A stretch of 64,000 bases of DNA. Origin: Paraeggerthella hongkongensis. GTDB taxonomy: Bacteria > Actinomycetota > Coriobacteriia > Coriobacteriales > Eggerthellaceae. The DNA lies in contig NZ_PPTQ01000005.1 in the NCBI RefSeq assembly GCF_003340345.1, forward strand, positions 88,322 to 152,321, in the 5' to 3' direction. This document shows, piece after piece, positions 1-64,000 of the stretch. The notes beneath the pieces were generated by a model, which did not search any database, was not told the origin of the DNA, and saw only the letters and a program-made list of their open reading frames with translations. A program made the position numbers and the translations under genes. Positions within the stretch are counted from its first letter, which is position 1. Every line of letters begins with the position of its first letter.

Positions 1-1559
1 GGTACAAGGGCGACGCGCGCATCGAGGGGGCCGGGGCGGCGCTGAGCGCCGAGCTGGCCGCCGCCAACGTCGACCGCGACGGCGGCCTGTACAAGGCGAC
101 CACCTTCACGGCCAAGTTCGTCCCCGATTTCTCCACGCTCAGTGCAAGCGGCTTCGACGTCACCTACGACGGCGCTCCGCATAAGGTGCTGCTGCACGGC
201 GTTGTTCTGCCCGGCGATACAATCGAATATTGGGTTGGCGACACGCAGCTTGCTGCCAACGAGTTCGTCAATGTGGCGGATTCCACCGAAGTTACCGTGA
301 AGGTGATCCGCGGAACCCAGGTGTGGACCAGCAATTCGGTAACCGCCAGAATCACTCCCGCGCCCGCCACCATCAAGGTTAACGACTCGTCCAAGAAGTT
401 CGGGGAATCCGACCCTGCCTTCACGGGTGCGGTCGAAGGGCTGATCGGCTCCGATTCGCTGGGCAATGTGGTTTACAGCCGCACCAACAACGATGAAGCC
501 GTCGGTTCCTATGCAGGTGTCCTTACTGCTACGGTCGACAATCTCAACGGCAACTACACCTATACGGTGGAGCCGGGCGACTTCTCCATCGAGCCCGCAG
601 ACGGCAATATCGTTCGCATCACGTCCGATGCCGAAGGTTTGACGAAGGTCTACGACGCGCAGCCTGTATCCGTTACGGCCGAGGCTGACGTCGAGGGCTC
701 CACGCTGCTGTACTCGGTGGACAACGGGGCAACCTGGTCTGAGAGCAATCCGTCGTTCACGAACGCCGGAACGTACACGGTGCACGTGAAGGCCACGCAC
801 CCGGGGTACCGGGAAACGGCTCCGGTGAGCGCGACCGTTGTCATCACCCCTGCGCCCGTCACCATTACGGTCGCCGATGCTTCCAAGGTTGCAGGTGCCG
901 CCGATCCGACCTTCACCGGCACGGTCGAGGGCCTGGTGGCCGAAGGCGATCTGGGCGACGTGGCCTACGTCCGTCCCGGCGGCGAAGAGGCCGTGGGCGT
1001 GTACCAAGGCGCTCTGACCGCCCTGTTCACGCAGAATCCGAACTACGCGGTTTCCGTGATCAACGGTACGTTCACCATTACGGCTCCGCCGATTCCGCCG
1101 ATTCCGCCCGACCCGGTCGAGCCTACTCCGACGCCTACGCCGCTGCCCGAACCGGGCACGGTTCCTCCTGACAGCCCGCTGGCGCCTATCGTTGCGCCCA
1201 TCGTGAATGTGCTCGGGGGCGCTGCCGAAGCGGTCATCGGCGACAACGAGACCCCGCTTGCTCAGCGCGAAACCGAAATCTCCGATGGGGAAACGCCGCT
1301 TGCTGGTCACGATCATGCGTCGTGCTGGGTGCACTGGTACATCATACTGGGCATCATTGTCACGGCCATATATTCCGCTTGCGTGACGCTGCGTCGCAGC
1401 CTGTTCTCTCGTAAGCTGAAGCAGTACGAAGACAACCTGACCGGGGGCGGTGACCCCGCTCCCGGCGCGCCTTCTCGGTTCGACGACGAGGCCTCCGCGG
1501 CAAACGTTTCTCAGGGTGTTCCTGCGGGGACGGTTGTAGCTGCCGGGTTGAACGAGTAG
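1..1559 (+). CDS. Repeat-containing surface protein, C-terminal part (5' end outside window)
   Basis: The reading frame is open from base 3, so the true start lies upstream and only about 518 residues are seen. Two copies of a domain resembling the YGX-type MBG repeat are visible, one starting near IKVNDSSKKFGESDPAFTG and one near ITVADASKVAGAADPTFTG. Between them is an Ig-like stretch (KVYDAQPVSVTAEADVEG). A Pro/Thr spacer (PPIPPIPPDPVEPTPTPTP) follows. The C-terminus has two copies of an ETPLA motif, one hydrophobic helix (WYIILGIIVTAIYSACV) and a basic cytosolic tail. This looks like an exported adhesin-type protein held in the membrane or wall. No LPXTG motif is seen, so the anchoring mode is unknown. 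A small membrane protein follows 16 bp downstream. Confidence 0.8.
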   Translation, partial: YKGDARIEGAGAALSAELAAANVDRDGGLYKATTFTAKFVPDFSTLSASGFDVTYDGAPHKVLLHGVVLPGDTIEYWVGDTQLAANEFVNVADSTEVTVKVIRGTQVWTSNSVTARITPAPATIKVNDSSKKFGESDPAFTGAVEGLIGSDSLGNVVYSRTNNDEAVGSYAGVLTATVDNLNGNYTYTVEPGDFSIEPADGNIVRITSDAEGLTKVYDAQPVSVTAEADVEGSTLLYSVDNGATWSESNPSFTNAGTYTVHVKATHPGYRETAPVSATVVITPAPVTITVADASKVAGAADPTFTGTVEGLVAEGDLGDVAYVRPGGEEAVGVYQGALTALFTQNPNYAVSVINGTFTITAPPIPPIPPDPVEPTPTPTPLPEPGTVPPDSPLAPIVAPIVNVLGGAAEAVIGDNETPLAQRETEISDGETPLAGHDHASCWVHWYIILGIIVTAIYSACVTLRRSLFSRKLKQYEDNLTGGGDPAPGAPSRFDDEASAANVSQGVPAGTVVAAGLNE

Positions 1560-1575
1560 GGAAGGGAGGATACGC

Positions 1576-2151
1576 ATGAAAAAGAGCAACGTCATCGTCT
1601 TTGCCCTGCTTGCGGCAATCTCGGTATTTCTGCTGTGGCTGTGGTACTTCTTGGGCTTTAACCGGGTCGACGATCCGCTTGACCTGGTTTTGTCCATCGT
1701 ATGGTGGGCGGTTATCGCGGTTTCCATTGCGGTCATCGTTCGCGCGGAGCGGGTTCGCCGTCGGCGCATTAGAACCGTGTACGTAGGCGATAATGCCACG
1801 TTCAACAGCGAAAAGGGGCTTATGCGCTTTTCGGAGGGGGAGCCCATGCAAGACGTGGTAGCTTCCATTGTTGAAAACTTGAAGTACGACTTCACGCGCG
1901 AGGAGTTTCCCGATAAGGAAGCGTTCCAAGCGAAGTATTTCGTGCGCACGAAGGAATTCCGGACGGAAGAAAGCCCCGAGGCCGTAAAGGACCAGTCGAT
2001 GGAATCTGCTCAGACCGCATTGGATTCCTCTGCGTCCGCGCGCCGCGCATGGACGGGCGAAGTGGTCGTTGCGGCCACTGGCGAGGAAAAGCCGTTTGGA
2101 ACGCCCGAAGAATTGGCTGCTATTTTGACCACGCTAGGAGCTGCGGCTTAA
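1576..2151 (+). CDS. Small membrane protein of unknown function, linked to the surface protein
   Basis: A 191-residue protein starting at ATG after a good GGGAGGA ribosome site. The N-terminus holds two membrane helices (about residues 6-28 and 38-58) followed by a basic run (RAERVRRRRIR), which places the remaining 125 residues in the cytosol. The soluble part is acidic and I recognise no domain in it. The gene starts 16 bp after the repeat-bearing surface protein and ends at a strong terminator, so the two are probably one transcript. A role in export or anchoring of the neighbour is only a guess from position. Confidence 0.75.
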   Translation: MKKSNVIVFALLAAISVFLLWLWYFLGFNRVDDPLDLVLSIVWWAVIAVSIAVIVRAERVRRRRIRTVYVGDNATFNSEKGLMRFSEGEPMQDVVASIVENLKYDFTREEFPDKEAFQAKYFVRTKEFRTEESPEAVKDQSMESAQTALDSSASARRAWTGEVVVAATGEEKPFGTPEELAAILTTLGAAA

Positions 2152-2181
2152 AAGCCGCCTTTCTGGTCGCGCTTGCATCGA

Positions 2182-2219
2182 CAGCCCTTCCGGCGAAGTT
2201 TCTGGAAGGGCTGCTTCTT
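2182..2219 (+). terminator. Rho-independent terminator after the surface-protein unit
   Basis: A perfect 10-bp stem, CAGCCCTTCC (2182-2191) pairing with GGAAGGGCTG (2204-2213), has a 12-nt loop and is followed by CTTCTT. It closes the surface-protein operon and isolates it from the peptide-synthetase operon. Confidence 0.75.
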
Positions 2220-2358
2220 AGCTTACGCGACATCGTCGTTTGATCATGGTTCGACCGCGTGAGTCCTGCGGTGCAAGTTGGGTAGACGCTTCTCTTGCTT
2301 GCAGGGCCTGGTAGGCTTTTGAACGTTTAATTGCAAGTAGAATGGTTGTGATTCTCGT

Positions 2359-4068
2359 ATGAGGAGCTATCGACTTAACGACATCGAGGAATTACCCGAC
2401 CTGCGTCATCTGCTCGAACGCAGCGCGCGGCTCTTTTCGGGTAAAACCGCATTTGCCGAGCTGTCGCGTTCTTCGGGGCTGCGCGAAGTGAGCTACGCTT
2501 GCTTTCTCGAGGACGTGCGGGCCCTGGGCACCGCGCTTTTGGAGCGCGGGTACGCCGGCAAGCGCATCGCGCTCATCGGGGAAAACTCCTACGCGTGGAT
2601 TCTTGCGTACTTCGCGATCGTCAACAGCGGGATGACGGTGGTTCCCTTCGATAAAGAGCTTTCCTGCTCTGAGATCGTCGACCAAATGGCAAGGGCGAAC
2701 GTTGATGCGCTGTGCCATACTGCATCGTACGCGCCCGAGGCGCGTCGCGCGGCCGATGCGTTGAAGGAGCGCCGCGGGCTCGATGTGGAGCTTTTTGACA
2801 TGGGGTCGTTGTCTGCGGGCGAATTGGCATGTGACCTGCTTTCTTGCGGGCGAGATCAGATCGCGCTCGGCAACGATCGGTACGCGCGGGTTGAACTGGA
2901 TCCGGATGCGGTGTGCTCGATTTTGTTCACATCGGGAACCACGGGCGTGAGCAAGGGCGTTTTGCTGAGCCATCGAAACTTCGCATCCAATATAAAAGGG
3001 GCTTGCGAGCTGGTGCTTTTCGGCCCGCAGGATACGCTGGTCTCCGTTCTCCCCATCCATCACGCCTACGAGGACATGGCGGGCATCTTCTGTCCGTTGT
3101 ACTATGGGTGCACCGTGGGGCTCTGCTCCGGTTTGAAAATGCTCCCGAAATGCCTCGACGCGTTCAAGCCTACCATTCTGTGCTTGGTCCCCTTGTACGT
3201 CGAAACGTTCAGAAGCAAGATTCTTCGCGCCGCAAAAGAGGGCGGCCGCGAACGACAACTTGCTTTCGCCTGCAAAGCAAGCTCGCTGCTTCGGCGCATT
3301 GGCGTCGACGTTTCGGACAAGTTGCTCGCGCAGCCCCGGGAGGCGTTCGGCGGCCGTCTGCGACTTGTCATCTGCGGAGGAGCGCCGCTCGATCCAGCCT
3401 ATGCGCCGTTTTACCGCTCTCTCGGCATCAATCTTATTCAAGGGTACGGCATTTCCGAATGTTCTCCCATTGTTTCGGTCAACCGCAACAACGAGTTCAA
3501 AGACGATTCCGTTGGCCGAGTGATTTCGTGCGCGCGCGTGCGGTTCGACGAAAGCGGGCAGATTTGGGTCAACGGCCCGTCGGTCATGGCGGGGTACTTG
3601 GATGAAGAAGCCGAAACGCTGGTCGACGGTTGGTTTCCAACGGGCGATCTGGGATGTTTGGACGCGGATGGGTTTCTGCACATCACGGGTCGGTGCAAAG
3701 ACATCATCGTCCTGAGCAACGGCAAGAACGTTATGCCCCAGGAAATCGAGCGTGCTTTGACGGCGTGCGATTCCGTAGCCGAAGCGGTGGTTATCGGCGG
3801 GCCTGGAACAGGCAACGGTTCCGAGTGCTTGGCGGCGCACATCTACCCGGACTTTGAAGCTATCGGGTTGGATGCGAAGTCTCCAGAAGCTGCGGCGGCC
3901 GCTCGGGATCGGGTGCGCGCCGATATCAGGCGCGTTAACAGGGGCCTGGCGTTTTACAAGCGCATAGCAACGTTTGCGGTGCGCGCCGAGCCGTTCGAGA
4001 AAACGACAACGCGCAAGGTAAAGCGGTTTTTGCTTGTTGAGGATACGAAGGGAATGGTACATGTTTGA
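2359..4068 (+). CDS. Fatty acyl-AMP/acyl-CoA ligase (ANL superfamily), first gene of the NRPS operon
   Basis: A 569-residue adenylate-forming enzyme. The ANL motifs appear in order: LFTSGTTGVSKG (phosphate loop, about residue 194), GYGISECSP, GWFPTGDLG, TGRCKDIIVLSNGKNVMP and a C-terminal TTRKVKR lysine. The overall form is that of long-chain acyl-CoA synthetases. It ends 8 bases inside a free acyl carrier protein and lies upstream of a PPTase and an NRPS. The likely job is therefore to activate a fatty acid and load it on the carrier rather than on CoA; the substrate is not readable. The only in-frame start is ATG 2359, which has no Shine-Dalgarno sequence. A TAGAAT hexamer at 2338-2343 would give an almost leaderless mRNA. 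Confidence 0.88.
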   Translation: MRSYRLNDIEELPDLRHLLERSARLFSGKTAFAELSRSSGLREVSYACFLEDVRALGTALLERGYAGKRIALIGENSYAWILAYFAIVNSGMTVVPFDKELSCSEIVDQMARANVDALCHTASYAPEARRAADALKERRGLDVELFDMGSLSAGELACDLLSCGRDQIALGNDRYARVELDPDAVCSILFTSGTTGVSKGVLLSHRNFASNIKGACELVLFGPQDTLVSVLPIHHAYEDMAGIFCPLYYGCTVGLCSGLKMLPKCLDAFKPTILCLVPLYVETFRSKILRAAKEGGRERQLAFACKASSLLRRIGVDVSDKLLAQPREAFGGRLRLVICGGAPLDPAYAPFYRSLGINLIQGYGISECSPIVSVNRNNEFKDDSVGRVISCARVRFDESGQIWVNGPSVMAGYLDEEAETLVDGWFPTGDLGCLDADGFLHITGRCKDIIVLSNGKNVMPQEIERALTACDSVAEAVVIGGPGTGNGSECLAAHIYPDFEAIGLDAKSPEAAAAARDRVRADIRRVNRGLAFYKRIATFAVRAEPFEKTTTRKVKRFLLVEDTKGMVHV

Positions 4069-4288
4069 TCGCGTTCGAAGCATCATCCAGGGCTACATCC
4101 AGCGCGACGACCTGGAGATCACGCTTGATACCGACGTGCTGAGCGACCTGGGCATCAACTCGCTTGAGTTGGTGGAGCTGGTGTGCGCGTTCGAGATGGA
4201 ATTCGACCGGGAGATACCGGAAAAAGACATTCGCCAGTTCGTGACGGTCGAAGACATCGTGCGTTATCTGGAAGCGATCGAAGCGTAG
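4061..4288 (+). CDS. Free-standing acyl carrier protein
   Basis: A 75-residue acidic helical protein with the carrier motif LGINSLELVEL, whose Ser is the phosphopantetheine site; the usual Asp before Ser is Asn here. ATG 4061 follows GAAGGGA and overlaps the ligase stop by 8 bases; an upstream in-frame TTG at 4034 is less likely. The free carrier probably accepts the acyl chain from the ligase and presents it to the first condensation domain of the NRPS. It is activated by the PPTase encoded 11 bp downstream. It could instead serve general fatty-acid synthesis, but the gene context argues against that. Confidence 0.88.
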   Translation: MFDRVRSIIQGYIQRDDLEITLDTDVLSDLGINSLELVELVCAFEMEFDREIPEKDIRQFVTVEDIVRYLEAIEA

Positions 4289-4299
4289 GCTGAAGCGCC

Positions 4300-4962
4300 G
4301 TGGACCTGTTCCTTGCATCCGTGCCCGCCGCTGACGAGAAGCTGCTCGCCAAAGCGGCGCTTCCCTTTGCGACGCCGGCGAAGCGCGCCCGCATGGAGCG
4401 TTGCCGCGTTGCGCAGCAGCGCGCGGGCATGGCGCTCGCCGAGGTTCTGCTTGCGTGGGCGCTGCATGAAAAGCGGGGCGTGAACTTGCGCGCCGTTGAG
4501 CGCTTCGAGGGCGATTACGGAAAGCCGTTCGTGCGCTACGCTGACGGCTCGGTCGAATTCAGTTTGAGCCATTCCGGATCGTACGTCCTGGTCGGGATCG
4601 ATGATGTCCCCATTGGCGTGGATATCCAGCAACGGCGCCAGGCGGACGAGCGGCTTGCGCGCAAGGTTATGGACGCGGCCTCGTTCGAAGCATGGCTGGA
4701 ATCTTCCGACAAAGCAACGCTCTTCTGCGATTGCTGGGCTCGCATGGAAAGCGAGCTGAAGTGGTGGGGAGTTGGAATCGCGGGTCTTGGAAGGGCCGAT
4801 CTTGTTCTTCCGGAAGGCGTGTCGTCATGCGCGGTTGATGCTCCTGCCGGGTATTCGGCTTCCGTGTGCGCTGCGTTGCCGAAACCCGCCCCGTTGCGGG
4901 CGTCTCCTCGAACCGTGCAGATTGAGGAGTTGCTTGCTTTTGCCGAAAGGGAAGGGCTGTGA
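4300..4962 (+). CDS. 4'-phosphopantetheinyl transferase, Sfp type
   Basis: A 220-residue protein of the pseudodimeric Sfp/Gsp size class. It transfers the phosphopantetheine arm of CoA onto carrier-domain serines. Visible motifs are YGKPFV, FSLSHSGSYVLVGI, the metal-binding GVDI and WARMESELKWWG. The last corresponds to the usual W-x-K-E-A-x-x-K box, with the acidic residue kept but Met in place of the first Lys. It starts at GTG 4300. It lies between the free carrier protein and the NRPS, so it should activate three sites made by this operon: the free carrier and the two NRPS T domains. The C-terminal half is divergent, and activity is inferred. Confidence 0.85.
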   Translation: MDLFLASVPAADEKLLAKAALPFATPAKRARMERCRVAQQRAGMALAEVLLAWALHEKRGVNLRAVERFEGDYGKPFVRYADGSVEFSLSHSGSYVLVGIDDVPIGVDIQQRRQADERLARKVMDAASFEAWLESSDKATLFCDCWARMESELKWWGVGIAGLGRADLVLPEGVSSCAVDAPAGYSASVCAALPKPAPLRASPRTVQIEELLAFAEREGL

Positions 4963-5034
4963 TCGTGAAGCAAAACGAGGATACCCGTAGCGCGTTGCCG
5001 TTGCCCGATGCGCCGGCGCGCGCAAGCAGAAACG

Positions 5035-5040
5035 AAGGAG
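5035..5040 (+). promoter_or_regulatory. Ribosome binding site deciding the NRPS start
   Basis: AAGGAG lies 8 nt before ATG 5049, and the first condensation domain (YPLTHPQSRIW) begins five residues later. An alternative GTG at 4959 overlaps the PPTase stop and would add 30 residues without recognisable function. Confidence 0.6.
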
Positions 5041-5048
5041 CGTCCCTT

Positions 5049-8000
5049 ATGGCAGGTCGGTATCCGTTGACTCACCCGCAGAGCCGCATTTGGCATGTCG
5101 AGCAATCGCATCCGGGAACCAGCATGTGGAACAACGCCGGTACGCTCAAGATTCGCGGGCGTCTTGATTTCGATTTGCTGGACAAGGCCATTCAGCTGTT
5201 TTTGGAGGCGAACGAGTCTCTTCGCTTGCGCATCTGCCTTGTCGACGGCCAGCCCATGCAGTATGTGGCTGCACATCGGCCCGTACATATCGATCGACTG
5301 GATTTCAGCTCCACGGGCGTGAAGGGGCTGTATGAGTGGGATGTTCGTCAAACGCAGGCGCCCATGTCGCTGATCGACAGCCCCCTCTATTACTTCGCTT
5401 TGGCGAAAACCGCCCCCGACGAGGGGTACCTGTACGCGAAGATGCACCATATCATCTCCGACGGCGTGTCGTTCGTGGTGTTCGCAAACGAGGTCATGGA
5501 CTGGTACGACATGCTTTTGCGCGGGGAAACTCCCGTGCCCCGGCCTGCAATTTCGTATCTCGATTACGTCGAGGAGGAACGTCTCTATCGGGAATCCAAG
5601 CGATTCGCTTACGACGAGGCGTACTGGCTCAAGCGGTTCTCCGACTTCTCCGATGCCACGCTGCTCAAGCCTCGAACGTCGGACTGCTTTGCAACGAAAG
5701 CGAAGCGCAAGGCGTGCGTGCTTTCAGCTGAGCTTTCCACGGCGGTGCGGGGCTTTTGCAAAGAGCATCGCGTGTCGGTGTTCGCGTTGCTGCTGTCCGC
5801 GTTTTCCGTGTATCTGAATCGCGTGTTGGGGAAAGAAGACCTGGTCATAAGCGCTCCTGTATCGAACCGCACGTTCGCGGGGTCCAGTGAGCGTTTCGGT
5901 ATGTACGTGAGCACGGTGCCCGTGCGGGTGGCGGTCGACAACGAGCGTGCGTTTTTGGATTTTGCCGAAGGGGTGTCCAACGAATGGTTTTCCGTTCTCA
6001 AGCATCAGCGGTATCCGTACGACGTGCTCATGGAGAAGATTCGCGAACGTCGTCCCGACATCGACCAGCTGTACGATATTTCCTTGTCGTACCAGGTGGG
6101 GACGTTCGAAACGAAGAAGCGCTGCTTCTCCTACGAAGGGCGTTGGCATTTCAGCGGGCATCAGGCATCCTCGCTCAACATTCACTGGAACGATCGCGAG
6201 AACAACGGGCGTTTCGTGCTGGATTACGATTACCTCTCGCCCCTGTTCGCGGCGAAGGAAGTTGATTTCATCCACGAGCATTTGTGCAACATCGTAGCCG
6301 ATGCCGTTGCTCATCCCGAAAAGCGGCTTTTCGAGCTTGCCATGGTTTCTGCGGAAGAGCGAGACAAGGTGCTGTACCGGTTCAACGACACCGATGACGG
6401 CTTCGAGCGAACCGACCTGGTCAGTCTGTGGAAGCGCCGCGTTGCCGAGGGCCCTTGCGAACCGGCGTTGACCTATCGCGGTCGAAGTTGGACGGCGGCC
6501 GATTTGGACCGGGCCTCCGACGAGGTTGGCAACGTGCTCGCGAACGCGGGGGTTGCGCCGGGCGATGTGGTCGCGCTTGCGTTGCCGCGAAGCGACGTCT
6601 ACTATGCGGCCATGCTGGGCGCCCTCAAGGCGGGCGCGGCGTTCATGCCCATTGATCCCTCGCTTCCCGAGGAGCGCGTTCGCTATATGCTGAACGAGTC
6701 AGGCACGCGGTTCGCGCTGGTTGGACCAGGGGATTTGGAGGACCGACAGAAGGGGGCGCTCCTGTCGGTCCCCGTGGCCTCGCTGCGCGCCGAGGAGCTT
6801 GTGCGGCGCGTTTCTTGCGTGCGATCGGAGGCGGCCGCGGGGAAGAGCCGCTGCTTGGAGGGTGCTGCCTCAGAGGGGATCTGCGCTGCACGGCGCTTTC
6901 CCGATCCCGGCCAGGCGGCGTACCTCATCTACACGTCGGGCTCGACCGGCACGCCGAAGGGCGTGGTGGTCGAACATGCGCAGATTGCCCACTTCGTGCT
7001 GTCGATGCGCGCGGTGTGGGGTCGCACCCCCGGCGGCAGGATGCTGTGCGTGGGGCCAGTGTCGTTCGACATCAACATCATGGAGGCGGCTGTCGGCTTG
7101 TTCTCGAACCGTACGCTCGTGGTGGCCGACGATCGGCAGGCCGACTACCCCGACGACCTGTGCGCGCTTATGGGGAAAGAGCGCGTGGACCTTATGATGG
7201 TCACGCCGGGACGCATGGAGATGATCCTTTCGGCCCAGGCGGGCGCTCATGCGCTGCGAGGGGTTCGGGAGATCGGATTGGGGGCCGACGTGCTTCCGCC
7301 CGAGCTGCTGCGGCGCATCCAGCAGGTTACGTCGTCGTGCGTCACGAACTTCTACGGACCTACCGAAGTGACGATTGCGGCCACGTGCTGCGACGTGACC
7401 GGCCGTGTCGACGTCAACATAGGTCGGCCCATGAACGGCGTGCGCGTCTACATTCTGGACCCGCACCTCAATCCGGTTCCGATTGGCGTTCCAGGTGAGC
7501 TGTACGTTGGAGGCGCTGGCGTGAGCAGGGGATACGTTGCGCGTGCCGAGTTGACGGCCGAGCGCTTCGTGCCGTCTCCCTTCGTGGAAGGGGAGCGTCT
7601 TTACCGCACGGGCGACGTGGGCCGCTGGTATCCGCTTGGCGAAATCCAGTTTCTCGGGCGCATCGACCGCCAGGTGAAGATTCGCGGGTACCGCGTTGAG
7701 CTGGGAGAGATCCAGAACAGGCTGCTGCAGTTGGAGGGGATCCGTTCGGCGGCGGTGGTGGCGCACGACGAGCAGGACGGACGCAAATCGCTGTGCGCGT
7801 ACGTGGCGGGGGACTGCGTGCCCCCTGCTGCGCGGATGAAGGCGCACCTGTCCGAATCGCTGCCGTTCTACATGGTTCCCTCGTGCTTCGTGGAGCTCGA
7901 CGAGCTTCCTCTTACGACAAGCGAAAAGCTTGACGTGCGTCGTCTCCCCAAGCCTCAACGGGAGGCGGTGGGCGCGCGCTCGTTCGAAACCAATACTCAG

Positions 8001-11000
8001 CGAAAGCTCGCGGAGCTGTGGGAGGGCATCCTGGGGATGGGTTGCGTTCGTCCCGACGATCACTTTTTCGAAATCGGCGGGGATTCGCTGTCCATCGTGC
8101 GCATGATAGCCGCAGTGGCCGATGCCTTCGATGCGAACATCGATTTGGTGGACGTGTACCGCGACCCGACGCTTGCCGCCTGTGCCGCGCTGATCGATCG
8201 GGCGGAGGCCAGCTACTGCAAGCCGGTGAAGCCCGTGGCAGCGCGCCGTTACTATCCGGCCACGTCAACGCAGCAGCGCATGGTTTTGGCGGCAAGCGAG
8301 GCCCCCGATTCCGTTGCTTACAACGTGCCGGCGTTGTTCGTGTTCGAAGGCATGCTCGACGAGGACCGGCTCAAGGCCGCCTTGGAAAAGCTGCTCGCTC
8401 GGCATGCCGTTCTGCGCACGTCGCTGCACGTGCGCGACGGCGCGATCGTGCAACGGGTTCATCGTTCGGTCGAGGTGCCGTACGAGTCGGTTGCGTGCGC
8501 CGACGCCCGCATCGCGGCATGCGCGAAGCGGCGCGTTCGGCCCTTCGACGTCTCAAGCGCTCCGCTCATGCGGCTTGTCTCCATTCGAACGCCCCGGCGG
8601 CATGCGTTGCTGTTCGACTTCCATCATGCCGTTTGCGACCAGGCGGGGCTTCGGATCGTGCTCGACGACTTCGCCGCTTTGTACCAGGGGGACGCGTTGC
8701 CTCCTCTTGCCGTCGATTACAAAGATTGCGCTGTTTGGCTGGAGGGGCGCCTTGCCTCGGACGCTTTGGAGCAACATGCGGCGTATTGGCGCGAACGGCT
8801 TTCCGGTGACCTTCCCGTGCTGGCCCTGCCCACCGAGCGCCCTCGAACGGGCGAACGGAAGGGGGCAACGTGCGAGGCGCGCATCGCCGCGAGCGCGCTC
8901 GCATCGTTGCATGCCCTTGTCCGCTCCCAAAAGGCAACGATGGCTACGGCGCTCATGACCGTGTTCGGGCTGGTGCTTTCCCGTACCGCCTTGCAAGACG
9001 AGGTGGTGATCGGCATGCCCGTGGAAAACAGGATGCAACCCGCGATGCAGCATACGGCGGGCGCTTTCATCAACACGGTTCCGGTGCGGTGCGCGTTTTC
9101 GGACGGGCAGACCGTCCGCGCATGCTTCGACGCGGTGCATCGCGCTTTGAGCGAAGCCGTTTCCCATCAGGATTATCCGTTCGAGTGCATCGTGGCCGAT
9201 GCGGGAGCCGCGCGTCAGCGCGGGCGCAACCCGTTGTTCGATGCAATGCTCGTGTTCGGGAAAGACCAGGTGAACTTGACGCTTGAAGGCGTATCCGCAA
9301 CGCCTCGGTTCGTGGACGTTGCAACGGCGAAGCTCGACGTGACGCTGTTCGCCTACGAAGCGGCGGACGGCCTGACGTTCAGATTGGAGTACGATCGAAA
9401 CCTGTTTTCCGCTGCAGCAGCGCGGCGCATGCTCGATCGTTTCGTCCATACCGCAGCAACGCTATTCGAGGCTCCCGACGAGGGCGTCGCGCGCGTGAGC
9501 GTGCTGCCCTTGGAAGAATATCAGCTGGTGACAAGCGGGTTTGCGGGAGATAAGGTGCCCGTTCGCAACCGGCCTCTCTGCGCGTGGGTGGAAGACCTTG
9601 CCGACCAGCGCCCGTGCGACGAAGCCGTTGTGGCCTCGGACGGTCGGCTGACGTTTTCCGGGTTGGATCGGCAAGCCGACTGCATCGCATGCGCTCTTGC
9701 CGAAGCAGGGGCAGGGCCCGGAACACTGGTGGCTGTCATGATGCGTCGCAGCGCGGCGCTGCTTCCGGCTTTGTTCGGCGTTATGAAAGCGGGCGCTGCT
9801 TACGTTCCCGTCGACCCGACGTATCCGGCTGATCGCAAGGCGCTCATGCTGGCCGATAGCGGGGCGCGCCTTGTGCTGGTCGATCGCCAAACATGCGACG
9901 CCTGCCCGGAGGTCCCGTCCGCCGCGGCAAGGGTGGTCGTCGAGGATGCGCTTCTTGCGCGCGCCTCGTTGGATTCGGCGCGGGCTCGCAGCGAGCGTAT
10001 GCGCAGGTGCGCCGAGGCGAAGCCGGACGACCCTGCGTACGTCATCTACACAAGCGGGTCGACCGGGGTGCCGAAGGGAAGCCTTCTTACGCGTGCGGGC
10101 GTGGCGAACCTGCGCGATGCTATGGCTTCGTGCATCGGCTACCGTCCTGCATGGACCGCGGTCTCGGTGACCACGATGTCGTTCGATATCTTCGTTGCGG
10201 ACGCGCTGCTTCCCTTGACGTACGGCTGCCGTACCGTGCTCGCCGACGAAGAGGAACTTCGACAGCCTCGTTTGCTGACCGGTCTTATCGAGCGCGAACG
10301 GGTCGATTTTCTGCAGGCGACGCCCTCACGCATGCAAATCATGGTGCGCGACCAGGCGTTCGTCCAAGCGGCTTCGCGGCTTTCGACCGTGGTGCTGGCA
10401 GGAGAGAAGCCGCCGCTTCCGTTGGTTCGAACGTGCAAGCGCATCATGCCTGGCGCACGTCTTAAAAACGGGTACGGCCCGACCGAGGTGACCGTGTACA
10501 CTTCGTTTCAGGATATGACCGACTGCGCGTACGTGAGCATTGGGCGACCTATCGCGAACACGCGCGTCTACGTGCTCGACGAGGCGCTGCGGCCTGTTCC
10601 CGTGGGAACGTACGGGGAAGCCTACATTGCCGGAGCGGGAGTGTCGCCGGGCTACATCGGCCGCCCCGATCTGAACGAGTCGCGCTTTCTCCCTGATCCG
10701 TTTCACGAGGGAAGCGTTATGTACCGATCGGGAGACGTCTGCCGTTACGACGAGCACGGCGAGCTGTTCATTGCAGGGCGCGTCGATCATCAGGTGAAGG
10801 TGCGCGGTTTGCGCATCGAGCCCGGCGAGATCGAAGCGGCCCTGTGCGCTCTTGACGGCATCGCCGAAGCTGTGGTGGTGGCGCACGGGGCGGGAGAGCG
10901 CAAGCAGCTGGTTGCGTACTATACGGCGTCCGAGCCGCATGAGGTTTCGCGGTTGCGGTCTGCGCTTGCGGCGCAGCTCCCTTCGTTTTTGGTGCCCGCG

Positions 11001-12569
11001 CGCTTCGTTTATCTTGAGGCCCTGCCCGAAACGGCAAACGGAAAGGTGGATCGCGGGCGCCTTCCCGATCCGGACGCGAGCGCTTGCGCGACGACGGCCG
11101 AGCCTTCCCGCCCGCTTTCCGGCGCGCCTGAGAAGCGGGCGTATTCGGCCGAGGAACGACGGCTCCTGCGCGCGATCGAGCACGTCCTGGGAGTGCGCGG
11201 CGTCGGCCTGACCGACAACGTGTTCGATCTGGGAGGCGACTCCTTGGCGGTCATCTCCATCCAGGCGCGGCTCGCCCCGCACGGGTGGACGCTGCGCACG
11301 CAGGATTTCTACGATGCCGATACCATCGGGGATCTGCTCGCACGTGCGCACATGCCTGGCGCGAAGAGCGTTTCCGAGCATCAGCAGAACACGGGCGGAA
11401 GCGCATCGGATCGTCGTTTAGCCGATCGAAGCGAAGCGGCGGCATCGGTTGCGCGCAATGCGGCAGCGGCTTGCGAAAAGCCCGTTGCCGCATGTTCTCT
11501 CGACCGTGTGCTTGTAACGGGAGCGACCGGGTTTCTGGGCGCCCATGTGGTGGCGGAGCTTTTAGCTGCGGGCGCGGGGGAGGTGCTTTGCCTGGTGCGC
11601 GCCGCCGACGACGTCGAGGCGCAGGTGCGCCTCGATCATGCACTGGCAGCTTACGGGATGGACTTTGCCCCTGCGGTCCGCGCCGTGCGTGGAGACGTGT
11701 CGAAAGACGATCGCGGTTTGGCTGCGTCGCTCGGTGCGATCGACGCGGTGTTTCACTGCGCAGCCATCACCGACCATGTTGGTCGGCGCGAGGAGTACGA
11801 ACGCGTCAACGTCGAGGGCACGCGTCGCATGCTGGAGCTGGCCGCTATGCTGGAAGCGCAGTTCATGCACGTGTCGACGATGAGCGTGGCCGGCAGGGGC
11901 GGTGCGCTGTTCGACGAGCGATCGTTCGACGTGGGGCAAGACGTCGATTTCAACGAATACGCTCGAAGCAAGTACCGGGCTGAGGCCGTCGTGCTCGACG
12001 CTTTCGCGAAGGGCGCTGCGGGTCGCGTGTTTCGCGTGGGGAATCTGACGGGCCGCGCTCGTGACGGGGCGTTTCAGCGCGACGTTCATCGCAACGCCTT
12101 CGCGATGCGCATTGCCGCTTACGCCCGTTTGGGATGCTATCCTGAAAGCCTGGCCGAACGGTTCGAGATGACGCCCGTCGACTCCTGCGCGCGCTCCATC
12201 GTGCTTTTGGCAACGTGCGACTCGCATTGCATTGCGCACGTATGCAGCGATCGGCAGATCGACGTCAAGGAGCTTGCCGCGCTTTTGCGGCGTTGCGGCC
12301 ACCCTGTTGAGCCGGTGTCTGACCAGGCGTTTGCCCAGCGCGTTTCCGAACGCCTGAACAGCGAGTTCAAAAGCTTGTTCGGCATCGTTCGGGATGTTGT
12401 GGAACGCCCTGCCGCCCAACCCACCGAGGCGTCGGTGGCGGCCACGTGCGCTGCGTTGCAGGCGAAGGGCTTTTCCTGGCCGGACCCCGATGCGGCGTAC
12501 TTCGCCCCTTACTTCGCTCAGATTCAAGCCGCCGTCGAGGCTTCGGGCCCCGTTCGAGAAAGGAGCTAA
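5049..12569 (+). CDS. Non-ribosomal peptide synthetase, C-A-T-C-A-T-reductase, two modules
   Basis: A 2506-residue megasynthase; an alternative GTG start at 4959 would add 30 residues. Domains in order: C1 (about 5-440, HHIISDG at 133); A1 (about 460-940, YTSGSTGTPKG near 628, YGPTE at 769); T1 (Ser near 1013 in GGDSL); C2 (about 1060-1490, HHAVCDQ at 1192, with Gln in place of the usual Gly); A2 (YTSGSTGVPKG near 1667, YGPTE at 1809); T2 (Ser 2065); and a C-terminal short-chain-dehydrogenase-type thioester reductase (TGATGFLG near 2157, Y2304-ARS-K). There is no thioesterase or epimerase. It should join two amino acids, probably after N-acylation by the upstream ligase and carrier, and release them by NAD(P)H reduction as an aldehyde or alcohol. 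The histidine-kinase start follows its stop after one base. Confidence 0.93.
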   Translation: MAGRYPLTHPQSRIWHVEQSHPGTSMWNNAGTLKIRGRLDFDLLDKAIQLFLEANESLRLRICLVDGQPMQYVAAHRPVHIDRLDFSSTGVKGLYEWDVRQTQAPMSLIDSPLYYFALAKTAPDEGYLYAKMHHIISDGVSFVVFANEVMDWYDMLLRGETPVPRPAISYLDYVEEERLYRESKRFAYDEAYWLKRFSDFSDATLLKPRTSDCFATKAKRKACVLSAELSTAVRGFCKEHRVSVFALLLSAFSVYLNRVLGKEDLVISAPVSNRTFAGSSERFGMYVSTVPVRVAVDNERAFLDFAEGVSNEWFSVLKHQRYPYDVLMEKIRERRPDIDQLYDISLSYQVGTFETKKRCFSYEGRWHFSGHQASSLNIHWNDRENNGRFVLDYDYLSPLFAAKEVDFIHEHLCNIVADAVAHPEKRLFELAMVSAEERDKVLYRFNDTDDGFERTDLVSLWKRRVAEGPCEPALTYRGRSWTAADLDRASDEVGNVLANAGVAPGDVVALALPRSDVYYAAMLGALKAGAAFMPIDPSLPEERVRYMLNESGTRFALVGPGDLEDRQKGALLSVPVASLRAEELVRRVSCVRSEAAAGKSRCLEGAASEGICAARRFPDPGQAAYLIYTSGSTGTPKGVVVEHAQIAHFVLSMRAVWGRTPGGRMLCVGPVSFDINIMEAAVGLFSNRTLVVADDRQADYPDDLCALMGKERVDLMMVTPGRMEMILSAQAGAHALRGVREIGLGADVLPPELLRRIQQVTSSCVTNFYGPTEVTIAATCCDVTGRVDVNIGRPMNGVRVYILDPHLNPVPIGVPGELYVGGAGVSRGYVARAELTAERFVPSPFVEGERLYRTGDVGRWYPLGEIQFLGRIDRQVKIRGYRVELGEIQNRLLQLEGIRSAAVVAHDEQDGRKSLCAYVAGDCVPPAARMKAHLSESLPFYMVPSCFVELDELPLTTSEKLDVRRLPKPQREAVGARSFETNTQRKLAELWEGILGMGCVRPDDHFFEIGGDSLSIVRMIAAVADAFDANIDLVDVYRDPTLAACAALIDRAEASYCKPVKPVAARRYYPATSTQQRMVLAASEAPDSVAYNVPALFVFEGMLDEDRLKAALEKLLARHAVLRTSLHVRDGAIVQRVHRSVEVPYESVACADARIAACAKRRVRPFDVSSAPLMRLVSIRTPRRHALLFDFHHAVCDQAGLRIVLDDFAALYQGDALPPLAVDYKDCAVWLEGRLASDALEQHAAYWRERLSGDLPVLALPTERPRTGERKGATCEARIAASALASLHALVRSQKATMATALMTVFGLVLSRTALQDEVVIGMPVENRMQPAMQHTAGAFINTVPVRCAFSDGQTVRACFDAVHRALSEAVSHQDYPFECIVADAGAARQRGRNPLFDAMLVFGKDQVNLTLEGVSATPRFVDVATAKLDVTLFAYEAADGLTFRLEYDRNLFSAAAARRMLDRFVHTAATLFEAPDEGVARVSVLPLEEYQLVTSGFAGDKVPVRNRPLCAWVEDLADQRPCDEAVVASDGRLTFSGLDRQADCIACALAEAGAGPGTLVAVMMRRSAALLPALFGVMKAGAAYVPVDPTYPADRKALMLADSGARLVLVDRQTCDACPEVPSAAARVVVEDALLARASLDSARARSERMRRCAEAKPDDPAYVIYTSGSTGVPKGSLLTRAGVANLRDAMASCIGYRPAWTAVSVTTMSFDIFVADALLPLTYGCRTVLADEEELRQPRLLTGLIERERVDFLQATPSRMQIMVRDQAFVQAASRLSTVVLAGEKPPLPLVRTCKRIMPGARLKNGYGPTEVTVYTSFQDMTDCAYVSIGRPIANTRVYVLDEALRPVPVGTYGEAYIAGAGVSPGYIGRPDLNESRFLPDPFHEGSVMYRSGDVCRYDEHGELFIAGRVDHQVKVRGLRIEPGEIEAALCALDGIAEAVVVAHGAGERKQLVAYYTASEPHEVSRLRSALAAQLPSFLVPARFVYLEALPETANGKVDRGRLPDPDASACATTAEPSRPLSGAPEKRAYSAEERRLLRAIEHVLGVRGVGLTDNVFDLGGDSLAVISIQARLAPHGWTLRTQDFYDADTIGDLLARAHMPGAKSVSEHQQNTGGSASDRRLADRSEAAASVARNAAAACEKPVAACSLDRVLVTGATGFLGAHVVAELLAAGAGEVLCLVRAADDVEAQVRLDHALAAYGMDFAPAVRAVRGDVSKDDRGLAASLGAIDAVFHCAAITDHVGRREEYERVNVEGTRRMLELAAMLEAQFMHVSTMSVAGRGGALFDERSFDVGQDVDFNEYARSKYRAEAVVLDAFAKGAAGRVFRVGNLTGRARDGAFQRDVHRNAFAMRIAAYARLGCYPESLAERFEMTPVDSCARSIVLLATCDSHCIAHVCSDRQIDVKELAALLRRCGHPVEPVSDQAFAQRVSERLNSEFKSLFGIVRDVVERPAAQPTEASVAATCAALQAKGFSWPDPDAAYFAPYFAQIQAAVEASGPVRERS

Positions 12570-12570
12570 C

Positions 12571-14388
12571 GTGGACGCTGCTTCCGCAATCGTGTTGACG
12601 GTGGTTCTCATCGCGCTGGTCGCCATGCTGTGCTACGTGGCGTTCGCCAAAGAGAAGAAAACGCTTCACTACCTGTTCATCACCATCATCATCGAGCTGA
12701 TCGTGTGGAATACGGCGGTGCTCGGCGGCAAGTACGTTGCCGCCGATCCGGGGCTTTCCGTGTTCGTTGACAACTTCGCCTACTTTGGGGCCGCATTTGT
12801 GCCGGTCACCATGCTGCTGCTGGGTTTGGCGTACCAGAAAAGCTTCAAAGGCTTTTCGAAGGCTTACGGGCTGCTGTTCGTGTTTCCCGTTATCACGATG
12901 GTTGTGATATTCACGAACGACTTCCACCATCTTTTCTACCTTTCGTACACGCCGGGCGTGGGGTACGTGCAGGGGCCGTACTTCGTGTTCTACGCCCTGT
13001 ATTCGTACGCGTGCCTGTTCACCGGCATGGGGCTGCTGTGCTATACCGCCATCAAAACCTCGGGCGTGCTTTCGCTTCAGGCGCTGCTCAACGTTGCGGC
13101 TGCGCTTATTCCCACGGTCACGAACATCTGCTACACGCTGCACGTTCCCGGCTTCTACGTGTACACCACGCCGGTTGCGTTCACCATCACCGTGCTGCTT
13201 TACATTGTGTCGCTGTTTCGATTCGGCTTCCTTAAAACCGTTCCCATTGCCACGCAAACCGTCATCAATCGCATTTCGGACTGTTTCGTGGTCATTGATC
13301 GCGAACTCCGCATGCTCGATTGCAACGAATCGTTCACGCGCCAGTTCTACGATCGATCGAACGCCCAGAAAAAAGCGAAGCTCGACGATTTGCTGATCGG
13401 CATGGGATTGTCCGCCGACCAGGTTGTCTCCGTTCGTTGGAACACTGCGGTTGCCTTCGAGTCCGGCCGTTTGCAAACGGCCGACCTTGCCGTCGAAACG
13501 GGCGAAGGTCCTTTGTTCTACACGGTTGAGTACACGCCTTTGTCGGAGAGCTTGTCGTATCCGGCGCTCGTGCTGTTGTTCAAAGACGTCACGCAGCACG
13601 TGCTTGACCTGCAGGCGCTGCGCGACAATCAAGATATCCTGCTTGAGCGGGAGCGCTTGGCTTCGCTCGGGCAGATGATCGGCGGGATCGCACACAATCT
13701 CAAAAGCCCCATTCTGGCTATTTCGGGAGGAATCGACCAGGTGCAATGGCTGGTGTCGGAGTATCGCGACTCGGTAGGGGACCAGGAGGTTACCGACGAC
13801 GACCATCGCGAGATCGCCCGCGATATGGACGAGTGGCTTGCGAAGATGAAGATCCAGCTTTCGTACATGTCCGACATCATATCCACCGTCAAGGGGCAGG
13901 CAGCCCAATTCAGCGAGGACTCCTCGCATCCGTTCACCGTTGGCGAGGTGCTGAAGCGAACGCAGATACTCATGCAGCATTCGCTCGTGAAGGGCGGATG
14001 CACGCTGGAAACCGAGGTGAACGTCAATCGTGAGCAGGTGGTGTTCGGCGACGTGAACAGTCTTGTCCAGATTCTAGATAACGTCATCGACAATGCCATC
14101 CATGCGTATAATGGGGATGGTGGCACGATTAAGCTGAACGTGGAGCCGGTCGAGGACGGCGTGCGGTTCTCCGTTTCCGATCAAGGGGCGGGCATTGCGC
14201 CCGACGTTCAAAAGCTCCTGTTCAAAGAGATGACGACAACAAGGGGCAAGCATGGGACCGGGCTTGGCCTGTACATGTCCTACAGTACGGTAAAAGGCAT
14301 GTTCCGCGGCAGCATGTGGTTCGAAACACAGCCGGGCGCGGGCACCACGTTCTTCATTCAGATTCCTTTGGCAGGAAAGCGAGGGTAG
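12571..14388 (+). CDS. 7TM sensor histidine kinase co-transcribed with the NRPS
   Basis: A 605-residue membrane kinase starting at GTG 12571, six bases after AGGAG and one base after the NRPS stop. The N-terminal 220 residues form about seven hydrophobic helices, resembling the 7TM sensor region of some histidine kinases. A PAS-like segment follows (ISDCFVVIDRELRMLDCNES). The kinase core has H375 in GGIAHNLKSP, the N box DNVIDNAIHAY near 503, and GTGLGLY near 562. The response-regulator gene starts 6 bp downstream. The ligand is unknown. The position suggests that it senses the peptide product or a membrane-soluble cue tied to it; this is inference. Confidence 0.88.
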   Translation: MDAASAIVLTVVLIALVAMLCYVAFAKEKKTLHYLFITIIIELIVWNTAVLGGKYVAADPGLSVFVDNFAYFGAAFVPVTMLLLGLAYQKSFKGFSKAYGLLFVFPVITMVVIFTNDFHHLFYLSYTPGVGYVQGPYFVFYALYSYACLFTGMGLLCYTAIKTSGVLSLQALLNVAAALIPTVTNICYTLHVPGFYVYTTPVAFTITVLLYIVSLFRFGFLKTVPIATQTVINRISDCFVVIDRELRMLDCNESFTRQFYDRSNAQKKAKLDDLLIGMGLSADQVVSVRWNTAVAFESGRLQTADLAVETGEGPLFYTVEYTPLSESLSYPALVLLFKDVTQHVLDLQALRDNQDILLERERLASLGQMIGGIAHNLKSPILAISGGIDQVQWLVSEYRDSVGDQEVTDDDHREIARDMDEWLAKMKIQLSYMSDIISTVKGQAAQFSEDSSHPFTVGEVLKRTQILMQHSLVKGGCTLETEVNVNREQVVFGDVNSLVQILDNVIDNAIHAYNGDGGTIKLNVEPVEDGVRFSVSDQGAGIAPDVQKLLFKEMTTTRGKHGTGLGLYMSYSTVKGMFRGSMWFETQPGAGTTFFIQIPLAGKRG

Positions 14389-14394
14389 CATTGT

Positions 14395-15915
14395 ATGCGC
14401 AAGCGGCGTAGTCGGGAGGTTTCCGAGGAATACCGTATTATGGTCGTCGATGACGAAGAGGGGATCATCGACACCGTTGTTGCCATGGTGAATCGCAGCG
14501 GATACTGGTGCAAGGGGTTCACCAATCCGCTTGAAGCGCTCGAGGAGCTTGAGCGCGAGCACTACGACCTGCTCATCCTCGACTATTTTATGCAGCCCAT
14601 TCACGGCGACGAGGTGGTCGAGCGCATTCGCAAGACCGATTACGAGCTGTACATACTTCTTCTGACCGGGCATAAAGAGCTTGCGCCGCCGGTGAGCACG
14701 CTCAAGTCTTTGGCTATTCAGGCGTATTGCGAGAAAAGCGACCGCACCGACCAGCTGCAGCTGTTGGTGGAATCCGGCGTCAAGTCCATCAGCCAGATGC
14801 GCACCATAAAGCAGTTCCAGGAAGGGCTCAACAGCATTTTGGGCGCCGTCCCCAAAATCTACCAGCTTCAGCCCATCGGCAACATACTCGAGGAGATTCT
14901 TCGTCAGATCCTGCCCTTGGTCAACGGCGAGGACGCGTTCATTCTCATAGACGAGCTGCCCGAGTCGTTCGATCCTGCGGCGGGCACGGGCTCTCAAGAG
15001 CGCAAGAGCATCTTCTGCGGCATCGGCGCGTACCGCGGCTCGGTGGATTCGTTCACCAGCCTTTTGGATCACGATCTCATGGAGGCCGTCGGCCGCGCGC
15101 GCACGGATTGCGCGCTCGTGCATGCTCCCGAGGGCGTGGTGCTGCCGCTGTGCGACGAGCAGAAGCGCTCGCTCGGGGTGATTTACGCGCGCAACGTGTC
15201 GAGCGAGTACGGCATCAAGCTTTTGGAGATTTACGCCCATCAAGCTGCATCGTCTATCAGCAACGCGTTTCTGCATTCGCTCGTCAATATCAAAAACGAA
15301 GAACTGCATGACACGTACGCGCAGCTCAAGCAGCGGTACATGGATACGGTCGAGGTGCTGCGCCTGGCGGTCGACGCGAAAGACGAGTACACGCGCGGCC
15401 ACTCCGATCGCGTGGCGGCCTTGGCGGTGGAGATCGGTCGAGCGTACGGGTTCGACGCCGATGCGCTCGAAGAGCTGCGGGTGGCCGGCCTGTTCCACGA
15501 CATCGGCAAGATCGGGACCGCCGACGATATCCTGCTCAAAACCGACACGCTCGACGATGCCGAGTACGAAGAGATCAAGCGTCATCCCATGAAGGGAGCC
15601 ATGATCTTGTCGGCCGTGTCGATGTTCGAGAGCATTGTGCCCGTGATCAGGCACCATCACGAGCGTTACGACGGACGGGGCTATCCTGACGGCATCGCCG
15701 GTCAGGACATCGAGCTGAACGCGCGCATTATCGCGGTGGCGGATGCGTTCGATGCCATGACCTCGGATCGCCAGTATCGGGCGCATCTTTCGTTCGAAGA
15801 TGCGGTGCAGCAGCTGCGCGACGGCGCGGGCACCCAGTTCGATCCCTCCGTGGTCGATTGCATGCTTCGCCTGATCGAGACGCAGCCGAGAATCTTGCAC
15901 ATCGTGCGTCGTTAG
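14395..15915 (+). CDS. Response regulator with HD-GYP output domain
   Basis: A 506-residue protein: N-terminal receiver domain (DDEE acidic pocket, phosphoacceptor D63 in LLILDY), a GAF-like middle region (about 150-320), and a C-terminal HD-GYP domain (FHDIGKIG with H368-D369, HHHERYDGRGYPDG with GYP at 429-431). HD-GYP proteins usually hydrolyse cyclic di-GMP or related dinucleotides. No diguanylate cyclase is encoded in the window. The gene follows the histidine kinase by 6 bp and closes the NRPS operon, so phosphorylation by that kinase is the natural reading. There is no DNA-binding domain, so any feedback on transcription would be indirect. Confidence 0.9.
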   Translation: MRKRRSREVSEEYRIMVVDDEEGIIDTVVAMVNRSGYWCKGFTNPLEALEELEREHYDLLILDYFMQPIHGDEVVERIRKTDYELYILLLTGHKELAPPVSTLKSLAIQAYCEKSDRTDQLQLLVESGVKSISQMRTIKQFQEGLNSILGAVPKIYQLQPIGNILEEILRQILPLVNGEDAFILIDELPESFDPAAGTGSQERKSIFCGIGAYRGSVDSFTSLLDHDLMEAVGRARTDCALVHAPEGVVLPLCDEQKRSLGVIYARNVSSEYGIKLLEIYAHQAASSISNAFLHSLVNIKNEELHDTYAQLKQRYMDTVEVLRLAVDAKDEYTRGHSDRVAALAVEIGRAYGFDADALEELRVAGLFHDIGKIGTADDILLKTDTLDDAEYEEIKRHPMKGAMILSAVSMFESIVPVIRHHHERYDGRGYPDGIAGQDIELNARIIAVADAFDAMTSDRQYRAHLSFEDAVQQLRDGAGTQFDPSVVDCMLRLIETQPRILHIVRR

Positions 15916-16035
15916 CTTGCTTTGGCGCGCGGCGTTGCTGGCGTATCCAGGCGCGCGCCGTGCTCGTCGGCCTTCTGGCAGGCGGGCGGGCGCGCCGGTT
16001 CACCTGGATGTCGGCTTTGGTGCGTAATTAAGTAA

Positions 16036-16064
16036 TTGTAATTCTGAACTGGGCAAACGATAAA
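16036..16064 (+). promoter_or_regulatory. Candidate pst promoter in an AT-rich island
   Basis: TTGTAA (16036-16041) and GATAAA (16059-16064) are 17 bp apart in the only AT-rich stretch of the 283-bp gap before pstS. The leader would be about 125 nt. I could not recognise a PhoB box; a GTTCACC word at about 15999 is the nearest hint. Confidence 0.35.
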
Positions 16065-16198
16065 CTTTACAGAGTTTTAACCCGCATCCGACATTCCTTT
16101 GATGCTTCAACTTCATCATGTTCTTTGCAACGGGCCGGAAGGCCCGTACTACTGCAACGAGCAATGCGCTCGAGGGGCGCATCGAAGGAAGGAAGAGC

Positions 16199-17098
16199 AT
16201 GAAGAAGCGTTTGGTTATGGCGGTGAGCGCGGCGGCGCTGGCGCTGGGTCTGTTCGGGTTGTTCGGCTGCGCGTCGGGCGACGGCGGTGCGGCTGACGGC
16301 GAAAGCTCGTCGTCTCCGTCGGGCGCGGTTTCCGTGTACTCGCGCGAGGACGGCTCTGGCACGCGCGGCGCGTTCGTCGAGCTGCTTGGCATCGAGGAGA
16401 AGGACTCGAGCGGCAAGAAGGTTGACATGACCACGCCTTCGGCGGCCATCACGAACTCCACGTCCGTCATGATGACTTCCGTGTCCGGCGACAAGAACGG
16501 CATCGGGTACATTTCTCTGGGTTCCCTGAACGACACGGTGAAGGCCCTTGACATCGATGGCGCCCAGCCCACGGCCGAAAACGTGAAGAGCGGCGAGTAC
16601 AAGGTTGCCCGTCCCTTCAACATCGTGACGAAGGACGGCCTGTCCGACGTGGCTCAGGATTTCGTGGCTTACATCATGAGCGCTGACGGCCAGAAGGTCG
16701 TCGAAGAGAACGGCTTTATCTCGGTTGCCGACAGCGCTTCCGCCTACAAGGCTTCCGGCAAGTCCGGCAAGATCGTCATCGCGGGCTCTTCTTCGGTGAC
16801 TCCGGTCATGGAGAAGCTGGCCGAGGCTTACAAGGCGCTCAACTCCGGCGTGACCATCGAGGTGAACCAGTCCGATTCCACCACCGGCGTCAACATGGCT
16901 ACGGAAGGCACCTGCGACATCGGCATGGTCTCCCGTGAGCTGAAGGACTCCGAGACCGGCGTCAAGGCGACGGTCATCGCGCAGGACGGCATCGCCATCA
17001 TCGTGAACAACGGCTCTACGGTGGACGGCCTTACTTCCGATCAAGTGAAGGGCATCTACACCGGCCAGCTGACCACGTGGGAAGACGCGCTGGCCTAA
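16199..17098 (+). CDS. pstS: Phosphate-binding lipoprotein PstS with swapped halves
   Basis: A 299-residue lipoprotein: signal peptide, lipobox LFGC with Cys24, then a Ser/Gly linker. It binds phosphate outside the membrane for the PstCAB transporter. Motifs normally found in the C-terminal half (SREDGSGTRGAF, GYISLGSLNDTVKAL, RPFNIV) come first. Those normally N-terminal (IVIAGSSSVTPVMEKLAEAY, DIGMVSRELKD, IAQDGIAIIVN, GIYTGQLTTWED) come last, so the fold appears circularly permuted. I recall the same order in streptococcal PstS. ATG 16199 follows GGAAGGA and is the only start that gives a proper signal peptide. Confidence 0.92.
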   Translation: MKKRLVMAVSAAALALGLFGLFGCASGDGGAADGESSSSPSGAVSVYSREDGSGTRGAFVELLGIEEKDSSGKKVDMTTPSAAITNSTSVMMTSVSGDKNGIGYISLGSLNDTVKALDIDGAQPTAENVKSGEYKVARPFNIVTKDGLSDVAQDFVAYIMSADGQKVVEENGFISVADSASAYKASGKSGKIVIAGSSSVTPVMEKLAEAYKALNSGVTIEVNQSDSTTGVNMATEGTCDIGMVSRELKDSETGVKATVIAQDGIAIIVNNGSTVDGLTSDQVKGIYTGQLTTWEDALA

Positions 17099-17128
17099 GG
17101 GCGAGCGACGTAATCGAGTAGGACTCGC

Positions 17129-18001
17129 ATGTCTCGCGTACACATCAAAGAAGGCATTGCGAAGGCGCTGTTCGTAGCTGCCGCGGGGATCTCGATCCTC
17201 GCGGTGGCCCTTATCTGCGTCTTCCTTTTTGCGAACGGCGTACCGGCTATCGCGCAGATCGGCCTTCCGGAATTTCTCTTCGGTACAACGTGGCGTCCGG
17301 CCAACGATATCTACGGCATCTTCCCCATGATCGTGGGCAGCGTATACGTAACGGCGGGCGCTATGGTGGTGGGCGTCCCTACGGGGCTTCTGTGCGCCAT
17401 CTTCCTGTCCCGCTTCGCCAGCGGCAAGATCGCGGCGGTGCTCAAGCCGGGCGTGGAGCTTTTGGCGGGCATTCCGTCGGTCGTGTACGGCTTCTTCGGC
17501 CTGGTGATCATCGTGCCGTTCATTCGCGCTAACGCCCCGGCCGACGCTCCGGGCAACGGTTTGTCCTTGCTGGCGGCTGCCGTGCTTCTGGGCATCATGA
17601 TCCTGCCCACTATCATCACCGTCGCGCAAAGCGCGCTCGACGCCGTTCCCAAGAAGTACTACGAAGGAGCGCTCGCTTTAGGCGCGGACCATGAACGTAC
17701 GGTGTTTCGCGTTATCGTGCCCGCCGCCGTGTCCGGCATCATGGCCGCGGTGGTGCTGGGTGTGGGCCGCGCCATCGGCGAGACCATGGCCGTCATCATG
17801 GTCGCCGGCAACCAAACGCTCATTCCCGAGAGCATATTCAGCGGCGTGCGCACCATGACGGCGAACATCGTGCTGGAGATGGGCTACGCCGCCGACCTGC
17901 ACCGCGGTGCGCTTGTTGCCACCGGCGTGGTGCTGTTCGTGTTCGTCTTGCTCATCACCATGTTGTTCAACGTCATCAAGAAGCGGGGTGAGATGAGGTA
18001 A
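17129..18001 (+). CDS. pstC: Phosphate ABC transporter permease PstC
   Basis: A 290-residue inner-membrane permease with about six helices. The cytoplasmic coupling loop reads AQSALDAVPKKYYEGALALGADHERTV (residues about 170-196), a typical EAA-type motif contacting the ATPase. With PstA it forms the channel that imports phosphate handed over by PstS. It starts 30 bp after pstS and its stop overlaps the ATG of pstA by one base. The family assignment is secure; PstC versus PstA is decided by order and by the upstream SVVYGFFGLV segment. Confidence 0.92.
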   Translation: MSRVHIKEGIAKALFVAAAGISILAVALICVFLFANGVPAIAQIGLPEFLFGTTWRPANDIYGIFPMIVGSVYVTAGAMVVGVPTGLLCAIFLSRFASGKIAAVLKPGVELLAGIPSVVYGFFGLVIIVPFIRANAPADAPGNGLSLLAAAVLLGIMILPTIITVAQSALDAVPKKYYEGALALGADHERTVFRVIVPAAVSGIMAAVVLGVGRAIGETMAVIMVAGNQTLIPESIFSGVRTMTANIVLEMGYAADLHRGALVATGVVLFVFVLLITMLFNVIKKRGEMR

Positions 18002-18969
18002 TGGCACCGAAATTGACTATTGCCTACGAATCCGGCGATGCGAGCCCCGTTGCGCCGTCCAATCCAAACGACCGCATCGACGCCTTGTTCGCAGCCGCGG
18101 AAACCCGCCATGGCAAAACCCGCCGCATCGTATCCGCCCTTCTGCGTTGGGTGGTGTACTTGGGCGCGTTGGTCACAGCCGCGGTGCTCTTGTTCCTGGT
18201 GGGCTATATTCTGGTGAACGGCGTACCGTACCTCACGCCGAGCCTGTTCGCATGGGAGTACACGTCCGATAACGTCTCGCTTATGCCGGCGCTGGTGAAC
18301 ACCCTGGTCATGGCTGGTCTTTCGCTGGTCATGGCGGTGCCTGTCGGCGTGGGGTCGGCAATCTATTTGGTGGAATACGCGAAGCGCGGCAGCAGGTTCG
18401 TGCAGATCGTGCGCACGACCACCGAAACGTTGCAGGGCATTCCCTCCATTATCTACGGCTTGTTCGGCATGCTGTTCTTCGTGACGGCCCTGCAATGGGG
18501 GCTGTCCCTTATAGCGGGCGCGTGCACGCTGGCCATCATGGTGCTTCCCGTGGTCATGCGCACCACCGAAGAGGCGCTGCTGGCCGTTCCCGACGCCTAT
18601 CGCGAAGGCGGTTTCGGCTTAGGGGCCGGTCGCCTGCGCACGGTGTTTCGCTGCGTGCTGCCCACGGCCGTTCCGGGTATTCTGGGCGGCGTTATTTTGG
18701 CGCTCGGCCGCTGCGTCGGCGAGGTGGCGGCTCTTATCTTCACGGCGGGCTCCATTGCTCAGATCCCCAATTTCCTGGATGCGGGCGCCATGGCCGTGTT
18801 CGATTCAACGCGCACGCTGGCCGTGCACATGTACGTGCTTGCCAGCGAGGGCCTGCACGTGAACGAAACGTACGCTACGGCGGTGGTCTTGCTGATCATG
18901 GTGGTGCTGCTCAACTTGATGGCCACCTTCGCCGCGAAGAAGATGAACAAGGGAGGCAAAGATGATTAA
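18001..18969 (+). CDS. pstA: Phosphate ABC transporter permease PstA
   Basis: A 322-residue permease. It has a 40-residue hydrophilic N-terminal extension before the first helix, and the family signature [15 protein letters not shown]. The EAA-like loop is [29 protein letters not shown]. It pairs with PstC as the second membrane subunit. It overlaps pstC by one base and pstB by 8 bases, which indicates translational coupling within pstSCAB. Confidence 0.92.
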
Positions 18970-19831
18970 TGCCACGCTCGAAAAGACCGCCGATCAGGTG
19001 ATCGTCAACCCCACCTACATGCCCACCGCTCAAGGTCAGGCTGCGGACCGTCGCGCGAAGGCCAAGGCGCCGTCCAACGCTCCCGCCAAAATGAGCGTGC
19101 GCGACCTTGACCTGTACTACAAGGACTTCCATGCGCTGAAAAGCATCAACCTGGATTTTCCCAAGAACCAGGTGACGGCTCTTATCGGGCCGTCCGGCTG
19201 CGGCAAGTCCACGCTGCTCAAGTCGCTCAATCGCATGAACGATCTGGTGGAGGGCTGTCGCGTTGAAGGCGAGATCGCCCTCGACGGCGAGGACGCGTAC
19301 CGTTCCATCGACGTGAACAACCTGCGCCGCCGCGTGGGCATGGTGTTCCAGCAGCCCAATCCCTTTCCTATGAGCGTGTACGACAACGTGGCGTTCGGGC
19401 CGCGCACGCACGGCGTCAAAAACCGTGCCGACCTGGACGAGATCGTCGAGCAGAGCCTGCGCGACGCCGCCATCTGGGACGAGCTCAAAGATCGCCTGAA
19501 GAAGAACGCGCTGGGCTTGTCCGGCGGACAGCAGCAGCGCCTGTGCATCGCCCGTGCGCTCGCCGTTCGTCCCGAGGTGCTGCTCATGGACGAGTCCACC
19601 AGCGCGCTCGACCCCATCTCCACGGCCAAGATCGAGGACTTGGTAGGCGAGCTCAAAAGCAAGTACACCGTCATCATGGTTACGCACAATATGCTGCAAG
19701 CGCTGCGCGTGTCCGACAAAACGGCGTTTTTCCTGCTGGGCGAGATGGTGGAGGCTGGCGATACCGACGACATCTTCACCAACCCGAACGACCCTCGCAC
19801 TGCCGACTACGTCGCTGGGCGGTTCGGCTAG
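18962..19831 (+). CDS. pstB: Phosphate ABC transporter ATP-binding protein PstB
   Basis: A 289-residue ATPase with Walker [10 protein letters not shown]-loop VFQQPNPFP, signature LSGGQQQR, Walker B VLLMDES and switch His in MVTHNM. The [12 protein letters not shown] stretch is typical of PstB. The first 40 residues form a polar extension not usual in the family. ATG 18962 follows GGAGG and overlaps pstA by 8 bases. It energises phosphate import. A terminator follows 16 bp after the stop. phoU, which commonly comes next, is absent. Confidence 0.95.
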
Positions 19832-19847
19832 GCCGAGCGGCGTGCGA

Positions 19848-19880
19848 GGCGGCCGGCGATTGGGCGTTCCGGCCGCCTTT
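19848..19880 (+). terminator. Terminator after pstSCAB
   Basis: GGCGGCCGG (19848-19856) pairs perfectly with CCGGCCGCC (19869-19877) around a 12-nt loop and is followed by TTT. A second perfect hairpin lies just beyond: CGAGACGCCC (19891-19900) with GGGCGTCTCG (19907-19916), loop 6, but no T run. Confidence 0.6.
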
Positions 19881-19912
19881 CGCGTGGGGGCGAGACGCCC
19901 GCGCGAGGGCGT

Positions 19913-19987
19913 CTCGTGCGGAGGCGACCCGCGTGCGGAGGGGCCGCCCTTGCGGGGCTGCCTCGTGCGGAGGTGACCCGCGTGCGG
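19913..19987 (+). repeat. Direct repeat, 26 bp, two copies
   Basis: Copies at 19913-19938 and 19962-19987 match at 25 of 26 positions (core GACCCGCGTGCGG) with a 49-bp period. The first copy overlaps the right arm of the preceding hairpin. Confidence 0.7.
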
Positions 19988-20119
19988 CTACTCCGCTTTC
20001 GATCGCAAGGACCGTCTCGCCCCTGCGCGGGTCCCGGCGTCGGCTCTGCCGTGGACGCCGCGAGCTTTTTGCGCCGGGACCCTCGGGCTGCTCGGCCGTT
20101 TCGACAGCGGATGCCGCAA

Positions 20120-20280
20120 AACTTGGTACAGAATCACGGGCCTGCGCTCCTTGAGCAGCCCATTACTTGCGGTTATTTTGAGCGCTTGCATCAACAGGCC
20201 AGGTCATCGAAGCTCGACGGATTCGGCGGTTGCTGAAGGCGCTTATCCAAGAGCGCAGACCCGCGATTCCGCGCCAAGTT
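20120..20280. repeat. 161-bp element with 30-bp imperfect terminal inverted repeats
   Basis: The left arm 20120-20149 (AACTTGG...GCGCTC) and right arm 20251-20280 (GAGCGC...CCAAGTT) are inverted copies with 25 of 30 matches. All five differences are transitions; read on the minus strand, four of them would be G-U pairs in RNA. The spacer is 101 bp with no gene. Confidence 0.7.
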
Positions 20281-20497
20281 CGGAGGTTTCCGCCGCCAGA
20301 AGAGCCTCCTGCCCGTTCGCAAACCTCGTCCCGCTCGGCTGCGCGGACGCCGTGGGGCGACCTTGGGGTTCGGCGAGCTGCCGAGGGCATGACCCCTGCA
20401 CCACTTTACGCAAATTTGACTCGCTCGTTGCCCCGTTGGCAAGCACGCTGCTTTACAATGGGCCGAAACGACCGAAGCTGCCACCCGGGAGCCATCA

Positions 20498-21190
20498 ATG
20501 ATTTACTACGTAGAAGACGATACCAACATCCGCGACCTTACGGTGTACGCGCTCAAGCAGGCGGGATTCGAGGCCGAGGGGTTCGCTGCGGCCGGCGAGT
20601 TCTTCGCAGCCTGCCGCGAGCGCGTGCCGGAGCTGGTTCTTTTGGACATCATGCTGCCCGAGATCGACGGGTTGGAAATCCTGCACATGCTGCGCGAGGA
20701 CGCCAGCACGAAGCATCTGCCCGTCATGATGCTTACCGCCAAGGGAACGGAGTTCGATACCGTGTGTGGGCTCGATGCCGGCGCCGACGATTACCTGGCG
20801 AAGCCTTTCGGCATGATGGAACTGGTGTCGCGCGTGAACGCGCTTATGCGCCGCGCCTCCGCGCCGGCGGTCATTCCCGATGACGACATGGCATGCGGCC
20901 CGATCGAGCTGTGCGTTTCGGCCCATACGGTGTCGGTGGACGGTCAGCCGGTCACGCTCACGCTCAAGGAGTTCGACCTGCTGCATACGCTCATGAAGAA
21001 CGCGGGGCACGTGCTGTCGCGTCGGCAGCTGCTCGAGGACGTGTGGGGCATGACGTACGTGGGCGAGACGCGCACGGTGGACGTTCATATCCAAACGCTG
21101 CGCCAGAAGCTCTCGGCGGTTCGCGAAGGCGCCGATTCCTGCATTAAAACGGTGCGTGGCGTTGGCTATTGCATCAAGCAGCCTTCTTAA
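20498..21190 (+). CDS. PhoB/OmpR-family response regulator
   Basis: A 230-residue two-domain regulator. The receiver has an acidic pocket (EDD), phosphoacceptor D50 in LLDIMLPEIDG, Thr/Lys switch residues in MLTAKG and YLAKPFG. The C-terminal winged helix (LTLKEFDLLHTLMKNAGHVLSRRQLLEDVWG, then TRTVDVHIQTLRQKL and VRGVGYCI) is OmpR/PhoB type. It sits 666 bp after pstSCAB and 3 bp before a sensor kinase, so control of phosphate starvation genes is likely. The name PhoP or PhoB is inferred from context and not proven. Confidence 0.88.
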   Translation: MIYYVEDDTNIRDLTVYALKQAGFEAEGFAAAGEFFAACRERVPELVLLDIMLPEIDGLEILHMLREDASTKHLPVMMLTAKGTEFDTVCGLDAGADDYLAKPFGMMELVSRVNALMRRASAPAVIPDDDMACGPIELCVSAHTVSVDGQPVTLTLKEFDLLHTLMKNAGHVLSRRQLLEDVWGMTYVGETRTVDVHIQTLRQKLSAVREGADSCIKTVRGVGYCIKQPS

Positions 21191-21193
21191 GCT

Positions 21194-22663
21194 ATGAGTC
21201 CCACGCATTTTACGGTGAAGAGCCTTTCAGGGAAAATCTTCTCGAGCGTCCTTGCGTTCACGTTGGGCATTATCTTGGTGCTGGCCGTGGTCATGACCAC
21301 CATTTATTACTTGTCCTACGAGCACGACGCCGAGGCGGAAATCGCCGCGAACGCGCAGAACGCCGCCACGTATCTGAACGCCACGCCTACGTCGGCCAAC
21401 CTTCCTGCGCTCGAGGAGCAGTTCTCGGGGCTGACCCGCTACACGCTGATCAGCGCGGACGGAACGGTGCTCTTCGACAGCGCTGCCGACACGTCGCACA
21501 TGGACAACCATGCCGACCGCCCCGAAGTGCAGGAGGCTGCGAAGTCGGGCGAGGCCGTGACCATGCGTTATTCGGAAACGCTTGGAACCGACACCGTGTA
21601 CGCGGCCGTGAAGCTTGACGACGGCACGTTCGTGCGCCTGTCCGAGACGCGTCATTCGCTGTTGTCGTTTCTGGGCGACATGCTCATGCCGGTTCTGGTG
21701 GCGCTCGTCATCGCCGTGGCCTTGGTGTTCTTGCTGTCCAAAGAGCTTACGAAGCGCATCATGAAGCCTATCGATGCGCTCGATTTCTCCAGCCCGCTCG
21801 AAAACGAGATCTACGAAGAGATGGACCCGTTGCTTATTCGCATCGACGAGCAGCAGCGCCAGCTCAAGCAGCAAAACCGCGAGCTTGCCGAGGCGGAGAA
21901 CATGCGCCGTGATTTCTCGAGCAACGTGAGCCACGAGATGAAAACTCCCTTGCAGGTTATCTCCGGCTACGCCGAGCTCATGAAGAACGACATGGTGCAG
22001 CCGGCTGATCGCCAGAAGTTCGCCGCGCTCATCTACGACGAGGCTCAGGCCATGCGCTCGCTCATCAACGACGTGCTGACCTTGTCGAAGCTTGACGAAT
22101 CGGCGTTCGGCAAAGAAGGCGCGTCCGTGATCGACCTGCACGGCGTGGCGCAGCGCGTGGCGGGGCGCTTGTCCAGCTTTGCCGCCGACCAGAACGTGAG
22201 CGTGAGCGTTGAGGGCGGTCGCGCGTGCATTGCCGGAAGCGAGACGCTCGCAGAGGAAATGCTCTACAACCTGATCGAGAACGGTATTCGTTACAACCAT
22301 GAGGGCGGAAGCGTGACCATGTCGGTCGGGCTGGAAATGGTGAAGGCTCCCCGCGTTTCGGAGCGGACGGGGCGGATCGAAAGCCCTTCTCAGCGCCACG
22401 CTGCAAGCGAAGGCCAGCCCCTGGTCCAGAAACAGGCGGTTGTTCGGGTGACGGATACGGGTCCGGGCATTCCCGAGGAGATGCACGACAAGATCTTCGA
22501 GCGGTTCTTCCGCGTGGACAAAAGCCGGTCCAAGGAGACGGGCGGCACGGGCCTGGGCCTTGCCATCGTCAAGCACGCGGTCATCCACCACGGGGGAACG
22601 ATCACGGTGGAAAGCGCCGAAGGCAAGGGGACTACCTTTGTGCTTCGGTTCCCGGCGGAATAG
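21194..22663 (+). CDS. PhoR-like sensor histidine kinase
   Basis: A 489-residue membrane kinase: helix 1 (about 18-40), an extracytoplasmic sensor of about 120 residues, helix 2 (about 160-180), and a dimerisation domain with H247 in NVSHEMKTPLQVISGYAEL, then N box LIENGIRYN, G1 DTGPGIP and G2 GGTGLGLAIVK. ATG 21194 follows the regulator stop by 3 bp without a clear ribosome site, so translation is probably coupled. The catalytic domain carries an insertion of about 40 polar residues (near KAPRVSERTGRIESPSQRHA) between the N and G1 boxes. It likely senses the state of the Pst system and controls the neighbouring regulator. Confidence 0.88.
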   Translation: MSPTHFTVKSLSGKIFSSVLAFTLGIILVLAVVMTTIYYLSYEHDAEAEIAANAQNAATYLNATPTSANLPALEEQFSGLTRYTLISADGTVLFDSAADTSHMDNHADRPEVQEAAKSGEAVTMRYSETLGTDTVYAAVKLDDGTFVRLSETRHSLLSFLGDMLMPVLVALVIAVALVFLLSKELTKRIMKPIDALDFSSPLENEIYEEMDPLLIRIDEQQRQLKQQNRELAEAENMRRDFSSNVSHEMKTPLQVISGYAELMKNDMVQPADRQKFAALIYDEAQAMRSLINDVLTLSKLDESAFGKEGASVIDLHGVAQRVAGRLSSFAADQNVSVSVEGGRACIAGSETLAEEMLYNLIENGIRYNHEGGSVTMSVGLEMVKAPRVSERTGRIESPSQRHAASEGQPLVQKQAVVRVTDTGPGIPEEMHDKIFERFFRVDKSRSKETGGTGLGLAIVKHAVIHHGGTITVESAEGKGTTFVLRFPAE

Positions 22664-22724
22664 CGTCGAAGGCGGCCGGTGGCGACGCTGAAGGGGTTGG
22701 CGCCGGGGCGGGGAAGTCGAACTG

Positions 22725-22749
22725 ATCCTCGTGCGGGGCGCACGAGGAT
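22725..22749 (+). terminator. Hairpin after the phoB/phoR-like pair
   Basis: ATCCTCGTGC and GCACGAGGAT pair perfectly around a 5-nt GGGGC loop, 62 bp after the kinase stop. There is no T tract, so termination efficiency is doubtful. Confidence 0.4.
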
Positions 22750-23086
22750 GCGGGCGGTTCCGCGCTCGAGAAGATTGCCGAGTCAGTGATTTTGCAAGAA
22801 GAAAGCCCTACCCCCGGCCAGAAGGATGAACCCACCTCAAAAGGTGGGTGCTCGCAGTTCGCTTCCTGGCTTTCGCATCGACGGATGCGAATCTCCATTC
22901 CACGCACTATCTTGAGCTCCCTCGTGTATTAGCATCGGTCCATCGCAAAGTATGGCTTCGAGGGCAGGACCTGTACTTGAGTATATGGGCATCGAATGCA
23001 AAATAAAGTCTTGACATATATTTTCATGAAAAGGATCTCGAAAACAGCAGAGCCTGATTCGAAAAGCAGCTTCTAGGCAAACAAGC

Positions 23087-23108
23087 GTTCGTATGGTACC
23101 ATACGAAC
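23087..23108. promoter_or_regulatory. Perfect 22-bp palindrome abutting the rarA start codon
   Basis: The half site GTTCGTATGGT is followed at once by its exact complement, ending one base before ATG 23110. It occupies the place of the ribosome site, which is otherwise missing. It could be a repressor operator at the start of a leaderless message, or a translation-blocking hairpin. Confidence 0.6.
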
Positions 23109-23109
23109 C

Positions 23110-24450
23110 ATGGATACCTTATTTACAGCAATGGAGAACGAACGGAAGTCCCAAGTGGCGCCTCTGGCGGTGCGCATGCGTCCGCGCACACTCGAAGAAG
23201 TGGTCGGGCAAGAAGAGGCCGTCGGTCCGGGAAGCTGGCTGCGCAACGCGATCGAGCAGGATCGCCTGAGCTCGGTTATCCTGTTCGGACCTGCGGGAAC
23301 GGGCAAAACGTCGCTTGCCCACGTCATCGCGGAAACCACAAAGGCAACGTTTGTGGAGGTGTCGGCCATCGGCGGAACCGTTTCGGACCTCAGGCGCGAG
23401 ATCGACGCAGCCGAAAAGCGCTTGTCCATGAGCGGTCTGCGCACCATCCTCTTCGTCGACGAGATCCATCGTTTCAACCGCAGCCAGCAAGACACCTTGC
23501 TGCACGCGGTGGAGGATCGTGTGGTGGTGTTGGTGGGCGCTACCACGGAAAACCCGTTTTTCGAGGTGAACTCGGCGCTGATCAGCCGTTCCCGGGTGGT
23601 CGAGCTGCACGGGCTGTCCGACGAGGAGATCGTTCGTCTGGTGAACCGTGCCGTTGCGGACGAACGGGGCCTGGCAGGTCTTTACCGGCTCGATGCCAAG
23701 GCGCTGCAGGCGATCGTGCTCCTGGCGGGAGGGGACGGGCGCACTGCGCTCACCACGCTCGAGCTTGCGGCGGGCATGGTGGAGCCGGGAACCTCGAAGG
23801 CTCCGGCCACCGTTTCGGAGGAAGCTGTGCGTGCCGCCACGCCGCATCGCGCGCTTCCTTACGACAAGAACAAGGACATGCACTACGACGTTATTTCCGC
23901 GTTCATCAAATCCATGCGCGGAAGCGACCCCGATGCCGCCCTGTATTGGCTTGCCCGCATGATCGACGGGGGAGAAGACCCCAAGTTCATTGCGCGCCGC
24001 ATGTTCATCGCTGCTTCCGAAGACATTGGAAACGCCGATCCTCAAGCGCTGCTTATTGCCGAGGCGGCGTTCAAATCGGCCGAGGTGATCGGCTATCCCG
24101 AATGCCGCATCAACCTGGCTCAGGCGGCGATCTACTTGGCCCTCGCCCCGAAAAGCAACGCGGCCGAGGCTGGCATCGACGCCGCGCTGGCCGAAGTGCG
24201 CAACGGCCCTCTGCGCAACGTGCCGGACCATTTGCGCGATCGGCACCGTCCGGGATCGGAGCAGTACGGCGTGTACAAGTACCCGCACAGCTATCCAAGC
24301 GGGTGGGTTGCCCAGCGCTACCTGCCCGACGGCTTGGAGCGGGGGTGCTTCTATCGTTCCAGCGACCGCGGATGGGAGGCGTATCGCAGCGAAGCCGCTG
24401 CTCGGGATCGCCTTTCTTCAGGAGAAAACCCCACGTCGCGCGAAAGGTAA
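23110..24450 (+). CDS. rarA: Replication-associated recombination AAA+ ATPase RarA (MgsA)
   Basis: A 446-residue AAA+ ATPase. Walker A GPAGTGKT lies at residues 60-67, Walker B with the neighbouring motif FVDEIHRFNRSQQD near 116-129, sensor 1 GATTENPFF and arginine finger SALISRSR. The C-terminal tetramerisation part has YDKNKDMHYDVISAFIKSMRGSDPDAALYWLARM. RarA acts at stalled replication forks with SSB and RecA-type repair. No Shine-Dalgarno precedes ATG 23110; a perfect palindrome touches the start. The last about 30 residues (SSDRGWEAYRSEAAARD) are variable in the family. Confidence 0.95.
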   Translation: MDTLFTAMENERKSQVAPLAVRMRPRTLEEVVGQEEAVGPGSWLRNAIEQDRLSSVILFGPAGTGKTSLAHVIAETTKATFVEVSAIGGTVSDLRREIDAAEKRLSMSGLRTILFVDEIHRFNRSQQDTLLHAVEDRVVVLVGATTENPFFEVNSALISRSRVVELHGLSDEEIVRLVNRAVADERGLAGLYRLDAKALQAIVLLAGGDGRTALTTLELAAGMVEPGTSKAPATVSEEAVRAATPHRALPYDKNKDMHYDVISAFIKSMRGSDPDAALYWLARMIDGGEDPKFIARRMFIAASEDIGNADPQALLIAEAAFKSAEVIGYPECRINLAQAAIYLALAPKSNAAEAGIDAALAEVRNGPLRNVPDHLRDRHRPGSEQYGVYKYPHSYPSGWVAQRYLPDGLERGCFYRSSDRGWEAYRSEAAARDRLSSGENPTSRER

Positions 24451-24499
24451 CCGATTTCCAACTCCTGTGAACGAGGGGTGGAAAGGCGGAGTGGTCTCG

Positions 24500-24527
24500 T
24501 TAGAATCAAAACCGATCGTGCTATAGT
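24500..24527 (+). promoter_or_regulatory. Candidate promoter for the DUF948 gene
   Basis: TTAGAA (24500-24505) and TATAGT (24522-24527) are 16 bp apart, 27 bp before the GTG start. Confidence 0.4.
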
Positions 24528-24554
24528 GTAGGCTTCGGAAACAGGAGGCTTCTC

Positions 24555-25343
24555 GTGGAATTCAGCGAACTTATCAACGTGGCGTTGCCGGTTGTCTACG
24601 TGATCGTCGGGGCGGTTCTCGTATGGCTGGCCGTCGAGTTGATTATGACGGTGCGCAAAGCGCGCCAGACGGTCGAGGACCTGCACAAGCAGGTCGAGCC
24701 CACCCTTGCAAGCGTCGAGCGCATAACCGCGTCTTTGGAGCCGGTGGCGGCGAAGGTCGATCCGCTGGTTGACCGCGTGTCGCTGACGGTGGATGCCGCA
24801 AACCTTGAGCTTATGCGAGTCGATCAGATTCTCGAAGACGTAAACGAGATCACCGACACCGTGTCCTCTGCCGTCGAGGCTGTCGATACGGTGACGAACG
24901 CCCCTATGGAGCTGGTGAACTCCGTTACCAACCGCGTGCGCAGCGCCTTCAAGCCGCGCCGCGCCAGCGACGAATCCGTTGCGCTCGGTCAGGCGAAGGC
25001 CGAGCAAGACGCGCGGTTCGAGCAGGCGTCGAACGCGTCCGTGACGCAAACCGCCGCCGCTGCAACCCAGGTGGTCAAGGAAGCGGCCGTCACGGCAGCC
25101 AAAGCCACGCAGGAAGCGGTGGCCGAGCAGCGCGAACAGCGGGCTGAGCAGCGCGTCCAGCGCGAGGAGAAGGCGGCCGCCAAGAGGGCGGTTGCCGAGA
25201 AGACGGCCGAAACCGCCGCCACCATGGCCGATGCGGTGACCGCTTCCGTCGACGAGGATGCTGCAGCTGCTTCCAAGTACTTCACTTACGACGGCGCCCC
25301 TCAGTCTGCGGATTCTCAAGGTGCGTCCGCTCAGGATCGCTAG
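24555..25343 (+). CDS. DUF948-like membrane-anchored coiled-coil protein
   Basis: A 262-residue protein starting at GTG 24555 after AGGAGG. One N-terminal helix (about 8-30) is followed by a heptad-rich region (TVEDLHKQVEPTLASVERITASLEPVAAKVDPLVDRVSLTV in character) typical of DUF948 proteins. A long Ala/Glu/Gln-rich charged helix then runs from about 140 to 240. The C-terminus ends in a polar tail. The function of the family is unknown. The permease-like gene starts 30 bp downstream, probably in the same transcript. Confidence 0.75.
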   Translation: MEFSELINVALPVVYVIVGAVLVWLAVELIMTVRKARQTVEDLHKQVEPTLASVERITASLEPVAAKVDPLVDRVSLTVDAANLELMRVDQILEDVNEITDTVSSAVEAVDTVTNAPMELVNSVTNRVRSAFKPRRASDESVALGQAKAEQDARFEQASNASVTQTAAAATQVVKEAAVTAAKATQEAVAEQREQRAEQRVQREEKAAAKRAVAEKTAETAATMADAVTASVDEDAAAASKYFTYDGAPQSADSQGASAQDR

Positions 25344-25373
25344 GATCGGCAGACGCGCGAAGGAGCATGCCCT

Positions 25374-26681
25374 GTGGATATACCCAAGATCGAGTTGGAA
25401 GCGGCTGATTCCGCCGTGAAAACCGAGAAAGCGAAACGAAGCTTTCTTATGGTATGGACGGCGGTCGGTGCTATTCTGCTAACCGGCGTGGCCGTGTACC
25501 TGTTCAACGTCTTGAGCGTGCCGGTGGGCATTGTTCTCTGGTCGGTCATCATTGTGTTCTGCCTGCGCGGCCCGGTGAACAAGTTGGAGAAGCTGGGCGT
25601 TCCGCGCATGTGGGGGACCACGATCGCCTACGTCCTCATGTTCGCGGTGCTTGCCGTGGTGTGCCTGCTCATGTTCTCGCCGGTGTTCGGCGTGGGCGAC
25701 CAGTTCGTCAACCTTATCGAGAGCATCCCCACGTACGTCAACGACATCATCGCCTGGGGCAACGTCGTGTACACGCAGTATTCCGACATCCTTGCGAATG
25801 CCGATGTCCAGCGTTACCTCGAAGATGCGCTCAATGCGCTGGGCACCTGGGCCTCCGACTTCGCGAAAAGCAGCGCAACCGGCGTGGTGGCCGTGGGCAC
25901 GGGCGTGGTCAACAGCTTGGTGGCCATCGGCTTTTCGCTGGTCGTTGCGTTTTGGATCCTCATGGAGCTGCCGGCGCTCGGTCGCGAGAGCATGCGCCTT
26001 GCTGGTCCGAAGCACGCGGAAACCATTGAGATGCTTCACGTCACCTTTACCCGCGTTATGGGCGGCTACATCAAGGGCACGCTTTTGCAGTGCGCCATTA
26101 TTGGCGCGGGCTGCGGCGTCGTGTTCGGCGTGCTGGGCGTTCCCAACTACGCGGCTCTTGGCGGCATCACCGGTCTGCTCAACATCATCCCCATCGTGGG
26201 TCCGTGGCTGGGCGGTGCCCTGGCCGCCATCGTCGGCGTGTTCGTCAGCCCGTGGATCGCGCTGTTCGCCCTGGTGGCGACTATCGTCATCCAGCAGGTC
26301 GTCTACACGTTCGTCTCTCCCAAGATCATGGCGAACTCCGTGGACGTGCACCCGGCACTCACCTTGATCGCGTTGATGGCGGGTTCCGCCATCGGCGGGG
26401 CCATGAGCGGATTCATGGGATCGCTCGTGGGCATGCTAGCTTCAATTCCCGCCGTGGCCGTTGCGAAGTCCGTTTTCGTGTATTATTTCGAGAAGCGCAC
26501 GGGACGCCCGTTGGTGAGCCAGGACGGCGTGTTCTTCCAAGGAACGCCCGCATTGGACGGCAAGCTGGATCCCATTGCCGATGCAACCTCGCCGCACCCC
26601 GATGTGTCGGCGGCGTTCGAACGCGTTGAGCAGCGCAAGGCCGAGTCCTCCAATCGGGCTCGCCACCACAGGAAACACTGA
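25374..26681 (+). CDS. AI-2E family (PF01594-type) membrane protein
   Basis: A 435-residue membrane protein starting at GTG 25374 after GAAGGAG. It has eight or so helices, with the family pattern of two N-terminal pairs (VGAILLTGVAVYLFNVLSVPVGIVLW), a long soluble region, and a C-terminal block containing GGITGLLNIIPIVGPWLGG. Members are annotated as AI-2 exporters or ion/H+ antiporters; the true substrate cannot be read. The C-terminal 60 residues are hydrophilic and rich in charged residues. Confidence 0.85.
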   Translation: MDIPKIELEAADSAVKTEKAKRSFLMVWTAVGAILLTGVAVYLFNVLSVPVGIVLWSVIIVFCLRGPVNKLEKLGVPRMWGTTIAYVLMFAVLAVVCLLMFSPVFGVGDQFVNLIESIPTYVNDIIAWGNVVYTQYSDILANADVQRYLEDALNALGTWASDFAKSSATGVVAVGTGVVNSLVAIGFSLVVAFWILMELPALGRESMRLAGPKHAETIEMLHVTFTRVMGGYIKGTLLQCAIIGAGCGVVFGVLGVPNYAALGGITGLLNIIPIVGPWLGGALAAIVGVFVSPWIALFALVATIVIQQVVYTFVSPKIMANSVDVHPALTLIALMAGSAIGGAMSGFMGSLVGMLASIPAVAVAKSVFVYYFEKRTGRPLVSQDGVFFQGTPALDGKLDPIADATSPHPDVSAAFERVEQRKAESSNRARHHRKH

Positions 26682-26742
26682 GCGTCGGCCGTACGCGGCG
26701 CCAGGCTTTAAGACAGGCGAAGATAGAAAGACAGACAACCCT

Positions 26743-29391
26743 ATGAAGTACATGACCAGCGCGGAGATCCGTGAAAAGTACCTGAGCTTTTTCGAGGAAA
26801 AGGGCTGCAAGCGCTGGCCCTCGTCGTCCCTGATCCCGGACGATCCGTCCCTTCTGCTGACGAGTGCCGGCATGGTGCAGTTCAAGCCTTACTTCCTGCA
26901 GCAGAAGCATCTGGAGGCTCCGTACATCGGCACCACGACCGTGCAGAAGTGCGTGCGCACCAACGACATCGAGATCATCGGCACCACGGGTCGTCACCAG
27001 AGCTTCTTCGAAATGCTGGGCAACTTCAGCTTCGGCGAGTACTTCAAAGAGGAAATGTGCGCCTGGGCTTACGAGTTTTCCACCGAAGTGCTGGGGCTTC
27101 CGGCCGATCGTCTGTACTTCACGGTGTTCTTGGACGACGACGAGACCATCGAGATCTGGAAAAAGCTCGGGGTTCCCGACGACCATATCTCGCGCTTGGG
27201 CGAAGAGGACAACTTCTGGCGCGCTGGGCCTACCGGCCCGTGCGGCCCGTGCTCGGAAATCTACTTCGACCAGGGCGAGGAGTTCGGCTGCGGCAGCCCC
27301 GATTGCGCGCCGGGCTGCGATTGCGATCGCTTCCTTGAGTACTGGAACTGCGTGTTCACCCAGTACGACGGCCAGGAAGACGGCACGCTCAAGCCGCTGC
27401 CCAAGAAAAACATCGATACCGGCATGGGCCTTGAGCGCATGGCCGCCATCATGCAGGGCGTCCAGTCCAACTACGAGACCGATGTGCTTCGCAGCTTGGT
27501 GGCCGTGGGCGAGAAGCTGACCGGCACCGTGTACGGCGAGGATCCGGCGGCGGACCTGTCTTTGCGCATCATGGCAGACCACAGCCGTGCCGTGGCGTTC
27601 ATGATCGCCGACGGCATCCTGCCTTCCAACGAGGGCCGCGGCTACGTTTTGCGTCGCTTGCTGCGTCGCGCCGTCATGAAGGGCCACCTGCTGGGCCTGG
27701 ACAAGCCCTTCTTGAACGATTACGTTGACGAGATTGTGAACCTTATGGGTCACGTGTATCCCGAGATCGTGGATAACCGCCAGCTCATGGGCCGCATCAT
27801 CCTCTCCGAAGAGGAGCGCTTCGGCGCGAACCTGCGTCAGGGCCGTGCCTTCCTCGATGACGCCCTTGCTAAGCTTGAGGGTACGGTTTTGCCGGGCGAT
27901 CAGGCGTTTACGCTGCACGACACGTACGGTTTCCCGGTGGAGGTTACGCGCGAGCTGTGCGAAGAGCGCGGCATTCAGGTTGACATGGACGGGTTCGGCG
28001 TGTGCATGGAAGAGCAGCGCAACCGCGCCCGTGCAGCCAACACGAAAGACGCCGAGGCGGCATGGTCCACGTACGGCGGCGTGATGGCCGAGATCTTGGA
28101 GGCCGTAGGCCCCACCGAGTTCGTGGGCTATACGAAGAACGACGCCGACGCGCGCGTGCTGGCCATCGTGAAGGACGGGCAGCAAGTGGATGCGCTCGCC
28201 GCAGGCGAGGAAGGTCGCGTGGTGTTGGACGTCACGCCGTTCTACGCCGAGAAGGGCGGTCAGATCGGCGATGCGGGCGTGCTAGCGAAAAACGATGCCC
28301 TGGCGGCGGTCCTCGATACGAAAGAGCCCGAAAAGGGCCTGATCGCGCATAGTGTGAAAATGCTGGAAGACGCGCCGGAGGGTCGTATTCAGGTGGGCGA
28401 CACCGTTCGCGCCGCCATCGACGTGCCGCGCCGCGAGCGCATCCGTCGCAACCATACGGCTACGCATATCCTACATTGGGCGCTGCGCGAGGTGCTAGGC
28501 GATCACGTCAAGCAAGCTGGCAGCCTGGTGGCTGAAAACCGCCTGCGCTTCGACTTCACGCACTTCGAGGCCATGACGGCCGAGCAGATCGCCGAAGTCG
28601 AGCGCTTGGCCAACCAGAAGGTCATGGAGAACCACGCCGTGCGCGCATACGAGACGTCGCTGGCTTCGGCTCGCGAAGCGGGCGTTATGGCGCTGTTCGG
28701 CGAGAAGTACGGCGAGTTCGTGCGCGTGCTCGATATCGAGGGCTTCTCCCAGGAGCTGTGCGGCGGCACGCACGTGTCCGCTACCAGCGAGATCGGCTTC
28801 ATCAAGGTGACCAGCGAATCGAGCGTGGGTGCGAACCTGCGCCGCATCGAAGCAGTAACCAGCTTCGATGCCTTGGCGTACATGAACCGCGTGGAGGCCG
28901 AGCTCAAGGAAACGGCGGAAGAGCTGCGCGTTCCACTGTTCGACGTGGGCGAGCGTACGGCTGCGAACATGAAGCAGCTCAAGGAGCTGCAGGGCAAGCT
29001 CAAGCGCAATCGCCAGACCGTGGCCGACGACGGCATCACGAAGCTGGTCGACAGCGCGGCTGCGGCCAAGGGCGGATACCCGGTTATCATCGGGCGTCTG
29101 GGCGAAGCCGACGCAGGTCAGATGCGCAACGGCTGGGATGTTCTGCGTGCGCGCATGGCTGCGCCGGGCGCTGCGGTGCTCGCTGGCGAAAAGGACGGCA
29201 CTCCCATTCTGCTGGCTGCCGGCACTCCCGAAGCGGTGGCTGCCGGATTCGACGCTGGCGCTGTGATCAAGGCTATCTCTTCGAACATCAAGGGCGGCGG
29301 CGGCGGAAAGGCCGCCATGGCTCAGGCCGGCGGCAAGGACGCTTCCGGCATCGACGCGGCCCTCGATGCCGCGCGCGAGATGCTGCTGTAA
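26743..29391 (+). CDS. alaS: Alanyl-tRNA synthetase
   Basis: An 882-residue class II synthetase charging tRNA-Ala. Seen in order: the aminoacylation core (SSLIPDDPSLLLTSAGM, TTVQKCVRTNDIEIIGTTG, HQSFFEMLGNFSFG), the tRNA-recognition region, the editing domain with zinc ligands H571-x3-H575 in NHTATH and C673 in CGGTHV, and the C-Ala domain ending in a Gly-rich stretch (KGGGGGKAAMAQAGG). ATG 26743 gives the usual N-terminus; ATG 26752 is an alternative. No T-box leader is visible in the 61-bp gap upstream. Confidence 0.97.
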   Translation: MKYMTSAEIREKYLSFFEEKGCKRWPSSSLIPDDPSLLLTSAGMVQFKPYFLQQKHLEAPYIGTTTVQKCVRTNDIEIIGTTGRHQSFFEMLGNFSFGEYFKEEMCAWAYEFSTEVLGLPADRLYFTVFLDDDETIEIWKKLGVPDDHISRLGEEDNFWRAGPTGPCGPCSEIYFDQGEEFGCGSPDCAPGCDCDRFLEYWNCVFTQYDGQEDGTLKPLPKKNIDTGMGLERMAAIMQGVQSNYETDVLRSLVAVGEKLTGTVYGEDPAADLSLRIMADHSRAVAFMIADGILPSNEGRGYVLRRLLRRAVMKGHLLGLDKPFLNDYVDEIVNLMGHVYPEIVDNRQLMGRIILSEEERFGANLRQGRAFLDDALAKLEGTVLPGDQAFTLHDTYGFPVEVTRELCEERGIQVDMDGFGVCMEEQRNRARAANTKDAEAAWSTYGGVMAEILEAVGPTEFVGYTKNDADARVLAIVKDGQQVDALAAGEEGRVVLDVTPFYAEKGGQIGDAGVLAKNDALAAVLDTKEPEKGLIAHSVKMLEDAPEGRIQVGDTVRAAIDVPRRERIRRNHTATHILHWALREVLGDHVKQAGSLVAENRLRFDFTHFEAMTAEQIAEVERLANQKVMENHAVRAYETSLASAREAGVMALFGEKYGEFVRVLDIEGFSQELCGGTHVSATSEIGFIKVTSESSVGANLRRIEAVTSFDALAYMNRVEAELKETAEELRVPLFDVGERTAANMKQLKELQGKLKRNRQTVADDGITKLVDSAAAAKGGYPVIIGRLGEADAGQMRNGWDVLRARMAAPGAAVLAGEKDGTPILLAAGTPEAVAAGFDAGAVIKAISSNIKGGGGGKAAMAQAGGKDASGIDAALDAAREMLL

Positions 29392-29452
29392 GACGCTTTC
29401 TGGCTGGGCGCGGGTGGAAGAGCCCGATGCTCAGCCAGTCTTGGCTCGCACG

Positions 29453-29492
29453 GGCGCCCCTGCACGGGCGCCCGTGCTCGTGCAGGGGCGCC
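29453..29492. repeat. 14-bp perfect inverted repeat in the alaS-ruvX gap
   Basis: GGCGCCCCTGCACG (29453-29466) and CGTGCAGGGGCGCC (29479-29492) pair around a 12-nt GC-rich loop that itself can compete for pairing. A weaker hairpin (CTGGCTG and CAGCCAG arms) directly follows the alaS stop. No T tract follows either, so these are not clear terminators. The rest of the 299-bp gap shows nothing else. Confidence 0.55.
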
Positions 29493-29690
29493 TCGGTCCC
29501 TTCCGCTCGCGTCCGAGGCGTCTTGCCTGCCGCTCGGGGCGGGGCGAGGGTCGCGGTGGCGGCGGGGGCGCATCCCGAACCCGAGAAGCCCTTTTCATCC
29601 TGCGCGTGAGCTGCGGCTTGGGGCGCTATCATGGACGGAGCGCCGCAGGCGCGTAGTCGAAAGGGTCTTCAACGACGGATAGGAGCGCTT

Positions 29691-30113
29691 GTGCGCATCA
29701 TGGGCTTGGATATCGGAGAAACGCGGATCGGAATCGCTGTGTGCGATCCGGGTGAGCGGGTTGCGTCGCCGGTGTGCGTGCTTCCGGCAAGCGAGGTGCT
29801 TGGCGGAGCGAAGTCGTTCAAGCGCGTGCTCGAGGACTGGGAGCCGGAGCTGTTGCTGTGCGGGCTTCCCTACACGATGGCGGGGGCAGAGGGGCCGCAG
29901 GCGGCGCGCATCCGCGAGACGGCCGCTCGCATCGGAAGGGCGTGCGATCTTCCCGTTGAGTTCGCCGACGAACGTCTTAGCTCCCAGGAAGCCAAACGGA
30001 GTTTGCGTGAAAAGGGCTTGAGCGAACGCGACATGCGCGGCAAAATAGATATGATAGCCGCGAGTTTGTTCTTGCAGGCGTGGCTCGATGCTCGCCGCAA
30101 CGGGGAAAGGTGA
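29691..30113 (+). CDS. ruvX: RuvX/YqgF family Holliday-junction resolvase-like nuclease
   Basis: A 140-residue RNase H-fold protein. The catalytic Asp lies in MGLDIGETRIGIAVCD; further family marks are LLLCGLPYTMAGAEGPQA, the Glu in VEFADERLSSQEA and the final Asp in KIDMIAASLFLQAWLD. Members act on Holliday junctions or in 16S pre-rRNA 5'-end processing. GTG 29691 follows TAGGAG; ATG 29700 is possible. It lies between alaS and mltG, as in many bacteria. Confidence 0.9.
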   Translation: MRIMGLDIGETRIGIAVCDPGERVASPVCVLPASEVLGGAKSFKRVLEDWEPELLLCGLPYTMAGAEGPQAARIRETAARIGRACDLPVEFADERLSSQEAKRSLREKGLSERDMRGKIDMIAASLFLQAWLDARRNGER

Positions 30114-30123
30114 AGGACAGCCC

Positions 30124-31281
30124 ATGCCCTCACGGAAAAGGCAAGTCACGTATTCGCAGCGACCGAACCATGCAGCTCGTTCTGCGCACGCTCGCGGCGA
30201 ACGTCAATTTAGAACGTACGATACCAGCTATATCCGACCGAAGAAAAGCAAAGCGCCCATCGTCTTTGCGATCATCCTCGCTATCATCGTGCTCGGCGGT
30301 TTGGGATGGGGCGTGCTCACCCTGTTCAACAGCTGCTCGGGTCCGCAGGTCGAGCTGCTGGCCGAAGGCGAAGAAGCTACGATCACCGTTGCCGACGGAT
30401 CAGGCGCTTCCGCTATCGCCGACCAGCTGGTTCAGGCTCGCTTGGTGTCGAGCGCAAGCGAGTTCACCAAGCGCGTGAACGAGTTGAACGCGGCGTCCCA
30501 GCTTAAGCCGGGCACGTACACGTTCGCGGGCGGCGCATCGCTTGACAGCATCATCAAGGCCCTGGAAACCGGGCCTGTCATGACCGGCGGCCTGACCATT
30601 CCCGAAGGCTTTAAGCTTGCCGACATCGCCAACGCCGTTGCGACGGCAACCGAAGGCCGCGTTTCGGCGGAGGACTTCACGGCGGCTGCGTCCAACGCAA
30701 GCGTTTACGCTGCCGATTACAGTTTCTTGGCCGATGCCGGAACGAACAGCTTGGAAGGCTTCTTGTTCCCTAAGACGTACAGCTTGGGAGATGACGCTAC
30801 GGCCGACTCTATCGTTCGCATGATGCTCACCCAGTTCCAAACCGAAACGGCCAACCTCGACTGGTCCTATCCTCAGTCGCAGGGCTTGTCCATCTACGAT
30901 GCGGTCAAGCTGGCCTCTATCGTAGAGAAGGAATCCAGTGGAGACGAGCATGTGCGCGCCCAGGTTGCCGCCGTGTTCTACAACCGCTTGGCCACGCAGG
31001 GAGACCCCAGCTACGGCTTCCTTCAGTCCGACGCCACCACTGCGTACGAGGTGGGCCACGATCCCACGGCCGAAGAAGTGCATGCCCAAACGCCGTACAG
31101 CACGTACGCCAACAAGGGGTTGCCGCCTACGCCCATCTGCTCTCCGGGCCTTGACTGCCTTACGGCGGTAACGGCTCCTGATAAGGAGGCGCTGGGCACC
31201 TATTTCTTCTTCTACTTCGACAAGGACGGCAACTACTTCTTCAGCAAAACCTACGACGAACACATAAAGACGTTCTCGTAG
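30124..31281 (+). CDS. mltG: Endolytic murein transglycosylase MltG
   Basis: A 385-residue protein: cytosolic basic N-terminus, one membrane helix (about 45-68), then the YceG-like domain outside the membrane. The probable catalytic Glu is E268 in LASIVEKESS; the family block TPYSTYANKGLPPTPICSPG lies near 335-355. MltG cleaves nascent glycan strands and sets their length. ATG 30124 follows GAAGGA, 10 bp after ruvX. An upstream in-frame start inside ruvX would only add residues without a motif. Confidence 0.93.
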   Translation: MPSRKRQVTYSQRPNHAARSAHARGERQFRTYDTSYIRPKKSKAPIVFAIILAIIVLGGLGWGVLTLFNSCSGPQVELLAEGEEATITVADGSGASAIADQLVQARLVSSASEFTKRVNELNAASQLKPGTYTFAGGASLDSIIKALETGPVMTGGLTIPEGFKLADIANAVATATEGRVSAEDFTAAASNASVYAADYSFLADAGTNSLEGFLFPKTYSLGDDATADSIVRMMLTQFQTETANLDWSYPQSQGLSIYDAVKLASIVEKESSGDEHVRAQVAAVFYNRLATQGDPSYGFLQSDATTAYEVGHDPTAEEVHAQTPYSTYANKGLPPTPICSPGLDCLTAVTAPDKEALGTYFFFYFDKDGNYFFSKTYDEHIKTFS

Positions 31282-31311
31282 GCTGCGGCCCGCTGAAACG
31301 AATTCGCCACC

Positions 31312-31902
31312 ATGCCGTTTTTGAAACCCGACAGATACTTCTCGCGCCTTTCAAAGGTCGATATCGATCGCGATCTTCTGGCGTTGGGGTACCGCAACGT
31401 CTTTTTGGACGTTGACAACACCATACTCACGCGCGATACGCACGAGGTTCCGCGCGACGTGGGGCTGTGGCTTGGCCAGGCGCGCGATGCGGGCATCTCG
31501 TTTTGCCTGGTGTCGAACAATTGGCACGAGGGCGTGTATCACCTGGCGCAGCGGTTGTCGCTGCCCATCGTGGCGAAGGCGGTCAAGCCCTTGCCGCCCG
31601 CGTTCATGATCGCGCTTTCGAAGCTGGGAGCCAAGCGTGCGCAAACCGTGGTGATCGGGGATCAGCTGGTCACCGACGTGCTGGGGGCTCACTTCATGGG
31701 CATGAAAGCGTATTTGCTGGCTCCTTTGGTGGAGCAGGACCTGCCGCACACGCTTATGCTGCGCAATTTCGAGCGTCTGGTTATGGGGGATCGCAAGCCG
31801 GAGGGCGCCTGCACGCCTTCGACCTCGACCGCGCATCCCGCCGAAAAGGCGAACGGGGCGCACGTCCCAACGAACATAGAGTCGGCGAACAAGGAAGGAT
31901 AG
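31312..31902 (+). CDS. YqeG-family HAD phosphatase
   Basis: A 196-residue HAD-IIIA protein. Motif I is FLDVDNTIL (nucleophile Asp and Asp+2), motif II lies around CLVSNN, motif III Lys in AKAVKPLPP, motif IV GDQLVTDVLGA. B. subtilis YqeG is the closest named family; related enzymes are phosphatidylglycerophosphate phosphatases in some lineages. The last 30 residues are a polar tail not needed for the fold. It overlaps nothing and lies 2 bp before aroE. Confidence 0.85.
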   Translation: MPFLKPDRYFSRLSKVDIDRDLLALGYRNVFLDVDNTILTRDTHEVPRDVGLWLGQARDAGISFCLVSNNWHEGVYHLAQRLSLPIVAKAVKPLPPAFMIALSKLGAKRAQTVVIGDQLVTDVLGAHFMGMKAYLLAPLVEQDLPHTLMLRNFERLVMGDRKPEGACTPSTSTAHPAEKANGAHVPTNIESANKEG

Positions 31903-31904
31903 CC

Positions 31905-32843
31905 ATGACCGAGGCCACGAAACCGCAAAGCTTGTACCTGTTGGGACATCCTATCGCGCATTCGAAATCGCCGGTCATGTACAACGCCGTCTACGAACGG
32001 CTGGGCCTGCCGTGGACGTACTTCCCGAAAGACTGCGCCACCGACGACGAAGCGCGGGCGTTCCTGGATGCGCGCGACTTCCTTTCCGTCAATATCACCA
32101 CGCCGTACAAGCCCCTTGCCTTCCAAGCGGCAACGGCTCAGGCGGCAACGGCCAAGCTGGCGCTGGGCGCCAACGTGCTGGTGCGGAAAGGCGACGCTCT
32201 GATCGGCTTCAACACCGATGGTCAGGGCTGCGTGTCCTATCTGGAGCGCACGGGTTTCAGCTTTGCGGGCAAGCGCGTGGCCGTGTGCGGCACCGGCCCT
32301 ACGGCGCTGTCGATCCTGCATGCAAGCTCGTTGGCCGGTGCGGACGTGGCGCTGTTGGTCGGTCGCGATAAAGAGCGCACGCGCCGGGCTCTCGAAGCGT
32401 ACGTCGAGCGGTTTGGCCTTATGGCCACGGCAACGATCGACCTGCCGCCCGCGCGTCCGCATCATCGCAGTTTCCGCACGGCATACGAGCGCACCACGTT
32501 CAAATTCGGTAGCTACGCTACGTCGGAAAAGGCGCTTGCGTCGGCCGATCTGGTGGTGAACGCCACGCCCTTGGGCATGAAGGCGGGCGATACGGCGCCG
32601 TTCGATACCGCGTTGCTGCGCCCCTCCCAAACCGTGTTCGACGCCGTGTACGGGCATGGCGAAACCGCGCTCGTAGCTGCGGCGCGCGAAGCGGGGTGCA
32701 CGGTGCTCGACGGGTCGGGCATGCTGGTGGCCCAGGCAGTGGCCACGGTGCTGACCGTGTGCGATCTTGCAGACGTCGAGGTGAAGCTGGAAGAAGCCGA
32801 GCTGTTCGACATCATGGCGCAGGCCGCGGAGTTTGACTGCTAG
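31905..32843 (+). CDS. aroE: Shikimate dehydrogenase
   Basis: A 312-residue NADPH-dependent enzyme reducing 3-dehydroshikimate. The N-terminal substrate domain has GHPIAHSKSPVMYNA and NITTPYK with the catalytic Lys, then FNTDGQG. The nucleotide-binding part has VCGTGPTALS and VVNATPLGM. Compared with the usual about 275 residues there is an insertion of roughly 30-40 residues (around PPARPHHRSFRTAYERT) before ADLVVNATPLGM. ATG 31905 follows AAGGA, 2 bp after the phosphatase gene; the open frame extends upstream but overlaps that gene. Confidence 0.93.
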   Translation: MTEATKPQSLYLLGHPIAHSKSPVMYNAVYERLGLPWTYFPKDCATDDEARAFLDARDFLSVNITTPYKPLAFQAATAQAATAKLALGANVLVRKGDALIGFNTDGQGCVSYLERTGFSFAGKRVAVCGTGPTALSILHASSLAGADVALLVGRDKERTRRALEAYVERFGLMATATIDLPPARPHHRSFRTAYERTTFKFGSYATSEKALASADLVVNATPLGMKAGDTAPFDTALLRPSQTVFDAVYGHGETALVAAAREAGCTVLDGSGMLVAQAVATVLTVCDLADVEVKLEEAELFDIMAQAAEFDC

Positions 32844-32995
32844 CGAGCGTTTGGCCGAGAAGGCGGCTTTCGCGAAGGACTCGCTCCCTTGCCGTGGCGT
32901 TTCTCGACGTGCGCCCGCTTTTCGCCGGCCTTGCTGAACTGGTGCGCTACAATATTCTATGAACGTACTTAGAATAACGCGGAAAGCGAACCACC

Positions 32996-34168
32996 ATGAG
33001 ATACCTCACAGCAGGCGAAAGCCACGGGCCGTGCCTCACGGCTATCGTGGAGGGCGTGCCGGCCGGCCTTAAGATTTCCGAAAAGCAGATCAACATCGAC
33101 TTGGCTCGGCGTCAGGCGGGCTACGGCCGCGGCGGGCGTCAGAAGATCGAAACCGACACCGTCGAGGTGACGTCGGGCGTGCGTTTCGGGCGCACGTTGG
33201 GAACCCCCATCGCGCTCGTGGTGCGCAACCGCGACTGGCAGAACTGGACCGACCGCATGGCTGCGTTCGGTGACACCCCGTCTGACCTGGTGCGCGAAGT
33301 GTGCCCGCGCCCCGGTCATGCGGATCTGGTGGGCGCTCTCAAAACCAACACCGACGACTGTCGCAATATCTTGGAGCGTGCAAGCGCGCGCGAGACGGCG
33401 GCTCGCGTGGCCGCCGCCGGCATTGCGCGCGAGTTCTTGGCCGATTTGGGCGTGGAGGTGTTCTCGTACGTCACCTCCATCGGATCCGCCGTTTTCGAAG
33501 AGCCGGATCCGCTCATGAGCGCAGCGGATTACAAGCCGCTCGCCATCGAGACCAGCGAGGTTCGCTGTCCTGACGAGGTGGCCACCCAGGCCATGAAGGC
33601 CGAGATAGATCGCGCGAAGGACGCGGGCGAAAGCTTGGGCGGGACGTTTCGCGTGGTGGTTCGCGGACTGCTTCCCGGCGTAGGGGGCTATGCGACGGCG
33701 GAGGATCGCCTGACCTCGCGCTTGGGAGCTTCGCTGTTCTCGATCCCCGCCATCAAGGGCGTCGAGTTCGGCCTGGGTTTCGAGGCGGCGCGCCGCGTTG
33801 GATCGCAGGTGCACGATCCCATCGCGCTGGACGGCAAGGCGGGATTCGTGCGAACCTCGAACAACGCAGGCGGTTTGGAAGGCGGGATGACCACGGGAAT
33901 GCCGCTTATCGTGACGGCCGCCATGAAGCCCATCCCCACGCTTATGACCCCGCTTGAGACGGTGAACCTGGACACGCTCGAGGTTGAGGAGGCGTCGAAA
34001 GAGCGCAGCGACACCTGCGCCGTTCCCGCTTGCGCGGTGGTGGCCGAAAGCGAGGTGTCGTTCGTGCTGGCCGACGCCTACCTGCAAAAGTTCGGCTGCG
34101 ACAACATGGCCGACATCAAGGCTGCCGTGAAGGCGTATCGGCAGCGACTGAGGACGATGTCCCGATGA
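32996..34168 (+). CDS. aroC: Chorismate synthase
   Basis: A 390-residue FMN-dependent enzyme of the last common aromatic step. Visible marks are the N-terminal RYLTAGESHGPCL with its conserved His, GRGGRQKIETD, RPGHADL, RASARETAARVAAGA-like residues 120-140 and the C-terminal SNNAGGLEGGMTTGMP. It overlaps the shikimate kinase ATG by four bases (ATGA), so aroC-aroK-aroB-aroQ form one operon. A TACAAT hexamer about 43 bp before the start may be the minus-10 box. Confidence 0.96.
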   Translation: MRYLTAGESHGPCLTAIVEGVPAGLKISEKQINIDLARRQAGYGRGGRQKIETDTVEVTSGVRFGRTLGTPIALVVRNRDWQNWTDRMAAFGDTPSDLVREVCPRPGHADLVGALKTNTDDCRNILERASARETAARVAAAGIAREFLADLGVEVFSYVTSIGSAVFEEPDPLMSAADYKPLAIETSEVRCPDEVATQAMKAEIDRAKDAGESLGGTFRVVVRGLLPGVGGYATAEDRLTSRLGASLFSIPAIKGVEFGLGFEAARRVGSQVHDPIALDGKAGFVRTSNNAGGLEGGMTTGMPLIVTAAMKPIPTLMTPLETVNLDTLEVEEASKERSDTCAVPACAVVAESEVSFVLADAYLQKFGCDNMADIKAAVKAYRQRLRTMSR

Positions 34169-34788
34169 CCGGCGGGGGATCGAGCACCAATAGGGAGCAT
34201 GCGCACGTCGCGTCCGGCGGCTCGCGTCCGGCTGCTTCGCGGCCCCGGGTTGCGGGGCGGCTTTGCCGTCCGGTGTTTTTCGTGGGATTCATGGGCGCGG
34301 GTAAAACGTCGGTGGCACGGCGCCTTGCGCGAACCTGCGGTGTCGCGTCGGTGGATATGGACACGTACCTCGAGCGTCGGGAAGGAAAGCGCGTCAAGGA
34401 GATCTTCGCCGAATCGGGCGAGGACGGCTTCCGCGACATCGAGACCGACGTGCTTCGCGAGCTTGCCGCCAAAGACCCCCTGCTGGTTTCATGCGGCGGC
34501 GGGGTGGTGAAGCGCTCGGAAAATCGCGCCATCTTGCATGACGCAGGGTTTGTCGTGTACCTCAAGGTGACGGCCGACGAGGCGAAATCGCGCATCAGCG
34601 ACACGTCCACCCGCCCGCTGTTCCAAAACATCGAGTCCGCTCGCCAAACGGCGGAGGAGCGCGTGCCCCTGTACGCTGAAGTCGCCGACATTACCATCGA
34701 CACTGCTGGGAAAAGCGTTGCAGCTATCGCCCGCGAGGTGCAAGCTGCGCTTGAGAAGGAGGGCGTCTTGTGCCTGCAACGAAAGTAG
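34165..34788 (+). CDS. aroK: Shikimate kinase
   Basis: A 207-residue kinase. Walker A GFMGAGKT lies at residues 41-48, shikimate-binding DMDTYLE and EDGFRDIE, SCGGGVV, and the lid region STRPLFQ. Starting at ATG 34165, which overlaps the aroC stop, it has a polar N-terminal extension of about 35 residues ahead of the usual kinase start. A shorter start cannot be excluded. It phosphorylates shikimate at the 3-hydroxyl. It overlaps aroB by 19 bases. Confidence 0.93.
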   Translation: MTGGGSSTNREHAHVASGGSRPAASRPRVAGRLCRPVFFVGFMGAGKTSVARRLARTCGVASVDMDTYLERREGKRVKEIFAESGEDGFRDIETDVLRELAAKDPLLVSCGGGVVKRSENRAILHDAGFVVYLKVTADEAKSRISDTSTRPLFQNIESARQTAEERVPLYAEVADITIDTAGKSVAAIAREVQAALEKEGVLCLQRK

Positions 34789-35882
34789 TGGTCAACCTTG
34801 CGGATGAAAGCCCGTACGACGTGCGCATCGGTGCGGGGGTGCTTGCCAAGCTGGGCGTCCATGTGCGGAAGCATCCGGAACTCGAGCGCGTGGAGCGCGT
34901 GCTCGTCGTCACCGATGACAACGTGGCTCCGCTCTACCTTGCCGATGCGAAGGCTGCGCTTGCCCAAGCGGGTTTTCGCGTGAGCGACGTGACGGTTGCG
35001 GCGGGCGAGGGTTCGAAGTCCGTCGAGGTGGCCGCTGAAATCTGGGAAGCCATGGCCCAGCTGTCCTTGGGGCGCGATTGCCTGGTGGTTGCCCTTGGCG
35101 GCGGCGTGGTGGGCGATCTGGCCGGCTTCGTCGGCTCGACGTACATGCGCGGCGTGTCGGTGGTGCAGGTTCCCACGACGTTGCTCTCCATGGTGGATTC
35201 GTCCGTGGGCGGCAAGACCGGCGTCAACCTCGCGGCGGGCAAGAATCTGGTCGGCACGTTCAACCAGCCTGCGTACGTGTGCGCGGATACCGCCGTGCTG
35301 TCCACGCTCGACGATCGTGAATGGGCGTGCGGATGCGCCGAGATCGCAAAGTCGGCCGTCATCGAGTCCGACGAGTTCTTTTTCTGGCTTGTCGAATCGG
35401 CGCAGGCGCTGGCTGCGCGCGATCAGGCCACGGTTGAAGAGGCCATCGCTCGATCGGTGGTGTTCAAGGCCAACGTGGTGGCCGCGGACAAGCAGGAGAG
35501 CAAGGGCGTGCGCGAGTGCTTGAACTATGGGCACACGTTGGGCCATGCCGTGGAGGCTTTAGCCGGGTACGGTACGTTTTCGCACGGCGCCGCCGTGGCC
35601 GAGGGAATGCGGTTCGCCGCGCGCCTGGCGGTGGATCTGGCGGGCGCTTCTTTGGAATTCGTGCAAGCGCAAGATGATCTGCTTGACGCGTTGGGATTGC
35701 CGGCTCTTGCGTGGTCGGCCGAGCCTGGCGATATGCTGGCCGCTATGAAGCGGGACAAGAAAGCGCGCCACGGACAGGTTCGCTTCGTGCTGCCTCGCGA
35801 TGTGGGTTCGTGGGAACTGATGGACGTTTCCGATAGCGTGATCTTGGAGCATTTGAACGCCTGGGCGAAAAGCAAGGGGTAG
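34770..35882 (+). CDS. aroB: 3-Dehydroquinate synthase
   Basis: A 370-residue NAD- and metal-dependent enzyme cyclising DAHP. Visible blocks are ALGGGVVGDLAGFVGSTYMRG, QVPTTLLSMVDSSVGGKTGVN, ECLNYGHTLGHAVEAL with metal-binding His residues, and KRDKKARHGQVRFVLP. It starts at GTG 34770 inside the 3' end of aroK, so translation is coupled. It is 3 bp from the aroQ fusion gene. Confidence 0.96.
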   Translation: MPATKVVVNLADESPYDVRIGAGVLAKLGVHVRKHPELERVERVLVVTDDNVAPLYLADAKAALAQAGFRVSDVTVAAGEGSKSVEVAAEIWEAMAQLSLGRDCLVVALGGGVVGDLAGFVGSTYMRGVSVVQVPTTLLSMVDSSVGGKTGVNLAAGKNLVGTFNQPAYVCADTAVLSTLDDREWACGCAEIAKSAVIESDEFFFWLVESAQALAARDQATVEEAIARSVVFKANVVAADKQESKGVRECLNYGHTLGHAVEALAGYGTFSHGAAVAEGMRFAARLAVDLAGASLEFVQAQDDLLDALGLPALAWSAEPGDMLAAMKRDKKARHGQVRFVLPRDVGSWELMDVSDSVILEHLNAWAKSKG

Positions 35883-35885
35883 ACC

Positions 35886-37589
35886 ATGAAGAAGATACTG
35901 GTGGTTAACGGGCCGAACCTGGACATGCTGGGGGTGCGCGAGCCGTCGGTGTACGGGCGCGATACCCTCAACGACCTGGAGCGCGAAGTGAAGGCGTACG
36001 GCAAGAAGCGCAACGTGGAGGTTGCTTGCTTCCAGTCGAACAGCGAAGGCAAGCTCATTCGCAAGATTCATGCGGCCCGCGACGCGTACGACGGCATTGT
36101 GTACAACCCCGGCGCGCATACCCATTACTCCTACGCGCTGCGCGATGCCGTTGGCGGCATCGACGTTCCATGCGTCGAGGTGCATATCTCGGACGTGGAT
36201 GCGCGCGAGCCGTTTCGCCGCGTGTCGGTGATCGCGCCCGTTTGCGTTGCTCAGGTGAAGGGTCGCGGCTTCAAGGGGTACTGCGACGCCATCGACGTGC
36301 TGCTTGAAGGCGCGTGCGAGCGTCTGGGCGAAGGGTACCAGGATCGCTACGCTGCCGGACAGGTGATCGTGGGCGGCCGGACGGAGCGGGCGGCAGCCGA
36401 TCAGGCTGCTTCCGACGCGGCCGCGCCGATGCAGCCAGGGGCCGCCGCGCGACGTCTCGAGCGCTTGCGCAAGGCGTGCGCCGACCAGCGCATGGGGGCG
36501 TTTCTGGTTCGCGATACGTCCAACATCGCGTGGCTGACGGCGTTTGACGGCGTTTTCGACGACGAGAGCGCCCATGCGCTGCTGGTCGATCCGCAGGCCG
36601 CAGTCCTTCATACCGATTCGCGCTACAGTGAAGCTGCCCGTGCCGCCGCTTTGCCCGAGGGCTCGATTGTCGTGGACGCCCAGCGTGCGACGCACGCCGA
36701 GTTCGCGGCGAAATCCGTAGCTGCTTTGCGGGAGAAGGGTCGCGGCTGGCCATCGCAGGAAGGCGCATGCGAGCAAGCGCCCCGCTTCGATCTGGGCATC
36801 GAGGACTCCCTGACGCTTTCGAATTACCGCGCGCTCGAATCGGCGTTCGCGGAAAGCGCGGTCGATCTGCGTGAAACGTCCGGCTTCGTGTTGGGCTTGC
36901 GTGCCGTGAAGGACGCTTCCGAGATTGCCCGCATGAAGGCCGCGCAGGCCGTCACCGATGCGGCGTTTGCCCATATCGTCGGGTTCATGCGCGTGGGCAT
37001 GACCGAGCGCGAGGTTCAGATCGAGCTGGAGGACTTCATGCGTCGCCACGGTGCCGACGGCTTGGCGTTCTCGTCGATCGTCGCCACGGGCCCGAACGGT
37101 GCCAGCCCGCACGCGATACCGGGAGCAACCCGCCTCGAGGCGGGCCAGTGCGTGGTGCTCGACTTCGGCGCGCGGGCTTACGGGTACTGCTCCGATATGA
37201 CGCGCACGGTGTTCCTGGGGCAGCCGGATGCCCGCATGCGCAGCGCTTACGAGGCTATTCGTGCTGCGAACGAGCAGGTGGAGGCGCTTCTCGGGCCGGG
37301 CGTTACCGGCAAGGAGGCGCACGAACTTGCCGAGCGCGTTTTGGCGGAAGCGGGCTTCGCTGGCAAGATGGGTCACGGCTTGGGTCATGGCGTGGGCATC
37401 GACGTGCATGAGGAGCCCGTGCTGTCTCCCCGCAACGATCGTCCGCTCGCGGCGGGCAACGTGGTCACGGTGGAGCCGGGCGTGTACCTGCCGGGCGAGT
37501 TCGGCATGCGTTTGGAGGATTTCGGCGTGATCACCGAAACCGGGTTCGAGGTGTTCACGCGCTCTTCGCACGATCCGGTGGTGCTCTAG
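35886..37589 (+). CDS. Fusion: type II 3-dehydroquinate dehydratase plus Xaa-Pro peptidase (M24B)
   Basis: A 567-residue two-domain protein. Residues 1-148 are a complete type II dehydroquinase: NGPNLDMLGVREPSVYG with R18 and Y23, NPGAHTHYS with N74, EVHISD with H100, and FRRVS. A linker of about 40 Ala-rich residues follows. Residues 190-567 are a full aminopeptidase P-like domain with metal ligands D426 and D437 (LDFGARAYGYCSDMTRT), H501 (GHGLGHGVGIDVHEEP), E530 (VEPGVY) and E544 (RLEDFG). The frame is continuous with no sign of a frameshift. The first half fits the aro operon. The second is a cytosolic peptidase removing residues before proline. Whether the protein is processed into two parts is unknown. 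Confidence 0.92.
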   Translation: MKKILVVNGPNLDMLGVREPSVYGRDTLNDLEREVKAYGKKRNVEVACFQSNSEGKLIRKIHAARDAYDGIVYNPGAHTHYSYALRDAVGGIDVPCVEVHISDVDAREPFRRVSVIAPVCVAQVKGRGFKGYCDAIDVLLEGACERLGEGYQDRYAAGQVIVGGRTERAAADQAASDAAAPMQPGAAARRLERLRKACADQRMGAFLVRDTSNIAWLTAFDGVFDDESAHALLVDPQAAVLHTDSRYSEAARAAALPEGSIVVDAQRATHAEFAAKSVAALREKGRGWPSQEGACEQAPRFDLGIEDSLTLSNYRALESAFAESAVDLRETSGFVLGLRAVKDASEIARMKAAQAVTDAAFAHIVGFMRVGMTEREVQIELEDFMRRHGADGLAFSSIVATGPNGASPHAIPGATRLEAGQCVVLDFGARAYGYCSDMTRTVFLGQPDARMRSAYEAIRAANEQVEALLGPGVTGKEAHELAERVLAEAGFAGKMGHGLGHGVGIDVHEEPVLSPRNDRPLAAGNVVTVEPGVYLPGEFGMRLEDFGVITETGFEVFTRSSHDPVVL

Positions 37590-37638
37590 CCGGACGGTTG
37601 GAATCAGGTGCGAGCGCGCGCGTGGACCCCGACGCAGT

Positions 37639-37681
37639 CTCCTGTTTTGGCAGGCCGGGCGCTGGCTTGTCAAAACAGGAG
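37639..37681. repeat. Long intergenic hairpin, 18-bp arms
   Basis: The left arm starts CTCCTGTTTTG and ends GGCC at 37656; the right arm starts GGCTTGTC at 37664 and ends at 37681. 16 of 18 bases pair around a 7-nt loop. T and A runs are inside the stem, so this is not a classical terminator. Confidence 0.6.
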
Positions 37682-37929
37682 AGTTTTGCGGGTGCAGACG
37701 ACCCTTTGAAGCGGGTTTTTCGCGAGGCTCTTTTTAATATCCCAGGTCACAGGCTAGACGGTGCGTTTTATCCTTGTTCGAGGACCAGCAAAACTCGTTC
37801 GTTTTGACAAAGTCCCGCCGCGCGAGGGCCTTAAAGCGCTCCTATGCGCATGCCGGTCGCGTTGCCGCGCAACTCCTGATTTTTTTCTGACGGGAGCGAT
37901 ACGCGCATGCCAAGAACGCATGCTATGAG

Positions 37930-37935
37930 TATAAT
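37930..37935 (+). promoter_or_regulatory. Minus-10 box of efp
   Basis: An exact TATAAT 70 bp before the efp ATG in an otherwise GC-rich context. No convincing minus-35 box is visible. Confidence 0.5.
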
Positions 37936-38005
37936 AAACCAGTTTGAACGCTGATCGGGCCCCGCGGCACGCAGCGGAGACCCGTGAACGAAAGGAATAC
38001 CGAGA

Positions 38006-38566
38006 ATGGCTATCTCTACCGCCGACTTCAAGAACGGCATGTGCATCGAGTACAACGGCAAGCTGTGCACGATCGTTGAATTCCAGCACGTGAAGCCCGG
38101 CAAGGGCGGCGCCTTCGTCCGCACGAAGCTGCGCGACATCAAGACCGGACGCGTTATCGACAACACCTTCAACGCTGGCGTTAAGGTTGAGTCCGTGCGC
38201 CTTGAGACGAAGAAGCTGCAGTACCTGTACAACGATGGTGCGGACTTCAACTTCATGGACAACGACACGTTCGAGCAGATGGCCATTCCGGCCGAGACCG
38301 TGGGCGACGCGGCGCAGTGGCTCAAGGAAAACGACGAGGCCAGCCTGCTGTATGCCGGCGACGAGCTGATCAGCATCGAGCCGCAGATGTTCGTGGAGCT
38401 TGAAGTGGCCGAAACCGACCCCGGTTTCAAGGGCGACACCGTGCAGGGCGGCTCTAAGCCCGCTACGCTCGAAACCGGCGCTACGGTGCAGGTTCCCATG
38501 TTCGTCGAGCCTGGCGACATCCTGCAGATCGACACGCGCGACGGCCGCTTCATCAAGCGCGTCTAA
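38006..38566 (+). CDS. efp: Translation elongation factor P
   Basis: A 186-residue, three-beta-domain factor that relieves ribosome stalling at polyproline. The domain I loop reads KPGKGGA with K33 at the position modified in other bacteria. The C-terminal signature is GDILQIDTRDGRFIKRV. No modification enzyme is encoded nearby. It is monocistronic, with a TATAAT box upstream and double hairpins downstream. The Pro-rich, Ala-rich tails in several proteins of this window fit the need for EF-P. Confidence 0.97.
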   Translation: MAISTADFKNGMCIEYNGKLCTIVEFQHVKPGKGGAFVRTKLRDIKTGRVIDNTFNAGVKVESVRLETKKLQYLYNDGADFNFMDNDTFEQMAIPAETVGDAAQWLKENDEASLLYAGDELISIEPQMFVELEVAETDPGFKGDTVQGGSKPATLETGATVQVPMFVEPGDILQIDTRDGRFIKRV

Positions 38567-38581
38567 AGCGTCTTTCGCGAA

Positions 38582-38613
38582 GGAGCTGAGATTCCGATTC
38601 GAATCTCAGCTCC
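38582..38613 (+). repeat. Perfect 13-bp hairpin after efp
   Basis: GGAGCTGAGATTC (38582-38594) and GAATCTCAGCTCC (38601-38613) pair fully around CGATTC, 16 bp after the efp stop. There is no T tract; it leads straight into the next hairpin. Confidence 0.65.
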
Positions 38614-38663
38614 CCGTATGAGAAAAGGGCGAGGTCACTGACCTCGCCCTTTTCTCATACGGG
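38613..38663. terminator. Bidirectional terminator between efp and the XRE gene
   Basis: Two 25-base arms (38613-38637 and 38639-38663) pair perfectly around one central C. The GC core (GGGCGAGGTCA and its complement) is flanked by AAAA on the left and TTTT on the right, so it can terminate both converging transcripts. The right arm contains the stop codon of the XRE gene. Confidence 0.85.
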
Positions 38664-38966
38664 TGCGTGATCGTCGGAAGGCGGGGGATGCTCGGAGCAT
38701 TTGAGCGTCGAGACGTCCGCCAGATCTTTCGGATCGACCTCAAGCGCTCGGCACAGCTTCACCACGTCGGGGAAGCTTGGTATCGCGCAGCCTCGTTCGA
38801 TGTTGCTGATACGCGAATGCTTGGTGCCGATCATCAGTGCAAGCCGCTCTTGCGTAAGCCCTTGCTTTTTGCGCAGATCGCGAAGGCTCTTGCCCAAACG
38901 GAACGCGTAAAGCTGCACAAGGGGATCCTTGTACGCCGTTCGCTTCTGTTTGCTCGAGCCGTTCAT
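38655..38966 (-). CDS. XRE-family helix-turn-helix regulator
   Basis: A 103-residue DNA-binding protein with one HTH domain (residues about 29-85): LRDLRKKQGLTQERLALMIGTKHSRISNIERG, then FPDVVKLCRALEVDP. The C-terminal tail is polar and carries no second domain. I start it at ATG 38966. An upstream in-frame TTG at 38987 overlaps a palindromic operator, so it is more likely in the promoter or leader. Two TGTAAT-type palindromes just upstream suggest autoregulation. The target genes are unknown. Confidence 0.8.
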   Translation of the reverse strand: MNGSSKQKRTAYKDPLVQLYAFRLGKSLRDLRKKQGLTQERLALMIGTKHSRISNIERGCAIPSFPDVVKLCRALEVDPKDLADVSTLKCSEHPPPSDDHAPV

Positions 38967-38975
38967 GGGCACAGC

Positions 38976-39016
38976 GTAATCACGCAATTACATAGTGCTG
39001 TAATCGGTTGATTACA
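38976..39016. promoter_or_regulatory. Two operator-like palindromes upstream of the XRE gene
   Basis: GTAAT-n6-ATTAC (38976-38991) and TGTAATC-n4-GATTACA (38999-39016) share the half site GTAAT/ATTAC and are centred about 24 bp apart. They lie directly upstream of the regulator, within the 261-bp gap to the divergent carboxylase operon. Confidence 0.6.
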
Positions 39017-39173
39017 TTTTGCTATTTCCCTTCGAAACAACGGCATCGCCAAAAAAGCTCGATCGACGCGCTCGTTTCGTCCTTCGAACCCGCGCGCGCC
39101 TCCTCCCGCCTTCGTATTCTGTTGCTTACCGGTGAATTTTTCCCCTGGGAGCCCGTAGGGTGTAACCTTCTTC

Positions 39174-39179
39174 TATAAT
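39174..39179 (+). promoter_or_regulatory. Minus-10 box of the carboxylase operon
   Basis: An exact TATAAT 48 bp before the ATG. The start codon itself follows a strong GAAGGGGGTG ribosome site. No clear minus-35 box. Confidence 0.5.
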
Positions 39180-39227
39180 GCTTAATTCGATCTTTGACTA
39201 ACTGCAAACCGAAGGGGGTGTGAGTTC

Positions 39228-41114
39228 ATGCCAAGGCTTCAAATCATGGATACCACCATCCGTGACGGCCAGCAAAGCCTATGGGCCACGCGTATGCAGA
39301 TTGGCGACATGCTGCCGATCCTGCCTAAAATGGACCGTGTCGGATACTGGGCCATCGAGTCGTGGGGCGGCGCGACGTTCGATACGTGCCTGCGCTTCCT
39401 CGACGAGAACCCGTGGGACCGCCTGCGCTCCATCAAGGCCAATACGCCCAACACGCCGCTCGCGATGCTTTCTCGCGGCCAGAACCTGGTGGGCTACAAG
39501 CATTACTCGCGCGAAATCGTCAATCGCTTCATTAAGGCTGCCAACCGCAACGGCATCCACGTGTTTCGCGTGTTCGACGCGTTGAACGATATTCGCAACG
39601 TGATAGACAACGCCGAAGCCATCAAGGAGTGCGGCGCGCATTTCGAAGGCGCCATCTCGTACACGATGTCGCCGGTTCACACTCTCGACAGTTTCCTTGA
39701 CTACGGTCAGCAGCTCAAGGACCTGGGTGCGGACTCCATCTGCATCAAGGACATGGCCGGCATGCTCACGCCGTACCGCACCGAGCGCATGGTCAAGGCG
39801 TTCAACGCCGAAATCGGCTTGCCGGTGCATATTCACTGCCACTATGTCGGCGGCATGGCGCCTGCCAACATCCTCAAGGCCGCCGAAGCCGGAGCCGCTA
39901 TTGCGGATACCGCGCATGCGCCGCTTGCGTTCGGCAACAGCCATCCGGCGGTGGAGATGATCGCAGCCGCGCTGCAGGAAAGCCGCTACGATACGGGTCT
40001 TGACCTTGACCTGCTGTTCGAGATCGCTGAATACTGGGAAGAGGTGCGCAAGCGCGGCCACTACAAGCGCGGCGTTTCCTCGCTCATTCACATGCAGGTG
40101 TACTCGCACCAGGTTCCGGGCGGCATGATGTCGAACCTGCTTTCGCAGCTCGAGGTGCAAAACGCCAGCGACCGCTTGCCGGAAGTCATGCGCGAGATCC
40201 CCAAGGTGCGCGCCGAAGTGGGCTATCCGCCGCTGGTTACCCCGATGTCGCAAATCGTGGGCACGCAGGCGGTGTTCAACGTGCTGACCGGCAAGCGCTG
40301 GGGCGTGGTTTCCAAGGAAATGAAGGATTACATCTGCGGCTACTACGGCAAGGCGCCGGGCCGCATGGACAAGGATATCGTGGCGAAGGTTGTCGGCAAC
40401 TCGGCGATGCTTCCGCCCGACGTGGCGCCCGGTTCCCTTGTGACGACCACGTTCGACGAGGTTGCCGCGGAAATCGGCGATCTTGCGAAGACGGAGGAGG
40501 ACGTGCTCATGTACGCCCTGTTCCCGAACGAGGCGCGCACGTTCCTGAGCAAGCACCGCACATCCGAGAAAGTCGATTTCCTCATGGAGCAGGAGTCGAG
40601 CCAGACCAAGGAGGACGATTACGTGGATATCAATCAGATTCGCGAGCTGGTTCGCGTTGCCGAGGAAAGCGGCGTCGGCGAGATCATCGTGGAGGAAGAG
40701 GGCGCCCGCATTGCCGTGCGCATGCCAAGCGCCATGTCCGCCGTGGCCGTGCAGCCTCAGGCTGTCCCGCAGGTTGCCGCCGCTCCGGCTGCGCCCGCAG
40801 CCGCTCCGGCCGAGGCTCCTGCCGAGAACAGCCGTCCGGCCGACTGGTACGCCGTTACGGCTCCCATGGTAGGTACGTTCTACACGTCTCCCGCGCCGGG
40901 CGAGCCGCCTTTCGTCCAGGTGGGCGACGAGGTGACTGCCAACCAGACGCTGTGCATCGTCGAAGCCATGAAGCTGATGAACGAGATCACGGCCGAGGAA
41001 ATGGGCACCGTTCGCGAGATCTGCCTTGAAGACGCCTCGCCGGTCGAGTTCGGCACGGTGCTGTTCTACGTCGAGCCCGTCAGCGAGCAGTCCAAGATTC
41101 CGGAGACCGTGTAA
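39228..41114 (+). CDS. Pyruvate carboxylase/oxaloacetate decarboxylase carboxyltransferase fused to an AccB-like biotin carrier
   Basis: A 628-residue protein. Residues 1-about 450 are the carboxyltransferase of the PycB/OadA family: [12 protein letters not shown]174 in ICIKDMAG (carbamylated Lys of the family) and metal ligands in [11 protein letters not shown] (H203, H205). From about residue 463 it reads like a complete acetyl-CoA carboxylase carrier: [20 protein letters not shown], a Pro/Ala linker, then [19 protein letters not shown] and EAMKLMN with biotinyl K582. With the biotin carboxylase encoded next (1-base overlap) it could form a two-subunit pyruvate carboxylase. No sodium-pump subunits are nearby. 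The direction and substrate are inferred. Confidence 0.9.
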
Positions 41115-42466
41115 TGTTCAAGAAGATCCTCATAGCAAACCGCGGCGAGGTGGCGCTGCGCGTCATGCGCGCTTGCAAGGAGCTGGGGGTGAAGACGGTT
41201 GCGGTCTACTCGACCGAGGACGCCGACACCTATCCCGTGCAATACGCTGACGAAGCCGTATGCATCGGCCCTGCTCAAGCGAACAAGAGCTACCTGGTGA
41301 TGCCCAGCATCATCGCTGCTGCAAAAAACACCGGAGCCGAGGCTATCCACCCCGGTTACGGATTCTTGGCCGAAAACGCCGATTTTGCTCGCGCCTGCGT
41401 CGACAACGACCTGGTGTTCATCGGCCCTGCGGCCGATTGCATCGAGCGCATGGGCGACAAGAGCTCCGCGCGCGAGACCATGAAGTCGTGCGGCGTGCCC
41501 ACCGTTCCCGGCTCGGATGGCTGCATCGATACGGCGACCGAAGCCAAGGCTTTCGCCGACTCCGTGGGCTACCCCGTGCTCATCAAGGCAACGGCCGGCG
41601 GCGGCGGCAAGGGCATGCGCGAGGTGCACGACCCCGCCGAACTGGAAGCCCAGTACCAGGCCGCTCGTACCGAAGCGGGCGCTGCGTTCGGCAACGACGG
41701 CGTGTACCTGGAGAAGCTGGTGCTGCGTCCGCGCCACGTCGAGGTGCAGGTGCTGGCCGACGACTTCGGCAACCACATTGCGCTGTGCGAGCGAGACTGC
41801 TCCGTGCAGCGCCGTCACCAGAAGCTCATCGAGGAAGCGCCCTCTCCGGCGCTGACCGAAGATCTGCGTCGCGCCATGGGCGTTGCGGCCATCAAGGCCG
41901 TGCGCGCCGTGGACTACCGCAACGCGGGCACCATCGAGTTTTTGCTCGACACCGACGGTCGCTTCTACTTCATGGAGATGAACACGCGCGTGCAGGTGGA
42001 GCATCCCGTCACGGAGGAGATCACCGGTACCGACATCATCAAAGAGCAGTTGCGCATTGCGTCGGGCGAGCCTATGAGCTGCGCTTCCCGTGCGCCGTTC
42101 ACGCCGCAAGGCCATGCGATCGAGTTCCGCATCAACGCGGAGGATCCGGAGCACGGCTTCCGTCCGTGCCCGGGCAACGTGACGAAGTTCGAGGCTCCTT
42201 CGGGCCCCGGCGTTCGCGTGGAAAGCTACGTTCGCACGGGCTCTCGCATCTCCCCGTACTACGATTCGCTTGTTGCCAAGCTTATCGTGCATGGGCAGGA
42301 TCGCGAGGAAGCTTTGGCGCGCGGTCGTCGCGCCCTTGACGAGTTCGTCATCGAGGGCATCCAAACCACCATACCGTTCCATCGCCGCGTTTTGGAGAAC
42401 GCTGTGTTCTGCGCGGGCGATGCGACAACCGATTTTATCGAAACCCAGATGGGAGATGTGCTATGA
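41114..42466 (+). CDS. accC: Biotin carboxylase subunit
   Basis: A 450-residue ATP-grasp enzyme carboxylating biotin. Marks in order: [71 protein letters not shown] and the RNAEDP-like INAEDP. It starts in TAATG, overlapping the carboxyltransferase-carrier gene by one base. In this context it probably serves that protein, although the symbol accC is used for the family. No accA or accD is encoded in the window. Confidence 0.94.
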
Positions 42467-42810
42467 CGGAATTGAATCTTGATGGCATGGCGCTTGCGCC
42501 GGGCGTCGTCGAGACCATCGTGTCCATAGCCGCCAACGAGGTTGACGGCGTTGCCTCGGTCGGTCCTTCGGCAACGAGCAGCCTTCGCTCGGTGTTCGCG
42601 GGCAAGCCCTCGACGCAAGGCATCGAGGTCGCGATCGACGAAGACGACAAACTGCAGGTTTCCGTGCGTGTCGACGTGTACTACGGCTACGTGCTGCCCG
42701 ATCTTGCCGCCAACTTGCGCAAGGCCATCGCTGATGCGGTGTCCAGCCAGGTGGGAGCAAGCGTGGCTTCCGTTGACGTGTACATCGACGGCATTCAGTT
42801 CGCTCGCTAA
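42463..42810 (+). CDS. Asp23/Gls24 family envelope stress protein
   Basis: A 115-residue alkaline-shock-like protein with the family pattern [20 protein letters not shown], a central [20 protein letters not shown] and the closing [11 protein letters not shown]. It overlaps accC by four bases (ATGA). In Firmicutes this gene (yqhY) also lies between biotin carboxylase and nusB, and has been linked to control of acetyl-CoA carboxylase. That link is from related organisms and not shown here. Confidence 0.9.
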
Positions 42811-42834
42811 GCAGCGGAGGTTTCAGGTACATTT

Positions 42835-43422
42835 ATGGCTGCCAAACGACATGAACGCACGCACGCACGCCGCGTTGCGCTGCAGGTGCTCTACACAAGC
42901 GAAATTACCGACGAGTCGCCGGCGGCTATCGCCGAAGGTGACGCGCGCTTGACCGACGACGGGTTCTTGCCCGATTACGCGCTGTCCCTTATCAGGGGGG
43001 TGGAAGCGCATCGTTGTGCAATCGACGACCATCTGGTGGCAACGTCCGAGAACTGGTCGCTCAACCGCATGCCCATCGTCGACCGCTCCATTCTGCGTCT
43101 TGCGACGTACGAGATGATGTACGTGGAAGACGTGCCGACTTCGGTCAGCATTAACGAGGCCGTTGAGCTGGCTAAAGACTTCGGCGGCGAAGACGAATCT
43201 CCGCGTTTCGTCAACGGTGTGCTCGGCCGCATTGCAAAGCGTCTTGACGGCGTGGAGGACGCGGCGGGCGATTCCGCAGGCGAGCCTGCGGAGGAGGAGC
43301 CGTCCTCGAAGGCTTCCGCAACGGTGCCCGCTGATGCGGAAGCCGTGCCGGCTCCCGTTTTCGAAGCGCCTGTTGAAGAGGTGGCTGCACCGTGCGTTGC
43401 TTCGGAGGCTTCGAATGCCTAA
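42835..43422 (+). CDS. nusB: Transcription antitermination factor NusB
   Basis: A 195-residue protein. The first about 140 residues are a normal NusB: HARRVALQVLYTSEI, WSLNRMPIVDRSILRLATYEM, VPTSVSINEAVELAKDFG and RFVNGVLGRIAK. NusB joins NusE at boxA RNA during rRNA transcription. The last 55 residues are an acidic Ala/Pro/Glu-rich tail absent from typical NusB. The gene overlaps xseB by 8 bases. Confidence 0.95.
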   Translation: MAAKRHERTHARRVALQVLYTSEITDESPAAIAEGDARLTDDGFLPDYALSLIRGVEAHRCAIDDHLVATSENWSLNRMPIVDRSILRLATYEMMYVEDVPTSVSINEAVELAKDFGGEDESPRFVNGVLGRIAKRLDGVEDAAGDSAGEPAEEEPSSKASATVPADAEAVPAPVFEAPVEEVAAPCVASEASNA

Positions 43423-43702
43423 CGAAGGCTACCAGACGTTCGAGGACGTGAAGTCTCGCCTCGATCAGATCGTCGATGCGGTGAGCGACGAGTCGCTGCC
43501 GCTTGACGAAGCTCTGGCCCTGTACGAAGAAGCAGTGGGCTTGGGCTTGCGCGCAAGCGACTTGCTTGAAGAGAATATAGAGGCGCAGCGCGCGGCCGAC
43601 CAGGCCGAAGGCGATGCAGCCGAAACGGCGGGAGCAGCCGCTCCCGCCGAACCTGTCGCCGATCCCTCTGACGCAAGTCCGAGCGATCCTGCTACGGCTT
43701 GA
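43415..43702 (+). CDS. xseB: Exodeoxyribonuclease VII small subunit
   Basis: A 95-residue protein. The first 55 residues match XseB: FEDVKSRLDQIVDAVSDESLPLDEALALYEEAVGLGLRASDLLEE. An Ala/Pro-rich tail of about 35 residues follows. ATG 43415 follows GGAGG inside nusB. It is the small partner of XseA in degrading single-stranded DNA. No xseA lies in this window, although the two genes are often adjacent. Confidence 0.88.
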   Translation: MPNEGYQTFEDVKSRLDQIVDAVSDESLPLDEALALYEEAVGLGLRASDLLEENIEAQRAADQAEGDAAETAGAAAPAEPVADPSDASPSDPATA

Positions 43703-43721
43703 TGCTTGAAAGGCACGCTGC

Positions 43722-45602
43722 ATGAACGAGAAGCGTATTCTGGACATAGTATCGTCTCCTGCAGATTTGAAGCTCCTGAATAACGAGGAGCTTTCTATTC
43801 TTGCGCAGGAGATCCGCGAGGAGATCATCACGGTGACGTCGGATACCGGCGGTCACGTGGCTTCGTCGTTGGGCGCGGTGGAGATCATTTTGGCGGCGCA
43901 CAGCATGTTGGACTGCCCTCATGACAAGCTGGTTTTCGACGTGGGGCATCAGGCGTATGCGCACAAATTGGTGACGGGTCGGCTTGAGGAGTTCGGCACC
44001 CTGCGTACGTACGGGGGCCTGTCCGGCTTCCCGAAGCCGGGTGAAAGCCCGTACGACGTGCATCCGTCCGGTCATGCTTCCGACTCGCTTTCCGTAGCGT
44101 TGGGCTTGGCCGAGGCGCGCGATCTGGCGGGCGGAACCGAGAAGATCGTGGCGGTCATCGGCGATGCGGCGCTTGCCGGCGGCATGGCCTTCGAGGCGCT
44201 CAACAACATTGGGCAAGCGCAAACGCCCCTGGTCATCATCTTGAACGACAACGAGATGTCCATTTCTCGCAACGTGGGCGCGCTCATGAAGCACCTGGGG
44301 TACATGCGTGCGTCCACGCAGTATCGTCAAACGCGCGACAGCGTGCAGGAGGTGCTGGAAAGCGGCGGCCCGTTCAGCAACGCCTTGGCTAAGTTCGGCC
44401 GCAACGTGAAAGAGTCCATGAAGCAGTTCATCATCCCTCGTTCGATGATGTTCGAGCAGCTGGGCATCTTGTGCACCGCTCCCATCGACGGGCACGACAT
44501 CGGGCTGCTCAAGGAAACGCTGGCCGCGGTGCTCGCCACCGACGGTCCGGCGCTCATCCACGTGGTCACGCGCAAGGGCGCGGGCTACGAGCCCGCGGTT
44601 CGCAACCCCGAGAAGTTCCACGGCATCGCGCCGTTCGACATCGCCACGGGCGAAGTGAAGAAGAAGCCCGCCTCCGCTCCGTCGTATACGAGCGTGTTCG
44701 GCAAGGCGCTTGTGAAGGAAGCTCGCCGCGACGATCGCATCGTCGCCATCACGGCCGCCATGCAGGGGGGGACGGGTCTGGACGGGTTCGCTCAGGAGTT
44801 CCCCGATCGTTTCGTGGACGCCGGCATAGCAGAAGAGCATGCGGTGGGTCTGGCCAGCGGTTTGGCGCTTGGCGGCCAGAAGCCCGTTATTGCCGTGTAC
44901 TCGACTTTTTTGCAGCGTGCAATCGATCAGATGATCATCAACAACGCTCTGCCGAACCTCGATGTGGTGTTCGCCATCGACCGCGCCGGCGTGGTGGGGG
45001 AGGATGGCCCCACGCACCACGGCATGTTCGATCTGGTGTACACCCGCATGGTCCCCAACATGAGGGTGCTTGCGCCTTCGGACGAGGCCGAGTTGGTTCA
45101 TGCGCTTCATACGGCGCTGGCACTGGGCGGTCCCTTCGCCATTCGCTATCCGCGCGGCGCAGCCGAGGGCGTCGAGCTTCCCGAAGAGCCTCTGGTGCTT
45201 GAAGAGGGCAGGGCCCGCGTTATTCGCGAAGGCCGCGACGTGGCCGTCCTTGCGTTCGGGCGCATGGTTTCGCGCGCGCTCGGGGCCGCCGATTTGCTGG
45301 CGGACCGGGGCATCGACGCGCGCGTGGTGGACATGCGCTGGGCCAAGCCGCTCGATGTCGACGAGATCGCGCGCGCTGCAGACACGAAGCTGGTGGTCAC
45401 GGTTGAGGGCGGCGTGCTTGCGGGCGGCGTCGGCGAAGGCGTGTTGGGCGAGATGGCGCGCATGGGTCGCATCGCCCCCACCCTTAACCTGGGCATCCCC
45501 GATCGCTATATCCAGCAAGGTGGATCCAACGCGCTTCTGCACGATTTGGGCTTGGACCCGGAAGGTATCGCGGACTCTATCGAGAAGCGTTTGCAGGGGT
45601 AG
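43722..45602 (+). CDS. dxs: 1-Deoxy-D-xylulose-5-phosphate synthase
   Basis: A 626-residue thiamine-diphosphate enzyme opening the MEP isoprenoid pathway, joining pyruvate and glyceraldehyde 3-phosphate. Marks: DTGGHVASSLGAVE, FDVGHQAYAHKLVTGR, the ThDP motif GDAALAGGMAFEALNN, the pyrimidine-domain EEHAVGLASG, and DRAGVVGEDGPTHHGMFD. The length is normal. It starts 19 bp after xseB, in the same direction. Confidence 0.97.
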   Translation: MNEKRILDIVSSPADLKLLNNEELSILAQEIREEIITVTSDTGGHVASSLGAVEIILAAHSMLDCPHDKLVFDVGHQAYAHKLVTGRLEEFGTLRTYGGLSGFPKPGESPYDVHPSGHASDSLSVALGLAEARDLAGGTEKIVAVIGDAALAGGMAFEALNNIGQAQTPLVIILNDNEMSISRNVGALMKHLGYMRASTQYRQTRDSVQEVLESGGPFSNALAKFGRNVKESMKQFIIPRSMMFEQLGILCTAPIDGHDIGLLKETLAAVLATDGPALIHVVTRKGAGYEPAVRNPEKFHGIAPFDIATGEVKKKPASAPSYTSVFGKALVKEARRDDRIVAITAAMQGGTGLDGFAQEFPDRFVDAGIAEEHAVGLASGLALGGQKPVIAVYSTFLQRAIDQMIINNALPNLDVVFAIDRAGVVGEDGPTHHGMFDLVYTRMVPNMRVLAPSDEAELVHALHTALALGGPFAIRYPRGAAEGVELPEEPLVLEEGRARVIREGRDVAVLAFGRMVSRALGAADLLADRGIDARVVDMRWAKPLDVDEIARAADTKLVVTVEGGVLAGGVGEGVLGEMARMGRIAPTLNLGIPDRYIQQGGSNALLHDLGLDPEGIADSIEKRLQG

Positions 45603-45696
45603 GGAAACTTTACCTGCATTTGATCTTTTCTTTGCAAAGTCCTGATATCGTTCTTGTGGCGTTTCTGCATGGCGTTTTCAGGTGAAAGGGCTTTTC

Positions 45697-46749
45697 ATGA
45701 ACTACGATTTTGGGGCGTTCATCGCCGCGTTTTGCAGCGATCCCGTCCTTGCGCTCATCGTGCTTCTGACGTTGGGCGCCACGGTGGTCAACGGCGCGAC
45801 CGACGCGCCGAACGCCATCGCCACGGTCGTGGGAACGAAGGCGATGAAGCCGACTCCGGCTATCGCGATGGCCGCCGTATGCAACTTCATCGGCTTGGCC
45901 GCCATCACGATGATTTCCTCTGCGGTTGCCATGACCATTTTCAAAATGGTCGATTTCGGGGGCAACAACCATGCGGCGCTCGTTGCGCTTGCGGCCGCTA
46001 TGGTGGCCATTATCGTCTGGGGCGTGGCCGCGTGGTACTTCGGCATACCTACGTCGCAGAGCCATTCGCTCATCGCCGGCATCACCGGCGCGGCCATCGC
46101 GCTGCAGGGAGGCTTGGCTGGTGTTAACGGCGACGAGTGGATGAAGGTGGTGTACGGCCTGGTCATATCTACCGTTTTGGGTTTTGGAACCGGCTGGCTG
46201 TTCACGCGCTTGATAAAAGTGGCCTGCAGGGGCGCCGAACGCACCAAGGCGAATTCGTTCTTCAAGTGGGCCCAGATTGTTTCTGGCGCGGGCGTGGCCG
46301 TTTTGCACGGCGCGCAAGATGGGCAGAAGTTCTTGTCGCTGTGCATGCTCGGCATCATGCTGGCTATGGACGGCGTGGCGTACTCCGATGTGGAATTCCC
46401 CATGTGGCTGATCCTTCTTGTTTCCATGACCATGGCTCTCGGAACGGCCGTAGGGGGTAAGAAGATCATCAAATCGGTTGGCATGAACATGGTGAAGATG
46501 GAGCAGTACCAGGGATTCTCGGCTTGCCTGTCCGCATGCTTCTGCATTGGGTTGGCTACGTTCACCGGCTTGCCCGTATCCACCACGCACACCAAGACCA
46601 CGGCCATCATGGGCGTTGGCGCCGAGAAAAGCCTGCGTACGGTGAAGTGGGGCCTTGCCGGCAAGATGGTGCTCACCTGGGTGCTCACGTTCCCCGGCTG
46701 CGGCCTGCTCGCCTTCGGCTTCACGCATCTGTTCCTGATGGTCTTCTAA
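45697..46749 (+). CDS. PiT-family inorganic phosphate transporter
   Basis: A 350-residue membrane carrier with about ten helices and the duplicated PiT signature, GATVVNGATDAPNAIATVVG at the N-terminus and GVAVLHGAQDGQKFLSL in the second half, plus PTSQSHSLIAG and PVSTTHTKTTAIMG. It should import phosphate using the ion gradient, complementing the ABC-type Pst system at 16199-19831. ATG 45697 follows GAAAGGG; a GTG at 45682 is less likely. No PhoU-like partner is adjacent. Confidence 0.92.
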   Translation: MNYDFGAFIAAFCSDPVLALIVLLTLGATVVNGATDAPNAIATVVGTKAMKPTPAIAMAAVCNFIGLAAITMISSAVAMTIFKMVDFGGNNHAALVALAAAMVAIIVWGVAAWYFGIPTSQSHSLIAGITGAAIALQGGLAGVNGDEWMKVVYGLVISTVLGFGTGWLFTRLIKVACRGAERTKANSFFKWAQIVSGAGVAVLHGAQDGQKFLSLCMLGIMLAMDGVAYSDVEFPMWLILLVSMTMALGTAVGGKKIIKSVGMNMVKMEQYQGFSACLSACFCIGLATFTGLPVSTTHTKTTAIMGVGAEKSLRTVKWGLAGKMVLTWVLTFPGCGLLAFGFTHLFLMVF

Positions 46750-46761
46750 GCGGCAGGTAAG

Positions 46762-46813
46762 ACAAGGCAAGGAAGCGGGTTTGGCAAGGTTCGCCTGCGC
46801 TCCCTTGCCTTGT
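46762..46813 (+). terminator. Hairpin between the converging PiT and GNAT genes
   Basis: ACAAGGCAAGG (46762-46772) pairs perfectly with CCTTGCCTTGT (46803-46813) across a 30-nt loop, followed by TTCGC. It likely serves the PiT transcript; the symmetry allows both directions. Confidence 0.5.
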
Positions 46814-46831
46814 TTCGCGCTCGCGGCGACG

Positions 46832-47359
46832 TCAGGCGGGGAGAACCGCGCGCTCCATGATGTAATCGTCCATGACGAACCCGTTGCCGATATCGGTTTC
46901 CACCGCGTCGATCGTTTTGAACCCTTTGCCCAGATAAGCTCGGACGCCCAGGTCGTTATGCTTGTTGACCGTCAGGTACAACGCGCTCAACCCGCGTTCG
47001 CGCGCCAGCTGATCGTAGAACGCGATGGTGCGCGACGCGAATCCGCAACCGCGCTCCTTGGCAAGCAGGTAGATTTTCGATATGAAGTAGCGGTTCGTTT
47101 CCGCTTCCACGCGGCCTCCCGTGTACCCCACGATGCGTCCGTCGTCTTCTGCATGCAGGAACCAGTATTCATAGGCATGCTCGCGCATGTCCCGCTCGAT
47201 GGCGCTGAGGCTTTGGAACTGCTCCACCATGTAATCCGTCTGCTCGGGGCCGATGATGGCGGGCCAGTACTCGTGCCAGATCTCATCTGCCAGGGTTGCT
47301 AGCAGGGCGCGATCTTCGTCTGACGTTACCGGTGCGAATGCGACGTTCGTTGCTCCCAT
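46832..47359 (-). CDS. GNAT-family N-acetyltransferase
   Basis: A 175-residue acetyl-CoA-dependent transferase. The core includes VGYTGGRVEAETNRYFISKIYLLAKERGCGFASR, in which the acetyl-CoA pyrophosphate loop is weak, and ALYLTVNKHNDLGVRAYLGKGFKTID, the typical end of the fold. ATG 47359 follows GAAAGGA. The substrate is unknown; small molecules and protein N-termini are both possible. It is convergent with the PiT gene and divergent from the Fur-family gene. Confidence 0.85.
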   Translation of the reverse strand: MGATNVAFAPVTSDEDRALLATLADEIWHEYWPAIIGPEQTDYMVEQFQSLSAIERDMREHAYEYWFLHAEDDGRIVGYTGGRVEAETNRYFISKIYLLAKERGCGFASRTIAFYDQLARERGLSALYLTVNKHNDLGVRAYLGKGFKTIDAVETDIGNGFVMDDYIMERAVLPA

Positions 47360-47546
47360 GGCGTTCCTTTCTGCGCGACGGTATGCTCGCGGTGTTCATG
47401 TAGGCTGGTTTGCATTGTAACGCTGATGCTTCTCCTTTGTTGAAAGACCTCTTCGAATTCGTCGACGGCGGCGTCCTTGCTGCGGCGGTTGAGCCGATGA
47501 AGATATGGATGTTCGTCGAAGGACGGGCGACATCCTAGCAGCACGC

Positions 47547-47574
47547 TTGCGTTTTGATGCTAACGATATATAAT
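47547..47574 (+). promoter_or_regulatory. Promoter of the Fur-family gene
   Basis: TTGCGT (47547-47552) and an exact TATAAT (47569-47574) are 16 bp apart, 26 bp before ATG 47601. An AT-rich stretch follows (CCTATTTAATCAAACG), a plausible site for autoregulation, but no clean Fur box is seen. Confidence 0.55.
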
Positions 47575-47600
47575 CCTATTTAATCAAACGTATAGTTACC

Positions 47601-48047
47601 ATGAAACGGCAGGTACGCATCATGTCTTCCTCGACTGTCGAAAAGCAGGAACGCGCGACTACGCGCAACACTATTCAGCGAGCGCTTGTTTTAGAAGCGG
47701 TGCAGTCGCTGTGCAATCATCCCACGTCGGCCGATGTGTACGAGGTCGTCCGCGAAAAGCACCCCAATATCTCGCGCGCCACGGTGTATCGCAACTTGGG
47801 CGTACTGGCGAATCGCGGCGAAGTGTTGCGGGTGGAGGTTCCCAACGGCGCTGATCGCTATGATTTCCGCAACAAGCCCCATTACCATGCGAAGTGCCGC
47901 GTGTGCGGCGGCGTATTCGACATCGAGATGCCGCATCTTGACGACTTGGCCGCCCAGGTGCAAGACGCTCATGGCTTTGCTATCGAGGGCCACGAGATCA
48001 TCTTCGACGGCGTATGCGCAACGTGTCGGGCGGCGCACGCGAACTGA
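47601..48047 (+). CDS. Fur/PerR-family metalloregulator
   Basis: A 148-residue regulator: winged helix (ALVLEAVQSLCNHPTSADVYEVVREKHPNISRATVYRNL) and a dimer domain with the metal motif HYHAKCRVCG and a second CATC pair. The paired CxxC motifs indicate a structural zinc. The sensing ion (Fe, peroxide via Fe/Mn, or Zn) cannot be told; the R at ISRATVYRNLG and HYHAKC resemble PerR-type proteins. A second start at ATG 47622 is possible. The regulator stands alone between a divergent GNAT gene and ribosomal protein S1. Confidence 0.9.
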   Translation: MKRQVRIMSSSTVEKQERATTRNTIQRALVLEAVQSLCNHPTSADVYEVVREKHPNISRATVYRNLGVLANRGEVLRVEVPNGADRYDFRNKPHYHAKCRVCGGVFDIEMPHLDDLAAQVQDAHGFAIEGHEIIFDGVCATCRAAHAN

Positions 48048-48135
48048 GCGTGCCGCTTGCGGGCAAGAAGCGTGTTTTGCTCGTAAATATCGCGTAAGAC
48101 GCTAAAAAGAACGTAGTGCGTTCATAAGCCTATGC

Positions 48136-48141
48136 TATACT
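48136..48141 (+). promoter_or_regulatory. Minus-10 box and long leader of the S1 gene
   Basis: TATACT lies about 166 bp before the start codon, so the mRNA would have a long 5' leader (48150-48307). Such a leader would allow S1 autoregulation, known in other bacteria, but I see no defined structure. Confidence 0.4.
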
Positions 48142-48307
48142 AATTCAGCTTATAGGGCAGTCCTGTAAGCGCATAGCAATGTAGGCCCCCGAGACATGTT
48201 TTGTTACACAGCTCGGCACACGCGTTTTCGTGCAGAGCGGACATGGTGCACGTAGCAATCAATCATGACGAAGGGTCCCCGATTAGAAGAATTGAAAGGG
48301 GTCCGTT

Positions 48308-49525
48308 TTGACCGACATCAAGAACACGTCCGTCATCGACTTCGAAGACATCTCCGACGAACTCATGAACGAGATGATCGACGGCACGCTGACCGAGTTC
48401 GACGAGGGCGACCTGGTCGACGGCACGGTCGTCAAGATCGAGCACGACGAAGTGCTCGTTGACATCGGCTTCAAGAGCGAGGGCGTTATCCCGTCCCGCG
48501 AGCTCTCCATCCGCAAGGACGCCGATCCGTCCGACATCGTGGAGCTGGGCGAGAAGATCGAGGCTCTGGTTCTCCAGAAGGAGGACAAGGACGGTCGTCT
48601 GATCCTCTCCAAGAAGCGTGCCGAGTACGAGCGTGCTTGGATCCGCGTCGAAGAGAAGTTCAAGGCCGGCGAAGTGGTCACGGGCGAGGTTATCGAAGTG
48701 GTCAAGGGCGGTCTCATCCTGGACATCGGCCTGCGCGGCTTCCTGCCGGCGTCGCTGGTCGACCTTCGTCGCGTCAAGGATCTGGACATGTACCTGGGCA
48801 CCGAGATCGAAGCCCGCGTCATCGAGATGGATCGCAACCGCAACAACGTCGTGCTGTCCCGCCGCGTGCTGCTCGAGGAAGGCCGCAAGAACGAGCGCGC
48901 CGAGATCCTCGCGAAGCTCAGCAAGGGCATGCGCCTCAAGGGCACCGTTTCCTCGATCGTCGACTTCGGCGCATTCGTCGACCTGGGCGGCATCGACGGC
49001 CTGGTGCACATCTCCGAGCTTTCCTGGAACCATGTCAACCATCCGTCCGAGGTCGTCAAGGTTGGCGACGAGGTCGAGGTCGAGGTTCTGGATGTCGATC
49101 TGCAGCGCGAGCGCATCTCGCTCGGCCTCAAGCAGACGACGGAGGATCCCTGGATCAAGCTCGTCGAGAGCTATCCGGTTGGCTCCATCGTCGACGGCAA
49201 GGTGACGAAGATCGTGCCGTTCGGCGCGTTCATCGAGCTTGGCCAGTCCATCGAGGGCCTGGTGCACATCTCCGAGATGGCTCAGCGTCACATCGACACC
49301 CCGGCGCAGGTTGTCAAGGCCGGCGACGAGGTCAAGGTCAAGGTCATGGAGATCAACCCCGAGCGTCGTCGCATCTCCCTGTCCATGAAGGCCGCTGCGG
49401 CTGACCTGGGCTTCGAGATCGAGGTGGACGAGTCCATCGTCGTCGAGGAGAAGCCGGCTAAGAAGAAGGCCGAGAAGAAGGATGCTCCTGCCGAGGAAGC
49501 TGCTGCTCCCGAGGCTGCTGAATAA
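48308..49525 (+). CDS. rpsA: 30S ribosomal protein S1 (four S1 domains)
   Basis: A 405-residue protein with four OB-type S1 domains at about 34-103, 119-185, 204-273 and 290-360 (for example GTVSSIVDFGAFVDLGGIDGLVH in shape), then a Lys/Ala/Glu-rich tail (EKPAKKKAEKKDAPAEEAA). Four domains is usual for Actinomycetota and Firmicutes, against six in E. coli. It starts at TTG 48308 after GAAAGGGG, the only start that keeps the first domain whole. It helps mRNA bind the small ribosomal subunit. Confidence 0.95.
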   Translation: MTDIKNTSVIDFEDISDELMNEMIDGTLTEFDEGDLVDGTVVKIEHDEVLVDIGFKSEGVIPSRELSIRKDADPSDIVELGEKIEALVLQKEDKDGRLILSKKRAEYERAWIRVEEKFKAGEVVTGEVIEVVKGGLILDIGLRGFLPASLVDLRRVKDLDMYLGTEIEARVIEMDRNRNNVVLSRRVLLEEGRKNERAEILAKLSKGMRLKGTVSSIVDFGAFVDLGGIDGLVHISELSWNHVNHPSEVVKVGDEVEVEVLDVDLQRERISLGLKQTTEDPWIKLVESYPVGSIVDGKVTKIVPFGAFIELGQSIEGLVHISEMAQRHIDTPAQVVKAGDEVKVKVMEINPERRRISLSMKAAAADLGFEIEVDESIVVEEKPAKKKAEKKDAPAEEAAAPEAAE

Positions 49526-49549
49526 AACTTCTCAGCACCGAGTGTATGC

Positions 49550-49580
49550 GAAAGGGTCCCAGCGATGGGACCCTTTCTTT
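49550..49580 (+). terminator. Terminator after rpsA
   Basis: GAAAGGGTCCCA (49550-49561) pairs perfectly with TGGGACCCTTTC (49566-49577) around GCGA and is followed by TTTAT. A strong classical terminator. Confidence 0.85.
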
Positions 49581-49697
49581 ATGGAACGACTATGGGCGAC
49601 CATGGGGCGACGCAAGCGGGAATCAGTCGGTGCGAACCATGCAAGATTTCCCGACGATGCTTGGGGAGAGGGGCGTGCAAGCCGGCGCACCGTTTTT

Positions 49698-49725
49698 CGG
49701 GAGGTCGGGGCGCCCCGACCTCCCG
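49698..49725. repeat. 28-bp gapless palindrome downstream of the acyltransferase gene
   Basis: CGGGAGGTCGGGGC (49698-49711) is followed at once by its exact complement (49712-49725), 8 bp beyond the minus-strand acyltransferase stop. On the plus strand TTTTT precedes it. It may act as a transcription stop or cruciform, but lacks a U tract for the minus strand. Confidence 0.6.
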
Positions 49726-49732
49726 ATGCGTG

Positions 49733-51676
49733 CTACTTCTGCTTCGCCATGCCCTGTACCATCGTGTGCGCCAACGATCGCACGGCGTCCGACGTGGAGG
49801 CGTTCGCCTTCGTGGCGGCTGCCTCAAGCGGCGTTTCCACCTTCGCTGCTTCGGCACCTTCTTCATGCTTGGGCAGCAGCGGCGCAACGGCCTGGTAGAT
49901 AAGATCGACGTAGGCTTGAGCACCATCTTCGGTCAGGTGCGTTCCGTCGCCGTCGAAGTAGCTGTCTTGGTTGGCGCTTGCGGAGTACCAATCGATCACG
50001 TGCACGTTGGCGTGGCGCTCGGCAGCTCGGGCGAGTGCGTCGTTAGTGTCGGCCACCCATGATTGCGGGCTGCGCGTGTTCACCAGGAACACCTGCTTAT
50101 CGGGGCCTACGGAGTCGACAAGGCTGTCGATCTGCTCGTCGGTTGCCCGGCCGTTGGTGCCCAGCGCGAACACCACCACGCCTCCGATAATGCCTTGTTG
50201 CTCGTAGCCCTTGTACACCTCGGCGCCAATGGGAAGCTGCCGATTCACGGCTGCATCGATGGCCCCGTAAGGGAACTGCTCCTTGAAGTAGGGGATAGTG
50301 CGCACGGAAACCGAATCGCCGATCATCATGATGTCGAGTTTCGGCTGTTCGGCAGGAGCATCTTCTCCCTCAGGGAGCGTTTGCGGAATGCCGGAGGTTT
50401 GCGCGCTTTCGTCTTTGAGCAGATTAGCGCCTTCGAGTGCCGACGTAGGGGGCACGAGTACCAGGCCGCCTACGGCAACGGCCGTTACGCCTACGGCGGC
50501 AACGGTCGGTATGGCGTGCGTGCGCAGCCAGGCGGGAGCGTCGAGTTCTTTCGAACGAACGTCCTTGATAAAGGATCCTATGGCTCCACGGCGAATGGGA
50601 TTCTCTACGAATCGGTACGAGAACGCAGCGCAAGCGAAGATGACTGCAAGTTGAATCAGGTACATCCACCAGGGGGTTTCGCCGGTGAAGTTGCGGGGGT
50701 TCATGAGCAGCAAAAGCGGGTAGTGCCACAGGTAGATGCCGTACGATCGCAAACCCACCCATACGAGCGGTTTCGCGCTTGCGGCTCGTCCCAGCAGGCT
50801 GGCGGGATGCACCATGACGGCTATGAGGATGGCGGTGAGCACGGAGGCCAGCAGCGTTCCGCCGTAATACCAGAACGGCGAGAACCCGTCTACGAACACG
50901 GCCATCGCCAGCAGCCCGACGAACGCGACGATGCCCACGCCGTCAAGAGCCTTGCGCACCTGCTTGGTCAGATGGATCTCTCCTTTGGCCCCGAGGAGGT
51001 GCGAAGGCCAAACGAACGCCAGCCAGGCTCCAATGAGCAGCGAGAACGCGCGCGTGTCGGTGCCGTAGTACACGCGGCTGGGGTCTGCCGCAGGATTGTA
51101 GAGGAGAGCCATCTCGGCGGCGGAGAGCAGCGCGAGTACCAGCGTGGCGTTGCGCATGGTGGTGCGCTTGAGGCCGGCTTTGTGCGCGGCGAACAGCAGG
51201 ACAGGCCAAATGAGATAGAACTGCTCTTCGATGGCGAGCGACCAGAAGTGGGTGAGGGGCGACGGTGCGCCCAGCGCGTCGAAATACGATACGTCATGGA
51301 AGATGTACCACCAGTTCGTGACCCAGAGAAGCGCTGCCCACATATCGTCGCGCAGCTTGGTGAGCAAGCTGTGGTCGAACACGGTGAAAAGCACCGCGGA
51401 GCAGATGATAACGAACACGATGGCCGGCATGAGCCGCCGGATGCGTCGAAGCCAGAATTGCGGCAGGTTGATGCGACGGGTGCTGTCCCATTCGATAAGC
51501 AGCAGGCTCGTGATAAGATAACCTGACAGCACGAAGAACACGGTGACGCCCAGAAGGCCGCCCGGTGCCCAGAACATGCCCATGTGATAGGCGATAACCG
51601 CAAGTACGGCGAAGGCGCGCAGGCCGTCGAGAGCAGGGATGTAGCGCGATTTCGTGGTAGATTTTTCAGCCGGCAT
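49733..51676 (-). CDS. OatA-like acyltransferase (AcylT_3 membrane domain plus SGNH domain)
   Basis: A 647-residue protein. Residues about 10-380 are a ten-helix acyltransferase-3 domain: YIPALDGLRAFAVLAVIAYHMG, GVTVFFVLSGYLITSLLL, and FWSLAIEEQFYLIWPVLL. A linker leads to an extracytoplasmic SGNH esterase-like domain with Ser in MMIGDSVSV and the His in GTHLTEDGAQAY. This arrangement fits transfer of acetyl groups to peptidoglycan or another envelope glycan; the acceptor is not readable. The end of the protein is an Ala/Glu-rich tail. It lies alone on the minus strand, divergent from mnmA. Confidence 0.9.
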   Translation of the reverse strand: MPAEKSTTKSRYIPALDGLRAFAVLAVIAYHMGMFWAPGGLLGVTVFFVLSGYLITSLLLIEWDSTRRINLPQFWLRRIRRLMPAIVFVIICSAVLFTVFDHSLLTKLRDDMWAALLWVTNWWYIFHDVSYFDALGAPSPLTHFWSLAIEEQFYLIWPVLLFAAHKAGLKRTTMRNATLVLALLSAAEMALLYNPAADPSRVYYGTDTRAFSLLIGAWLAFVWPSHLLGAKGEIHLTKQVRKALDGVGIVAFVGLLAMAVFVDGFSPFWYYGGTLLASVLTAILIAVMVHPASLLGRAASAKPLVWVGLRSYGIYLWHYPLLLLMNPRNFTGETPWWMYLIQLAVIFACAAFSYRFVENPIRRGAIGSFIKDVRSKELDAPAWLRTHAIPTVAAVGVTAVAVGGLVLVPPTSALEGANLLKDESAQTSGIPQTLPEGEDAPAEQPKLDIMMIGDSVSVRTIPYFKEQFPYGAIDAAVNRQLPIGAEVYKGYEQQGIIGGVVVFALGTNGRATDEQIDSLVDSVGPDKQVFLVNTRSPQSWVADTNDALARAAERHANVHVIDWYSASANQDSYFDGDGTHLTEDGAQAYVDLIYQAVAPLLPKHEEGAEAAKVETPLEAAATKANASTSDAVRSLAHTMVQGMAKQK

Positions 51677-51810
51677 TCCGGCACCCTCCTGGTCTTTCTT
51701 AGGATGCAGCGTAACGACTTAGTATAGCAGCGCGCTTGCTCTATAATGGCCGGGCTGCAAGGTTTCAAAATATGGTTAACTACGCGTATCGTTGGTTGAG
51801 AGGCGGTTGC

Positions 51811-52869
51811 ATGCAGGCAGGTGCGAAGGTGGCGCTCGGCATGAGCGGCGGCGTGGACAGCGCTGTATCGGCGGCGTTGCTGCTGAGGGCGGGATGCCAG
51901 GTGCTGGGCGTAACGTGTCGGTTCCATGATGACGAAGCCAGCGCACAGGCCGAGGCCGATGCGGCTGCGGTGTGCGCTTTGCTGGGCATTCCCCATGTTG
52001 TTCACGATAGCGTGGCGACGTTCGAGCGTTGCGTGGTGGAGCCGTTCGTCGACGCGTACGCGCGTGGGCTCACCCCCAGCCCTTGCGTGTGCTGCAATGC
52101 GCGCTGCAAGATTCCCGCGTTGCTGGAGGCTGCCGACAGCCACGGCTGCGACAGCGTGGCCACGGGCCATTACGCGCGCATCGCGCGTTTGACGAGCAAC
52201 GACCGCTTCGTGGTGAAGACCGCGCTTGACGCGCGCAAAGACCAAAGTTACATGCTGTCGATGCTTTCCCAAGAGCAGCTTTCCCGCCTGGTTCTTCCTC
52301 TGGGCGCCATGACGAAGATCGACGTTCGCCTTATCGCTTCCGATCTGGGGCTTCATGTTGCAGAAAAGCCGGAAAGCCAAGACAACTGCTTTGTGGAGGG
52401 CGATTACCGAGACTTTCTTCGCCAGCGCGGGGTGAAGGACGCCCCCGGCGACATCGTCGACCGAACGGGCACGGTGCTGGGGCAGCACGAAGGGCTGTCG
52501 AACTATACGGTTGGACAGCGAAAGGGAATTGGCCTGGCCGCTGAAGAGCCGTACTACGTGGTGGAAAAGCGCGCCGCATCCGGCCAGCTGGTCGTGGGGT
52601 TCGCGGCGGAGACGCTTATTCGCGCGGTCCGCATTCGCGATGCGAACTGGCAGGCGCTCGAAACGTTCGGCGAACCGCGTAGCGCGATGGTCAAACTGCG
52701 CTACCGAAGCCGAGCGGTACCGTGTATCATAGAATTCGAAGATGGCGCGCGTGCGCGCATTGCGCTGCGAAGCCCGCAGCCAACGACGGCGCCGGGGCAG
52801 TACGCTGTTCTCTATGAGGGTGATACCGTGCTGGGAGGCGGCATGATCGAGGAGGTAGAGCAAGCATGA
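51811..52869 (+). CDS. mnmA: tRNA-specific 2-thiouridylase MnmA
   Basis: A 352-residue enzyme making 2-thiouridine at the wobble base. The PP-loop GMSGGVDSAV, the first catalytic Cys in SPCVCCNARCK, the second in ESQDNCF, and YTVGQRKGIGL are seen. ATG 51811 follows GAGAGG and starts right at the PP-loop domain; ATG 51772 upstream would add 13 residues. It overlaps coaE by four bases (ATGA). Confidence 0.94.
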   Translation: MQAGAKVALGMSGGVDSAVSAALLLRAGCQVLGVTCRFHDDEASAQAEADAAAVCALLGIPHVVHDSVATFERCVVEPFVDAYARGLTPSPCVCCNARCKIPALLEAADSHGCDSVATGHYARIARLTSNDRFVVKTALDARKDQSYMLSMLSQEQLSRLVLPLGAMTKIDVRLIASDLGLHVAEKPESQDNCFVEGDYRDFLRQRGVKDAPGDIVDRTGTVLGQHEGLSNYTVGQRKGIGLAAEEPYYVVEKRAASGQLVVGFAAETLIRAVRIRDANWQALETFGEPRSAMVKLRYRSRAVPCIIEFEDGARARIALRSPQPTTAPGQYAVLYEGDTVLGGGMIEEVEQA

Positions 52870-53465
52870 AAAAGCTGTTCATCATCGGTGGAATGGGAGC
52901 CGGAAAGTCAACCGCTCGCAAAGCTCTTGTAGAACAGGGGCTGCCGAACGTCGACCTCGACAAGGTTGGCCACGACGTGCTTCTGTGGGATACGGTGAAG
53001 GCCGAGCTGACCGACACGTTCGGTGCTGACATCTTGGGAGAAGACGGCGAGATCGATCGCCGTGCTTTGGCGGCGAAGGCTTTCGTGAATCCTGCCGAGA
53101 CGCGCAAGCTCAACCGCATCACGCTGCCGCGTATCGAGGAAGCGTTCACCGACCGTATTGCCGAACTGGAACAAGAGGGCCACAAGGCGGTGGTCGTGGA
53201 GTATTCCGTGTTCAAGAATCGCCAAACCTCTCTGGCGTACGACGCCGACGTGGTCATGGCCGTTCTGGCTCCCATTGATATGCGCATCGAGCGGGCGGTG
53301 AAAAGCGGTTGGGACGAGGCCGACGTTCGCCGTCGCATAGCTCAGCAGATCACCGATGCCGATCGCATCGAAGCTGCCGACGTGGTGTTCAACAACGACG
53401 GCACCCCCGACGAGATGCGCAACAAGGTGCTTGCGTGGTGGGGGGAATATTCCCAGGAGCTGTAA
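52866..53465 (+). CDS. coaE: Dephospho-CoA kinase
   Basis: A 199-residue P-loop kinase of the last CoA step. Walker A GGMGAGKST lies at residues 8-16, the substrate region is NVDLDKVGHDVL, and the lid holds DMRIERAVKSGWDEADVRRRI. LITGGIG-like starts are usual in the family; IIGGMGAGKS is close. It starts in ATGA with mnmA. CoA made here also feeds the phosphopantetheine arm used by the NRPS operon. Confidence 0.92.
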   Translation: MKKLFIIGGMGAGKSTARKALVEQGLPNVDLDKVGHDVLLWDTVKAELTDTFGADILGEDGEIDRRALAAKAFVNPAETRKLNRITLPRIEEAFTDRIAELEQEGHKAVVVEYSVFKNRQTSLAYDADVVMAVLAPIDMRIERAVKSGWDEADVRRRIAQQITDADRIEAADVVFNNDGTPDEMRNKVLAWWGEYSQEL

Positions 53466-53571
53466 GCCTTTAACCAAAGCGGGACCGAGGGTGAGGTGGA
53501 AAGACGGTGAGACAGAGGGGTTGATGACTCGCCGGCCTTCCACCTCGCCTGCTTGTTCGAAGGGATCATAG

Positions 53572-55722
53572 ATGGCGCATCTTACGAATATCGAGGGCAT
53601 CGAAATGGAAGGCAAACTGCCGGAAGTGAGATTGTCCACCACCCCGTTCGAAGTGGTGTCTCCCTTCGAGCCGTCGGGCGACCAACCCCAAGCGATCGAG
53701 AAGTTGGCCAAAGGCGTGAACGACGGCCTTCGTTACCAAACGCTTCTCGGCGTGACCGGATCGGGCAAGACGTTCACCATGGCCAAGACCATCGAGGCCG
53801 TGCAGAAGCCCACGCTGGTCATGGCGCCGAACAAGACGCTGGCCGCCCAATTGGCAAGCGAGCTCAAAGAGTTCTTCCCCAACAACTCTGTGGTGTACTT
53901 CGTCAGCTACTACGATTACTACCAGCCGGAAGCGTACGTTCCTTCGTCGGACACGTTCATCGAGAAAGACGCCTCTATCAACGAAGAGGTGGAGAAGCTG
54001 CGGCATGCGGCAACGTCCGCGCTGCTGTCGCGGCGCGACTGTATCGTGGTCGCCTCGGTGTCGTGCATCTACGGCATTGGCAGCCCGATGGATTACGCGG
54101 GGATGGCCGTATTCGTGGACAAGCAGAAGGAAATGGATCGCGACCAGGTGATCCACGAGCTTATCGATATTCAGTACGATCGCAACGATTACGATTTGAA
54201 GCGCGGTACGTTCCGCGTGCGCGGCGACGCCCTCGACGTGTTTCCGCCGTACGCGGACAATCCCATCCGCATCGAGTTCTGGGGCGACGAGATAGAGGCC
54301 ATCGCCGAAATCGACAACGTGACGGGCGAGGTCGTCAACGAATTCGAAGCGCTGCCCATCTGGCCGGCGTCGCATTATGTGACCGCGCGCCCCAAGATGG
54401 ACCGCGCGCTGGGCACGATCCGCGACGAGCTGCGCGAGCGCTTGCAGCAGTTCAAGGAGGAAGGCAAGCTGCTGGAGGCTCAACGCTTGGAGATGCGCGT
54501 GGCGTACGATTTGGAGATGCTCGAAACCATGGGGTTCTGCTCGGGCATCGAGAACTATTCCCGCCACATGGACGGCCGCCAGCCGGGCGAGCCGCCGTAC
54601 ACCCTGATCGATTACTTCCCGAAAGACTTCCTCTGCATTATCGACGAGAGCCATGTGACCGTGCCCCAGATTCGCGGCATGCACGAAGGCGACCGCTCGC
54701 GCAAGATCACCTTGACCGAGCATGGGTTCCGTCTGCCTAGCTGCTTGGACAACCGTCCTTTGCGATTCGACGAGTTCGAGGACCGCGTTCCCCAGTTCGT
54801 GTACGTATCGGCTACGCCGGGCGACTACGAAGAGAAGGTCACGCAGCAGCAGGTCGAGCAGATCATTCGACCGACGGGGCTGCTTGATCCGGAGATCATC
54901 GTGCGCGGATCGGCTTCGCAGATCGACGACATCATCGACGAGGCGAAGGAGCGCGCTGCTCGCGACGAGCGCGTGCTCATTACCACGCTTACGAAGAAGA
55001 TGGCGGAAGATCTGACCGATCACTTGCTCGACCAGGGCGTGAACACGCGGTACATGCACTCGGACATCGCTACGCTTGAGCGCGTGGAGATCCTGCGCGA
55101 CCTGCGCCGCGGCGAATTCGACGTGCTGGTGGGCATCAACTTGCTGCGCGAGGGCTTGGACCTGCCGGAAGTGTCGCTTGTCGCCATCCTGGATGCCGAC
55201 AAAGAGGGATTCCTGCGCAACCATCGCTCCCTGATCCAGACCATCGGGCGCGCCGCCCGCAACGTGTCGGGCCAGGTGATCATGTACGCCGACAAGATCA
55301 CCGACTCCATGGCGCGCGCCATCGACGAGACGAAGCGCCGTCGCGCTATCCAGATGCAGTACAACGAAGATCACGGCATCGAGCCGCAGACCATTCGCAA
55401 GGCCATCAACGACATCATGAGCTACGTGACCGACGAGATGGGCAACACCACGGCGGAGCAGGTCAACAAGGAGCTGGCCGAGCTGTCGCGCGAGGAGGTC
55501 CTGCGCATCATATCGTCTATGGAAGACGACATGGCGGCGGCGTCCAAGAGCATGGACTTCGAGGAAGCCGCTCGTTTGCGCGATCAGGTGGTGAAGCTGC
55601 GCGCGCAGATCGAGGGGTCGAGCGAAGAGGACGTGCTCAAGGATCTCAAGAAGAGCGCGCGCAAGGGAAGCGCTTTCGGCAATCGCAAGAACGCAGCGTA
55701 CGGTTCAAGCCGAAGGTCCTAG
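53572..55722 (+). CDS. uvrB: Excinuclease ABC subunit B
   Basis: A 716-residue helicase-like nucleotide excision repair protein. Walker A GVTGSGKT, the beta-hairpin region [21 protein letters not shown], Walker B IIDESH, helicase motifs [17 protein letters not shown] and QTIGRAARN, and the C-terminal UVR motif ([26 protein letters not shown] in shape, near 650-680) are present. A basic tail ends the protein. ATG 53572 follows GAAGGG. uvrA and uvrC are not in the window. Confidence 0.97.
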
Positions 55723-55748
55723 CGGGCCGCACGTTCGATGCGGGGTGT

Positions 55749-55784
55749 CGACCGTGGGCGAGGGATCGCCTTTGCCCACGGTCG
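55749..55784. terminator. Terminator between the converging uvrB and MFS genes
   Basis: CGACCGTGGGC (55749-55759) pairs perfectly with GCCCACGGTCG (55774-55784) around a 14-nt loop. It lies between the two stops and could serve both genes, although T tracts are weak. Confidence 0.6.
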
Positions 55785-55793
55785 CGGCATGCG

Positions 55794-57098
55794 CTACTCG
55801 GCGGTTTCTGCGTTCTGCGCCGCACCGCTGTCGCGCACGATGGTCGGCTTGTCGCTGTCGAGCGCTCGCACGCTTTTGGGCAGGTAGATCGCCAGGCCCA
55901 GAACCAGGCAGATCAGGCCGTCCACCACGAAGAACGGTGCAACGCCGATGGATTCGGCCAGCACGCCGCCGAACGCGATTCCCACGGGAGAGGCCAGGCC
56001 CATGGCCGCCATGGCCAGGCCCAGCACGCGACCTGTTTTCTCTTCAGGGGTGTTGCGCTGGATGAGCGTGATGAGCGGGCCGTTGAACCAGGCGCACGCG
56101 ACCGCCATTGCGGCGCACAGCACGACGAACGCCCAGAACATGGTGGGTGCAAGGAATCCGCATGCCATGGTGGTCGCGCCCACGATGAAGGCCGCGATCC
56201 CGATCAAAAGGGCAAGCCGCTTGCCGCCGCCCCAGATCATGAGGATGGCCGACCCTATGATCATGCCCACGCCGAACGATGCTTCCACGATGGACGCCGC
56301 GTAGCCGTCTCCGCCGAAATGGTCGAACGTCATAAGCGGGAAGATCGCGCCGAGCGGGGCGAAGGTGACCATGCCGATCGTGACGCCGGCAATCAGGATG
56401 ACCAGGCCGCGATTGGCCGACAGGGCCTTCCACCCGTCGCGCATGTTCGCGAGTACGTGCTGGTCTTTCGCGGACTCGTCGACAACCGTGGGTATCTTCA
56501 CCAGGGCCAGCCCGGCAACGGCCAAAAGCGCTCCCAGGAAGTCCAGGAACATGACCGAGTGGAATCCGAACGTGGTGTACAGGAAGATGCCGAACGCAGG
56601 CGCGCCGATGGACGCTACGGAAATGAGCAGCTGGTCAAGCGTGTTGATGCGCAGCAGGTGCTTCTCCGGCACGAGCAGCGGCATGGCCGCCATCATGGCC
56701 GGCCCGTGGAACGCCTGCCCGACGCTGCGCGCGATGACCAGCACCATGAGCAGGCCGAACGAAACCTGGCCGAACAAAATGACGAAGCCCAGGCCAAGCG
56801 ATATGATGCCGATGCCCAGATCGGCTGCGATCATGACGGTTTTCCGGTTGTACTTGTCTGCTATCACGCCGCCGAAAGGCGAAAGAAGCCCTTGCGGCAG
56901 GTAGGCGCAGATGGCTGCGGCGGACAGCATGATGGCGCTGCCGGTGGTTTCGGTGATGTACCAGATCACCGCGTATCCTGCGGCGTAGCTGGTGATCATC
57001 GAGGCGGCCTGCCCGGCCCAGATGGTGGCGATGATGGCAAGCCATCGTTTGGGAAGCGGTTGCCCGCCTGCGCTCATGAGCGCGGTTGATTCGGTCAT
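55794..57098 (-). CDS. MFS transporter, probable drug or metabolite exporter
   Basis: A 434-residue carrier with twelve helices. The cytoplasmic loop 2-3 signature is LLSPFGGVIADKYNRKTVMIAAD, and GRVLGLAMAAMGLASPVGIAFGGVLAESIG resembles the MFS_3 group of enterobactin/macrolide exporters. ATG 57098 follows AAGGAG; an open frame reaches further upstream but has no ribosome site and crosses the operator palindromes. The substrate is unknown. Two related palindromes upstream suggest inducible control. Confidence 0.9.
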   Translation of the reverse strand: MTESTALMSAGGQPLPKRWLAIIATIWAGQAASMITSYAAGYAVIWYITETTGSAIMLSAAAICAYLPQGLLSPFGGVIADKYNRKTVMIAADLGIGIISLGLGFVILFGQVSFGLLMVLVIARSVGQAFHGPAMMAAMPLLVPEKHLLRINTLDQLLISVASIGAPAFGIFLYTTFGFHSVMFLDFLGALLAVAGLALVKIPTVVDESAKDQHVLANMRDGWKALSANRGLVILIAGVTIGMVTFAPLGAIFPLMTFDHFGGDGYAASIVEASFGVGMIIGSAILMIWGGGKRLALLIGIAAFIVGATTMACGFLAPTMFWAFVVLCAAMAVACAWFNGPLITLIQRNTPEEKTGRVLGLAMAAMGLASPVGIAFGGVLAESIGVAPFFVVDGLICLVLGLAIYLPKSVRALDSDKPTIVRDSGAAQNAETAE

Positions 57099-57434
57099 AA
57101 GGATGCTCCTTGATAGTGGTGTGCTGAATTGATGATGCGGTAGCGCATGCGGTTGCGCTACCAATTTTGCATGGAATCGGGACGAAACGAGCGCAACGAC
57201 AAGTTGCGCTTGCACGCATCATGAGAATGATGCAGGAATCGCAAGGCGATTTGCTAGTAGATTTGTCCCGCCATCAAAACAGAGCTCCTAGAAATTTGAT
57301 CAGAATCGCGGCGATCAGTGTAACATACGTGACGTGATTGGCCAACAGGGGCGTTTGCGGGCGAAAGGTGCCGAGCGACCTGCCTTTACGGCTTCCCTGT
57401 GCTTTTCGCTCACGCCGCGCTGGCGCGTTTGAAG
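57099..57434 (-). other. 336-bp intergenic region between the GH25 gene and the MFS gene
   Basis: It contains the operator palindromes near the MFS start. The part nearest the GH25 stop (57300-57434) shows no terminator, promoter or gene that I can support. Confidence 0.5.
57139..57210. promoter_or_regulatory. Repeated palindromic operator upstream of the MFS gene
   Basis: GGTAGCGCA-n6-TGCGCTACC (57139-57162) and AGCGCAAC-n5-GTTGCGCT (57190-57210) share the half site AGCGCA/TGCGCT and are centred about 50 bp apart, roughly five helical turns. They sit 40-110 bp before the MFS start. No regulator gene is adjacent. Confidence 0.6.
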
Positions 57435-58328
57435 CTACAGCGCTTCGGTCATGCGCAGGTTGAGGTCGACCGACGTGCTGATTCCTGCGACGGTGCCGCC
57501 GTTGGTGTACTGCCACAGGGCGAAGTCGAAACGCGCCCGCGGCACGGCGGCGTCGTATTCCGCAAACCAGATGGGCCGGTTTCCCAGCGCAGTTCGGTCG
57601 TAGCGCGCCATATCCCCGTTGTTTCCGTAGATCATGGTCTTGTACCCAGCGGCTTCAAGGCGCTCGCAAAACGCGATCGCCGCGGCAGTGAGCGTGCCTT
57701 TGTCCAGGTTGTTGGCGCGTCCGTTGGGATCCGCCACGGGCTCATGGTCGAATGCAACGGGAAGTTCAAGGGCGCGCCCGTTGAGTTGGGCCAGCACGAA
57801 CTCCGCTTCTTCGACGGCTTCGGCAGTGTTCACTGCCTGCGAGAAGAAGTATGCTCCCGTTTGGAGCCCTGCGGCTTGCGCGCCGCGCACGTTCTCGTCG
57901 AAGCGGGCATCGGCGGACAAGCCCCCTTGAGTGTACCCGCGGTTTCCTATGCGCACGAAAGCGAAATCGATGCCGTCTGCAGCTACCGCATTCCAATCTA
58001 TGAAGCCTTGATGATCGGAGACATCGACGCCAACCTGGGATTTCAACGATCCTCCCGGACGATACGCCAGGCGGTCGCCGGTACGTTCAAGGCTGCTCCA
58101 ATCGTAGGGGCTTACGTACTCTGCGTTTTTCGGGGCGCTTTCTGGAGCCGTGCATTGTCCCAGGCCCACAAGCATCCCTACGAACAGAAGCCCTGCAAGC
58201 ATGACGAGCAGGACGCCGACCAGGGGGCTTTTCCTTGCATGCCGAGAAGAGCTGCGGGGCGCAGGCGCGTACGTTGCGGCGTGACGAGGCTTGCCGTGGC
58301 TGCGGCGCTTGTTGGTTCGAGGTTTCAT
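57435..58328 (-). CDS. GH25-family muramidase, membrane-anchored
   Basis: A 297-residue protein: basic cytosolic N-terminus, one membrane helix (about 34-56), then a GH25 lysozyme domain. Marks: GVDVSDHQGFIDW, IDFAFVRIGNRGYTQGGL, the acidic pair in FDHEPV (usually FDWE), KTMIYGNN, IWFAEYD and FALWQYTNGG. It should cut peptidoglycan between N-acetylmuramic acid and N-acetylglucosamine outside the membrane. It is followed upstream, on the same strand, by a glycan-polymerising transferase gene. Confidence 0.92.
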   Translation of the reverse strand: MKPRTNKRRSHGKPRHAATYAPAPRSSSRHARKSPLVGVLLVMLAGLLFVGMLVGLGQCTAPESAPKNAEYVSPYDWSSLERTGDRLAYRPGGSLKSQVGVDVSDHQGFIDWNAVAADGIDFAFVRIGNRGYTQGGLSADARFDENVRGAQAAGLQTGAYFFSQAVNTAEAVEEAEFVLAQLNGRALELPVAFDHEPVADPNGRANNLDKGTLTAAAIAFCERLEAAGYKTMIYGNNGDMARYDRTALGNRPIWFAEYDAAVPRARFDFALWQYTNGGTVAGISTSVDLNLRMTEAL

Positions 58329-58427
58329 GCGGGTATCCTACCAGAGGCTGTTGCGAGCATTGCGCGCGCAGCGACGATCGCGCGACGACTACAGAACTTG
58401 CTGTTGTTGCCGCGGGCGCGGGCCCGG

Positions 58428-59174
58428 CTATGCGGGGATCGTCATTGCTTTCGGCGTTACGGCTGACAGCGTGGGCCGCGCGGACAGGTGTTGGGCGCGC
58501 GCTTGATCCAGGTAGTCGTATCTGACCAGCTTGCGCAGCACTTCCTGTTGGCGCTGGCGGGCAAGGTCGGGGTTTTTGGCGGGGGAGTAGACGGAAGGAG
58601 CGTTCGGTATGCCTGCCAGCATGGCGCACTCGTCTTCGGTTAGCTGACCGGGCTGTTTTCCGAAGTATCCCATGCTTGCGTTCCCGATTCCCTCGTACCC
58701 GTTGCCGAAGTAAATCGAGTTTACGTACAGTTCCAAGATCTTCCGTTTGGAGAAATGGCTTTCCATGGTGAAGGCCATGAGCGTTTCGGCCAGCTTGCGC
58801 TCGAGCGTTTGCTCCTGCGTGAAGTACTGGTTTTTAGCCAGCTGCTGCGTGATGGTGCTGCCGCCTTCCACTACGGATCGCGCCTTGATGTTGTTGACCA
58901 GCGCTCGCCCGGTGGCTATAACGTCGAAGCCGGGATGCGCGTAAAAGCGATGATCCTCTACTGCAACAACGGCCTGCAGGTACAGATCGGGCAGTTTATC
59001 GAGGGAAGTGAATCCCTGCTCGCTCTCGATAGCCGTCGCCATATCGTCGAGGCTTTGAGACTCGAGTGCGGTTCGGTACAGGTTGAATCCTCGTGCTGCG
59101 AAGAATGCGGTTGCAAGTACTCCTAGGATAAGCGCGAGAGCGAGCGATCGTTTGAAGAGCGTTCCAGCGGTCAT
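58428..59174 (-). CDS. mtgA: Monofunctional peptidoglycan glycosyltransferase (GT51)
   Basis: A 248-residue protein with one N-terminal helix (about 7-28) and a GT51 domain only. Catalytic Glu lies in AVVAVEDHRFYAHPGFD; further motifs are EGGSTITQQLAKNQYF, RKLAETLMAF, KRKILELYVNSIYFGNG and LAGIPNAPSVYSP. There is no transpeptidase domain. It polymerises lipid II into glycan strands. ATG 59174 follows AAGGAG; an upstream start (59210) adds 12 polar residues. A TATAAA box lies just upstream on the minus strand. Confidence 0.92.
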   Translation of the reverse strand: MTAGTLFKRSLALALILGVLATAFFAARGFNLYRTALESQSLDDMATAIESEQGFTSLDKLPDLYLQAVVAVEDHRFYAHPGFDVIATGRALVNNIKARSVVEGGSTITQQLAKNQYFTQEQTLERKLAETLMAFTMESHFSKRKILELYVNSIYFGNGYEGIGNASMGYFGKQPGQLTEDECAMLAGIPNAPSVYSPAKNPDLARQRQQEVLRKLVRYDYLDQARAQHLSARPTLSAVTPKAMTIPA

Positions 59175-59309
59175 GCCCGGCTCCTTTCGATGCGGTGATC
59201 GGGACTCCATTCTTTATACCAGCCAACTCTTAAGGCTTTCTTACCGACCGCTTGCCCCTCCCTTACATTCCTGAAAGGGGAGGTCTGCCTTAAATTCAGG
59301 GGCATAGGC

Positions 59310-59315
59310 TATACT
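59310..59315 (+). promoter_or_regulatory. Minus-10 box of the Rrf2 gene
   Basis: TATACT about 94 bp before ATG 59409. A GGAGG word at 59337 precedes an in-frame GTG at 59346, which I reject as the start because the family begins at VSTKGRYALR. Confidence 0.4.
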
Positions 59316-59408
59316 TACCTCATTGCATGTATTTACGGAGGCGGCGTGCCAGCTAGTCCTTGGCAGTGGTACGTCGGGGGGACTCGAGTAAAGGACGGTG
59401 GAGCGAAC

Positions 59409-59816
59409 ATGATGGTTTCGACGAAGGGACGCTACGCTCTGCGTCTTATGATCGATATAGCGAAACAGGGAGAAGTCGGGTCGCTCGTAACCATGAGGCA
59501 GGCGGCGGAGCGCGAGGGTTTGTCCGTCAAGTATCTTGAGCAGCTAGGTGGCGCTTTGGTGAAGGCCGACGTGCTCAAAAGCGTGCGAGGCGTGAGCGGC
59601 GGCTACCTGCTTGCGCGTCCGGCGGATGAGATTACCGTTGGAGACATCTTGCGGGCCACCGAGGGAAGCTCGGCTCCCGTTGCCTGCGTTGAAGACTCGG
59701 AGCATTGCGAGCGGAGCAGCGGTTGCTCGGCGCGGGAATTTTGGATCGGGCTGGATCGCGCGATCGAGTCGTACGCCGACAGCGTGAAGCTGTCGACTTT
59801 GGCGAAGCGCCCGTAA
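59409..59816 (+). CDS. Rrf2-family transcription regulator, probably iron-sulfur binding
   Basis: A 135-residue winged-helix regulator starting MMVSTKGRYALRLMIDIA. HTH: TMRQAAEREGLSVKYLEQLGGALVKADVLKSVRGVSGGY. Three Cys in ACVEDSEHCERSSGCSA (spacing C-x6-C-x5-C) match the cluster-binding loop of IscR-type members closely (C-x5-C-x5-C). It may therefore sense iron-sulfur status or redox. No isc or suf genes are next to it. Its stop is 14 bp from the converging ABC permease stop. Confidence 0.88.
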   Translation: MMVSTKGRYALRLMIDIAKQGEVGSLVTMRQAAEREGLSVKYLEQLGGALVKADVLKSVRGVSGGYLLARPADEITVGDILRATEGSSAPVACVEDSEHCERSSGCSAREFWIGLDRAIESYADSVKLSTLAKRP

Positions 59817-59830
59817 AGTCGGCGGATCCG

Positions 59831-60526
59831 CTAGAAGCTGCGCCGCTCGTAGAGTTGCGCAGCAACGGAAGCCGATCCGACGTACCACGTGGCTCCTAGG
59901 GCAACGAGGCTTGCCGAAAGCAGCAGGATTTGGCTTGAAGATCCCTCAAGGGCGGGCGCGCCGATAGCGAGCAGGTTCAGGCCGGACGGACCCAAAGCCT
60001 GTGGAATCAATGCGAGCGCCAGTACGAAGATCGCGGGTGCGTACTTCAGCGCTCCCTCGTAACCGAAGCGCAGGTTGAGTGGCATCATCACGCCCAGAGC
60101 GAAGGCGGCGAATGCAACAGCGCTTGCGCAGCAGAGCGCGAGGGAGGCGAAATCGAACGATGCGGCCTCCCTCAGCAGGGAAAGCCCGGGAAATACGCTG
60201 GTGGCTAAACATCCCGCTGCATACGCGAGCGCGCCGGTGGCGACGCTTGCCGCCGTGACCGCCGCAAGGGCGGCGTAGCGGCCGTCTACGACGTTTTTGC
60301 GCGATAGCGGAAGGGCGAGGCGCGGTCCCTCCCATCCAGATGCGCTCTCCGTGAGGAAAAGGGCGCTGCATGTCATGATTGGGTTGGCGATTGCAACGTA
60401 TATGACAATCAGGGGGATGTTTCCCACGATGACCGAAGTGACGAAGGTGATCAGCATCCAGCACGCGGTCATGCGAACCAGCCTATCTTTCATGATGATG
60501 AGATCGGATAGCATCGCTGCCTTCAT
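59831..60526 (-). CDS. ABC-2 type permease, second copy
   Basis: A 231-residue membrane protein with about six helices. It is a clear paralogue of the gene upstream: both start MLSDLxI and share RLALPLSRKxVxxGRYA. ATG 60526 follows AAGGAG. It is the last gene of a gntR-ATPase-permease-permease operon, so the two permeases probably form a heterodimer. The substrate is unknown; YtrA-type systems in other bacteria respond to cell-wall antibiotics or peptides. Confidence 0.85.
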   Translation of the reverse strand: MKAAMLSDLIIMKDRLVRMTACWMLITFVTSVIVGNIPLIVIYVAIANPIMTCSALFLTESASGWEGPRLALPLSRKNVVDGRYAALAAVTAASVATGALAYAAGCLATSVFPGLSLLREAASFDFASLALCCASAVAFAAFALGVMMPLNLRFGYEGALKYAPAIFVLALALIPQALGPSGLNLLAIGAPALEGSSSQILLLSASLVALGATWYVGSASVAAQLYERRSF

Positions 60527-60585
60527 AAGCGCGGCTCCTTTCCGAAGGGGGCTGCTCGAACGGCAGCCCCGGTACGGTTCCCGCT

Positions 60586-61284
60586 TTACAATTCGCGTCG
60601 TTCGTACAGCTTGATAGACAGTGCGCACGATGCTGCATAGAGGGCTGCGGCAGCGGCCACCACGATACCGGCCATTCCCAGCGTTCCCTCGGGCGTTTGC
60701 ACCCAGCTTGCAAGGTTGGCGAGGAATTGGGGAGCCTCGCTGTTGCCGCCTGCCGTGAACAGGAAGAACACGCCGAAGAAAATGATCAGGGGCGCGAATC
60801 GAACCGCTTTCGTCATGCCGAAACGCGCGACCATGGGCAGCACGACGGACAGCATGACTACGATGATGGCGATGCCCAGGATGCTTGCCAAAACGATGGC
60901 CTGCCACGAGAAGTTCACCATGAGCGCAGCTAGCTGCGGCACGTTCGGGAGCAGCGTTGCTGCAATGATGACCAGGCCCGTGGTAACGATGCCCGTCATG
61001 AATCCGACTATCGCGATCACCGCGAAGCTCGCGTAGCGTCCGGTGATGACGTGTTTGCGGGATAGCGGCAGCGCCAGCCTAAACTGCTCCCAGCCCCCGC
61101 GTTCGTCGAAGGCCAGTATGGTGAACGCTACGGAAAACGGGGTCATTGCCGCGATGGCGGGCGCGATCACGTAGATGTTCTCCATCATGATGCACATAAA
61201 TATGCCCACGACGATACCGAGTCCCACCTGCGGTATCAAGTATTTCTTCGCGATCAGAAGATCGGACAGGAGCATGGCGTTCAC
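60586..61284 (-). CDS. ABC-2 type permease, first copy
   Basis: A 232-residue permease with about six helices, paralogous to the next gene (RLALPLSRKHVITGRYASF against RLALPLSRKNVVDGRYAAL). GTG 61284 follows GAAGGGGG and overlaps the ATPase stop by four bases (GTGA), so the two are translationally coupled. It probably forms the membrane part of the exporter with its paralogue. Confidence 0.85.
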   Translation of the reverse strand: MNAMLLSDLLIAKKYLIPQVGLGIVVGIFMCIMMENIYVIAPAIAAMTPFSVAFTILAFDERGGWEQFRLALPLSRKHVITGRYASFAVIAIVGFMTGIVTTGLVIIAATLLPNVPQLAALMVNFSWQAIVLASILGIAIIVVMLSVVLPMVARFGMTKAVRFAPLIIFFGVFFLFTAGGNSEAPQFLANLASWVQTPEGTLGMAGIVVAAAAALYAASCALSIKLYERREL

Positions 61285-62168
61285 AGTATTTCCCCCTTCA
61301 GCATGAGGCTCATGTACGAATCGATGTCGGCGCGCTCCATCACGACGCCGCGGAAGTTCTCGGCGAAGGCGAACCGATCGGGCACCAGCACCGAGGTGCC
61401 GTACGCGTTGCGGGCGTAGTGCAGGCTTCCCGGTGCGTACAACCCGCTGTCCGCTATGGCGGCGAATTCGGACGCGCGGCACTGAGCGATGCCTGCCTGA
61501 TGGACGATGGTGTCCTTTTCGATGGAGAACACGATGCGTCCCTCGTCGATGCACACGATGTAGTCGGCAATCTTTTCCAGGTCGCTGGTGATATGGCTGG
61601 ACATCAGGATGCCGTGGTTCTCGTCGGCCATGAAAGCGCGCAAGGTGTCGAGCGTTTCGTCGCGTGCCATCGGATCCAGACCGGCGGTTGCTTCGTCCAA
61701 GATGAGCAGATCGGCGTCGTGGGAGAGCGCGCATGCCAAAGACAGCTTCATGCTCATGCCGCGCGAGAGGTCCTTCACCGTCTTGCTCGGAGGAAGTTCG
61801 AACTGCTTGATGCGTTCGCGAAAGCCCGCGGCGTCCCATGCGCGGTAGCTTACGGACATGAGCTTGCCCACGGCTTCGACCGTCAGCTCCTCGGGGAAGG
61901 AGCAAGTGTCGAATACCACGCCAATGCGCTGTTTCAACTCGGCGAGACGCTTGGAGGGAGCCCCTATGGTTTCTTCGCCGAACAGGGCAATCTGCCCGTT
62001 GTCGGGCCTGGTCAAGCCAAGAATGGATTTAATGGTGGTAGTTTTGCCGGCTCCATTGCTGCCGATGAATCCCACTACGCTGCCCGAAGGCACGCGCAGG
62101 CTCACGTCCTGCAGGTCGAAGCCGTCGTAGTGCTTCGAGAGGCTTTGTATGTTCAAAAGGTCGTTCAT
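61281..62168 (-). CDS. ABC transporter ATP-binding protein
   Basis: A 295-residue ATPase: Walker A GSNGAGKTTT, Q-loop region IGVVFDTCSFP, signature LSRGMSMKLSLACAL (a variant of LSGGQ seen in YtrB-type subunits), Walker B LLILDEATAGLDP and H-loop MSSHI. The last about 80 residues are a regulatory tail. It powers the two downstream permeases and lies 48 bp after the GntR regulator. Confidence 0.92.
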   Translation of the reverse strand: MNDLLNIQSLSKHYDGFDLQDVSLRVPSGSVVGFIGSNGAGKTTTIKSILGLTRPDNGQIALFGEETIGAPSKRLAELKQRIGVVFDTCSFPEELTVEAVGKLMSVSYRAWDAAGFRERIKQFELPPSKTVKDLSRGMSMKLSLACALSHDADLLILDEATAGLDPMARDETLDTLRAFMADENHGILMSSHITSDLEKIADYIVCIDEGRIVFSIEKDTIVHQAGIAQCRASEFAAIADSGLYAPGSLHYARNAYGTSVLVPDRFAFAENFRGVVMERADIDSYMSLMLKGEIL

Positions 62169-62216
62169 CAGTCGTCACTTTCGGTCGTGTGCGATGCTCG
62201 CTCGTTTCGGATGCGT

Positions 62217-62597
62217 CTAGATGTTGTCGCTTGCCACCAGGTCGAGCATGTCATGCAGCTCTGCGAGGCTTACGCCAGAGTCCCGCGCCTCGCTCGCTGC
62301 CTTCGCCAGCAGGTCTTCGATATGGCGAAGACGCTCTTCGCGCAGCAGCTCCATGTTGCCGCCCGCTACGAAGCTGCCCTTGCCCTGCACCGTTTCGACG
62401 AATCCTTGCGATTCGAGGTCGGCATAGGCGCGCTTCGTAGTGATGACGCTGATGTGCAGGTCGTTCGCCAGCGCGCGAATCGAAGGAAGCTGCTGGCCTT
62501 CTGCGAGCTCGCCTGCCAAGATGAGGCTTTTCAGCTGGCTGGTGATCTGCTCGTAGATGGGCTTGTCGCTTGCGTTTGAGATGATGATGTCCAACAT
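62217..62597 (-). CDS. GntR-family regulator, YtrA subfamily
   Basis: A 126-residue repressor: winged helix (PIYEQITSQLKSLILAGELAEGQQLPSIRALANDLHISVITTKRAYADLESQGFVETVQGKGSFV in pattern) with only a short helical tail, the size of the YtrA subfamily. ATG 62597 is preceded closely by CAGGAG. It heads the ABC operon and probably represses it. A matching palindrome lies about 200 bp upstream. Its ligand is unknown. Confidence 0.9.
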   Translation of the reverse strand: MLDIIISNASDKPIYEQITSQLKSLILAGELAEGQQLPSIRALANDLHISVITTKRAYADLESQGFVETVQGKGSFVAGGNMELLREERLRHIEDLLAKAASEARDSGVSLAELHDMLDLVASDNI

Positions 62598-62791
62598 CGC
62601 TCCTGTTCCAGTTCGTATTCGCCGCGGGATTGCCTGCAGCGAAGTGGTGCGCGGATGCTCGGGCGTCCCCGGAGCATCCGGGTGGCGCGCTGCAGCGTCC
62701 TGTCGCGCGCCGGGAGGTCGCAAGCACGTTCCTTGCTGGCTCCGTCGGGCTTCGCCTCTGCATGTTCGATGGTGTGCGTAGCGAACTGTAC

Positions 62792-62818
62792 AGTGTGTAT
62801 ATACCCGATATGCACACT
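62792..62818. promoter_or_regulatory. YtrA-type operator upstream of the GntR gene
   Basis: AGTGTGTATAT (62792-62802) and ATATGCACACT (62808-62818) form an imperfect palindrome (10 of 11) around ACCCG. The outer AGTGTG/CACACT spacing resembles the AGTGTA-TACACT operators of YtrA-type repressors. It lies in the only AT-rich stretch here, beside a TATAAT-like word, about 195 bp before the gene. Confidence 0.6.
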
Positions 62819-62991
62819 ATAATCAGTTGACGAGATCGCGTCAAGATGCGAGCGAGCATCTTTTTCCGGTTGGGCATCTTGCCTTCCGGCTTAGGCTGCC
62901 GTCGTTCGGCCCGCCCTGCGCGCTCGCGACGGTGATGCTCTACACAAGGGGCGGGGTTCGACGGTGTTCAGGACTGGCAAATGGAAGCTTG

Positions 62992-63196
62992 CGCACGAAA
63001 ATCCGCCGTCGTTGGCAGGTTCTGACGGTTTGGGGTCGTCGATTCGCTTTCGCCACCCCTTCGGCTGAAGAGCGCTTTGCATCGTGCCTGTTCAGGAGCG
63101 CGTGGCGAGTCCGGGCTGAAAACGGCTGACTTGCAACGGACGTCAAACGACCTCAAACCGTCAGAACCTGCCAGCGAAGCTGGATTTTCGTGCGCA
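62992..63196. repeat. 205-bp element with 50-bp terminal inverted repeats
   Basis: Arms 62992-63041 and 63147-63196 are inverted copies with 45 of 50 matches (core GGCAGGTTCTGACGGTTTG). The spacer is 105 bp and has no gene. GCT flanks both ends as a possible 3-bp target duplication. This fits a miniature inverted-repeat element or a large intergenic hairpin. Confidence 0.7.
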
Positions 63197-63238
63197 GCTA
63201 GGTGATGTTGCCGCTCGGACGCGGCTTGGACGGTGGCG

Positions 63239-63416
63239 GTCCCGTTTTCGGCTCGTGCTGTCGTGCAGCCAGTGTGGCTCGACCCCGTTTTCGGTTTGCG
63301 TGCTCCAGGTAGCCTGCGCGACGACAGCCCCGTTCGCGGCTCGCGCAACCCGGGCGGCCCATGGGGCTACGGTCCCGTTTTCGGCTCGTGCAACCCGGGC
63401 GGCCCATGGGGCAGCA
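63239..63416. repeat. Tandem 45-bp repeats, about four degenerate copies
   Basis: The word CCCGTTTTCGG or a close variant recurs at 63241, 63284, 63329 and 63374, giving a period of 43-45 bp. The last two copies share 23 identical bases (63345-63367 and 63390-63412). Copies run directly into each other without unique spacers. Confidence 0.75.
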
Positions 63417-63474
63417 ATCCGCTTGCGAACGTCCGGGTTGGCCCAGCGGAGGGCTCGAGGTTTTCGGGGAAGGG

Positions 63475-64000
63475 CTAGGCGCGCCTGGCTGGGCCGAGCA
63501 CGGGGTTCACGTAGCGCCCGCGCGCTTCGGTCTTGCTGCCGTACTGGATGGCGTTCACGGGGCATCGGTGCAGACAGGCAAGGCATTGCGTGCAGCCCAG
63601 CTCAGCCCAGCGCGGCGTGCCGTCGATGAGCGTGATGGTGTTCGTCGGGCATATATCGGCGCAGCGGCCGCAGCTGATGCAGGTGGGAAGCGTGTGGAAA
63701 TCCTTGGTCGATCGCGGCTTCTCGTCTTGTTCGGTGACCTGGGAAAGCAGGATGCCCAAGGGGTTGCGTCGCTCGGCGTGCACGCATTCGCGCGCTTTGA
63801 TGCGCAGGGCCGTGCGATGGGCCTCGACTTCCGCATGGGCTAAAAGCCGCTCGCGTTTCTCTCCCTGAGCGGGCGCGTACAGGTACGTGCAGTTTCCGAC
63901 CGATTTCACGCTGAACGAGGCGTCCAGATTGATTCCCTGCCAGCGTCGCAGCCGATCTGCGAAGATGCGCGCGGTGTTTCCGACGAACGCGCCGCAGCTG
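63475..64000 (-). CDS. Flavodoxin-ferredoxin protein (EFR1-like), C-terminal part cut by window edge
   Basis: The frame is open to the right edge, so the N-terminal flavodoxin part is mostly missing; about 174 residues remain. The edge sequence SCGAFVGNTARIFADRL resembles the end of a flavodoxin-like domain. The C-terminal part has two 4Fe-4S motifs, CISCGRCADICP and CTQCLACLHRCP. Such proteins move electrons in strict anaerobes; the partner is unknown. A GTG at 63909 could be read as a start, but the upstream codons continue the fold, so I treat the gene as partial. Confidence 0.8.
   Translation of the reverse strand, partial: SCGAFVGNTARIFADRLRRWQGINLDASFSVKSVGNCTYLYAPAQGEKRERLLAHAEVEAHRTALRIKARECVHAERRNPLGILLSQVTEQDEKPRSTKDFHTLPTCISCGRCADICPTNTITLIDGTPRWAELGCTQCLACLHRCPVNAIQYGSKTEARGRYVNPVLGPARRA

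Follow-up and report, generated by a model that had tools for sequence, protein, structure and literature searches.

The window, the whole 64-kb stretch of Paraeggerthella DNA that was analyzed, carries six tightly packed, co-directional genes on the + strand between positions 2359 and 15915. These encode a predicted acyl-AMP ligase (AL), a free acyl carrier protein (ACP), a 4'-phosphopantetheinyl transferase (PPTase), a two-module NRPS, a membrane histidine kinase (HK), and a response regulator (RR). The features of the locus are as follows:

2143..2158, + strand: terminator-like hairpin where the preceding gene ends, taken as upstream border (consensus scan only, weak)
2359..4068, + strand: AL, predicted to activate a carboxylic acid starter (Pfam AMP-binding, 2e-62)
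4061..4288, + strand: free ACP of 75 residues, predicted acyl donor to C1 (PP-binding, 7e-13; ACP models)
4300..4962, + strand: PPTase (Pfam ACPS, 8e-8)
4959..12569, + strand: two-module NRPS, C-A-T-C-A-T-R, 2536 aa (Pfam)
5061..6353, + strand: C1, starter-type condensation domain, HHIISDG (starter C structure matches; tree)
6396..7994, + strand: A1, pocket code DIMMGGFIAK (placed by motif)
7995..8204, + strand: T1, IGGDSL (Pfam, motif)
8244..9533, + strand: C2, elongation condensation domain, HHAVCDQ (motif, structure matches, tree)
9591..11108, + strand: A2, pocket code DI(A/T)QVAGVYK (placed by motif)
11136..11333, + strand: T2, LGGDSL (Pfam, motif)
11499..12566, + strand: R, terminal thioester reductase, TGATGFLG, ST..S, YxxxK (NAD_binding_4, 7e-39)
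12571..14388, + strand: HK, 7TM and PAS-like, 605 residues (HisKA_7TM, 7e-37; HATPase, 3e-23)
14395..15915, + strand: RR, REC-DUF3369-HD-GYP, 506 residues (Pfam REC, DUF3369, HD)

Pfam domains and intact frames on the + strand bear out the functions that the first-pass annotation had given to these six co-directional genes, but the gaps of up to about 90 bp that it reported between them were mistaken. AL and ACP overlap by 8 bp and PPTase and NRPS by 4 bp, while gaps of 11, 1, and 6 bp separate ACP from PPTase, NRPS from HK, and HK from RR, respectively. The HK start is GTG 12571, preceded by a Shine-Dalgarno sequence (AAAGGAG) inside the last NRPS codons, and orthologue alignments begin there; the long open reading frame from 12394 was rejected as the gene on these grounds. 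With the start corrected, the gaps between genes, where there are any, therefore do not exceed 11 bp. The hairpin at the upstream border is weakly supported, since the terminator consensus scan found 10 hairpins against 18.9 expected in shuffles. Upstream of the cluster, at positions 186-1559 of the window, a gene encodes a probable surface protein containing MBG (YGX) repeats, and the downstream flank is pstSCAB-phoBR, which was considered as part of the unit and rejected because the flanks differ in every genus. No exporter is encoded within the six-gene unit.

The three leading genes form a predicted acyl-loading set. AL matches many acyl-CoA ligase families, the closest NCBIfam models being fatty acid--CoA ligases, every one below its cut-off. 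The ACP carries the motif DLGINSLEL and is 100% identical to that of P. hongkongensis and 69-86% identical to those in other families of the order. For PPTase, the top NCBIfam model is AusB, also below cut-off.

The NRPS is the sole condensation-domain gene of the genome, and its Pfam content (two Condensation, two AMP-binding, and two PP-binding domains with a terminal NAD_binding_4), together with the motifs, upholds the C-A-T-C-A-T-reductase order originally proposed. The diagnostic motifs (HHIISDG, GGDSL, TGATGFLG, Ser/Thr, and YxxxK) are kept in the orthologues wherever the respective domains are present. In the C2 motif HHAVCDQ, Gln stands in place of the canonical Gly in every orthologue from the three families. 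C1 matches the starter condensation domains RzmA-Cs (7c1k) at 111 bits and CdaPS1-Cs (4jn3) at 81 bits, and 12kh at 77 bits; C2 matches RzmA-Cs at 63 bits, with CdaPS1-Cs and 12kh not matched at 1e-10. The 12kh structure probably corresponds to OaaC, the fatty-amide condensation domain of PMC13142362. C1 groups with RzmA-Cs at 99% in a small tree whose branches are long and which contains a single starter reference, and it is the most conserved domain of the NRPS in the orthologue comparison. Since the ACP is also identical between the two Paraeggerthella, this conservation points to a conserved acyl start. In RzmA, R148 controls acyl chain length (PMC7804268), and the aligned residue in C1 is Phe in five of five orthologues, which might, speculatively, indicate a short or unusual acyl chain.

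The A2 pocket code is common to all five orthologues, and the A1 code changes from DIMMGGFIAK in the window to DLMMGGFIVK in a genome from another family (G043). With codes so nearly unchanged, all five probably share one dipeptide core. The A2 code presumably falls loosely among Phe/Tyr codes, and we know of no pocket code that the A1 code resembles. The best PDB match of R is 6vtj, which we take to be an archaeal T-R didomain, followed by AusA (4f6c/4f6l), with MxaA lower at 97 bits. An inactive reductase, which the first-pass annotation had named as evidence that would speak against an aldehyde, was looked for, and both the nucleotide-binding and the Tyr/Lys motifs of R proved intact.

The two remaining genes encode a putative two-component pair. 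The H, N, and G boxes of HK are kept in the orthologues, and the protein stops after the HATPase domain, without REC or HPt. In RR, the REC residues D63 and Lys, the HD motif, and HHExxDGxGYP are kept in 6 genomes, with HDISK instead of HDIGK in G043. Because the genome holds 22 GGDEF matches, c-di-GMP is probably in use in the host. In G087, the 7TM domain of HK shows 80% identity, which exceeds the 65% of the PAS-like region and comes close to the values for the kinase domains. In G043, it is just 52% identical against 76% for the DHp domain, so that the 7TM sensor is not exceptionally constrained.

A strict-pattern scan of genome contigs returned P. hongkongensis only, and strain DSM 16106 (L023) carries the same cluster at about 95%. 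All six genes occur in the same order in G043, at 45-82% identity, and in G087 and G120, which belong to a third family, at 47-86% identity, where AL is cut by the contig end in G087 and the cluster is split across two contigs in G120. The order is thus kept in three families of one order, counting that of the window, with unrelated flanking genes. G043 has acc/fab genes and an MFS transporter beside the cluster, whereas the flank holds a methionine-type ABC transporter in G120 and a PLP enzyme in the case of G050. In G043, the acc/fab fatty acid synthesis genes lie upstream of the cluster and are divergent from it (L026:656-6692). Since gene order persists across families while the flanks differ, these six genes are the evolutionary unit. 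Their arrangement is not due to chance, given the intact frames, the dN/dS of 0.00-0.20 against P. hongkongensis, and the gene order kept across families.

An orthologue of C1 was found in 5 of 389 Coriobacteriales genomes, all five among the six (of 397) that hold an RR orthologue; the sixth is G050, a fragmented MAG, 85% complete, with HK and RR but without the NRPS in its assembly. HK orthologues were found in the same six genomes within a 249-genome sample of the order, and HK and RR are always adjacent where assembled. Both were found solely in genomes with the cluster or, in the case of the MAG, with part of it. This MAG was weighed as a possible exception to the co-occurrence. Its HK/RR contig begins inside HK, and its assembly also contains an N-terminal AL orthologue fused to PhoU-like sequence (L082:166-1892), probably a misassembly or a broken gene. 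Counted by genus in the first 249-genome sample, the probability of chance co-occurrence is about 2.5e-5. At 1e-70, a phylum sample of 396 genomes yielded no RR orthologue beyond the window's own genome. Between families, identity is 75-85% for RR, 54-69% for the NRPS, and 63-64% for AlaRS (where AlaRS was found), and between the two Paraeggerthella dN/dS falls from 0.10 in the NRPS to 0.06 in HK and 0.03 in RR (range across the genes, 0.00-0.20). By these measures HK and RR are more constrained than the NRPS, and this constraint, taken with their co-occurrence with the cluster, marks them as dedicated to the system.

This cluster is not the only one in Coriobacteriales with an NRPS that ends in a reductase. 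G029, from the same family, encodes another two-module reductase NRPS at about 30% identity (L028:8533-15768), with a MatE exporter and a stand-alone A domain nearby and no HK/HD-GYP homologue near that locus. In another family of the order, NRPSs of ~3050 aa match through the reductase region (L046 and L048-L051, from G134, G144, G183, G240, and G198). The earlier statement that no example of such an aldehyde operon has been described in Coriobacteriia agrees with a search of the open-access literature.

NRPS clusters of gut Clostridia produce N-acyl dipeptide aldehydes, among them N-octanoyl-Met-Phe-H (BGC0001686) and ruminopeptin (rup), an N-acyl Leu-Glu aldehyde (PMC8518294; PMC12327764). 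Likened by description, the present cluster shares with these two modules and a motif-intact terminal reductase, as well as the parts for acyl initiation (starter-type C, ligase, and carrier), and differs in its Coriobacteriales host and in having its own 7TM HK and REC-HD-GYP regulator in the operon. In the open-access literature, outside which the primary cluster papers lie, no report was found of a two-component pair accompanying the clostridial clusters. The use of a free ACP as predicted acyl donor is shared with the oaa fatty acid amide pathway of gut bacteria (OaaC/OaaACP), in which a free ACP donates the acyl group to a condensation domain related to starter C domains (PMC13142362), although here C1 has a canonical HHxxxDG motif and sits within a full two-module NRPS with a reductase.

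AusA of Staphylococcus releases a dipeptide aldehyde by two-electron reduction (PMC8210680), and AusA/AusB resemble the present proteins in their two modules, AusA-type reductase, and AusB-like PPTase. The cluster departs from the aureusimine family in possessing a starter-type C1, AL, and ACP. AusA is not known to have a starter C domain, and the aldehyde that it makes keeps a free amine and cyclises to a pyrazinone.

The best-supported product is thus an N-acyl dipeptide aldehyde, a reading that can be held with good confidence because C1 is of the starter type, AL and ACP are co-conserved, there are two modules, and the AusA-like R is intact. Of the acyl-dipeptide aldehyde initially proposed, then, the assembly-line anatomy is well supported, and the structure itself stands as a prediction. 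AL would activate a (fatty) acid and load it onto the free ACP, which would be primed by the PPTase of the cluster and is the probable acyl donor. C1 would move the acyl group onto the first amino acid on module 1, C2 would join the second, and R would free the N-acyl dipeptide as an aldehyde which, because its amine is acylated, could not cyclise to a pyrazinone. The co-translated 7TM kinase would then sense the product, or its effect on the membrane, and phosphorylate the REC-HD-GYP protein, lowering c-di-GMP.

It is improbable that no stable aldehyde forms, with R reducing to an alcohol or a non-fatty starter (e.g., an aryl or short acid) yielding another acyl-dipeptide derivative. The match of R to MxaA, the failure of AL to pass any NCBIfam cut-off among its many matching families, and the Phe at the RzmA R148 position would fit such a product, but 6vtj and the AusA reductases outscore MxaA, and the G043 cluster lies beside fatty acid synthesis genes. 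Between two- and four-electron reduction, the sequence cannot decide. A distribution as patchy as this one, with 5-6 of about 397 genomes, could likewise be read as that of a rarely used, horizontally spread relic with HK and RR hitchhiking, yet strong purifying selection and catalytic motifs intact in the copies examined make this very hard to credit.

The link to the kinase and regulator, merely hinted at in the first-pass annotation, has become the strongest point of the case, with HK and RR confined to cluster-bearing genomes or the one partial MAG. This co-occurrence makes sensing of the cluster's product the best explanation for the pair, although the chance that the kinase does so may be about even, and the whole reading, that of a self-contained make-and-sense module, is just as finely balanced. 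A less likely account is that the cluster makes a protease inhibitor while the kinase reads an independent cue (envelope or proteolytic stress, or a nutrient) that sets c-di-GMP and in this indirect way adjusts production or self-protection. The N-acyl dipeptide aldehydes of gut Clostridia have been reported to inhibit protease and proteasome (PMC8518294), the output domain, HD-GYP, is not of the DNA-binding kind, and the PAS-like cytosolic region of the kinase may carry the real cue. Such an account leaves it unexplained that the other ~390 genomes of the order lack HK and RR, yet that the two always adjoin where assembled.

In the RpfF-RpfC-RpfG (DSF) system of Xanthomonas, genes for a membrane kinase and a REC-HD-GYP regulator accompany that of an acyl-product synthase (PMC6337780), and it is this layout that the present locus resembles. 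The synthase here is an NRPS line, the enoyl-CoA hydratase domain of RpfF being found in none of the six proteins, and the kinase, unlike RpfC, is not a hybrid and has a 7TM sensor, for which the product is the presumed ligand. In Klebsiella, a peptide-aldehyde pathway is tied to signalling via leupeptin-derived pyrazinones (PMC11480411).

Since such aldehydes are known from gut Clostridia, the chemistry is of a known kind in a new lineage, and the new element is its wiring with an accompanying 7TM kinase and HD-GYP regulator. That the operon is always accompanied by its own membrane sensor and a predicted c-di-GMP-degrading regulator suggests a signalling role for the molecule as well. It is tentatively proposed, at somewhat less than an even chance, that the aldehyde serves in Coriobacteriales as a cell-to-cell or self-sensed signal with a dedicated switch from 7TM HK to HD-GYP and c-di-GMP, an NRPS counterpart of DSF/Rpf of independent origin. 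Gut dipeptide aldehydes may act to inhibit proteases, to modulate the host, or to signal. A cluster with its own sensor and c-di-GMP output would offer a direct route to testing a signalling role, which is feasible because the cluster is also present in a named relative, P. hongkongensis DSM 16106.
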